64,000 nt of DNA, taken from Adineta ricciae. Its lineage: Eukaryota > Rotifera > Eurotatoria > Adinetida > Adinetidae. Positions 1-64,000 of the stretch are shown one piece after another. Both the position numbers and the translations under genes were made by a program. The stretch spans positions 930,001 to 994,000 of the forward strand of contig CAJNOJ010000007.1 of assembly GCA_905250025.1 (NCBI GenBank). Direction: 5' to 3'. Below the pieces are notes generated by a model, which was not told where the DNA came from, did not search any database, and saw only the letters and a program-made list of their open reading frames with translations. How positions within the stretch are numbered: position 1 is the stretch's first letter; each line of letters starts with the position of its first letter.

Positions 1-1528
1 TCATTAAAATTCATTGATGTTGCATAAAAACCCTACACAAACATTTCAAAGATCGTCTTTTCTCTGCGTTTCATACCACAGAACTTACTAATAAAGCATG
101 AATGGTTAGCGATCGTTGCATCGATATATTGCTATTCAATGGGTTTGATACCGTATGAAGTCGACACAATGTGTTAATCTAATCAGTCAAATCATGCCGC
201 AAAGATATGCAATAGAAGTTGAACTTACTTCTTTGATAGCTGTGGATTTATTTCCGTATATGAGATGACTTTGTATACGACATTCGTAGAAGAGCATCTC
301 TACTGCCAGTAAAAATGGACTGTGGTCCATGCTTTTGATTTGCTCAATCTGTGCCTGCGCTTTATCAGCATATTTGAGAGCCTTTTCTAATCGACCTGAC
401 AGCATTGAATGGAAAACTGTTAACTAAAATTGATAGAAGATGAGGTAGATCGGTTGAAATCCGTTTTGAAATCTACATACTAAATAAACAAGAACATTTA
501 GATGATCACGTGATAACCAAGTGAATTGTTCCAACGGATTTGTAACGATATAAGCTTCTAGAGAACAAAGAATGAATGAAATGATGGATCATTGAATTGT
601 TAAACGACAAGTAAATTACCTTCTTCTGGTCGACTGGCAAGATTTTGAATACTTTGTTGAAGTTGTATCAGTGAATTCTTTGAAGATTTAATCTAAATAC
701 GTGGATATAGCATATCGATTTTCATCTTTGCTTCATTCAGACATACTTGACCAAGTCCAAAACAAGAACATGAAATATGTAACACCAGATAGAAGATTCT
801 CAGTGTTTCAATATGTGTAAAATTGCCTTGCAATGAATTGATTCGATCTAAGCACGGTTTCAATAGATTTTGTGCATCCATATAATCTTTGACTAACAAG
901 CGTAACTGAAAACAAACAAATCACGTTAATCCTCAGTTCTTTGCTGACGAAAATCGACCTACCATAACTTTTGTCAATTGAAAAAGAATTTGACAAAATA
1001 GCGCATTGATTCTTGCAGTGAATTCAATGCCTCGATCAACATAATAAAGTGCAGTATTGTAATCTTCTTGCGAGTGATAAAGATTGATGATCTGAAAGGT
1101 AGTTCGACAATGCCAATAGGGTTGCTGAGTCGACAGATCATAAGCTTGTTGAAGTAATGTGATTGCTGGAGCAAGTTGATTTTGATTTGTATAGATCTTT
1201 GCCAACAAACAAAGACTTTCGAGTTTAATATCGTCCGGCATTTGCGCTAAATGACACTGAAACGAACGAGCAACAGTTATGTGTTTATTTAGTGAGAAAA
1301 GCATCAACCAACTGCTTTATCGAGATGCATGGATGCCATGTCGACGTTTGTTGTATGTTGAGTATACAATCTTCCCAGAAAAAGATGGATTTTCGCTTCG
1401 ATCAACGGCGGTAATCGGATCGTTAAAATTGCTTGTAAACATTGAATAGCTAGACGATAATTCGGCGGTGTGCTCGTTCGAAAATATTCTGCGGAGCCAA
1501 GTAAAGCTAAATAAACCGGATCGGCCAT
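1..1528 (-). CDS. MAU2: MAU2 (SCC4) cohesin loading factor, 5' part, cut by window edge
   Basis: The protein begins MADPVYLALLGSAEYFRTS at 1528, matching the conserved N-terminus of MAU2 (human MAADPVYLALLGFAEYFRTS). MAU2 is a TPR-repeat protein that pairs with NIPBL/SCC2 to load cohesin on chromatin in the nucleus. Five or six coding blocks follow at about 1304-1528, 960-1307, 693-899, 187-405 and 1-172, separated by short introns. They encode helical TPR-like repeats such as the segment AQIEQIKSMDHSPFLLAVEM. The last block visible (about 70-172) reads on into a GT donor, so the 3' part lies outside the window. The next gene, PI4KA, is on the same strand 427 bp upstream. The assignment is firm on the N-terminal match; exact internal splice sites are inferred. 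Confidence 0.9.
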
Positions 1529-1955
1529 CTAAAACAAATTGTAATATCAGATCTAACTAAATGCAGAAATAAATAAGATATCTTTTCATTCAATAAACAT
1601 AAGGAAAACATGTGAATGATGATGGAGAAGAAGAAGAAGCGGGGCAGTTTGTTTCAGTTGGTTTTGCATACACAGAAAATTGAAAAAATCAAAAATAAAT
1701 TGTTATTACACATCAGAATGAAAAACACGAGAGAGAAGAGAGACTAGTCACAACAAACAATCGGTATTCATGCACCGTTCTTCTTTGTTTTCTGTCTTGT
1801 TCTTGAAACACGAAAAAATAGGAATTTGGTTCCGCTAATATGTAAAATGAAACACAGGGATTGATTAAAGAACGAGAGATTGCCTACATTGCACAAAAGA
1901 TAGAAAAAGAAAACATAAAACACCGTAAGTAGGATGAAGAATTAGTTTCTTTGAT
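1529..1955. other. Intergenic, MAU2 5' flank / PI4KA 3' flank
   Basis: 427 bp between two minus-strand genes. It is A-rich with a purine tract (GAAGAAGAAGAAGC near 1626). No ORF, RNA gene or clear promoter motif was seen. Confidence 0.6.
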
Positions 1956-12809
<10,854 letters not shown>

Positions 12810-13682
12810 TACTAATTATAAGTGTTTGAAAATAGGAGTATTGAATAAATGCATCCTATTGATCATCTTTATTCATTCTTTATTTATTGTTTCCTTATTT
12901 CTCTTTTTCATTCTGTCCTGCTCGTCATTGAGCTTCATTCTCTGCGAATCATATTATTTGCTTTATTTTGTCATTCGAGTCGCTATCATCGACTCGTGAC
13001 ATCTACACGCACATATTAACATAATTGGTATTAAGGAGCAACTGTTATCGTCATGATTAATGAAACCATCTTGTAAACGTCAGTTTATCTTGTTAATGAT
13101 TTTAACGTAATTGCTAATTGTTTGTTGATAAATGAATTGATATCTTTTTTTGTTTCGAAAAATCTGAACAAAAATCGATTCGTTAGATGACAAAAGAGAC
13201 GATGACGATTGTAATTCAATCATCTATTCATTGATGTTCTCCTGTGGTGTTGTCGTTTGATAAGTTTTCCTTTCACTTAAATTGCACAACATGACCTCTT
13301 CATATTGAGAAATGAGCGAAGAAAAACATCTTCGAGCCCTTGTCGTGCCTTCCTGTTGATAGCAATTTCTGTAAGTATGTCGCCACGGAAAGTTCGTTCT
13401 ATAATCTGCAATGAATAAATTACTTTTGTGGCTCCGTCGATGAACGCGTAGTTTTTTTCACACAAACTTATTTCGTGATTAAAACCAATTAGATGCTATG
13501 ATGAAAAATGAATGGTCGAGTTTTTTTTGCTCAATTGACGTTCTATGATGAGCGGGGCACGGAATAAACAATGATTTTTCTGCTTTTAGTAGTAATTTTC
13601 TTGTTTGTGTGTGATTGCTGGGTTTATTTTATATAAGATGAATCAAAAACTCATTTGTACCATACAGACTCCATAATTAGCT
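12810..13682. other. Intergenic between divergent PI4KA and GPCR genes
   Basis: About 870 bp that must hold the PI4KA promoter and possibly that of the GPCR. It is AT-rich. The minus-strand reading frame at 13277-13465 resembles no family and has no supporting splice context. No TATA box or RNA gene stood out. Confidence 0.5.
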
Positions 13683-13719
13683 ATGCTTTCCCAGGAGAAA
13701 CTCAGCAACACAACTGATG
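13683..13719 (+). other. Candidate 5' coding exon of the GPCR gene
   Basis: An ATG at 13683 opens 12 codons (MLSQEKLSNTTD) followed by an excellent donor GTAAGT at 13720. The acceptor TTCCAATAG at 14755 would join the two pieces in frame with the GPCR (GAT-GAA-GCA-CAG...). This adds an N-terminal extracellular stretch with an Asn-Thr-Thr glycosylation sequon. The intron would be 1,036 nt, long for this window. This is inference from splice signals and frame only. Confidence 0.4.
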
Positions 13720-14755
13720 GTAAGTGTCATTTGCTTTAGCCAAACATGATATCTTTGGCGCTGTTATATGTCTTCTTTCTTGTGACGAAAGATGGACTTG
13801 TTCACTCGTATTTTTGTCACAGAACTATAAATCGCATATGCCCTTTAGATTCGACATTAATCTTATATGTATCTATTCGGCTGAATTACCGAGAACTACC
13901 GACAACAACATACGACATTTGCTAATTCTATTCCAAAATTGTTCATGTTATAGGCAGAAAACACGACAATGATGATGACATCAAGCACGCACATCAGTGC
14001 CAATAGAAGAAAGAGTCTTCGTCTTCTTCTCCCTATTCTGTTTCCCTATTGTGTATGTTTGTTTGTGCAGATGAAATGTTGTCACGATTACTTAGGACTA
14101 CAAATAGAAAACGAACGACCGTACATTGTTCAATAAAAGATAAGGAAAAAAGGTCGATGACTGGAATGACAATAGAGATTGCAACTTCGAAGATGTGTGT
14201 ATTACGTTTCGAACCTGTTCGTCAGCGCTGAATAGGAGTAACGTTTTGTTTAGAAAGAAAGACTGGAAGAACAAAGAGTCTGGTTGCGGAAACTGTGGAT
14301 GGTACGGAGAAAGGAAAGTATATAATAATAATAATAATAGTAGTCAAAGAAAGAGGGAGGGAACGAGAGAAGGAGGGATAGAGAGCAAAGCAAAAAACGA
14401 GAAGCTGTCTTTCTCTCTCTCTCTGTTTTTTCCTTCTGTCTGTAGTAGAAGAATTCTATGCATAGATACACATAAACATCATGAGTCTATCAAGTTTCAT
14501 AGATTGTGTATAGAACGATCTTCTGCTTAAATATATGTAACAAACCTAATCTATAAAGTATTTTTGTGTTATATCCTGGCATGACCTTTCGAAATATCAT
14601 TTCCGAGATAGTTTTGGTCTATTTTTTTATGCTTTTTCTTCTTCTTGCACATATGCTTTTTTTCCAGAAAACAGAAAATATGCTGTATCTTTGTAAGATC
14701 AAAGTGAAATCTACTGTATCGATCTTTGTCTAATGTTATTTATTATTTCCAATAG
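13720..14755 (+). other. Putative long GPCR intron with simple repeats
   Basis: This 1 kb holds an ATAATAATAATA run (about 14322-14338), a purine-rich block around 14340-14400 and a TCTCTCTCTCT stretch near 14410. No coding similarity was seen in it. If the upstream exon is not real, this is plain 5' flank. Confidence 0.4.
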
Positions 14756-14781
14756 AAGCACAGACATTTCTCAATACTCTA

Positions 14782-15930
14782 ATGTCATTAATGCGATCAT
14801 CTGCACAGCCTATGACCATTACTACGCGACCTTCTCTATATCAACCACGAACTCATTCAAGCAGTAGTCGAAATGCTACAACACTATCATTAACTACATT
14901 AATAATTCAAACAATCATAGAGCCAAGTGATATATACGATCCAAGTATCACCAAACCGTTTGCTGTTGTTTGTTTATTCGTTGGATCCGTCGGCAATTCA
15001 TTATCATTCATCGTTTTTACACAGAAACAATTACGGCGCTATTCCACCTTTCGTTATCTCGCTTACTTAGCCATCATCGACCTCATTGTATTGTATTTAG
15101 GTTTGGGAAATATCATCTTACGTGATTATTTTCTATTTGACATCCGAGTACAAAGTTTATTTTTGTGTAAATTTCATACATTTTTAACATATGTTTCAAC
15201 ACAATTATCGTCATGGATATTGACTATTGTATCAATCGATCGGGCTATAGCCTGCACGGTGATACGTTTGAATAGACGTATTTGTCGGGCGAGATCGGCT
15301 GATCGAATCTTCTTAGCGATGTGCATCGTAGTCTCATTGATTAACAGTCATATTTTGCTTTTTATGGGCTCCCAACGCTCCCAACCGTCTCTTTCAATGA
15401 ATAATCAAACGACATTCAACGAACATGTCATCGTTTGTACCCACAATACATCGAGTACATATTTTAAATTTTTCGAGAAACCTTATAACATTATCGATCT
15501 TCTCTCTTATGTACTCATTCCATTTATTATCATGACAGTTTGTGCAAGTATAATCGCGTATCGTCTCTTTTTTTCATTTGGTCATACCACCATACACATT
15601 GCGATCAAAGGCAAAACGCGGAAGGGGACACGACGTGCTAAGCAAATCTCGTATATGTTATTAATATTAAACCTCGTCTTTGTTATTCTTTTAACACCGG
15701 TAGTTCTGGGTCAAATTTTTCAAGAACTCAACCAAGAGCATCGATACCGTCTGTATAATTCCATTACATTATTAATGTCCTATTCAAATCATGCGCTGAA
15801 CTTTGTTTTGTATGGAATTGCGTCCCCACAATTTCGTTTGACTCTGAGACAACTGTTGGGCTTTGGTACGAACGATTTGAGTCCAAGACGTTTGCACACA
15901 TTTGGTTATTATACTTCAACAGGTTTATGA
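14782..15930 (+). CDS. Rhodopsin-class (class A) G protein-coupled receptor, orphan
   Basis: An intronless 382-residue open frame with seven hydrophobic segments. TM1 has VGSVGNSLSFIVF with the conserved Gly-Asn. TM2 has YLAIIDLIVLYLGL with the conserved Asp. A Cys sits at the start of TM3 (LFLCKFHTFL), and TM3 ends ILTIVSIDRAIAC, where DRA replaces the usual DRY. The third loop is basic (KGKTRKGTRRAKQ). TM7 is SNHALNFVLYG, a relaxed form of NPxxY, followed by the helix-8 sequence SPQFRLTLRQLL. TM6 lacks an obvious CWxP. This points to a peptide-receptor-like family (FMRFamide/thyrotropin-releasing type), but no specific ligand can be named. Frame stays open upstream to an acceptor at 14755, so an extra 5' exon is possible. 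The gene converges on TANGO6, with stop codons 57 bp apart. Confidence 0.9.
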   Translation: MSLMRSSAQPMTITTRPSLYQPRTHSSSSRNATTLSLTTLIIQTIIEPSDIYDPSITKPFAVVCLFVGSVGNSLSFIVFTQKQLRRYSTFRYLAYLAIIDLIVLYLGLGNIILRDYFLFDIRVQSLFLCKFHTFLTYVSTQLSSWILTIVSIDRAIACTVIRLNRRICRARSADRIFLAMCIVVSLINSHILLFMGSQRSQPSLSMNNQTTFNEHVIVCTHNTSSTYFKFFEKPYNIIDLLSYVLIPFIIMTVCASIIAYRLFFSFGHTTIHIAIKGKTRKGTRRAKQISYMLLILNLVFVILLTPVVLGQIFQELNQEHRYRLYNSITLLMSYSNHALNFVLYGIASPQFRLTLRQLLGFGTNDLSPRRLHTFGYYTSTGL

Positions 15931-15970
15931 AAAAAAAGAGTGTTTTTTATTATGTAACAAAGAAAAAGAA

Positions 15971-15976
15971 AATAAA
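15971..15976 (+). terminator. Poly(A) signal AATAAA of the GPCR gene
   Basis: AATAAA 40 bp after the GPCR stop codon. It lies 5 bp from an AATAAA on the opposite strand that serves TANGO6. Confidence 0.55.
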
Positions 15977-15981
15977 TTCGT

Positions 15982-15987
15982 TTTATT
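15982..15987 (-). terminator. Poly(A) signal AATAAA of TANGO6
   Basis: On the minus strand AATAAA directly follows the TANGO6 TGA stop (15988-15990). Cleavage 10-30 nt downstream would fall at about 15950-15970, inside the GPCR 3' UTR. Confidence 0.5.
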
Positions 15988-18900
15988 TCATGATAAAACA
16001 TGAATTTTTTTCTCTAAAATCACAGGTGGCTGAAGAAAATCTTGACAGATCGCATTCAACGCTTCTAACGCTATCTGAGCGTGTAAGCGCACGATATCAT
16101 CTTTATCATTTTTATACAATTGATTAATTAGCTGGTAGAATGATGGCAGTTCACTTCCGAGTACTGTTAACCATGTCGATTGTTCAAGTGATTGGCAAAG
16201 TAGTTCGCAAACAAGAATCGACGCACGTCGAACCTCGTCTGATTCAAAGATCGATAAATAATTTCTCAACGCGTGCAAAATCTAACAATAGACAACTTTT
16301 ATCGTAATAAATTCCAACTAAGATCTTTACTTCAGTTAAGTCTTTCGACAATGAATACTTCAATACGGTACACAATTGACCAAGATTCGATAGCGCACTG
16401 GCACGAGTCATCTCGTCCTCGGACGGCTTCGATGCATTCAAGAATGTGTTGACCAATAACGAGGAATATTTCGTCGACATATCACCTAAAAAATTCCGAG
16501 AATAGATCGTATTTTTTGAATTTGAACCCGCGTGTTGTATTTGCAGATCTCTATTAGAATCATTACACTTTCATGTTAACAGTTAATTAGAAACTATATC
16601 TATCGTGAGGAATCTAACGAAGTTCAGTATGAAACTTTGCCATTTGAAAGTATCATAATCTCGTAAAAAAGAAGAGTTCTCGAGTTCCTTTCTATCCGAT
16701 GACATATAAAAAACACAAGAAAAGCCTCGAAAGGGGAACGTCTCAGAACTTAATTAATGTAATGATTTTCTTGCATCTATATCTACCTAAAAGGCGGCAT
16801 GTTTTCACAAGAATTTCACCGACTTTTAATCGATCCTCTAGTTTTCTCGTCGGATTTATGTATTCATTACAAAGCCGAGGAAGAATTTCATCCGTGTATT
16901 GATTTGCTAATGCATGAAGAACGTTAATTGCTGCTAGATATTCATAAGAATCTTCGGCATGCAAATGTTCTTGAAAACATTTCAACAATTGCATATCATT
17001 TTCTCGAATCTTCATCAATGTTTCGTGATCAGATCGTTCGATCAAACGTCGAAATAAGATCAAGCCGTGTGCACGAATCGGAATACTTGGATCTTTGAGA
17101 CAAGCATAGGCATTGTCGAATGTTTCAGCACGTAGATCGCGCTCCTCGTTGACTTCTTCGATTAAAATATTTGAAGTTGTCGTACTGCTTTCTTTGACGG
17201 CACCAAATGTGACAAACGCAGTCGATAACTCGTGTGCTAGTTGACGAAGTTCAGGATTGGAATGTTTTCCTTCGATAAGCTTCAATGCCGGATGAAACGA
17301 AGCGAGAATTTGTTTATTTTCGGATGATAACTAACAGTAACAAAGAGAATATGAGCAAACCCGCTTGAAAGTCACTTACTTGATCATAATGGGTGATCAA
17401 TAATGACGCAATAGTGAATACAAGTTGTAATGCTTCATTGTCGGCTGGTAGATCTTCGTCGTCTTCATCAGTCGTCTTTGTTAAAAGTGTGCCAGAAGAT
17501 TTGCTTTGGTAAGTCTTGCTTATTTTCTCGAGAATTATCTAGAAAAAAGAAAACAATGCAAACTTATCATCCAAGCTTGAGACTTGCATTCAATATCAGT
17601 TATTTGTGTGCCTTAAGTAACTAAAAGATACTTAGTCAATTTGTCAATTATGAGTAGTTCTTCAACTTCGAGTACTAACGCCTGGAAATTCATCGCAGGC
17701 AAACAAACTTCTATCTGTTTCGTGTAGAATTTCTCAAAAGTTATTAGAACAAACAGATTCAGATTACATCTAGCGAATCTCATTCCGAACTCGAATTCCT
17801 TAGATAAACCTTGTTGGATATAGGAGATGTTGGATACCTGAATGACGCGAATCGTATCATCGACATTTTTAATGAATATATCAATGTGTTCAGTTAGATA
17901 TTCCAGAAGAGATTTTAACATTTCCATGATTTTCAATTGTTTGATATTTCGTTGAGTCTCACTCTCAGACCACAGTAAGTCGTCGTTGGAAATCTTCTCG
18001 GTGACTAGTAATTGTAAGAAATGAAGAAAGATTTTAACGACCAATCTTTCGTTATTTTCGATTGCAAATAAAAGTTTGGTTAATAACTGGCAGATGAGTT
18101 GCAGATTGTTATCAGTGGAATCGTTTTCGACAATCAAGCTAAAAGTGGATTCCTGGCCGGGCACATATTTGAAAGAAAAAACTTGTTGATGGAATAGAAT
18201 GCGTTGAAAACATTCAAAACATTGTTCGTTTTCCATCGATGAAAAGATAGTTACTAAAATTTGAAAGAATCTCGTTTTCAATGCAGATAAAGATTGTTCC
18301 AGAGCGAAATAGATATTGATTAATTCTGATAGATGAGCCTCCGAGAGATAATGTCGAAGCTGTTCATTAGGAATAGGACTTGTCAAATTGTATAGATCAT
18401 GAATGAATACTTCCAATTGTTCTTCTGTACAGATATGCTTCATTGACTGATCTCGACATGAGATTAACAACTGAAATAAACTTGGAAAGATTTCATCTTT
18501 CATTAATTTCGGGAATCTTCGATACAGTTGATTGATTGCTAAAGAAATGATGATTGTATAACGTTCTTCATGAAAGAGTTCTAGTAGTTGAGTTTTCATT
18601 CGTTTGATATATTCTTCTGGTTTGAATTGTTTAGGACAGGTAGAAAGGATTTGTGCCATCGAGACATACAGACGATCATTGGCTGATGACGAGTCGAGAA
18701 TGGTCTGAAATATTTGACGAACACCTTGATTGTTTGGATGAATCAATATCGATGTTAGTATTTCTCCACAACGTGTCTTGAGCCACAGAGGACTGTTGGC
18801 TGTTGTAGACAACAGGCGATTCAGGAGCATAATTTGTTGAATGAATAGATTAGAAAAGTTCGTCTGGAGATACTCGAAACCGTCCGAGGAGAATTCTATG

Positions 18901-19577
18901 TTTGCATATTTCAAGTTTGGCGAATACAGTAATTGTAAATGACTAAGAATTAATTCTAATAAATTATATGAACATAATCGATGGGTAATGAATGACTTGA
19001 CATTTGTCGTTTGAATCCATTTCATTAGATGAGTTAATGTTTCTCGCAGATAAAACATTCGATCATGATGCGTCAGGTCTGTTCGAAGTTTTAAGAAATG
19101 AACTGATGAACTTGGATTCTTGAGATAGTTTTCAATCGAGACGTAGATACCCTCATCAAAGTGAAGGATTACACCAAGGAAAATAGCAAACGACAATGAA
19201 CGAGAAAGAGTCGATTCGTCCTGAATGCTAAATAACGGTATGGGCGATGAAAGATGAGCTTGCTCACAAATCAGCAGCTGCTCGAGAAGATGTAAATGAA
19301 CTTGTAAATAGCGGTAATATGCAGGATGGTCATTATTCAGTGATAGAGTTGAATTCAGGGATGTACTGGTTTCGAGAAAACGCTCACAAGCATTGGAAAA
19401 GATTAGATTTATGGTTAGAATTTGTTCGTGTTCTTCATCTTGTGGTGAGACTAAAGAGAAACAAAACGTGATCAACTTCAGGGACAGAAAAATCGCCTAT
19501 TTTGTACTTTTAACAGTGGATATTGGTTTCATTAAATCATCTAACAGCGATAGGAGATGTCTGTGATCAACAGGCAT
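15988..19577 (-). CDS. TANGO6: TANGO6 (transport and Golgi organization 6, TMCO7) HEAT-repeat protein
   Basis: The C-terminal half aligns well with human TANGO6. Landmarks are PSIPIRAHGLILFRRLIERSD, EDSYEYLAAINVLHALANQY, RLKVGEILVKTCRLLGDMSTKY, RASALSNLGQLC and the terminus ALNAICQDFLQPPVILEKKI. The family (RTP1 in yeast) is a HEAT-repeat protein involved in secretory-pathway organisation. The long exon 17613-19470 carries the divergent N-terminal helical part. The first exon is short: ATG at 19575-19577 (MPVDHRHLLSLLDD), donor GTACAA, and an acceptor that restores frame before SPQDEEHEQ. One intron, about 16494-16789, is near 295 nt; the others are 50-60 nt. Stop TGA is at 15988. Confidence 0.92.
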
Positions 19578-19931
19578 GGTCAAGTTGTGAAATGACTGAC
19601 AAATATAAAGTAGACAGATGGTTATATTGCATGGATTTTCAAAAGACTCCACTCAGAATCGATCAACGATGATTTATTATCGAAAAACAGTGACATCTAC
19701 TCTGATAAGTTCGTTTGCTTTCAACAAAGGCACAAAACTGAGCGGAATTTTTATTGAATCGAACAAAAGACGACGAATTCAGTCTACGCGAAGACAAAAC
19801 TGATGATGAGATATTATATACAACAAAACCACACAGGTATTTTGGGTAAAGAGAAAAATAAAAATCACCGTTGAGAATTCACAAGAAAGGAGAAGCAATA
19901 AACAAGCACCATTGGAATAGAATAGATTTTC
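19578..19931. other. Intergenic, TANGO6 5' flank / TTLL4 3' flank
   Basis: About 350 bp upstream of TANGO6 and downstream of the TTLL gene. It is AT-rich and no gene was seen. Confidence 0.5.
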
Positions 19932-22900
19932 CTAAGTACCATTTGTATTTGGATTGTCATTCTCACGATAGGATGAATGTCCTTGGTTTTTCTGATATTG
20001 CGTCCACTAAAATCCATGGATCAAAGAATGACGATCAACATCGTTTTGCTATTCACTTACCATATGGTTAGGATCGACTGCTGGATGTTGTAAATGTATT
20101 TCCTTTTTACAGAAACTATTCAATAGCGCAATACCTACGAAAGCCGAAGTGATTGAAATGTTTTCAAACATAAGCGCTTACCTCGATCTTCGTTTCGCGT
20201 ATATTTTGTGATCCATTCGCTTAATAATATATTGTAGTACCTTGGCGTTTCGAAATATTTCAGGTATTTTCGTGTTTGATTGGTGGGGAAAATGCGTTCG
20301 AATGATCCACGTCGGGCAAATTCATCTTCCGTTTCGATCAGAATTCTTAAATCATCGGGCGTTAAGACATCGAGAATGTTCTTTCGAACTTGCTAGAAGA
20401 GAGATACACAAAACAGCAATCGAATAAAATGAACAACGATCGTGATTTACTTCGTCATTATAGCGTTGACTGAAATATTGGTGTTTAACTTTTTCGTCGG
20501 TTGACAAACCTTGTGGGAGTACTCGACGGTCAAATATTAAACTCTTAGGTAGTTTCGCTTTTCTACACAATAGAAGAGTTTTGTTTAGATACTCTAAAAT
20601 CTAGTCGTTTATTTACCTCCGCACTGGACCATCGGATATAATATCTCTTCGATCCGGTATCATGAATCCACTCAAATTCAGTAGATCACAGATCATCGCA
20701 CCTTTCACGCTGATATCCAATGGCGAATTGGAATGTAAACTAATGAAAAAGATTTAAACGCAGCTGTAGTCTAATATGCGTATCTTGGCGTTTACCTCGG
20801 AGAAATGTTCACCTCGACAATGTATGGTTTACAATTTTCATCAAGAATAACATCAAAACCGAACAATTCATGAACACTAAATTTTCGACGAACATTCGCC
20901 TTGGTCAAAACATTAACAAAAGCATCAGCACTAAAACGTCAGATGAATCATTAAATAACCTTGACAAAGTACTTGCCATCGTTTCTCTGAATTCTACTAT
21001 TTAATATTTATTTCGCAAGATTTTATCATCAAGGCTAGAGTACTCCTCTTACACAATCTTAACAAAGAATGACCTTCATGCAATCAGTACGAACGACTAT
21101 CTCGTCTAACAATCTTTAATTTTGCACCAATTACATTTTGAATTCTACGAACCTGATTATGGTTTTTATAACCAAGTCTTTAATTTTTTCAATAACATCC
21201 GCTACATCAACGTCACGTTTTTTCAAATATGCCCATAGCGCTTTCAGACTCCTAGAAAGAGAAAAGAAGTCGAATAAAAGACTTCACTGTTAATCTCATA
21301 GACTACTAACCATTTATGTCCAGTACACGCAGCAGAGTCATTATTTGTTCGATATTCACTATTGTATCGATTCACTGAATAATTAGTCAAGTGCATAAAC
21401 CGATCGCTCAATGACTTCACTGACGAAGAATATCTGGAACGAAAGTCATTATGTGGTTTCTTCCATCAATTAGAGAACAACGTACTTTCTTGATGCAAAT
21501 CGGGCCAAACCATCATCAAATAAATAGATACGCAATGGATCATGCGATGGAACATAAACGTACAATCTCATATCAAATTTATGTCCATTAATCAGATACG
21601 GATTTGCAATATATCTTTGCACAACAACCGGACGTTTTTTCGGTACTTGATCCATCTTGCTAATCACCTAATCGAATGAGAGAACCTTCCTTCCATGAGA
21701 TCGAGGGGACAATTCAAAAGACTAACTCGAATGCCTTGTCCTCGTGCACTTGCTGGCTGAAATAACAGCAATCGAATGAGATGTAACTTATTCAATCAAA
21801 TACGAACCGGTTTGATAATCCACTTCGATTCTTTACTATCTGCTGTCTCTTCGAAAACACGTTTAAACAAGAGAAAATCAGCTGGTAAAACAAATGTTTG
21901 AGGAACGAAATCGAATTCTCGTCGTGAATGAACTGCTTGCATGTGTGATAGATTTCTCCATAGTCGATCTTTTCGTCCAATTTGAAATGAACCCGGAAAA
22001 TGATTGATCTACGAAGAAAATAATTAAACGACAATCATTTATTCTTTTTTGTACCTTTTGGTATTCGCGAATAGCTTTGAAACAAGGTGGTTTCATATGA
22101 CGTGACCATGTACCAAGCCAATCGACACCCTCTGTGAAGGAAAAGAATTTGTTCTCATAACACTGTCCGTAGCATAAGCTTACCCTCACCTAAACAAATA
22201 AACAGATATGTCTACGTTTAAATGATATGATTCAATCGAGTCTTACTGCTGATTAATCGAAAACCAGAACGAAGAACTGTACTTTTGACGATATTCGGTG
22301 TGATTGCACTCATTTTCCACTTCATCATCTTCTGCAATGGAGCTGGTAGTGGCTCGACTAGACGGAAATTTGATAGATGAAACGATGAAAGCGCATTGAC
22401 GTTTTCTTACTTCGTTGAGTTTCCGTGCAGAATCGAATGATTGGCGGAACATTTTCAAATAAACTTCGAATAAGGCCGGATTTGATTTCAGTATTACCTA
22501 CTCGTCGCGCTGGAGAAGAGAGTAAAGATTTTCATGAGGTTTTCTCTGTTCGAGTCAATGTGTAATTACTTTTATCGGAAAGCAGCTGAATTGGATCAAG
22601 TGTGACTGTGCTTTCGCCGTCAACTATTGAAAGGTGAAGAGGAATTGTTTGAGATGATCCAAGAACAAGCGAAAGAATGTCTTACCATCACTTTCAGAGC
22701 TACGAAGGGATTCTTCTTCGATTTCAGCTTCGTATTCTTCATCTTCCATTTCGAATGGATCTTTATCAGTCATTCTAGGAGAAAATAAGAAATATACACA
22801 CGTGTTCACTCTCGTTTCGATCTTAAACTTCAACGAAAACTTAATCTATATAGCGGACCTTTAAAAAAACCTTATTCAAGTCTTACGTTTGTTGTTGTTG

Positions 22901-23488
22901 TTGTTGCAACAAAGTAACATTTTCTTCTTCGACCATCTCCTCGCAAGCCTCATCATTATCTCCTATTGAATCTTTATCGGCGAGATCTTCCTGAGTAGCT
23001 GTCGAATTGAACGTCGTCATTGAGGAGGAAATGATAGTTTTCTCCGTCGATCGATTGACAATCGACGGTATTGATCGATTAAATGGCTCTTTAGAAACTG
23101 TTTTAGTTTTGATTGGTCTCGTTGGGAGAATACTAGTCCGACTAATAACACGATGTTGTTCGATCGCACGCGTACGAATCAAATATTCGAGTTTGAGATT
23201 TAGTTGATAGCATAATTGCTGAGGTGTTAATTGTTTCTTTTCTCCATCGGTTTCCTTCGGTAACAACGTTGATAGGCGAGTTTTTCCGATGATCGACTTT
23301 TGTTGATTACATTTGAAGTTTTCAACAAATGTCAATGTTTGTTCAAATGTTGCCGCTATTGCCGGTAATTTTCTGTCGGAATCAGTTAATTCTTGACGAC
23401 GTTGTAACAACTTTGGATAGTTATCATCATCATTCAAGATAGAGACTGGAACGACATACTGAAGCGCGTAAGATCCGGTGGGATGCAT
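19932..23488 (-). CDS. TTLL4: Tubulin tyrosine ligase-like polyglutamylase, TTLL4-like
   Basis: TTLL enzymes add glutamates to tubulin tails using an ATP-grasp fold. In order the protein has an N-terminal low-complexity region (start MHPTGSYALQ at 23488, ending in a run of Gln) and an acidic patch (FEMEDEEYEAEIEEE, about 22710-22770). The TTL core follows: VPQTFVLPADFLLFK, WIIKPASARGQGI, VQRYIANPYLINGHKFDMRLY (21500-21660), HLTNYSVN with YNSEY and CTGHKW, then FGFDVILDENCKPYIVEVN with the catalytic E-x-N (about 20820-20890). The C-terminal helices include LPKSLIFDRRVLPQ, LIETEDEFARRGSFERIFP and RYYNILLSEW. These match TTLL4 better than other members. Introns are about 50-60 nt. The 3' end is less certain: the last joined exon would end at TAG 19932-19934, but an earlier stop is reached at about 20060 if the final intron is not spliced. 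Confidence 0.85.
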
Positions 23489-24516
23489 AGATTTAACTGC
23501 GAGTGTGTTTCGACAGGCAAGGATCAAGTGAAAAACTCTTCTTCTTCTTCTTCTTACGCGTTTGCACTGTCTCTATGTGTCTGGTAATAAATTCCAGTGT
23601 TTGAGTTCTTCTTTTCTTCTCTTCTTCGTCTTCGACATCAGAAAAGAAAGAGAACGAGTAGAAGAATCGATTCGATTTCAGAGCACTGTCGTAAGCAACA
23701 AGGGTCGTGCTGATTGTTTTCTTTATACAAAATGATAGAAACGGAAGGGAGAACGAGAAAAAACGATGAAATTCTTTAATTTTTCATTGCTCATACACAC
23801 TTCTGAAGCTCTTTAACTACTTTTCTTTCTTTACTTTATCCAATGATGTTGATCGATAGTTTGCAACGATGGTGACAAAAGTCAACGTTTTCTTTTCCTT
23901 CTTTCGATTAGGTTTTAATAAATAAATTAAACTATTCTTTGCGGTGTAAAATCATACCTTTTCTTCACCGTTTTACTCAAGGATTACTTCTTAAAAATAA
24001 CGAGAAAATTAGTCCGAATAGTCAACAGATAGACATCGCATTCAACGTAGGTATTCAAACATAGTTGACAAGTAAATTTTATGTATGTAGACGTTCGAAT
24101 GTCTTCTATTTTCTCTCATGTCGTTAAGCAAATATCCGAATGTCTCTTCTGCGTGTATTTAAGAAATTGGAAAAGAGAACGAAAACAGAATGAAATTTTC
24201 AAAATTTCGACATTATTTCAATAAGAACAGAATAAAATGCTACTAAGCATAGACGAAAAGATTGTCAAAACAAAAACAAATCATCACAAATTATATATTT
24301 TGAGTTGTTCTACTTCTTTTCACTATATTAAACGCATCTTCTCCACACAGGATCTACGATCGATCGAATAGAAAAATGGACGATAGATAATTTCTCGAAT
24401 ACGTCTGTGAATATTTCAATTAGATTTATTTTTAAGTACATGTTGACGTCATAAACATTTGATGTCAATGTAGACTTTCATTTTCATATGAACGTGACAA
24501 GTCGCATATTGAACAG
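23489..24516. other. Intergenic, TTLL4 5' flank
   Basis: About 1 kb containing AGAAGAAGAAG runs near 23540-23560 and 23610-23640 and AT-rich DNA. No coding or RNA gene was recognised. Confidence 0.5.
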
Positions 24517-26859
24517 TCAAGTATCATCATGGATCAAAAAGAATTTCAATTCCGTCTGGTAATTAGAGAGCAGCTCTGTATCTTCTTTACTGTGATCTCT
24601 GAACTCTTTATGAGCGATTCACTTACTCGTAGTTAGATGTGGTTGATGCACTAGCAGCTCTTCGTTTCGATCTAATATTGACTTTTTCTCGTCTTCTGCG
24701 TGATTCATTGCTCGACATGTCACCATTCGGAATACCTGTATGTGATAGTCTTGTTGTCATTGTCGATGAGAAGTTTGTTCCATTTGACTTTTGTTGATTG
24801 TTGTCAGTTCTAAGCGATTCTTTCACGGCAGAACTAGATGTGGTATATGAGAGGAGACTTTTTTGCGTCAGAGGACCTGCTGGTGGTAATTGGTGGGATT
24901 GAGAAGTACGATTAGGATTATCGGCAATTGTTGCTACACGAATCACATTATTGGTTGATATAGGATCGGATTTTGTTGGTTGAGAAGTCATCAATGAACG
25001 TATATTCGATACCGATGGCATGGGTGGTTTGGTTTCAAGTGGTTGTACGAAATCACGACGGATCATTACCTGAAATATACTATTATTTTACTTTCATGAG
25101 ACAGAATCACTTCTACTCTGGTAATGTTTGCTCGCTGTTGTTCAATGTTAGTTGTGGGCGGTGGTGCTGGTTTAGACATCAGTAAGGCAGATGGAATAGA
25201 CATAGGAAAATGAGGCATACGATGTGCATTTGATGTTTCTTCAGTCTTTTGTGTAACATTCACTGTTGTTGCCGTCGATAATGTACTCAAAAGTGGTGGT
25301 TTTGGAATCTTTAATAGAGAAATGTCTGATGATTATAGATAGTTTTAGAATTTCAATAAAGTAAGACCTGTAAAGACGACGAACGTTCCATAAGATTGGT
25401 TTCTGGTTTCGATACCATAATATTCTCTGATGCTCTTCGTGCAGTACTCGGTACAATGAATGGATTGTCAGATGTTTGTGGTGGACGTTCAACAACAACT
25501 ACATTTATAACTGTCGATCCTTCTGACATTTGCTGCTGCTGCTGCTGGTGTTGTTGTGGATTGACAGCCTCGTTGACAGATGAGATCGTTGTCTGCGACG
25601 ATGATGCTGTCGGTTGTCTCGTGTAGGATAGTTTAGCGGCTGGAATATTTCGATAGTTTTTCTGGAAATTTGCTAATAAAGCTTTCTTCCAATTTTGATT
25701 ATTGTTATTAGCAGTCGATGAAATTTCCATTAGCGAAACTGGTGGAGCGCTAGGTAACTGTTCCGTAGAAGACAATAGGTGACCATTTGATAGTAGTTCG
25801 TTGTTTGCACCATTAGTACGAGCAGGTTGATCATTTGTGGATATATTTCCAGGATTTTGTACGCCACCCTATGTTTCAATAAAATATTAAATATGCTTTA
25901 GATGAAATGACAAGGATATATCGTTTACCGAAGTATCCATTAATGAGATGACAATGTCTGTGGCGGAAGAAACTTTTTGCTTCAAAGTATCACTGGCGAT
26001 TGTCTTGTTAAAGTGGAAAATACCGAATAAAAACAAAATCTTTACGTTGAGTTACTTACATTAACCTCAGGGGTTTTTGATGATCCATTTAAACGTTCAT
26101 TAGCACCATTATATCGCACGATATGCGTCGATATTGCCGACTGTGCCCACGGACGACTTTCCTGCTGTGGTAGAGATGAAATCATTGTTGTGCCTGTAGG
26201 ATCTGGTGGTTTTCCATTTGAAAAAAGAAGTGGACTCTGTATGCGGGGGTAGAAAGGTTGCCTTCCTTTAGATACCAATGCTCCGACTGTTGTCGGCAAC
26301 GCTTCATTTGCTGGAGCGGTAATGTCCGTTGTTGTTGTTGTTGTCGTCGTCGTCGTCGTTGAAGAAGAAGTTGGGCTGGTGGGTCTTAGACTATTTGTGG
26401 TTGTTGTCTGTTGATTAGTAATAACTCTCGGACGGAAGAAAGGATTCGCATAGAAAGGATTCTGAACTCTTTGACCGGCACTGAAAACTGTTGTATGTCT
26501 GAATGCAAATTGAGAGGAAAGCTTAATTTCACTCAAGAAAACATTTCCTACCCTGAAGCAGTAGGTGCTGTTGCGTCAGTATCTAAAAGAAATATTAAAA
26601 AAATAAACATCAACTGAAAACAAAGTCACTGATAATCACTGTGCAGTGGGTGAGATGCTGTTTGCTGTCGTGAAGGACGATTGTTGTTGTTCGATTGCGA
26701 TAACGTGTCATGATGTTGATTTATGAACAGATCTGTTTTAGTTCGCGTGTAGGTTCCATCGAGTTGCTGTTGCTGATGACTGGTGGAGCCTTGCAATGGA
26801 TAGAGAATCACACGTTTTGGTGGTTCACGTGGAACGAAAACAAGGCCATTTCTGTTCAT
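24517..26859 (-). CDS. Unidentified Ser/Thr/Gln/Pro-rich low-complexity protein
   Basis: Not recognised. The start is MNRNGLVFVPREPPKRVILY at 26859. Coding blocks follow at about 26626-26859, 26550-26580, 26062-26500, 25930-26000, 25353-25870, 25085-25310 and 24620-25070, each ending or beginning at plausible GT-AG sites. The composition is disordered: a Thr run (about 26325-26365), Gln runs (25530-25555 and 26763-26775), Asn runs and Pro clusters (KPAPPPTTN). The C-terminus is basic (SRRRREKVNIRSKRRAAS), suggesting nuclear localisation or nucleic-acid binding; that is inference. The end is ambiguous. A TAA follows TSNYE at 24623, or an AGTAAGT donor there leads through a 37-nt intron to a TGA at 24517. 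No folded domain was seen. The gene is divergent from COMMD5. Confidence 0.65.
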
Positions 26860-27721
26860 CCTCCTTGCTTAGACGAAGCAGACAGTTTAAAAGCACTGAA
26901 ATACAGCAAACATCATCATTCATTGCCGAATTGCCAGTTTTAAAGGCTATTAAAATGGTAAAGAAAAGATCTGTAAGAAAAAAAGAGAAAAAAAAAGGAG
27001 GAAGAAAGAAAAAATTCTTCTTTTGCACATGTTCTGATCATCGTTATTAATAATGTTGTCAAGACACCCGTGTCAATCAAAGATCAATCAACGTTCAAAT
27101 ATTCGCTTCACAAAATTTTGATTGTGGTACGTAAAAAAATCATCCACTGGAAAGCAGACCATTTTTTTCATGTAGTTTTCTTTAATGAATCTCTCTTTCA
27201 AATGGTCTTTGATAAACTGGCGTGAATGAAGAAAACTGTGAAGTGGCGCCACCCTACCTTTGTTTGCCTTTTCAACTTCAAAATGCTCTTAACACACTAA
27301 AAGCATCGCTGAAGAAATGCTATGATTCTTTTGTATATTTGATTATGTCGAGAGCTCTGTAGGATTCATGGATCCGTAAATCATCAAGAAGGGAATTGGC
27401 GCACAAAATAAACAGAAATACATCAGGAAATTGTTCAACAATGTATAAAAACCCAAACGATATAATAGAAGCAAATGTAATCAGTTCATGCGATCCTACT
27501 AAAAAGAGATTTCAAAGAGCGTTGATAATTATTATTATTATGTCGCATTATTCCATGTAAAATATCGTGCCAAGTAGTCATTTGCTTACATCATAGCATT
27601 GCATCTTACCTAATAGCACCATCTGCATTAAGTTCTTTTTGTTTCGTTCTATTTTCACCTATTGATATGAATTCATCGCGAAGTATCATCACTATCATTT
27701 TTCACTCGTTTTCATATCAAC
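26860..27721. other. Intergenic between divergent genes
   Basis: About 860 bp separating the unidentified minus-strand gene from COMMD5 (+). It includes a lysine-codon-like A/G-rich tract (26970-27015) that is probably simple purine sequence. Short ATTATTATTATT run near 27530. No gene seen. Confidence 0.5.
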
Positions 27722-28707
27722 ATGCCAGACCATCGTTCGTATCAAGATCCGTTCTACGGGTGGACTACACCGAAGGCAATATCTCTTTGTGTTCAAACAC
27801 TGAAAGAATGTAGTGCACTACCATTTGAAGTCATCCAGAAGATGATAGCTTGTAAATAAATTTTCTTTGCCTTAATAATTGAAATGAAGAGTGGCGTTCT
27901 AGTGAGTGAAGCACAAATATTGAATGACCAAACATCGACGTCCATGCTAGACATTTTATGGAAAATTGCTAAGAAATATTCGATTTCTGTTGATCAAGTT
28001 ATGCTTATCTTCAATGGCTTTGTGCACGTTCTTCGACTGGCACTGAAACCACCTGCAGCATTTCTGAAACCGGATGTAAATTAAAGTCAATTCTATTCTT
28101 TACATATCTGAAGTATTGATCTTTCTAGATATTTAAAGATGATCTACGTGATTTAAAGTATATCGGTTTACTTGATCATCAAAATCACCTTTTCTCTCTC
28201 TCTCTTTTCAAATTAGATTTTCCGAACAGATAATTGGAGAATTTTACAACATTCTCTTCGGCGCAAAGTATGCTGCCCTAAACTTCAATACATGATAGGA
28301 CTATCTTTATCTTGCTAGACGTGATCAATTGTATCTTGCAATTCAAGAACGTGACCGTCCGCGTCTTCCATCACTTCAGACATTTGATTGGAATCTTGAT
28401 GTTACGTTAACAACAGCGTATACACGTTTTAATTTGATAACTTGCCGTTTCTTATCTATGATTTATTTCTAGATCTTTATCACGATGCATTGAACCATTA
28501 CTTCTTTTTCAATTTCGTACAAGTGATAACCGAAATTTAACATTCGAAGTAAACTACCCAAATAGCGAATGTTTTCTTCGATAGTAACAGTTCCTCGTTT
28601 AGGTTTCGATTAAGAAATTCAATGAACTGCGTTATAAAACCGCCTTGCTTCTGAAAGAAATGGAAGAAGTCGATGGGAAACAAGCGTTGAAGCTACTTGA
28701 AACGTAG
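27722..28707 (+). CDS. COMMD5: COMM domain-containing protein, COMMD5-like
   Basis: Seven exons can be joined by eye, giving a protein of about 220 residues (human COMMD5 has 224). Exon 1 begins MPDHRSYQDPFYGW at 27722. Intron 1 is 51 nt (27852-27902), and the following introns are about 50-60 nt. The C-terminal COMM domain reads LPSLQTFDWNLDVTLTTA, then SRCIEPLLLFQFRTSD, FEVSIKKFNELRYKTALLLKE and KQALKLLET before TAG 28705-28707. COMMD5 ends FEVPTAKFQELRYSVALVLKEM, which is the basis for the subtype. COMMD proteins form the Commander complex with CCDC22/CCDC93 and retriever, which recycles endosomal membrane cargo. Confidence 0.87.
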
Positions 28708-29457
28708 AAAACCTCTTGCAGTATTATTCTTCTATTTATTTGTCACTCGAATCATTACATTCCAATCATTTCCTCTTTTCATATGATTGCTATGTTCATT
28801 TTTCCTTTTTCTTTGTGTTTCTGGTGGGAAAACAAGGACAAGAGAGAGAGAGAGAGAATGAGATGGAAATCAGTTGATACAATCGTTGATTAAACTTTAG
28901 AGCGTGCAGTTCTATTCCCTAATGTCCTAGTGCTTGATGACTTTTTTTTCGATTTTTCTTCATATTCACATATATTCTCTCTCAGTCTGATTTATGTTCA
29001 AATAAACTTTAATCCGCTCGTTGATAAACTCATCCCGATCCCTAATCGAAGAAAAATGATAGTAGGATAAAAACCACTGGAGGAATTTGTCGTCAAAGAT
29101 GAACTTAATAGATGTAATGCAAACTCTAATGGAAGTGAGAGAGAGAAGGAGAAAAAAAATGGTTGTTTAACACAATCTCGTTCTACCCTCTGGCATTGTT
29201 GTTGTAACTTGATCAACGGATGAAGGAGGAAGAACATGCACGAAACACATTAGCAATCAATTTTCGAGATGTTGCCTGTCTTAACTCTGTTACTCTCGGC
29301 AGGCAACGTTCTATTCTACTTACTCTTCATGCACAGACTTCTTTTGCGAATGCTGTATGTCAACAGACAAAAAAATGACACTCTTTCTATACACTGTTCA
29401 CCTGAAAATCTTTAATAAAGCGGTGGCACACGCCTTTACATTCACAGAAACGTAATG
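28708..29457. other. Intergenic, COMMD5 3' flank
   Basis: AT-rich, with a GA microsatellite at 28840-28857 and an AATAAA at 29001-29006 that could be a distal COMMD5 poly(A) signal. The minus frame at 28998-29237 is low-complexity hydrophobic sequence without family resemblance. Confidence 0.45.
28840..28857. repeat. (GA)n microsatellite
   Basis: About nine uninterrupted GA units downstream of COMMD5. Confidence 0.8.
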
Positions 29458-29997
29458 TCAACAACACGCTCTTATCTTAATGACAAATGAGATAACTAGG
29501 AGAACAAGCATGACTAGTGGACATTTTGGAAAAGTTCTCGACGACGCTGTTGAGCGTAAATGTTGAGCATGGAAATTCTTATACACAGATGATGTGAAAC
29601 AATGTTTGGGTGTATCGTTTTCCAGATAGACTTTCGTTCGATGGAGAATAGATTGATAACATATTCGAAGAACATCGGAATCATAGTTTAAACATGAATG
29701 TAGAATTAAAAGCGATTTACAGTTGTCTGAATCGTGTTGATTATCGAATGATTGATGATAACGATGACGATAGAAACATGTGAATACATAGTTTTGACAG
29801 AGATAATCATCGATCGATCGTACAATGGTTACGGCGCGATCATCGTATTTCGAAGATAATGAACACGACGGTTTGATTTGAAAAAATAACATTAGACAAA
29901 TCGAACATAATCGTAGGAGATTATGATTTATGTTACTATTGAGAATAGAATACGTAGGTAGGAAAGTAAATAGATTTATACATTTAAAAGCCATCAT
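29458..29997 (-). CDS. Orphan small secreted or membrane-anchored Cys-containing protein
   Basis: A 179-codon frame from ATG 29995-29997 (MMAFKCINLFTFL) to a stop at 29458. Frame continues 5' to a good acceptor (TTCTTCTTCTAG, about 30017), suggesting a spliced leader exon or 5' UTR intron. The N-terminus has a hydrophobic stretch LLRLCSICLMLFFQI that looks like a signal sequence. The middle is polar with spaced cysteines (YLCQNYVFTCFYRH, DNCKSLLILHSCLNY, LRICYQS, KHCFTSS). The C-terminus is a hydrophobic helix PLVMLVLLVISFVIKI followed by RACC, which fits a type I membrane anchor or GPI signal. No family was recognised. Base composition is similar to the neighbours. Confidence 0.5.
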   Translation of the reverse strand: MMAFKCINLFTFLPTYSILNSNINHNLLRLCSICLMLFFQIKPSCSLSSKYDDRAVTIVRSIDDYLCQNYVFTCFYRHRYHQSFDNQHDSDNCKSLLILHSCLNYDSDVLRICYQSILHRTKVYLENDTPKHCFTSSVYKNFHAQHLRSTASSRTFPKCPLVMLVLLVISFVIKIRACC

Positions 29998-31197
29998 TTG
30001 AAATAGATGATCTCCTAGAAGAAGAAAAAGTAAAATCATTTATGCTAATTCATCGTTACATTTGAATGACAAAGTGAACTTTCGTTAGACTCACTTCTAT
30101 TTAGTTAAGTAAAAAGTGTTTTAATCATCTCTTCTCTTGTATATGTAAGTATTCAAGACTATACTCTCTATGCTTACGACACTCAGAGACACATGGAAGG
30201 CGGTGCAAGTGCAAGATTTCACTCTCCTACTATACTTACGTTTTTTTCTGTTTTCTATATAATTTGACAGGTGATGTAGGCATATGAGAATCGGACAATG
30301 CATTTGTTCTTTTTCCTTTCATATAGATGGATGGATGTATATGTATCTTATCATCAGTCGGTTATTGTTCTCTTATCTACTAGACGTTCAAATTTTGATC
30401 AGTAGGCGTCAAAAATTCGAACTATGATGAATGGTTCATGTATAGACGGACAATGATATGCTGTTGAACTATGCAAAAGAGATATAATAATAGTAAGAGA
30501 GAGGGAAAGAGAGAAAAAAAAAAGAACTGAAAATTTCGTTGTCTTTACGTCACGTTGATGTGCTCCTATTACTCTCTAGAGTAAGAAAGAGAGAAGAAGA
30601 AAGAGCAGGAGGAGAAGAAGAAGAAAAAAAGAAGTATTGCGTATGAGCGAAGACCGGAAGACATTCACACATAGAAAACAGAAAAAAGAGAAAAAAAAAG
30701 AATATTGTTGAGCTCACACATCTCTTGCTCTGTTTCTTGTCGTACAGTAGTAATGGACAAGGCTCGAGTTGATGAATGAATTAACGCTTTTTTTCTCTCC
30801 TGTGAGCGAAAGAGTTCGTTGTCGTCGTTTCTAATTTCCTGTTTCCGCTCAAGCAAGCTCGTTGATTCTTTTTTAAATAAATATCTATATTTCAATATTA
30901 GAATAAAAAAGAATCTGGCTAAACATCATTACATAGATGTTCGAGATAATCAAGTACAAATCAGCTTCAACAAGTTTCTTATTCAATCGGCAATTGAATT
31001 CAAATAAGATTAAGATAATGCTCGAAGTCATCGACTGAGCTTGCATGGCTGTCAGAATTAATCCGACATTTGTCTTTTATCAGAGCATTTGACAGTTAGA
31101 AAATTACTCTGTGCCAATCGAGAACAAGTAAATCACATGCTTTCGTTGATTGAGTTTTATTTTTTTTTATACAGTTATCATTCGAATAGAAACTTTC
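29998..31197. other. Intergenic, repeat-rich
   Basis: About 1.2 kb with a purine-rich tract (30490-30640) and T/C-rich parts. Small frames here show no similarity or splice support. Confidence 0.45.
30488..30640. repeat. Purine-rich (G/A) simple tract
   Basis: Long runs of AGAGAGAGGGAAAGAG and GAAGAAGAAAGAG type, interrupted by a short mixed segment at about 30525-30580. No coding meaning was seen. Confidence 0.6.
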
Positions 31198-32972
31198 TCA
31201 TTCTTCCATTCTAAGAAACACTTTTGGTTTAGCGAAGATCTTTATCGCTTCATCGAGTTCAACAATCTTCTTTTCGAGCTCTTCTTTCGTTCGGCGTAGT
31301 GTTAGCGAATCATTTCGAATTGGTAAATGACTTAACTTGGTCACAAGTTCTGCACGACCTAGAATAAACAAATCGGAAGGACATACGACAATGAATAATT
31401 TCATTCGTTCTTACTTAATTCCAGTTGTCGTAATGTTGCTAACCGTCTATCATTATCAATTTTAACGTGACCAGGCGGACAGTCAGGATCAGGAGCATTT
31501 GCACGTTCTTCATAGATTTCTTGAGCACGTCTGTCTTTAATTTTTTCAATACTACGTATAAAAAATGATGAATTATATAATCTCGATCAATGCAAACTTA
31601 CTAATCAGGCGTACGCCCTTTTTGATATTTATGATAAGCTTCTAAATCTCGATTGTACTTTTCTCGAACTTTTTCAACAACTTCTTCACTCTGTGTTTTA
31701 CGAACTTTTGGCACACTGCCCGCCCAGTGGGAGTTGATTTTAACAAAATCAGCTTGATCCCGATCATCTCTTCGCGCTGAAGACTGTGAAGCGCAAACAG
31801 AAGAAAAAGAAAACTTTCTTCAATATCGAAACAACTGGCTTCACTCTCACCAAATCAATTGATGAAGCCACGGAACCGCGACGAGAACCAGACACTGATT
31901 GAGATCGAAGATATTGTGGTCCTGTATTCTCATGAGCATGAAGGAAATTACCACGAGCAGATTGCGGACGAGACAATGATCGTTGCGTATCCTATGAAAT
32001 ACAAATCATAGTTGACCGATTGGACGAAAGTCAACTGAAACTATCGTCTGATGAATTGAGTAAATATCACGTGATTCACTGCATTTGACAAATGAAGGCA
32101 AAAGGATATTTTTTACTGCCGACTGTTTTCGTGATATGGAATGTGCATTTTGATTTAAGAGAAATATGCAAATGAGCCTATAGCAAACTGCTTAATAAGC
32201 AATAGCTTGATGTCTGGCATTTAACAAAGCACAAGAAAGATATTTTCGTGTGAGTCGCAATAATTATTTCGGTCAGCTGATGTTTTCTTTCACTCATTTT
32301 ATTACCTCATCCAATTTTTGTTTGACTTTCGATTGCACATGATCATATTGTCTAGATTTCCAAAGTGCCTTGACAGGTATGGACTGATTTTGCTCTTTTA
32401 CTGCTTGTCGCTGTCGAGATTCGCGCATAACATGACGAATCTTTCGAACATTATCACTAACATGATTTCGCGGCGGCTCTATGGAAGAAATTCATATGCT
32501 TCGCTACAAGAAACAATTCAAAATTATTCATGCTTATACTTGCTGCAGTTCCTTGTGTTGATAGAAGACCTGTGCCCTGTACTTCAAACAGAAATGGCAC
32601 GCCGGTACCGTTCGTTGCTCGCCTATGAATCGCCCTTGCATCAGAACCATGCACTCGTGCAACATTCTGCGAACTGTATGATGCACTACAAGACAAGAGT
32701 AATTATTAGCAAACATTAATTCGCATATTCGAGAATATTTATACCTTTTGGCACGTGTATCATATTCATAGCCTTGCTCGGCTGGAATAGGTCCGGATAG
32801 AAGGGATGGCCCTGGAACGAGAGTAAAAGTAAGTTTATCCGTCAAATTTTACGACATGCAGACCTTCGGGATTTTGGATTACCGTATCGATTTTTCGAAA
32901 TCGGTCACGATTATTGGGTGTAAATGATCTCTTAAACTCATCTGGCCATGATGATGTTTGCTGAGACAACAT
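31198..32972 (-). CDS. ENKD1: ENKD1-like enkurin-domain protein
   Basis: The start is MLSQQTSSWPDEFKRSF at 32972. Joined exons then give NPEGPSLLSGPIPAEQGYEY, matching the ENKD1 motif GPSRISGPIP. Next come a Ser/Arg-rich middle (SRPQSARGN) and a basic coiled helix (NHVSDNVRKIRHVMRESRQ, then ALWKSRQYDHVQSKVKQK). The C-terminal enkurin domain reads LPIRNDSLTLRRTKEELEKK followed by IVELDEAIKIFAKPKVFLRM and a stop at 31198. ENKD1 is a centriole and microtubule-associated protein linked to spindle orientation and cilia. Introns are about 50-60 nt, with one longer gap at 31990-32310. Confidence 0.82.
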
Positions 32973-34697
32973 TTTCTTCAGCACGAGAGGATCTCTATTT
33001 CAACTCCGAAATTCTCTCTTATTTCTATCTAGGGTAACAACCATCATGGTTACTATTACTATGGATTCTAATTCTTGATTCAATATCATCAATTCCGAAT
33101 TGCAGAAAAAGCAGAATTTAGCTAAATTTAGTGAGAAACGTTAGAATTTATTTTATCGTTAAATTCCTCTTGTTTACATAATCATTAATTTTCAGATAGA
33201 TGTCAGTAGATCATTCTCGCAGCTAACTGCTCAAATATTGATCAATAAAAATTCACAGAACATTTTTACTCCATAACCATATTACCAACCATCGATCAGT
33301 AAAGCGACACGAAAACTAGAACGAAAAAAAAGGGGGTATGTCAATTTATTTCAAGGAACTCGTTTTTACTAGCACGATGAATTGATTGTGTTAATTTCGT
33401 TATAAATCTCGTCAAATTGTTTTTTCTTTTCACCATGGACTTACTGTCAAAGACGAATCGATTATTTCATACAGATGCCTGTCTAAACCATATAGAAGTC
33501 TATTAATTAGCCAAATAGATGGCCGATTAGCAACGATGACTCAACCAAGATGACTGAAATTAACTGCACTTGTTTTCCCTCGACTTCGGTTGGTTGTAAA
33601 CGACAAGATTTGAAAAATAGCATTCATTCATTCGAATGTGGTTTCAACAGGTTTGATTCGATTTTTTTACCGTTGATGATCTTATCATTTCTAATAGATT
33701 TATGTCAAATATTGATCGTGACATTATCTCCGGCTGCATGTCATACGCATAGAAAAGAATATTGTCATTTTAGTGATAGCTTTTGTAATCCCAACAAGAC
33801 CATCGAATGTCATAAAATGTTGTGGAGAGAGATAATGCGCGTTCGCTTCTAGTTATTATTTCCTCATTCTTTGAAATAGCAAGTAGAGATGATCAGTCGG
33901 ATGAGTAATGTACATTCACCATTCACGCAAAAAGAAGACAATGTCGAATCTTCTTTCTGCGCAGAGATAAAAGCGAACGACGACGTCATTTGTTTTTCTT
34001 TCACTTTTCAATAAATCATTCATGATTAAACAAGAAGAAATCTATTAATATAAAAACAATACTGATGGTACGCCGAGAGAAGCTAAGAACAAAATAGTAC
34101 AAAGCAAAAAAAAACAATTTCTAGCTTTATTTTTGTTTTTTGCTCTTTTTTTCTTCCTTTCCTTTCATCTAATGTCGTCCATTTTTACGAGTTATTTAGG
34201 AGAATATTCCTGCGTTTTTCCCGCTTTGTAGTTCCATCGATATACAATAGATGTTTGAATGTGTATAGTGAATGCGTTGATTTCAATGAAAAGAATGTCG
34301 ATGTCAGCAGAAAATATTGAGAGTATGTTGCTTTATAACAGCGAAAGCAGTTTTGCTTATCTTTACTCCTCAACTTTCTTTCGTTAGATTGAGTGTTTCT
34401 TTTTGTCCAACGTAATACACTTCACCTTTTTTTCTATTCACTGGAAGACACGACAGAAAAACGTGCTTTACCATCCGACCATGTCTTCCTATCGTGCATA
34501 AGTTGTTTTGTAATTGACAAAAACACACTAAGGCTTTGTTTGTCGTACACAAATATCAGAGCGAAGACAGTTAAAAATAATGCTTGTTGTTTTTCTATGT
34601 CGAGATATTGTCAAACGAACATATTTATGTATGTATGGTTATAATAGATCTAATCATTTCTGTTTTCTTTGCCGTTCTAGATTAATGTTAACTAAAT
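32973..34697. other. Intergenic between divergent ENKD1 and TMCC genes
   Basis: About 1.7 kb, AT-rich. A plus frame at 33550-33852 has a short stretch (ECGFNRFDSIFLP) reminiscent of mitochondrial ND3, but it is not convincing. No RNA gene seen. Confidence 0.45.
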
Positions 34698-37600
34698 ATG
34701 AATGATATCGAACCAACACATAGACAAATTTCTACTAGTGGAAATACATTGCACGAAGACAATCAAAAAAGGTAATTTGAGATCTATTTGTATGTGATTC
34801 GATACAGAAATTTGTCAACATGTGTATTCTTATTTAACCAATGCGTCGAGGTCGCGTATAGACAAGAACAAACGAGTTCTGGAACATGCAAATTTGTCCC
34901 TTAGGATTTTTCGACAACATTTGATTAAGCGATAAGAAAACATTTTTTTGAAAATCCGAATATTGTTCAGAATACGACGCTTAATTTCAAAGCAAAAGCA
35001 AAGGTCAATCACAAATAAATCTGCAATAACATTTCATGTGTCATAGTCGAACGAATAAATCGAGTGTTTCCACTTTCCGATATACCAGAACAAATTTGAT
35101 TTTTATTGGAATGATAATTAACGAAATTACGAGCGTTTCATAAACATTCGTAGATGAAATAGTGCATCGATCTTTAAAAATTTGATCTCCATCGATGTAG
35201 TGCCGACACTCGTCTAATCGTTTTTGTCCTTTGATTCTCTTCTCTCGTCTTTTTTTTTTCAATATTGTCTGTCTACACAAACGGAAAGGAAACAATCCCT
35301 ATAGACATTGAGCTTGTAAGTTGAAGGAAAAGAAAGAACAAAGTGAGTTTTATTCTCGCCAAATTGTTCGAAATAATAACTAAGAGGTGTAATGAGTATC
35401 AGCTGAGCATTTTGCCTCTTCGACATTCGTTTCACACCTATGCTTAATGAAATAAACACACTGAAGGCGTTTGCGATGTATAGCGAAAGGAAACGAAGAA
35501 CGATTGAATACAATTAATAGGTTTTTTTTGTACAAATAACAACTAATAAGCGTAGAATATAGGAAGAAAGAGCGCCTTAGTATGTATGAGAAAAAAATGG
35601 GTCGGTTTTGGTGTGCAAAAAGAAAACGGTATTATTAATGAAAAAGAAAACAACCAAAACAAAGCATAAAATTATCTGTTTTCCTCTTTAGACAATTACA
35701 ACATCAACGAATTAGTCCTAATCCAGATGTTCAAGCAAATCTAGCCACTGGAAATTATAATCCATTAGCATGTCATGATACTCAACAACCATTTTCGTCG
35801 ACAAATAAAAGCAATTCTGTGGCAACTAACCCGATGCATTCTCCAGGTACAAAGTCAGGCTCCGTAGCAGCTAAACCTGGTGCCGGAAATTCCAATTCCC
35901 TACCTGGTCATCAATCGGGTCGATTAAAAATGCCAACTTACAATCTTCACGAACAACAAGGATTAAATCTCTCCGATAACGTATATCAGTCTAGCTTTTC
36001 GTTGCTTTCGACTATAAAGAATATTCGTTTCTTCTAGTTGCATACGACTGGTGCCAGTGGTGATCATGATACCAATACATTTTCATCGTCATCATTATCA
36101 CGCAAAAAGAATCTTTCCACATCGGATCTTGATCCAACAGAGCGCAAGAAGCAAGCAGCATTGGCGAAAGTTGAAGCGAAATTGGAAAAAGCGCAACGTC
36201 TACATGAACAAGCTCGGCAGGGTGTAGAGCAAGAAGTCGCGGATTTTCTTCGTGCAACAACGATGCCGAATACGAATGCAGAAGGAACTGCTGCTCGTAC
36301 AGTAAATGCATCATTCGACAAACGTATTCGTACTTTACAAGATACGAAAAAAGAATTAGAAAAGAAAATTTCCAACTATCAATCGGACATTTCACGTATT
36401 CAAGCCGGAGATATTCCATATAATTACACATCATCAAAAGACATCTTTAGTAATATTAAAAGTACAGCAGCTAAAGTTGCTGGAGGAAGTCTCAAATATC
36501 GCTCTTCACAAAGTTCCGATCAACCGACGGCAACAGCAAGTTCAACACCCAACACACCGGATCATATCGTTTCATCCCACTATCCCGACTCAGAGAATTA
36601 TCAACAACATCCAAATCCATTTACTACAATAACAACACCAACACCGACAGCCACACCAACCGGTGGACCTATGAATAACAATCAGAATATATTAACATCG
36701 AATCTATATAGTGGTACACATGATCCCGTACATTCATCATTATCAAGTTCTGCATCCAATGAAATTGGAAATTCGCAATTTTACATTGATTCGAACCGTA
36801 AGTAACCTTTGAGAATCCTCTAAATCTCATTCGCGATTCCAGGAAAGATAAGAATGCATGTAATATAATAGTAAACATGCAAAATCCATAGAGCATGCTC
36901 TACTTAAACATATCAAATTCTACATACTCTTACTGAATCATATCTGAAAGCTTAATTTCTTTTATGTCTTGTTTAGACGAATATGTCTACGATAATGACA
37001 AATCAAATCGAAAACATGAAGGAAACGTTCCAGGTATGTACGATCTAAAGCTATTCTTCGAAAGACATTTATCAGAAAGTAAATGAGGGCTAAGAAATAA
37101 TATAAATGACACCTTAGGACGTTCTTCTAATCCACTTCGTTTCACTGCAAGTATTTGTAAGTACATTCTTGTTAACGACATAATGCTCAGATATCAACAC
37201 AAGCCCTCTAAAACATAACTTTTACATGAATACTTTGAAAATTGCATCTATTTCTAGTTGACGGGTTAGTCATTCACGATAGTGAAAAATCTCCATCATT
37301 CAAACGACGATACACGTAAGGAAAACTTCAAGCGGTTTTTCGCAATGTTGATTGTTCTATAATTCATAGCGATGAGTCAAATCAGGAGTTCAATGATCAA
37401 AAATCCGATCATTCCAATGATGAACGACATACCAGTGGCATAACCAAACGAAATACATCCGTAAAGCTACGATTTTCATCTCAAGCAGTCAATCATGTTC
37501 AGTTTTGTTTTCAGAATACCAGCAACGAATATCAACAATTGAATATCAAACTCGAATCAATGCAAAAAACTCTTGAGCGTTACGAAACGAAGTTTAATGA

Positions 37601-38463
37601 TATGCAAAAACAAATCGATTCCTTAGCATTGAGCATCGATACTCAACATGATCAGAACGGTCGGCTGAACATCGAACTAACTGATCTAACAGATTTACAT
37701 CAAATCGAGATGTCATCAGTGAAAACTGATTTGAAAAACCTAGAAGAACGATTACTCTATAAGTTTAATGATTATTGGAATGAATTGCTGGAAAAGTTAG
37801 ATAAACTTGATACTAGGGTAAGTTTTCGGATTCGTTCGATGTTAGACATAACAGTTATCCATTGCTGATCGAAAGATAAATATATTTATTCCCCGAAAGG
37901 AAATCATCAACGACCTACACCTGTCATATCACTAAGCGGCATGATGTTGATATCGATTTCGGATTCTTTGCACATCCGTATGTCATTTGTTTATTTGGAC
38001 TTCTATGAATAGACTGATATTTGATGTAAGGAAAGTAATAGCGACAGAATGTGTAAGATCTCCTCAGCAGGATAGCGATTGACTACGACTTCGTGTAAAC
38101 GATTTCCAATGCAATCTACGATCAATTTAACTTTATTTAGACGGCAAAAGTTGAACAAACTCAAACACATTCCCTCGAAACAGAAGAAAATACGCATCGA
38201 ATTATTAGTAAACTTGTCAATATTCTCTTGACTGTTTTCGCAATTATCCTTCTTATTCTATCTACAATCAAAAATCTTGTACAATCACGGTAAGCCAACA
38301 CATCTATTCGCTTAATTTTCATATTTTTGTTCTGTCTGTTTGCAGAATTCATGCCATGACTATTTTGATACTTGCTGTTGCATGGATAACATTTCGTTAT
38401 TTACCTCCGAATTACTTTCAAACACCATTTTTAAAAAGTATTGTTGAACATCTTCATTCCTAG
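34698..38463 (+). CDS. TMCC: TMCC-family transmembrane and coiled-coil protein
   Basis: TMCC proteins are ER membrane proteins with cytosolic coiled coils. Exon 1 (34698-34771, MNDIEPTHRQISTSGN) splices in frame over a 920-nt intron to 35692. A Ser/Pro-rich part follows, then a first coiled coil (about 36130-36400: KKQAALAKVEAKLEKAQRL, then RIRTLQDTKKELEKKISNY). After a low-complexity Thr/Pro/Asn region comes the second coiled coil (about 37525-37830) with LNIELTDLTDLHQIEMSSVK, close to the TMCC signature LNDLTELHQNEILNLK. The end carries two hydrophobic segments, ISKLVNILLTVFAIILLIL and IHAMTILILAVAWITF, and a TAG at 38461-38463. Length and domain order fit TMCC1-3; the paralogue cannot be decided. 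Exons in the 36960-37330 stretch are very small. Confidence 0.87.
34772..35691 (+). other. Long first intron of the TMCC gene
   Basis: 920 nt, GTAATT...CTCTTTAG, against a typical 50-65 nt here. Small minus frames in it show no similarity. Its length and 5' position would fit a regulatory intron; this is inference. Confidence 0.65.
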
Positions 38464-39763
38464 CTCTATGCTCCTATGTTCTCTTCAGATTTACTCAATG
38501 GATTCAAACGAACAGCACGAAATTCTACTTCCGAGTGATAATATAGTTTCTATTTCCTTTTCATTGCAATTTCTGTAATCGAGCCTTGTCTCTCGTTCTT
38601 TTATTCTTGGATTTTTTTTTCAAGTATCCCTACATATGTGAAGATGCCAGCTGGTCCGGCTCTTGTTGGTTATACTCTACAGTAGTTCTAGCAGTGTACT
38701 TGGTCCTTCTAATCACCAGACATCCATCAACAGCATAAAAATCATTGTTCACCATATATTTTAATTGTATGTGTCATGTCTTCTTTTCTGTCTCTCTCTC
38801 TCTTGATTGTACATTGTTTTCGAAGATCTAGTCGTTCATTTGTTTTTCATCTCTGTTTTTTGTTGCATTGCAATCATTACACATTTATTCGTTGAAAGTT
38901 TTGTCATATTGTGCTCAAACTGCTTGCAAGAATATTTGTGTACATATACGAAAGCATAATTCAGTATTATATTCTCTCTCTTTTCTTTTTGCGGCGTCTA
39001 TTATTATCGAGTTGTAATATAACAGCACACAAGCTATGATTTTAAATTCGTTTTTTTTGTCGTCCTTAAAAGCTAATCAACACTATGTCGCTAATAGTCG
39101 GTGTTCACAGTAGATTCTAGTCTTATATCTATTGGCTGTTTATACGTAATCAGAATAATAACAACAACATGCATCCATATATCACAGACTCTCAGATTCA
39201 GATGAGAAACGAGAAAAGGAAGAAAGAAACGCGAAAAATAGTGGTAGGAGACAACTGACGGACTGTTGACTATTACCAATACAGAAAGAAAAAAGAGAAA
39301 GAGAGAGAGAGAGAAAAAAAGAAATATAGTTCTGTTCAGATAGAACGATGGTTATTGTTGTTTGTTATCGGCGAGATTGTTTTTTGATATTATTACTATA
39401 ATAAACCATATCAAGTAAATCACCTCGACTGGATGTGACAATTAAGATACGATCGTTTCGTTAGTTTTTCTCTTCTATTTATTTTTCGTGTTCTGTAACA
39501 ACAAAACGTGAACGTATACAAATGATACTGTCGTTTCTTTCTCTCGCCTTTTTTTGATTTTTATGAAAAGAGAAGAAGGTTATAGATGTACAAATGATTG
39601 TATGGAAGAATGAAAAAAGAACGAGAAACGTTGATCAACGTATATAAGATTGCATTTGCAACATATGACTTTAATTGTGGTTCTATTATAGTATATGCTT
39701 GGGCTTTTCTAGATCATAACAATTGGTTGAAATTTGACAATACCACGTCTGCATATTTCAACA
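38464..39763. other. Intergenic, TMCC 3' flank / REEP 5' flank
   Basis: About 1.3 kb of T-rich DNA with a (GA)n run at about 39298-39314. No gene recognised. Confidence 0.5.
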
Positions 39764-42025
39764 ATGGTGTCGAGTCTACTTGCTCGTTGCATTATGTAAG
39801 GATATTCTACCTGGGTACACGATTAGTATGTTTCGTTTTTTTTCTTCATAATAGTGTAACGATTGGTACACTTTATCCTGGCTATCGATCCTACAAATCA
39901 CTGATTAATTCCGACTTACGTGAAGTGGTATGAGTTACATAGACAAAGAAAGATCCGTGCGTTCAAGTGCTTAACTACCGATGTGCTTTGCAACATTTTA
40001 GGTGAACTGTCTTCGATATTGGATTGTATTTTCTATATTTCTTGCGTGTGAAACAGTAACGGACATTCTTCTTTCATGGTAATAGAAAAATAATGATAAC
40101 TAAGATACAGATATCAAACTGTCTATTTAGGTTTCCATTTTATTACTGGATTAAAATCTTTATTGTACTTTGGATGATTTCACCAGCTGGTTCAACAGTT
40201 TTATACAAGCGTTTTGTTCAGCCAGTACTCAAAGAGCGTGAACAAGTCTGTCGATCATCTCGGAGTGAAGACATATTTGAAAACGATTGAATATTCTAGG
40301 ACATCGATCAATTACTCGAACAAACCAAACAGAAAGGTTACTCAACATTACTCGATCTAACAAATAAAGGTTTTCGCTATGCATCGAATGTCGTTTTGAA
40401 TACTGCTGTATATGTACGGCTAGTTTCGATTGATTGACGAGAGAAATATCAATGTCTTCTTTATTGATCACAGGGACAAGCATATCTTGGCGAACATTTG
40501 AAACGTTCATTGAGTACCAGTGATATTGGTAATGAACCAGGCAAAGGTCTTTCCAATGTGCCCGACACATTATACGAAGAAGACGAAGGTTGATATTGAA
40601 AATGAGAAATTACATTGAAATTGTTCTTTTTCTTCTAGAAGTAGATCCTACATTTACTAAACGTTTGAAAGAAGATCGAAAATATCTATCCAAAGGTAGT
40701 AATATAGCTGCTCGACGAACACGATCTCGTAAGTTTACCCTCAGATAATTATATTCTCAACAAATAGCTAGATTACTACAATAAATTTTTATCACGTTCA
40801 GAAGATAATATCAAACGAATGATGTTAATAGGCATAGATGACTAGTCAGTTCATATCGATAACCATAACGTATCTTTTCTTTTGATGGAGACTACCTTCG
40901 ACTATCTCACGGTAAAATTACAACAATATTTACATATGATCAACTGGCGAGACCAAATCGAAACATTTACCACGGTTTATTATTTACTTTCATATGATAT
41001 CAGCTGTGAATGATCACTATCTTCTCGAAAGATTGTATTCTGCTGATAGTTTTTTGAAGAGAAAATTTTGTTATTCAATAACAAAAAAGCGAATCATTCA
41101 ATTTTACCTTACATCGATTGTAAAAAAATACATTTAATCTTCGCTCCCCTGAGGTTTTACACACTGCAGAGAAGAGCACATGTTTTCATCAAGGCTGATG
41201 CACTAGGAGTTATCATCAGCCCAATAAGACAAATAACATCATTGATCTATTGTAACCATATGCAATGAAATCATGACGACAGGGAATATCGACCATTGAT
41301 TTTTGATACAAATATTGTTTTCCAAAATCTAGTAGAGAGTTCGGCGCGTTCGTCTGTAGTTGACGACATGCATCGAGGAAAAACAGTCGGTGTTGTCACA
41401 AGTTCCAGCATATGCATGTCAAATACAGTTATCTCCATTTCTGATGAGTTTTGCTGTTTCTCTTGACAATTCGAGAAATGGTCAGTGTAAATGAAGATTT
41501 ACATGTTGTTTTTCTTGTCTCTTTCTAGAACAAGGAGAGAAGCCAGATCCAGTCGTGGAAGACCCGTTAGGTGAAATGGAAATGGCAAAAGTTATGGCTC
41601 GTAAAATGCCTGTGCGTGGAGGAAATAAGGTCACTTGTACAGCAGTCTCCTCATCATATGTCGTAAGTAATTTATCATTCTTTATGACCTCTATAAGTTG
41701 TACTCTTTATTATATTCTGCAGAAAAACAGGTAACACAAGTTTTAGAATGCAACCGGTTTTTCTCCTTGCCTACTCATCTTGTGTTAGTTTTTTTCTCAT
41801 CTCTCTTTTAGCACCTAGCATGTTGAACGAACATTTTAAATAAATGTTTTAATGAACTTTTCTTCGGATGTTTAGAGTAAACCTGTTGCAAAGTCCACAA
41901 AGCGAAAAATAACGAAAAAATCGACAAGTCAATCTGCAGCACCAGTTAAACCTACAAACACGAGCTCAAATGATACGGATGACGATGTCGATAATCCCAA
42001 TGGACAAATCCAAAACAGAACTTAA
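39764..42025 (+). CDS. REEP: REEP1-4-type receptor expression-enhancing protein
   Basis: The start is ATG 39764: MVSSLLARCII, donor GTAAGG, then VTIGTLYPGYRSYKSL. This reproduces the family N-terminus ([25 protein letters not shown]), which decides the start over a longer overlapping frame opening at 39598. The TB2/DP1/HVA22 domain continues with REVVNCLRYWIVFSIF, ETVTDILLSW, FPFYYWIKIFIVLWMISPAG and LYKRFVQPVLKERE. An amphipathic stretch follows (DIDQLLEQTKQKGYSTLLDL), then a basic, Ser/Thr-rich tail ending GQIQNRT at TAA 42023-42025. REEP1-4 curve ER tubules and bind microtubules through such tails. Some introns in the second half are several hundred nt (40730-41530). A poly(A) signal AATAAA is at 42153. 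Confidence 0.88.
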
Positions 42026-42722
42026 ACTTTTCGTTTTTTTTGTACATTTTATTTATCTTTTTATGCATTTCTGTTCTTTTCTAAATCACAAACGTCCTTA
42101 ATATTACATAAATTCGGCAAACGGCGATGTGTACATTTTTCTATCTCAAGAGAATAAAATGCCAATTTTCTTTCTTCGTATTTCTTTGTTCAATTTAACG
42201 AAGAATATCGCACGCGTTTACATTTATAAATACTGGTGCTGGTTGGTTTCTTTTGTGATTGTCTAAAAGATATTTTTTTGTATAAAGTTGTTTTTGTCCT
42301 TTTGTTTTATGGAAATGATGATTGGTTTCTTTTTACTATAAACAAGCTGAAACAGGCATGAGTTCACAAGAAACTCCATCCATTACTAAAAACTCGATGC
42401 TAAATAGTGTTGGCAGTACTTGAGTTCGTCAAAGCTATCTTCCTGACTACTAACGACAGCTGTCGTAAATGTGTCTGCGAATGATAAAACGAGTATAATG
42501 TGGATCTATGAACTCCATTTTAACTCTCATCGACTAAACTCCTCTTCAGTACCATGTTGCTCTTCTTATTTCTCATTGTAAATAGAGTATATGTAAAAAT
42601 AAACTAACTCATAGATAATTAATTGCATCGTATTCAAAAACCAAAAAAGTGGTTGTTTTATCTTGTTTATTTTGTAGATTTTTTATTAACTAATCCTGAA
42701 AATTCTCCAATATCCAGATGCA
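42026..42722. other. Intergenic, REEP 3' flank / MIB 5' flank
   Basis: About 700 bp. It holds the REEP poly(A) signal (42153-42158) and AT-rich DNA. I specifically looked for MIB/HERC2 or ZZ coding sequence belonging to the next gene and saw none. Confidence 0.55.
42153..42158 (+). terminator. Poly(A) signal AATAAA of REEP
   Basis: AATAAA 128 bp after the REEP stop codon, on the same strand. Confidence 0.5.
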
Positions 42723-45700
42723 ATGACTCAACAACTTCAAGCTGGTGATTATGTTAACATTGACTTAGAATTAGAAATTGTGCAGTCTCTTCAACACGGT
42801 CATGGTGGTTGGACAGATAATATGTTTGAATGTCTCGGCACAACTGGGATTGTTCAGAGTCTTGATGAAGATTACGATGTTGTAGTTGTTTACCCGAGTG
42901 GGAATCGTTGGACATTGAATCCAGCTTTGTTGACTCGAATTGATTTAACTTCCGAACAAAAACTTGCTTTACAACGACAACAAACGACAACAATTCAAGC
43001 ACGAGCAGCAGCTTCTGCTGTCGTGTCTCATCAGGGTTTGAAAGTCAATGATATGGTTCAGATATGCAGCGATTTAGAAAAAATAAAAAACTTCCAGCGC
43101 GGACATGGCGAATGGGCAGAAGCAATGGTGCCGGTAAGTGTTACAAAAGTAGCTTTCAATGTCTTTTTTTTTGTCAATAATTCCATTCTAGGCGTTGGGA
43201 AAAGTTGGTCGAGTTGTTCATTTGTATACTGATGGAGATATCAAAGTTCAAGTTGCTGGCGGCTCGTGGATATTCAATCCTTTAGCTGTGGCAAAAGTTA
43301 GTCAGACACACTGCACAGAAGGTGGCAACGAAGGTAATTTGAAGTCATCACTCTCATCTGTTGAAAAAATGAACAGCCTGGAGAATTTATTCGAAGTGTG
43401 CTGCTTTAGATTAACCTATCTGTTTTGAATAAAAGAAATATTTTCCATGAATTATTTATTTCCTTCTAGAACGACTTAATGCTATGTTGAAGAAGTTGTT
43501 TGACGCACAAATTACTGGTGATATCCATGAAGAACTTGTCAAAGCTTCAGCTAACGGTAAAACCGAACTCGATAAATCTTCATCAATTGATTTCATCTAC
43601 TTTAGGCGATGCAAAACGAGTTGAAGACCTATTGAAACGACCGAACGTTGACGTATGATGATTTGAACTAGAAACATTTCTTTTAAATGCATAGAGTATA
43701 TTTTGTTTAGGTTAATGGCATTTTTGCTGGTCATACGGCTTTGCAAGCAGCGGCTCAGAATGGTCATATCGAAATCGTTCGTTTACTTATCGAACAAGAT
43801 GTCAATACAGAAATCGAAGTAAACAGAACGAACGCGGTGTATGCTTTCTAACTCTTTTATGCTATAATTTACGTCTTAGGATAAAGATGGAGATCGCGCA
43901 GTTCATCATGCCGCATTTGGCAATGAAACAGTTGTGTTAGAACTGCTCAGCAAAGCAGGAGCTGATCTAAATGCAAGAAATAAACGACGACAAACAGCAT
44001 TACACATCGGTATTGTTTTTCTAATCCTATTCGAAATGAAAGTTCTCATTGACTTTAATACTACTAAACTAAACATTTCCTTTTCCCCTCAAATGAATAT
44101 ATTCATGAGAATATGAGAAGAATACGTAATAATACATACATTTCACATCAATCCCTGCTGTTCGTTCTCTTGCAGGTGTGTGCAAAGCCCATTTGGATGT
44201 ATGTAAAGTTCTGCTAGCAAACGGTGCTCATCCTGGCATACAAGATTCTGATGGCGATACACCGTTACATGATGCCGTATCCAAACGGCGCGATGATCTA
44301 ATTGAACTCTTGCTTGAACATAATGCAGATGCTGCAACATGCAATAACAATGGCTTTAATTCAATTCATCATGCTGCTTTACGTGGCAATTTCTCGTGAG
44401 TCATTAGATCTTATCTTTGTTTTCTTCTTTGCTTTCAATTCTTTGCAAATAAGCGGTCAATCAGCAGGAAAACAGATATCACACATCTGGACAACAGTCG
44501 TCTTCTTTTTCTTCTTTCCTAATTATCATAAACATGTCGATTGACCGATTGAAAATATCGCTGTAAAAGGAGCTGATTATCTTTCCATATGTTTTCATTT
44601 TATTCAAAAAGAATCACTGAGACTTTCATTGTTTTGACAAACGGCTACATTGAAAAAACGGCTTGAGACGTTTGTCTTGTTCTTTTCTTTTCGCTCCCAT
44701 TGTATTTTTGCCGATTTCGTGACGACATCAATGTTAATGATGATGATGATGATAGTGAAAGCCCTCGGCATACTTCTATTACATTCCATAAGATATCTTT
44801 TCGATATGGTCTGTCTTAGAAGTACGGTTTGGAAACTTTCGACGTTCATACTTACATATCGACGAGATAGCTTTGAACAAATGTATGTGCATATACAGAT
44901 ATATATAAGTATAAGAATGTCAGAATATGTATAATATATACTTTGGTAAATGAGAATAAGAAGAAATATCAACGAGTATGAGAGTAGAATCGTACATTAC
45001 TCTTGTATATATACTACTGAGGATTCCTTTTTGTGCGTGTATATATATATATATGCACACTCTATTCTTGTACGTATGTATATGTAAAAGCGAATAGAAG
45101 AATCAAGATAGTAATAGTGGCGGGGCCAAATTTGGCCAACGCATGAAGAAAAAAAATAAGAACGATGCGTAAGCGTTCGCACTTCTTCTGATTGATATGT
45201 GTATATATATATATGTGTGTGTATGTATATACAGAAGCAGGAAGTATTTTCGGCTGAGAAAGAAGGAGAGAGAGAGATAAAAAAAGACAACAGCAATGAA
45301 ATGATGCTTTCTTTCCTTTTCGGTGATCGATAAGGACGAGAAGAAGATATCAAGAAAACAAAAGCGAGGAGAATAGAAGTGCGAGCCGGAGAGAGATAAT
45401 GATGAACAAATGATGATAACTGAACGAGAATAGAAGCATATACATTATTCTAGGAATATCGTTTCCAAAATGAGCATAGATATTTCTAGAATAACATTAC
45501 TGCTTCGTTCATAATAGACATATCTGATGCCGTTTCTAGCTTGACCGACACGAGAAAGAAAAAGGCAATCCCCTTGGTGAGAGACAACAATCAGATCATC
45601 CATCTCCTCATTCTTCTTTTTATCTCATGTTCTGCCAGCTGGTTAACATCGCGCAAGCTGATCGTCATACCTCATCAATGTTGGCAGCATGCGACCTTTC

Positions 45701-48061
45701 CCACGTATATATATATACATATAAATTCATATAAATAAATCTCGCTGTATATAAATAAAGACGTACTAATTCATTTTTGATCAATTTTCATTCATCATAG
45801 AACGATCTTCTCGTACGCTCTAAAATCTAAACTAACAAAAAAAAAGAGAGAACGATGGAATATGAAAATAAGCTAACACTGACTTTTGAGTGTTCGTTCT
45901 GAAATTTATACTAACGTATGAAGTGTGAATGTATGCTCACACGCACATAGATTCACAATAGCATTTTTTGGCTCTTGCTCTCTCTCTCTCTCTTCTGTTT
46001 CTTCCTTTTTGCTGATTGAACGGGTATGTGCGTCAGAACGAGTAAAAAAACGATGACTTATTGCCTTCTTTTTTAGTTTTTTCCCCTCTCTGTTTCTCAT
46101 GCAGCATGTAACGAACTTAGTCTCATCCTACTGCTCCTTCTGCATCCTCTTTTTTCCTCCATCAACAGCGTCAATTCTTTTTCATTCAGACATTTCTGCT
46201 CAAGTATCTTCTCTAGGCATGTGTTGGTCATCGACAAGACAAAAAAGAAACGTTTTCTCAATCATGAAAATAAAAATAAATAATTCTTCTCCTCTCAGAA
46301 AGCCTCTCTTGGAAATCATAGATAACAAAATCGAGTTTTTCCTTCTCTTGATATCCTCCAGCGAAGTGCTGTGTCTTACTATCTGATGAATGACTTGTTT
46401 TGTCTTCGACAAATTGTTGTTGTTGTTGTTATTCTTATTACCCTTCATGGTTATATCCCGGAGTATCAAGAATGTACAGAAGAGAAACGAAGACAAATTC
46501 TTTGCAATATGGATCGATAATTACTTAGAAAAATATACAAAAATATAAATAAATAAATAAATCGACATTGAATGCTAATATGTGTGTTAATTCGTTGATG
46601 TTGTTGTTTGTTTCAGTGCTATCGAACTGATTCTATCGAAAATTCAAAATCGTCAATGGCTTGTCGATGAAAAGAAAGATGATGGATTTACAGCTTTGCA
46701 TTTAGCTGCACTTAATGATCATTGTCTTGTTGCGGAATTACTTTTGACTAAAGGAAATGCATCCATTAATGTACAAAACACAAGTTTACAAACTCCACTT
46801 CATCTTGCTGTCGGTCGACAACATATTCAGATAGTTAATGTACGAAAAAGAAAACTTCATCGAATGTTTCCATTTCAAGTCTCTACTCTTGTTCGTTCTT
46901 TTTTCGTTTCTCTTAGTTATTATGTAGTAAAAATGCCAATGTTAATCTCGTTGACAAAGATGGTGATACGTGCTTGCATGAAGCATTAAGACATCACACA
47001 TTATCGCAATTGAAGCAATTACAAGATGTGGGCGATAGTGGCAAAGTTAGTTTGGATTTGGAAAAAGCATGATGAGTATTTATTTGTTGTTTTAGACAAT
47101 GAACATATTCACGAATACAAACGGTTATGATAAACGGCCAAGTGTAGTCATTGCGTGTACATTAGTCAGCTCCGGTGCCGATTTATCGATGAGAAACAAG
47201 AAGAATCAAACACCATTCGATCTTTGCCCTGATCCACACCTTTGTCGACTTTTAACACAAAAGAATATGTAAATTCGATTGAAGGATTTCTTTCTCAATT
47301 TCAATCGGTTGTCTTCTTTCGTTTTAGAGAATACAAACAAGAACACAGTAAAAATCAGCCATTCTCTGATAATAGTAATTCAATTGAATGTCTTGTTTGT
47401 TCGGATAACAAACGAGACACGTTATTTCAACCATGTTCACATATTGTGACATGTCATTCGTGTGCAAGTCGAGTAAAAAAATGTCTTTTATGCAAAGAGA
47501 ATGTTCAAACGAGAATTAAAGTAAAAGAATGCTCTTCGATTTGATTGTTTCTTTCTTCAACGAATATTTTCATCTAGATCGAACAATGTAAAAATTGCTC
47601 GGAACGTAAAGCATCGGTGATGTTCAAACCATGTGGACATTTAATCGCTTGCGAAGGTAAAGATTTAGGTATGCATATTATTTGTTAGATTTTCGAATAT
47701 TCATACAATAGAGTGTGCTGCAATGATGCAAGTGTGTCTTGCATGTCGAATACCGATCGAATCAATTGTCCCGTTCAAAGATTTATGCTCAGAAAATAAT
47801 GAGAATCTTCTTTCGAAATCAGAATCGTTGAACACAACAGCAATACCTTCGAATAATGTGACTGATGCTGTTGCATTAGCACGGCTACAGCAGCAATTGC
47901 AAGAAATTCGCGAGCAAGTGCATTGTCCAATATGTATGGACCGTTTGAAGAACATGGTCTTTTTATGTGGCCATGGTATTTGTCAGAATTGTGGCGATCG
48001 TGTACAAGAATGTCCGATATGTCGAAAGCAAATCGAGAAATCGATCATTTTATATACATGA
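42723..48061 (+). CDS. MIB1: Mindbomb-1-like RING E3 ubiquitin ligase lacking the MIB/HERC2-ZZ N-terminus
   Basis: MIB1 ubiquitinates Notch ligands and triggers their endocytosis. The first MIB repeat reads [31 protein letters not shown] and [12 protein letters not shown]. The second reads [46 protein letters not shown] and [11 protein letters not shown]. Ankyrin repeats follow ([85 protein letters not shown]). Three RING fingers end the protein: [36 protein letters not shown] and [18 protein letters not shown]...[16 protein letters not shown]. Three RINGs indicate MIB1 and not MIB2. In known MIB1 about 400 residues (two MIB/HERC2 domains and a ZZ finger) precede the first MIB repeat; here the frame starts at ATG 42723. 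An acceptor-like CCAG at 42714-42717 leaves room for an unseen upstream exon. One intron is 2.2 kb. Confidence 0.88.
45040..45054. repeat. (TA)n microsatellite
   Basis: Short uninterrupted TA repeat within the long MIB intron. Confidence 0.75.
45202..45226. repeat. (TA)n/(TG)n microsatellite
   Basis: TA repeat passing into TG repeat within the long MIB intron. Confidence 0.7.
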
Positions 48062-48327
48062 AATGAATGAGATCTGCTTGTCTATCTTTCTCTATGTATG
48101 TGTGTGTGTCATATTTTTATTAGTTTGGTGTTTATTTTGTTATACATCGTTGAGTAAGAAGAAAAGGAATCTCTGTATGTTTTGTGTGTCAATAATAATA
48201 ATATTTGAAGAAAATATTTCACAAATCAATCGGTTAGATGGTCGGGTTTCGAATTCATCAAATAATCACGTATCCGCAAGACATGAGGATTGTTTTTTAA
48301 CTTTTCACTCTAAGCAAGGAACAAAAG

Positions 48328-48650
48328 TTAGGCTATGTACGCTTTGAACGATAGATGCTGTACCTCATTCGTTTCTGGTTGATGCGACTGAGTAGAATTC
48401 GGATTAAATTCATCTATACTAATACTGGATAAATCGTCCAAGATGATTTGGTCGAATAACTGTTCTGTTATGCCATCGGGATCACCTGATGGCAGTAACG
48501 GTAAATGATTAGACATATACAGTTCATCGGTCGGATGGTGATGTACAGTCGAAGTTGGCGGTTGTTGTTGTTGTTGTTGCAGAATTGGCGGCGGGGAAAA
48601 TTGTGCATGCATTGCTTCAGAATATGGAACTTGTGTTAGTTGTTGTTGTT

Positions 48651-48705
<55 letters not shown>

Positions 48706-51700
48706 CTGTTGCTGCTGGACCGGTGATGGAGGGAATTGCGTCTGTATCGAATAAGGATACTGGCCTAGCATTGGATGTTGTTGCTGTTGTGGAGGTATTG
48801 ATTGTGGAAACTGTGTGGGAGGTTGCATTGAGAAGTGTTGATATGAAGGATTCATAACTGGAAAGGTGGGATGCTGATAATTGGCTTGGGGTGGAAACTG
48901 TATTGGCATTGGTTGTTGTGTCTGATAGGGTGCTTGCATAGGAAGTGGAGTTTGGTGTCCTGCATTCATTGCCAGTGGAAAATTCTCACCAGCAAGTTTG
49001 CGTACAACCTGCTCGGCAATTTCAGGACGAGACATCAACTGTGCTATGATCGCTTCTGTGGTAATATTCACATATGTATCTTGTTGTGGAGTTGGTCGAT
49101 TCGACGCAGATAAGATACTCTGTGACAATGTGATAGTACGACTTGAATTCTCGCCACCAGCCACGGAATTATGATCACGAATACTACACGTATCGTGACT
49201 CTATGAAAACAAAATCCTAACTTATACTGTGTTCAAAGCAAAAAAGAAATACTACTCATACATTCTCAGCATCGTACATATTCGATAGCGTGGGCGACCA
49301 GGTTTCATACGAATCTACAAGATCGAAAGAAGATGAATAGTTATGCATTTATAATTGATTTACTTGGACTGAGTATCGAATTGGATTGCGAATATTGACC
49401 GTTTAGTTCTGAAATGTCGTCATCAGTGTTTCCATCATTTGCACTGAAGTATTTTACATGCGAATAAGCAATACAAATATTGATTAGACTTACTTTTCCA
49501 CCAGATCGGTCACTGGTTTGTATTTTTCGTCATCTTTGACCAATTTTTGCAATCGTTTATCTGCATTTCAAATATTCATATTCAATTATTTTGCTTTTTC
49601 ATCAATGCTTACCATAGTATTTCGTGAATTCATTAAATGATATGTAACTTCGACCGTTCGCTCGGTCATCAAAACTAGACAAGATACGTATTCGATTCGC
49701 ATTTTCGGTTTCAGATGTTGTCACGAATCTACTAATATCATTGGCCAATGTACCAGAATCGAATGTTCGGTTTTGTAATTTTTTTGTACGATCTAAACAA
49801 CAATAGACGTTTTTTCTTCCAAAAAATAGCGTACACATATAAGTAACGAACTAACCATTGTATATGTCGACACGAACAGCACAAGCAGCAAGTTTCACAG
49901 ATCGACCCGCTGTTGCCGATGATGCAATAGCATTATAATCAATTCGGATCGTATTAAAACGAAGCGCAATAACGGGCGAGCCGGAAACCGAGGATTGAAC
50001 GATTGCCTCAGCAGCTCGTTCACTATTACATATGCCAAGAAACAATCTAGAAGAAAATCAAATATACAAAATGGAAAGGATTCAAAATGCCAACCTACCC
50101 ATCAGCATGGAACATGGCAAGAATTGGGTGTTTAGCCATGAATTCCACTTGATACACAAAATTGACCAGAAAATCCTAAAAGGATCAGTACGGCAAGCGA
50201 TAAACAAAGAGAGCATGCGCATTCCAATCACATACCAAATAAATGTCTTCCAACGACTGAAAACTACTTCTCTGATCTAAACAACATTGAAATGTCGTAA
50301 TGAGCATTCTTCAACGAGACATTACTTTTTGCTCGCAAAAGTTCCTGTTCGAGATAGGTATTCACACAAAGGTTAGGCAAAACTCCTGTTCGATGTATGA
50401 AATACCGTTGCATAAAATATTGAATCGTTTCAACGTTGACAGGTTTAACCTAAATCATCCGAGAATAACTCATCGAAGAATACTATGATTTGTTTCAACA
50501 AACCGCGGAGAAACGCTTAATATCTTCGATTATAATTCGTGTTAACAATTGTGGAATTTGATTATTATGAGCGCCAATACCGAATACTAATGATTCCAAT
50601 GGAAATTGAAATGTCGGTGGTGTTTTACTATCGTTGATATTGAGCTAAAACATACTCAAATTCGAATAGTAATCGGAATGGTTTCGCAAGCGTTTTACTT
50701 GAAGTTTAATAGCAAATTTAAACGAATGAATTAATTGAGCAAAACGAACACGCGTATCAGATTTTGACGATTGTTCAATCGTTATACCAGTTAATTCCGC
50801 ACAAAGAAACGTACGGTATGTACCAGTTGCGCTTGTTTGTACTTGACAAGTTTTCCATGATAGTGAACGCGGTTCTTCTAATTTGTAATAATCCGACGAT
50901 GGACACAAGCTGGGTTCTAGACACAATTTCATTTCATTGAAAAACCATCATCTTCATCTCAAATCGATCATACCTATGTCGTATAGTTCGATTGTATCAG
51001 GATATAATTGCATGAAATCATTCAGCAAACAAATAATCATAACAGATATCTTTGCCGTATATTCTCCCGGACCTTTCCGTTCGTAGATTGTCACTGGATT
51101 CACACCCGAATGTGGTTGAGAAACGATCATAAATGAACTAGAAGGTAAGGCATACAAACATGATCCATTTCTTTGCTGAGAGTTGATTCCTAACCTACGA
51201 AATATCGCTTCAAATTCGCTATGTAACGGTTGAGACTGACGCAACTTCGGAGCCGACGTTGCTCTAACCATTAAAGATTTCAGATGTTCAGTCGTTCTAA
51301 ACATTCAGATGAAAGATTTTCGATAGAACCCGTCAAGAACCTACCGATTTTGTAAATAAACCAGATTTTTCGGATTGTTGACTTCAGCATCACTTTGATA
51401 GAACAATCGACGTATTTCTTGAGCATGTTTGCGTCCGTTAAACTCACGTTCTCGTGTGGCAAAGTCCTACAAATATGAGCCGAATTCGATTATATATATT
51501 GACGGTTAGGATCTATTTACATAGGAATGTGAAGACATAGTCTCATCAGCCATTCTATATTGCATTTCCAATCGAATATCCAAGACTAATCGGGCAAATT
51601 TAGCTTCGTTCTATTCGAAATATCAATCGTGTTAATAGTAAGAAGAAAACAAGGGTAGTCGAAGCTACTTCTTTGATATAATTAATTAATCGATTGAGCA

Positions 51701-52177
51701 TCAAACATTTCTCAATGGATGCATCGATTTCGGGTAGATTATCACGTTTATCCTGTAAGCTTCCAGCGAAATTGATCGGTTGTCTAGAGATGAGAAAAAG
51801 GCAGATTTATTCGTTTTACCGAACATGGAATCTACCCCGGTCGGTTTCGTTTGTCACCATCGTCAATAATATCCGCAAAATTGATATCACCAACTGATTT
51901 CCGAGTTAAAAATGACTGAATACCAATTGTTTTATCTGAATATTCATGTTTAGCCAGAAAATCGTAACAATCAAGAAGGCCAGTTAGTGTATTCTAAACA
52001 AATATCGTCAGATCTGCTATTTTCAACTGCAAATCGATGTAATATACCGATTGTGCCGACGCTATTGGTTGTTCTACAAGCAACAACGATATTCCCATGA
52101 TATTCAAGGCGAAAAAGCACTATAAAATACATACGCGCTGGTGCTGATCGTTTCTTCTTGGTAACACTCGAACTCAT
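48328..52177 (-). CDS. STAT: Divergent STAT-like transcription factor A with Gln-rich tail
   Basis: The start is MSSSVTKKKRSAPAQQP at 52177. Landmarks follow STAT order. Coiled-coil part: SIEKCLMLNRLINYI, ARLVLDIRLEMQYRM and REFNGRKHAQEIRRLF. DNA-binding core: SFMIVSQPHSGVNPVTIYER...YTAKISVMI (cf. STAT FVVERQP...PLVIKTG..FTTKVRLL), then GTYRTFLCAELTGITIEQ (cf. GSLSAEFKHLTLREQ) and PLESLVFGIGAHNNQIPQLL. Linker: SRWKTFIWDFLVNFVYQ. SH2: FLGICNSERAAEAIVQS...GSPVIALRFN, whose Arg (codon 49959-49961) fits the phosphotyrosine-binding Arg of LLRFS. After the SH2, DDEKYKPVTDLVEK offers a candidate phosphotyrosine (49520-49522). The tail (48328-49164) is Gln/Pro-rich, a likely activation domain, with 26 Gln in a row. 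A 55-nt intron (50645-50699) must be removed or a TAG interrupts the frame. The N-domain is short or absent. Family assignment is by motif reading only. Confidence 0.78.
48640..48717 (-). repeat. Poly-Gln tract (mixed CAG/CAA), 26 codons
   Basis: 26 consecutive CAG/CAA codons in the tail of STAT-like A, with shorter Gln runs on either side. The CAG/CAA interspersion argues for retention at protein level and not a pure microsatellite. Confidence 0.9.
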
Positions 52178-53193
52178 AATGATGAAGGGCAATTATAGAT
52201 CTAGAATATTACAATGCTACATTCGTTGCTCGAAATACATCTGAACAACTGTCGAGTGTTGACTTCTCGGAAACGTTTACTCTTCATCTCACTCTTCATT
52301 ACTGGAAACAATTGACAGAAATTCTGCTGACATACTTACCTGAACTAATAAAAGAAATCTTTCTCTTGGTTAGTATTTCGATAGCATTCAAACGGTCGAC
52401 CGGATTCTTTTTTATAATATGATGTGTAAATTTTCTCTTTATTCTCTCCCTGAAAGTTTCTTTCTTTTTTTCTGTTATATAACGACGAAGTGTGCAAGGC
52501 TGTATAGAGCAAATAAATACAATAAGAAAGAAAAATGTTTGAAAGAAGTATATTTGATGGAAGTACACGACACTTTTTCTCTTCTTTTAAATTCTGAAGA
52601 GAAAAAAAAAGAAACAGAATCAAAGCTCGTTTCAGCGATTCTAAAATAAATACGAAAAGAAAGCAGTCATTCTTTATAGTAACATTTCCAAGAAAAGTTA
52701 AATATGCAATGCTCTGGTGCAACACTTCAAAAGTTATGTTTTTCCCGGAATAACGTTGTATGACGCGTTTCTTCTGTCTTAGGTTCTACTCCGCGAAAAA
52801 CAAAGTCTTCATTAATGTTTTTCTGTACCACTCGTCTAGGGAGGGTGAATGTAATCTGAAAGTAAACTTTCTATTAGTAGAATGATGTCAACCGCACTTT
52901 TAAACTTTGTCAGTTCTGTCAGACTGAGGACGTTACAAATATTTCAGCGAATTCTGTACGCATTGTACTTTAAAAAATCTCGAGTGTTTGAGATACTTTC
53001 GTCGACTTTTTCTCATAAATCTTTCGTGAACTGATATTTTGGTGAAAATACTCGATAAAAATTTCCGACAACTGATCTATTCTCTTTTTATCCAATTTTA
53101 ATTCTAACAAGAGATTATCAACAGGAAAATGTAAACACTATTATGAAACAAAAGATACAATGATTTTGTATACATTAAATGCTAGGATAACGA
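52178..53193. other. Intergenic, promoter side of STAT-like A
   Basis: About 1 kb between the start of STAT-like A and the 3' end of the glycosyltransferase. It contains four TTCNNNGAA (STAT/GAS-type) sites at 52264, 52686, 52742 and 52943. No gene recognised. Confidence 0.5.
52742..52750. promoter_or_regulatory. Candidate STAT-binding site TTCCCGGAA
   Basis: A perfect palindromic GAS-type element about 570 bp upstream of the STAT-like A start codon. Related sites are TTCTCGGAA (52264-52272), TTCCAAGAA (52686-52694) and TTCAGCGAA (52943-52951). The motif is short and also occurs by chance in this AT-rich DNA. Confidence 0.3.
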
Positions 53194-54515
53194 CTAATTA
53201 TCATCCAGTGTAGTAGTTTTTGCTCTCCAACACCGATTTCTTTTGTTGTTTACACTTTTCATTCCATGTCTCGACTTGTTCAAGATCATTTCGCGCCAAT
53301 ATGCGATACGCAATTTTTCATATGCATATACACTTGGTGTTTGCGCTTTCTTTAGGGCAATATCGTACATGTTACTTCGAAGATATTCCTCATTCAATTG
53401 ACTCGTATCATTGATCACGAGTATAGGTAAATTTTCATACAAAGGATCGAGTGTTGAATGCCAGACGATTGGAATCACATCGAGATATAATGCTTCCCAT
53501 GTTCGATGGCAGTCGATACCACGTCCACGTGGCGAAAGCCAAAGTGGATATTGACGATTGCGTCGATAGATAGTCGGGAGACTTGAAACATTCACTCCAT
53601 CTTCTTTGTCGAAACACATCACAAATGAACTTTGATTGCCTTGACAGATTTCTTTCCATAGTTTGATTCGACCGCCGGTTGGATCAGTTTGAGGCCGAAA
53701 ATTGAGTAGAAGAATCTTATCGGATTCATTGATGTTCTTGTTGCTGAGAGTGGTGCTCAAAAGAACCGAACGCGTCACATCGACTGGTTGAATATAGTAA
53801 GATGGTTCATCAACGTTGTCTTCATTGACAGACGGGAGAAGCTGCTTGGGAGAATGTTGTTGAATATCTCGAATAGCGTCAGCCATTTCAAAACAATTTA
53901 TACCTAAGAAAATAGTCGGTTAGATTTTTTGTTCGAGTGATGATTTTCCAGCTAGAACTTACCGACTGGTATGTGGGTAAATCGTTCATTACTGGATGCA
54001 TCGATATCTCCGTTCTGAGCAAACCAATGAATAATTTTCGAATCGGAACGCGTAAGATATTGAATGGATTCGCCGGGAGTTTGTGTTCCTCCTTGTCCTG
54101 TCAACAAAACAAATCGATTCAACAGAATCGGATAGATTTCTGCGAAAAACGATGAAATTTGATCCGTTTTCACATAGATAATACTTCCTGTTGGAAGATT
54201 ACTTATAATTGAAGCGTCCCTTTCCAATAAGTTTTCCATTTCTTCGTTGAAGACTGATTCAGGCCAACCGTATACCCAGTCAGCAAGATTTCGAAAGTTT
54301 TGTGGACAGATAAATTCTGGGTAATGGTGAATATAGTATGATGCGTCGTCGAAAATGACATGATCACCGGTAATTTCAGCTGAGTAGGGACACGTTGGAA
54401 CGCTGCTCGTTTCTTCCAAATGTTCAGAACGAAAAAGTATAGTTGAACTTGAAATACATACCATAAAGATGAGTGTTACTAATCGACGACATTTACATCT
54501 ATATCTATAAAACAT
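53194..54515 (-). CDS. Exostosin-like (GT47-type) type II membrane glycosyltransferase
   Basis: About 415 residues in two exons. The start is MFYRYRCKCRRLVTLIFMV at 54515: a short basic cytosolic tail and one hydrophobic anchor (residues about 11-27), typical of Golgi type II enzymes. The luminal part has RFVLLTGQGGTQTPGE, KIIHWFAQNGDID, and THIPVGINCFEM across a 57-nt intron (about 53905-53961). LLLNFRPQTDPTGGR and SPRGRGIDCHRTWEALYLDVIPIVW follow; the latter resembles the exostosin-family nucleotide-sugar motif (SPRG...R.WE.L..G.IPI). The donor, acceptor and reaction cannot be inferred. It lies between two STAT-like paralogues on the same strand. Confidence 0.72.
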
Positions 54516-57090
54516 TTCTGAAAAACGATGAAGAAAAATGAGTGTTATACATGTGAGCGAAAGTCTATCGATAAATCTTTGGGAATAGGAAATACCAACT
54601 GTGTTCTGTTGTAACTTTGATTTTCAACAGTAAACCTCGCACAGAAATGCACTCAAAAACATAATAGCTTGTGACGACAATTTACCTTCATGTTTTAAAA
54701 CTCCGACTCAGGTGTCACACCTCATTTTTACGAGATAAAATCAATGTGGAAGAGAACATAACAAGTTTTCCAGCAGTTTTCATTTGGATCTTACATGTAC
54801 CCGATATTTACATAGTGTACATGCCAATTACTACCCATTACTAGTAGTCGACTGGTCAAACTCGAACAAGTCACATTCCTGATCGTGACAATGCATTTAA
54901 ACTCCAGCATTTTCTAACTATTCTTGTGCTACTGAATGAAGTTCAATCCCTTATGTATCGAAAAGCAGTATGTGACATTGTGCAAGTTCAGAAGAGTCAA
55001 GCAAATGTAAAATACTTCTGAACGGATAAGAAATATCATCTGCCAACGCATGCTCGCTTGCAAATAGCGAAGGCCTGAAACTATAATGCACGTCGACGAC
55101 GGCACATCGTTGTCATGGTTTTTGCATTGACGATACAAGTGAAACAATTTCATTTGGACCGTGTAATAACGTTTGCCATCGATAGGTAGACCTTTCTCAT
55201 ATAAATAATAATATCTAATGGAAAATTGGAAACATGACTTTTTTTAATGTTGGTTTCTGTGAAGATCTTTTTCGCATGCTATTTGTCCCTACTTCGGTGC
55301 ATTTTTTTGTACTTTGGTATTATCCTTCCTTCCTTTCTATCGAGAGAAGGGTATATAAACGTGTGTTCTGTATTAGAACGAGGCGATTGATGATAGGAAG
55401 AAATAAAGAAAGACATGCTGTCGTCGGGATACACATCTCTTCCATCAGAAATCGTCAGTTTCAATAATACTGTTTATTGAAATATTTCATGTTTTCGAGA
55501 TAGGATCTTGTGTCCTGTATGCAACATACTTTTTCATCAGGATGAAATACTGGAAAACTGAAGGCATCGATTAACAACAACAATAAGTCGATTTGTATAT
55601 CGAATTGTTTATGGCGATAAAGAACAAAATGCGTTCTGTTTTGAACAGATTCAATCAACATCAATTCTAACCAAGGGAAATGTTGTTTTCAGTTCTGCGT
55701 GACCTGTACCTTTTACTCCTTGAAAATGAAATAATGAGTTTACGACAATGACGAATCGCTGTCTGGACTCTAGCAATGAAAACAGCTAAAAAACCAACTA
55801 TCACTTCGAACGAATATTATCTTATGTTTTTCTGTTTAGCGTCTAATTGTCTTGTACTGAAACACCAGAAAATTTATATATATATTCTGTACAAGGAGCT
55901 AGTGTTTCAGTGTGGTACTCAAAGGGTTTTTCGAAAGAAAAATGTGTGTTCAAACATAATAGAAATTGACGCATCACGTGATTACCAGTTGGAATATATC
56001 TTCAGTTGATACTTCTGTTAAACGTATTATTGTACTATCTCGTTCTTGGTCTATTTCTTTGAGAAATGCAAATACAGATTTATTAATTTGATGCAGAAGT
56101 CTTCTTCGATATAATCTCATGGCATAGTTTATTTTTAGTTTCATCTGCGGCCTGTTCTTTACCGAGACGGGAGAAATTATTATTCTGCAAGTCAACAAAA
56201 ACATACGATGCAATTGCACCGGTAGTGCACAATTCAGTATCGTTCTTTTCTACTGAAAATGCATACACAGTTTACAGTTATAGTTTTCTCTTCTATACAG
56301 TAGGGAATCCAGTAGGAAAGTAGATGCATGTTCACAATCTTTCAACGCAAACTTCCCTATATCATTTGTTGGAGAAGTCTCAAGAACTTAAAATAATAGG
56401 AGATTTTCTGTTACGAGGTTTTCTATTTATTATTTTAAATATATAACAATGATATTTTGGTATAAAGTCTTATTCTACAATTTTCAACATGACGTAAATC
56501 ATCCCATTCATATGTGAATCTGAAAAGGAGTTATGAACTGTCAGTTGAATCAATTCCAGAACGATAATTAAGAAGAAGAATTTAATCGCTACGATTATTG
56601 TTGTTTTATAGGAGGAACGAGCAAACGTTTGATAACATAAGTGATAATAGTATGCAGCGGAGTTCTATTTGCAAGTAAGCAATGTTGCTTATTTTGAAAT
56701 GTTTATTCACGGATTATTGCCGGAGTCAGTACGACAAACTAACACTTCATTCTTTGTTTCTTTTTCTCTGAAAAAACTCTTTTTTTTAAATTATCTGCTA
56801 GATAGCAGATACTTTCGTCCTTTGACATCGAGTAAACAACGCGTTAACCTCCTTTCGTCTACCTTTTTATCGTACATCAAAGGTCAATAGTTGATAAGAC
56901 ATTCACTGATCCATTTGAAAACTATCCGCGAAAAAGAAGATGTTATATTTAACCCACTTCAATGATCACCGAAAGTTTATCAAGCATCAAACACTTAAAT
57001 TTATTTGTTTTATATACAATTTCTAATGTATTATAGCAAACAACTGATTTCATCAGTATACAATCAGATAAAGTTTAGTAAGTTTTGTTT
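54516..57090. other. Intergenic, 2.6 kb, mostly non-coding
   Basis: The longest gene-poor stretch outside introns. It is AT-rich. The only hint of coding is on the minus strand at 55974-56268, described separately. Small plus frames (55234-55467, 55776-56009, 56669-56890) have no similarity or splice support. Confidence 0.45.
55974..56268 (-). pseudogene. Possible degraded coding fragment, unidentified
   Basis: Two overlapping minus frames have protein-like composition. One (56083-56268) reads AFSVEKNDTELCTTGAIASY then VFVDLQNNNF. The other (55974-56219) reads LHQINKSVFAFLKEIDQERD then STIIRLTEVSTEDIFQL. A frame change between them would give one protein-like stretch. No family was recognised and no start or flanking exons were found, so this may be a relic or chance. 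Confidence 0.25.
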
Positions 57091-60000
57091 TTACGTTTTT
57101 GTTAGTGACGAACAGTAGAACGTGTACGATTTGGATTCATCTGGTCTGCTGTGAATTTGGGTAGAAGTTTGAATTTGAGAAATTTTTATTAGATACTTAT
57201 TTAATATACTTGATAAACACAATTTCCGTTGTGTAATGACAGCATTGCTTGTCCTTGTCGGATCGTTCGATTCAGCAGGCGGAAACATTTCAGGTAATTT
57301 CTCCAGAAGAACCTGAATTAATTTGTTCGTCTCAAAACTTATTTGCTCGCGAAAATTAGATGTTATGTCACTCGATAAATTGACTAAAAATAAACAGTCT
57401 GTGATAAAGATCAATAACAAGTCAGTGTGATTTTATTACCGCTTTGATTGGAAGAAGTTGAATTCGACTGAAAAACGAGAAGAAATTTGTGTTGATTATT
57501 TGTTGAATCAGAAAACTGAGAAATTTACTTGCGAGAAGTCATCTTGATGTGATGATGCCGATAGGACCGGTGATGTAGGTGCTAAAAAGATGGCGCATAG
57601 ATATTTTCGATGATTCTGTTTAGCAATTTTTACTTGTTCGTTGTGTTGATTGTTCGTTGTCGGTTGATCGCCTGAGCGCAAAGGAGATATCATTGAAAAG
57701 AGAAAACAAACGAATTTGATCTCACATTGTTGACCAAAGAACTGGTATCAATGGTTGGTATGTGTCTCTTGTTGGAGGGGCGACCGAACTCAGACGATAC
57801 AATTCTTGATCTGAATATAGAATTCATAAGGTATAGCTGATTGACTTCATAGCACACGATCACATACCAAAATATGAACTAAAATCAGCAAATCGCCGAT
57901 CTGGTATATTTGATAATATACGTGATCGTTTGGCTTTGTCTGAAATTGATTCACAGATCATTTGACACATATCATCCACAAACGCTTTTGAATGGAACGT
58001 TGCTTTGATCAGTTCGCCTAATTAGTATATAACAGAAAAATATTCAATGTGAAATCTTTCATTATGAATATCTACCATTGTGTACAAGATATCGAACAGA
58101 AGTTTGTTGTGTTAATAGACGATTAGTGAGTGTATTAAAACGTAGTAAGATATGTGGTTGTTCTCGAGTTCCACTCAATACTTGATCGATGGCGCTATCA
58201 CAAATGCCTAGAAAGAGACTGAATATACATCATATGATCGATCTTCGTTTGCCTAGTTTTAATTCGCGGATAATTACTGGTCATAGTACATCATCGATAG
58301 CACGGGATGATCTACATATTGTTCTAGTTGAGTGATTACTTTTGCTAAGATATCCTGAAAAATAGAAATTAAATCGAGATTTCAAACTAAGAAAATTCTC
58401 ACCTCATAAATGTCGTTCGATGTGACATTCATAATGTTCCTTTTCTCGTCTAAATTAGATGGCAACTATTCGATAATTACTGTGATTTCGTCTTGTACAA
58501 ACCGTAGATCGCTTGGCATTGTTGGAAAATAAAGCTTTTGGTATGAGGTTGTGGTTCCACCCCTGTGATACGTGTGTGATAATCACAAACACCATCAGTG
58601 ATGGTATGAGGTTGAATTAAGCGGTTAACCTAGAGTCGAGCGTCGAATTTTAGTTAAAAGTTTTGATGAATTCTCATACATGCTGGAATCTTTGTTCGAT
58701 TTCATAGATGAGCAATTTAGCAACATATTCCGGGAAATATTGAGCATGCGAACAGATGCCAAACGGTCGTGAGAAAAATGTGAGATTTTCTGTCATATCT
58801 AACTTGCTGATCTAATTAAGAATAATTTCAAAGAATTATATATCTGAATAGACAATTGAACAACTTACGGTGACGTTTAATTGGAATCGTAATCGGCAAA
58901 GTTTGGAATTATAGAATGGACGAGAACTTCGGCCATCAGTTTTAGTTAATCTTATCGTTTGAAGTTCGGCATAGTAGAACGACTTGGAATTACCGCTTGC
59001 ATCAAAGATTCGTTTTATTTTCCATTCAAGTGCTGTCTGAACTTCACCATCGTCATCAGTACGGCGATCGAATGAATAGATTGTTACACCTAACTTGCAT
59101 CTAGATTAATAGTAATCAAGAAAAACATCCGGCTTACCGATAGATGAGAAATTGAAATGACGACGAATGGTATCTACATCTAATAGGCAAAGTATACGTG
59201 TTGTCACTTTAGCAACATAATCGTCGTTGACTTTTTCGTATTTAGTGCTTGCAACACATTCGGGCGTGGATGGTTCGGCAACAATAACAAACAAACTATG
59301 TATCAATAAGAAAATCAATGTCGATGTTACATCTGTTACTATCTTACTGTTGTAGAAGTTCTTTTATTTGATTTAGTTGCTCAGACGATATACATTCCCG
59401 ACAAATATCACCAGAATCCAGCAATTGAGAACACAGTTGCGTGACGCTTTGTTGTAAACTCAATAGTGTGTGTGATTGTCTAATTTTATTTTCCTTTATG
59501 TAAAATAATCGCTGTTGGTACAGTAGATTTCTATACGCTCGAACTTCACTATATAAATCCTCTGCTGTCTACAAACATTCAATGTATACCCGTCGGAAGT
59601 TTCGAGAAGTTTCCTTTCGATCGTACTGTATAAGGTATCGTTGTACTTGTCATGCGAATTTTGAGCTGTTCGTACAAGTTCGTCAAATGCTGAGTAAATT
59701 CTGCAGGATTCTTCAATGTATTCGCATTGGATATCTTCAGTATGATTATCTATGTGTTTCAGATTTTACCTTTGTATACTCTGCGATCAATCGATTGAAC
59801 ATCAAACATTTCTCAATCGAATTGATATTCGGTTTTAAATTTCTTCGTTCGCGAACCAGTAGATCCATCCAATTATATTTTAAACTAAGATTATACACAT
59901 GTCATAAGATATTCTGGCAAATGTATGTCACATACCTTCTTTGATAAAGATCTGAATACGAAATACTAATCAACTTTTTCTTGATTAAACAAAAGAATAA

Positions 60001-60218
60001 GCCTACAGCATGTTGACATATCTCATTAGGAGCTAGAAAGTCAAAATAATCAGCTAGATCTCTAATTGATTCATTATTAAGTTGTTTGCATTGTCCATTG
60101 TCTTCCATTAGATCTGAAACTATTTCAAACACTAATGTAGAGTGTAATGTAACTGTGAATCGTTCTAAATACCTTTTCTTTTGTTTGTTTGCCGTGTCAC
60201 TTTGCCATGTTCAGACAT
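57091..60218 (-). CDS. STAT: Divergent STAT-like transcription factor B, paralogue of A
   Basis: The start is MSEHGKVTRQTNKRK at 60218. Exons spliced at 45-70 nt introns align block by block with STAT-like A. LADYFDFLAPNEICQHAVGL corresponds to A's LLDCYDFLAKHEYSDKTIGI. SIEKCLMFNRLI differs from A by one residue. The coiled coil has YSEVRAYRNLLYQQRLFY. The DNA-binding core has SLFVIVAEPSTPECV...YVAKVTTRILCLL, NSKSFYYAELQTIRLTK and FFSRPFGICSHAQYFPEYVAKLL. The linker/SH2 has DILAKVITQLEQYVDHPVLSM and GICDSAIDQVLSGTREQ, then PHILLRFNTLTNR with the SH2 Arg at 58140-58142. After the SH2, PPTRDTYQPLIPVL offers a candidate phosphotyrosine (57758-57760). The tail is Ser-rich, without the long Gln run of A, and ends SYTFYCSSLTKT at 57091. 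It likely binds DNA after Tyr phosphorylation; this is inferred from family. Confidence 0.75.
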
Positions 60219-60886
60219 CCTAGAGCGGAGAGAAAAAGTACCCGATCAGATTTACTTAAGATTCATCAATTATTTGTACAGAGCTATGTTAATTTTAAAT
60301 TGAGTTGTTCATATGGAACTTGAATGTTGTATTGCACGTTGATTTATATAAGGTCAGATAATCTTTCGCTGAATCGGAAGTTGGAAGAGATGGAAAAAAT
60401 TCGGCGAAAGTGTTTGTGTTCTTAGCAAATATTTTTTTTGGAGTGTAGTCGAAAAGTGACATGTTTCGCCGGCTGGTTGCCGAATCAGAAGGTCGTAAAT
60501 TCATTACAAACGCATACTTGTCGCACTTTCGGGTTGAAAATGATTAGTCATCATTTCGTTGACGTATCAAGCAGTAAACTTGTTGTGTACTGAGTTCCTC
60601 TGATATTATAAAGTTACCTTGTGCTCTATACAATCCACTCGTGAAATCAAGTCTCATAAAATATATATTATGATCAGCTAGCAACGTCGGATTACATGTG
60701 TAGTTTGATTCTCGATGGAAACGAGGTAAGTGACAAGAGACAATATTGAGGATTATTATGAACTCTTTATTCGATTAGTAGTTGTTAGTATTTTTATAGT
60801 GAGTCAAAACAACACACGATTATTCTTGTTAGAAATTTGTTTTGGAAAACTTTTTCAAGAGTCTCTTTTTGATTTATATGTTCTTG
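60219..60886. other. Intergenic, promoter side of STAT-like B
   Basis: About 670 bp between STAT-like B and the 3' end of the GRDP-like gene. It contains a 69-codon minus-strand frame at 60295-60504 (MNLRPSDSATSRRNMSLFDY...) of unknown status, possibly in the 5' leader. Two TTCNNNGAA motifs lie at 60365-60373 and 60400-60408. Confidence 0.45.
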
Positions 60887-63202
60887 TTAAACATTGTTCA
60901 TCGCCATTTGTGGCTTCTTTTTTGAGACGGTATTTTTCAAGCCGTTTACACCATTTGTACCATTCAAACTTATCTTTCCAATATCATTCGCTAGTAAATC
61001 ATTGTCATTATAAGTTTCATCACTTGCAAGTAAGTCTGTTTCTTCTTGTTTGCCAAATATCTGCGTAAATAATGCATCAAAACGCGAAATCAACGCTGCA
61101 CCTAAGCATATGTACTGCATGGAATTTGCCAGTGCCACACGTTTAACAGATATCGACCACGTGTTCATTTCGATGCCGAAATTTTCCGAACCGATCAGCC
61201 ACTTATCATCTTCCCAATCGATATAGACGATTTCTTCTTGAACTTGACCATTCGGTTGAAAACGGTATAAACTAAACTGATAATGTTGATCGGATGCTGA
61301 CTCTTCCAATGACGCCGTGAAAAGATCTTTAGTAAACTTGACAATTCCCCAATCACCAGTATGATCTTTCACAATCAATGCTTCTTCTAGATCAGGATCC
61401 AGTGTTACAACCGATTTATCCGGATTACTCGAAACTTGATTTGGTAATGGGAGTTGCGACCAATTCAACGTATGACACGATGCGAATATAGCACTGTTAA
61501 ATGTTGCTGTAAATATGTCGATGTCATTGATGATTGTATGACGGATATTGAGTAAAGTTGGCTGTTCTTGATGAACAGGAAGAATACTGTGCAGTGCCTG
61601 TCGAACTTTCACATTTTCCAAATTAAATAAGAATGATGTGCCCAATTGGGTCAAATAATTTTGTCCAAGTGTTACATCTTCATAATCGACTGCTTCATAT
61701 CGAACGATAACAGTATTGATATCGATAGCTGGAATACCAACAGCAAGTCTAGAAAGAAAAAGAAATAAAGACTGAATGCACGATTCTCATAGGAAAAAAA
61801 CTGAATCATACCGCCGTGCTTTGGGTACTATTCTTGATATAGGAGAACTATGATCGATCGGCTTGTTGAGTAAATAATACAGTGCACCTGCTTCATCATT
61901 TCCATCTGCAGCTAAGCCAGATTTAACGGGTTGAGTAAAATGAGTAATTGGATGAAGTTTTTCAGCGGAGATTTCATGTTCTTCCAATGAACTGAAATAG
62001 TTCATTGGCCAATAGCCAGCCTTTTGTTGAAGCTTAAGCACCAGTTGCGCTGTTAAATCATTAAAATCAGCCTCAAAGTGAGCTTCAATATACCCTGATG
62101 AACCTCGCGCAAAAAGTTCTTGATCTGATGAATTAATTTGAGCAAACAATTGTTCCGGTAGTGGTTCAGCGCCTGGCAGATGATCATCCAACGAAAGAAC
62201 TGTCGTTGCCCTATTATCTGTAGTTTTTCCTGTTGCACCGATGGCCGTCGAGTTCTGATCGAGAAATTGAACAAAAATAGCGTAACGTTGACATTCAAGT
62301 AGAAAAGTAAAATCCGCCACATATTGATAAAAATCCTTCGATGTTTTCCCTCGATACATAGAACCATTTTTCGGTAAGCGATCACCATATAGTTCGAACC
62401 ATTTATGTCGAGTTTCGTGATCTGATGTTGATAATTTCGAATTGGCTGAGCGATCTTGTGTTGTATCATCATGATGAAGAACATGTTGAAGATTAGTAAT
62501 CATATCGCGACGATAAACTTCAGGAAATAATTGATGCGTGTGCCAAACGATATCGATATCATACATGGGCACAACATACAATTGAGGATTCAGACGTTTG
62601 AGATAAATGAATTTTTTGTAGCGTTTGATTGCTTCTTCGAGAAAATCAGAATCCTTATAGTGACCGAGGGCTACTGCATAATAGAAATCTGCTTGTCTCT
62701 CCATTGCTTGACTTAAAGCATATTTGATTTTACTTGTATAAGGTGGAATAACTTGAATATTCGTTGAATAATCAAGTTCAAACGGCATGGTACGATTGAA
62801 CTTCTTTGTCCATAACTGTTCACTGAATTTCAGCAATTGTTCGGTACGTGGTCGGACGCGATTCGGTAAAACTCGTTCGAACAAACGTTCGCAATCACTG
62901 GCATACGCTGTTGGTGCAAGCATATGTGAATGCCATACAAAGAGTATATCGAGTGGTGGAATAATATCCAATTCACCATGTTCAGCTAAAAATGGCAACC
63001 AGAATGTTTCATAGCGATAGATCGCATACTCGCGTGATTGTTTTTGAAGGAATTCTGGATGATCATAGAATTCTTTTAGATAAGCCAAATGGTCGAGAAT
63101 AGCCGGTTTAAGATTTTCGCTAATAACGATTTGAGATGGATGACTGATGGATGGATTAAATGGCGATTGAGCTGCAATTGGTGAAGTTGGTGTCGATGTC
63201 AT
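60887..63202 (-). CDS. Glycine-rich domain-containing (GRDP / DUF1399-like) protein
   Basis: Two exons, about 750 residues. The start is MTSTPTSPIAAQSPFNPS at 63202; one intron lies at about 61750-61812. The N-terminal half carries the tandem family signature: YETFWLPFLAEHG then PPLDILFVWHSHMLAPTAY with DCERLF, and a second copy KRYKKFIYLKRLNPQLYVVP then MYDIDIVWHTHQLFPEVYRRD. The paired W-H-x-H motifs are typical of glycine-rich domain-containing proteins (Pfam GRDP-like), found in plants, fungi and some invertebrates. Their biochemical role is poorly known; plant members respond to osmotic stress. The C-terminal half has no recognised domain, is soluble in character and ends KKKPQMAMNNV at 60887. 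No signal peptide. Confidence 0.82.
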
Positions 63203-63920
63203 GGTTAGCTTAGTTAGTGAGCGAAAGAAAAGTAAAAAAAACGAAGAAATATACGCGTTTATACAAGAGTATTCAAGGAAGAAAGCGAACGAACAAACGT
63301 TAGATAGTTACGCCTGATTAAACATAATCAACGAGCATAACTTACTAGATGAGTAGGATAGGACGTAATTTATCTACAGAAAATATCAGGCTTTTTCTCG
63401 AAGGAGACATGACATACGGAAGAAAGTTTATTATTAGTTTTTCATGAAATTCTGATTTCTACTATTTCAAAACGCTTCCGTATTGTAGATATAAAAATTC
63501 AGGTGCAAAATGTGAGAAGAACGAGGCCTTTGTATGAAAAATTATTCTCGCAATCATCCGGTGACATCTATGCTACTTTGACTTCTATTCTGTTATTTTT
63601 GGCTTTTGTACCAATAATACACGTTCAATTGCAAATTATCTGTGATAATATGTCTGCATCATTGCCGACAATTCATTTGTATTCCACTCGAATTATTTCT
63701 ATTTTTATCATGTCGACTAGATCTCGGTGCACAGTTCAGTGAGTATGATTATTTCAAACATCATGTGGCGATGACTTCTCGAATTTGTACTTTCCTATTG
63801 AAGCAGAGACGTAGCTGTTCATTCGCTCCCTACTCTACTTTTTTAAAAGCTGATTCTCATTGTGCAAATTCCCTTTTTAGTCGTTGTAAACAGCTTATTT
63901 CTTCTTTCTCAAACACGTTT
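63203..63920. other. Intergenic between divergent GRDP-like and GH13 genes
   Basis: About 720 bp, AT-rich. A plus frame at 63503-63742 has hydrophobic stretches but no similarity and was not accepted. Presumably a shared promoter region. Confidence 0.45.
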
Positions 63921-64000
63921 ATGTCAATGGCGACAGAAGCGAATAAAAAATCTAATAAAGATTGGTGGCATCACTCTGTTGTATATCAAATTTATCCGCG
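63921..64000 (+). CDS. GH13 alpha-glucosidase/alpha-amylase family protein, 5' end only
   Basis: Only the first 26 codons lie in the window (ATG 63921, with a second in-frame ATG at 63927): MSMATEANKKSNKDWW then HHSVVYQIYPR. The stretch DWWHHSVVYQIYPR matches the opening of the GH13 TIM barrel in maltases and oligo-1,6-glucosidases (WWKEAVVYQIYPRSF). These hydrolyse alpha-glucosidic bonds in malto-oligosaccharides or sucrose. No signal peptide is visible in the part seen. The rest, including catalytic residues, is outside the window. Confidence 0.75.
   Translation, partial: MSMATEANKKSNKDWWHHSVVYQIYP

Follow-up and report, generated by a model that had tools for sequence, protein, structure and literature searches.

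Which family do two linked and strongly diverged genes of the rotifer Adineta ricciae belong to? The genes, A and B, lie in a 64,000-nucleotide stretch of contig C7 (C7:930001-994000, hereafter the window) whose many exons and short introns mark it as eukaryotic. The original prediction, made from the letters alone, read them as a diverged pair of STAT genes. In many animals, transcription is coupled to tyrosine-kinase signaling through STATs. These latent transcription factors combine an immunoglobulin-like DNA-binding domain with a helical region before it, a linker and an SH2 domain after it, and a tyrosine in the tail. We conclude, as far as the sequences allow, that A and B probably represent one class each of a STAT subfamily that has diverged strongly.

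We spliced both genes by hand (Table 1). They lie on the minus strand where they had been placed, with the start codon of B at 60218 and the final base of the A stop codon at 48328. All introns are GT-AG and 41 to 63 bp long. Exons 16 to 18 of A were placed mostly from splice signals and the open frame, and exons 15 to 18 of B from these only. By blastp, the two proteins are 27% identical over 611 columns (E=4e-43). In the part that can be aligned, 13 introns in succession agree in phase (2,0,0,2,1,0,0,1,0,2,1,1,2), an agreement that is partly circular because in places one gene guided the choice of splice sites in the other. When protein A was the sole query, a spliced aligner recovered 10 of B exons 2 to 14 exactly at both ends and the remaining 3 with one exact end, and it added one spurious 11-base exon. 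The pairing of A and B as paralogs is thus confirmed and is not a chance resemblance. Most of the sequence blocks said to be shared are indeed present (SIEKCLM[LF]NRLI, F[MV]IV...Y[TV]AK[IV], AEL, FGI[GC][AS]H, and [AL]LRFN), but the linker block is looser than described: QLE...HPVL in B fits the pattern, whereas QVE...HPIL in A fits it only loosely.

Table 1. Features of genes A and B, with positions counted from the first letter of the window
Feature	Position	Strand	Basis or remarks
Gene A	52177..48328	minus	18 exons, 973 aa; spliced by hand; homologous to B
Gene A, exons 1-9	52177-52135, 52073-52048, 51993-51836, 51783-51669, 51610-51521, 51466-51345, 51296-50974, 50916-50699, 50644-50504	minus	
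Gene A, exons 10-18	50449-50326, 50276-50236, 50175-50099, 50046-49856, 49792-49613, 49560-49494, 49443-49364, 49314-49262, 49200-48328	minus	
A, end of helical region and putative STAT-type DNA-binding domain (PSSSFMIVSQP ... FGIGAHNNQIPQLLTRIIIEDIKRFSA)	50504..51296	minus	family profile against STAT
A, putative SH2, two exons	49613..50046	minus	arginine codon 49961-49959; SH2-tail profile against STAT
A, candidate phospho-tyrosine codon in EKYKPVTDLV	49520..49522	minus	family Y-x-P
A, 290-aa Q- and P-rich tail encoded by the last exon, possible activation domain	48328..49200	minus	sequence itself
Gene B	60218..57091	minus	18 exons, 737 aa; spliced by hand; checked with A as query
Gene B, exons 1-9	60218-60173, 60131-59936, 59884-59770, 59710-59627, 59568-59348, 59295-59138, 59089-58869, 58811-58680, 58629-58503	minus	
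Gene B, exons 10-18	58449-58403, 58354-58278, 58218-58076, 58017-57868, 57810-57726, 57671-57634, 57581-57529, 57467-57440, 57383-57091	minus	
B, putative STAT-type DNA-binding domain (HLFVIVAEP ... FGICSHAQYFPEYVAKLLIYEIEQRFQH)	58680..59295	minus	family alignment and profile
B, putative SH2, two exons	57868..58218	minus	arginine codon 58142-58140; family alignment and profile
B, candidate phospho-tyrosine codon in DTYQPLIPVLW	57758..57760	minus	family Y-x-P

The neighboring sequence holds other open frames. Between A and B, two long frames on the minus strand (53194-54623), perhaps one intron-split gene, resembled a glycosyltransferase by eye only, and a Pfam search (E up to 0.01) assigned them to no family. 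A minus-strand frame at 61787-63307 has a GRDP-like domain (PF07173, E=2.9e-35). On the plus strand, 46591-48061 encodes ankyrin repeats (46591-46989) and a RING finger (47669-48061), which may form a single gene converging on gene A.

Across the assembly (130.5 Mb in 1033 contigs), matches to a 601-aa query from B and a 687-aa query from A fell on contigs C7, C8, and C77 only. Spliced models on C8 and on C77 each comprise three B-like genes (g1, g2, and g3) and two A-like genes (a1 and a2), all on the minus strand and arranged as g3, g2, g1, a2, a1. A and B bring the family to 12 copies, of which these two five-gene arrays hold ten; the count is a lower bound because the genome search scores the best candidates only. 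Corresponding C8 and C77 copies share 89 to 94% protein identity with dS values of 0.13 to 0.18, and dN/dS is 0.28 for g1, 0.35 for g2, 0.22 for g3, 0.19 for a1, and 0.30 for a2, indicating purifying selection on the ten copies, taken as five pairs. No relative was detected by tblastn among 34 pattern matches on viral contigs and 64 on prokaryotic ones.

The two arrays (about 114-134 kb on C8 and about 268-288 kb on C77) are collinear and the C7 locus is far more distant, an arrangement that suggests homologous copies together with an old duplicate. Bdelloid rotifers are degenerate tetraploids, a condition that two near copies and one distant locus would fit. A TGTGGG repeat was set aside as a bdelloid mark, since its backward control has the identical sequence. 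In the tree, which carries a long-branch warning for A, B, and others, A groups with the a1 pair (96/93) and B with the g1 pair (84/89), and a2, g2, and g3 fall outside. The tandem duplications therefore look older than the split of the C7 locus from the C8 and C77 arrays, so that the window would hold two of five ancestral genes, one per class. A tblastn search of the window for relics of a2, g2, and g3 (E up to 0.01) matched the A and B genes only. The subfamily expansion that had been proposed is thus real in this genome, with 12 copies found, but the tree does not place it as an event at the window locus.

Simple annotation was expected to miss these genes, and standard profile searches do miss them. 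Pfam scans with HMMER covered A and B, sets of 6 and 4 members, 12 trimmed members, and 5 of those again. They returned no STAT model for the DNA-binding-to-tail part in any of the 12 members or in the repeated five, and none for longer models including N-terminal parts in 8 of the 12 (A being given as 821 of its 973 aa). HMMER searches of 177635 PDB sequences with A, with B, and with profiles of 2, 6, and 12 members found no STAT either. The same library does contain STATs, since a STAT1 fragment used as a control query found 21 sequences, all labelled STAT. A STAT profile compared with the DNA of A and B scored 41.0 and 44.3, a margin too close to count over three control stretches (32.6-39.9), and in B the alignment was misplaced.

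Comparison of profiles with profiles, which had been proposed as a check, probably does connect the family with STATs. Using hhalign, we aligned the 12-member family profile with four mammalian STATs (STAT1, STAT3, STAT5A, and STAT6) over 269 collinear columns (score 30.5, E=0.008). None of 100 column shuffles reached this score (maximum, 23.3) and reversed controls scored 14.3 and 14.7, but hhalign's own probability for the alignment is only 4.8-6.6%. With 8 members against STAT1, STAT5A, and STAT6, the score was 24.0 (E=0.057, 271 columns); none of 60 column shuffles matched it (maximum, 21.8), but shuffling in blocks of 15 columns, which preserves local motifs, did so in at least 5 of 60 runs. 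The increase from 24.0 to 30.5 came with the family (8 to 12 members) and the STATs (three to four) enlarged together.

Divided by domain, this weak similarity is specific. The DNA-binding part scored 26.8 against its STAT counterpart (E=0.0015, 76 columns; 0 of 100 shuffles as high, Gumbel fit 1.9e-4), and the SH2-tail part scored 23.3 (E=0.0041; 0 of 100 shuffles, Gumbel fit 3.8e-4) over 37 columns that span the first part of the domain only, with 8 of the 12 rows kept by hhalign. Six cross-domain controls scored 13.6 or less. The linker showed no similarity (score 8.6, with 72 of 100 shuffles as high), although a stretch at the right position between the DNA-binding part and the SH2 exists. 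About 130 aa before the DNA-binding part occupy the position of a putative coiled coil. Profiles and alignment support the predicted STAT domain order for the putative DNA-binding part, the putative SH2, and the tyrosine, but the linker adds no support.

How much of the signal is carried by individual sequences also matters to its reading. A-type rows alone (n=5) scored 22.0, which 2 of 50 shuffles reached, and B-type rows (n=7) scored 24.3, reached by 1 of 50; both types fall in a common register on STAT and share the same SH2 end columns. Single paralogs scored 15.3 to 21.7 against STAT. Among single STATs compared with the family, STAT1 (37.5, E=0.0006) stands out, but STAT5A (19.8), STAT3 (19.3), and STAT6 (14.6) do not exceed the maximum of 20.8 from 12 decoy open reading frames of the window (13 were found, and one belonging to gene A was omitted). 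The signal thus draws mainly on STAT1 and the pooled profile. Overall, we regard the profile evidence for STAT as good but not decisive.

Two residues expected of a STAT are largely kept. The arginine of the LRF-like SH2 motif is present in 12/12 paralogs in the 12-row alignment, and a Y-x-P motif follows the SH2 in 10 of the 12, at 17 residues from the F..Y[YF] end of the domain in B, g1, and g3 and at 13 in A, a1, and a2. The 12 sequences offer a natural set for learning which STAT residues must stay. Inspection of the g2 reading frames showed the tail motif missing from the corresponding place in both g2 genes; the tyrosine aligned in the C8 g2 row would make an eleventh member, but it comes from a doubtful last exon. 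The g2 pair (L010, about 4300-4850; L012, about 4200-4720), lacking the tail Y-x-P, also has a long tree branch (1.59) and possibly has a changed function. Downstream of the C8 a1 model lies an open frame of 139 aa containing Q.

The STAT identity of the family is likely, since profiles recover two domains in the right order, the SH2 arginine is invariant, and the tail tyrosine is conserved. It is not proven, because the linker shows no similarity, the A-type and B-type subgroups lie at the edge of the shuffles, and the one predicted fold is of low confidence. On this last point, the AlphaFold check proposed with the original prediction did not help: one contiguous piece of the A SH2, read through a 63-base intron, was modeled with a mean pLDDT of 36.5, and we discarded the model as evidence.

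The failure of every HMMER search to recover a STAT family and the lack of STAT similarity in the linker would also fit a lineage-specific family whose SH2-like domain is not of STAT descent, for instance an adaptor that joins an SH2 to N-terminal domains of its own and would bind phospho-tyrosine but not DNA. We consider such an adaptor improbable. The DNA-binding part by itself matches STAT DNA-binding domains, in the right order, and a conserved tyrosine follows the SH2. The SH2 part scored only 12.8 against three ordinary SH2s, compared with 23.3 against STAT, and the STAT profile itself scored 34.7 against those three. The genome has 78 matches to Pfam SH2 (PF00017) with E no higher than 0.01, all of them outside the A and B genes and the C8 and C77 arrays, and protein scans of the family members with Pfam detected no ordinary SH2.

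An unrelated fold, with the STAT similarity due to chance or shared secondary structure, would find a hint in Pfam matches below cutoff. RA_2 (PF21989) matched 2 of 12 members (best E=0.0004; C77_g3 at 20.9 bits versus a cutoff of 27). A GAIN subdomain (PF22261) matched 2 of 6 members (best E=0.001; C77_g1 at 18.3 bits versus 21.7) and 2 of the 12 trimmed members (best E=0.072). Both cover part of the SH2 region, and neither appears in the full-length models of C8_g3, C8_a1, and C8_a2; with two members each and scores below cutoff, we rejected these identities. Against the collinear alignment to STATs, with domains matching along its length, an unrelated fold seems very improbable.

Under the preferred reading, that of a diverged STAT subfamily, A and B most likely act as a STAT-like switch. 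Once a tyrosine kinase had phosphorylated the Y-x-P tyrosine in the tail, two molecules would dimerize, the SH2 arginine of each gripping the phospho-tyrosine of its partner. The dimer would then bind DNA, and the Q- and P-rich tail of A would activate transcription.

Does this genome also encode a conventional STAT? Exon-by-exon genome searches revealed no canonical STAT at the exon level. PF21354 and PF02865 had no match in these searches, though for PF21354 silence is not absence. The one genome match to STAT_bind (PF02864), below cutoff, was a Q-rich stretch on C325 and was rejected. STAT_alpha (PF01017) had four genome matches, all below cutoff; the best two regions (C169 and C207), compared on both strands with the STAT and family profiles, scored 30-39, no higher than the STAT profile on the three control stretches (32.6-39.9), and were likewise set aside. 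A STAT5A query matched weakly at two places (E=0.11 and 0.18), the sites of the two best ordinary SH2 matches, and FERM_F2, used as a mark of JAK, had no genome match and was uninformative because controls were equally silent. We tentatively raise the possibility, which we hold to be rather doubtful, that there is no canonical STAT and that all STAT work is done by this two-class family of linked neighbors on one strand, A having the Q/P-rich activation tail and B lacking it, with A-B heterodimers possible and with evolution so rapid that little trace of homology is left. If this were true, reported absences of STAT elsewhere, for example in flatworms, could be detection failures.

The full-text literature matches listed included no title describing rotifer STAT genes. 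In the retrieved text of a rotifer dormancy paper, the JAK-STAT pathway appears among enrichment terms (PMC10821554), and a word search of the retrieved text of a bdelloid transcriptome paper found neither STAT nor JAK (PMC12220480). In the relevant passages of a metazoan pathway survey, STAT is undetected in Platyhelminthes and Nematoda and rotifers are unmentioned (PMC13203501). With a family as diverged as this one, STAT absences elsewhere may be failures of sequence search.

Divergent STATs have been described in other organisms, and we compared them with the family by description, from the passages that treat them. Caenorhabditis elegans has two known STATs without a JAK homolog, of which STA-2 is reported to have diverged further and to have no tyrosine motif (PMC5587905), resembling the g2 pair in this last respect. 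The two nematode genes are recognized as STATs, whereas Pfam misses the 12 or more copies here, of which ten lie in arrays. The STATs of Dictyostelium and Acanthamoeba are, like the A/B family, noncanonical with a conserved tail tyrosine, but the Acanthamoeba protein has domain-search E-values of 2.5e-6 and 6.8e-21, whereas the A/B family gives none (PMC4206453). Compared with metazoan STATs, the family has no recognizable STAT_int or linker, its helical region looks shorter by eye, and identity to STAT1 is 16% in the aligned part, below detection by Pfam and PDB sequence searches. As in STAT1, STAT3, STAT5A, and STAT6, the family has a DNA-binding part, here putative, ahead of a putative SH2 whose arginine lies in an L-R-F-like motif. 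Beyond the F..Y[YF] that closes the SH2 comes a tyrosine, after 13 or 17 residues in the family and after 19 in STAT1 (HAFGKYY ... GTGYIKTEL).
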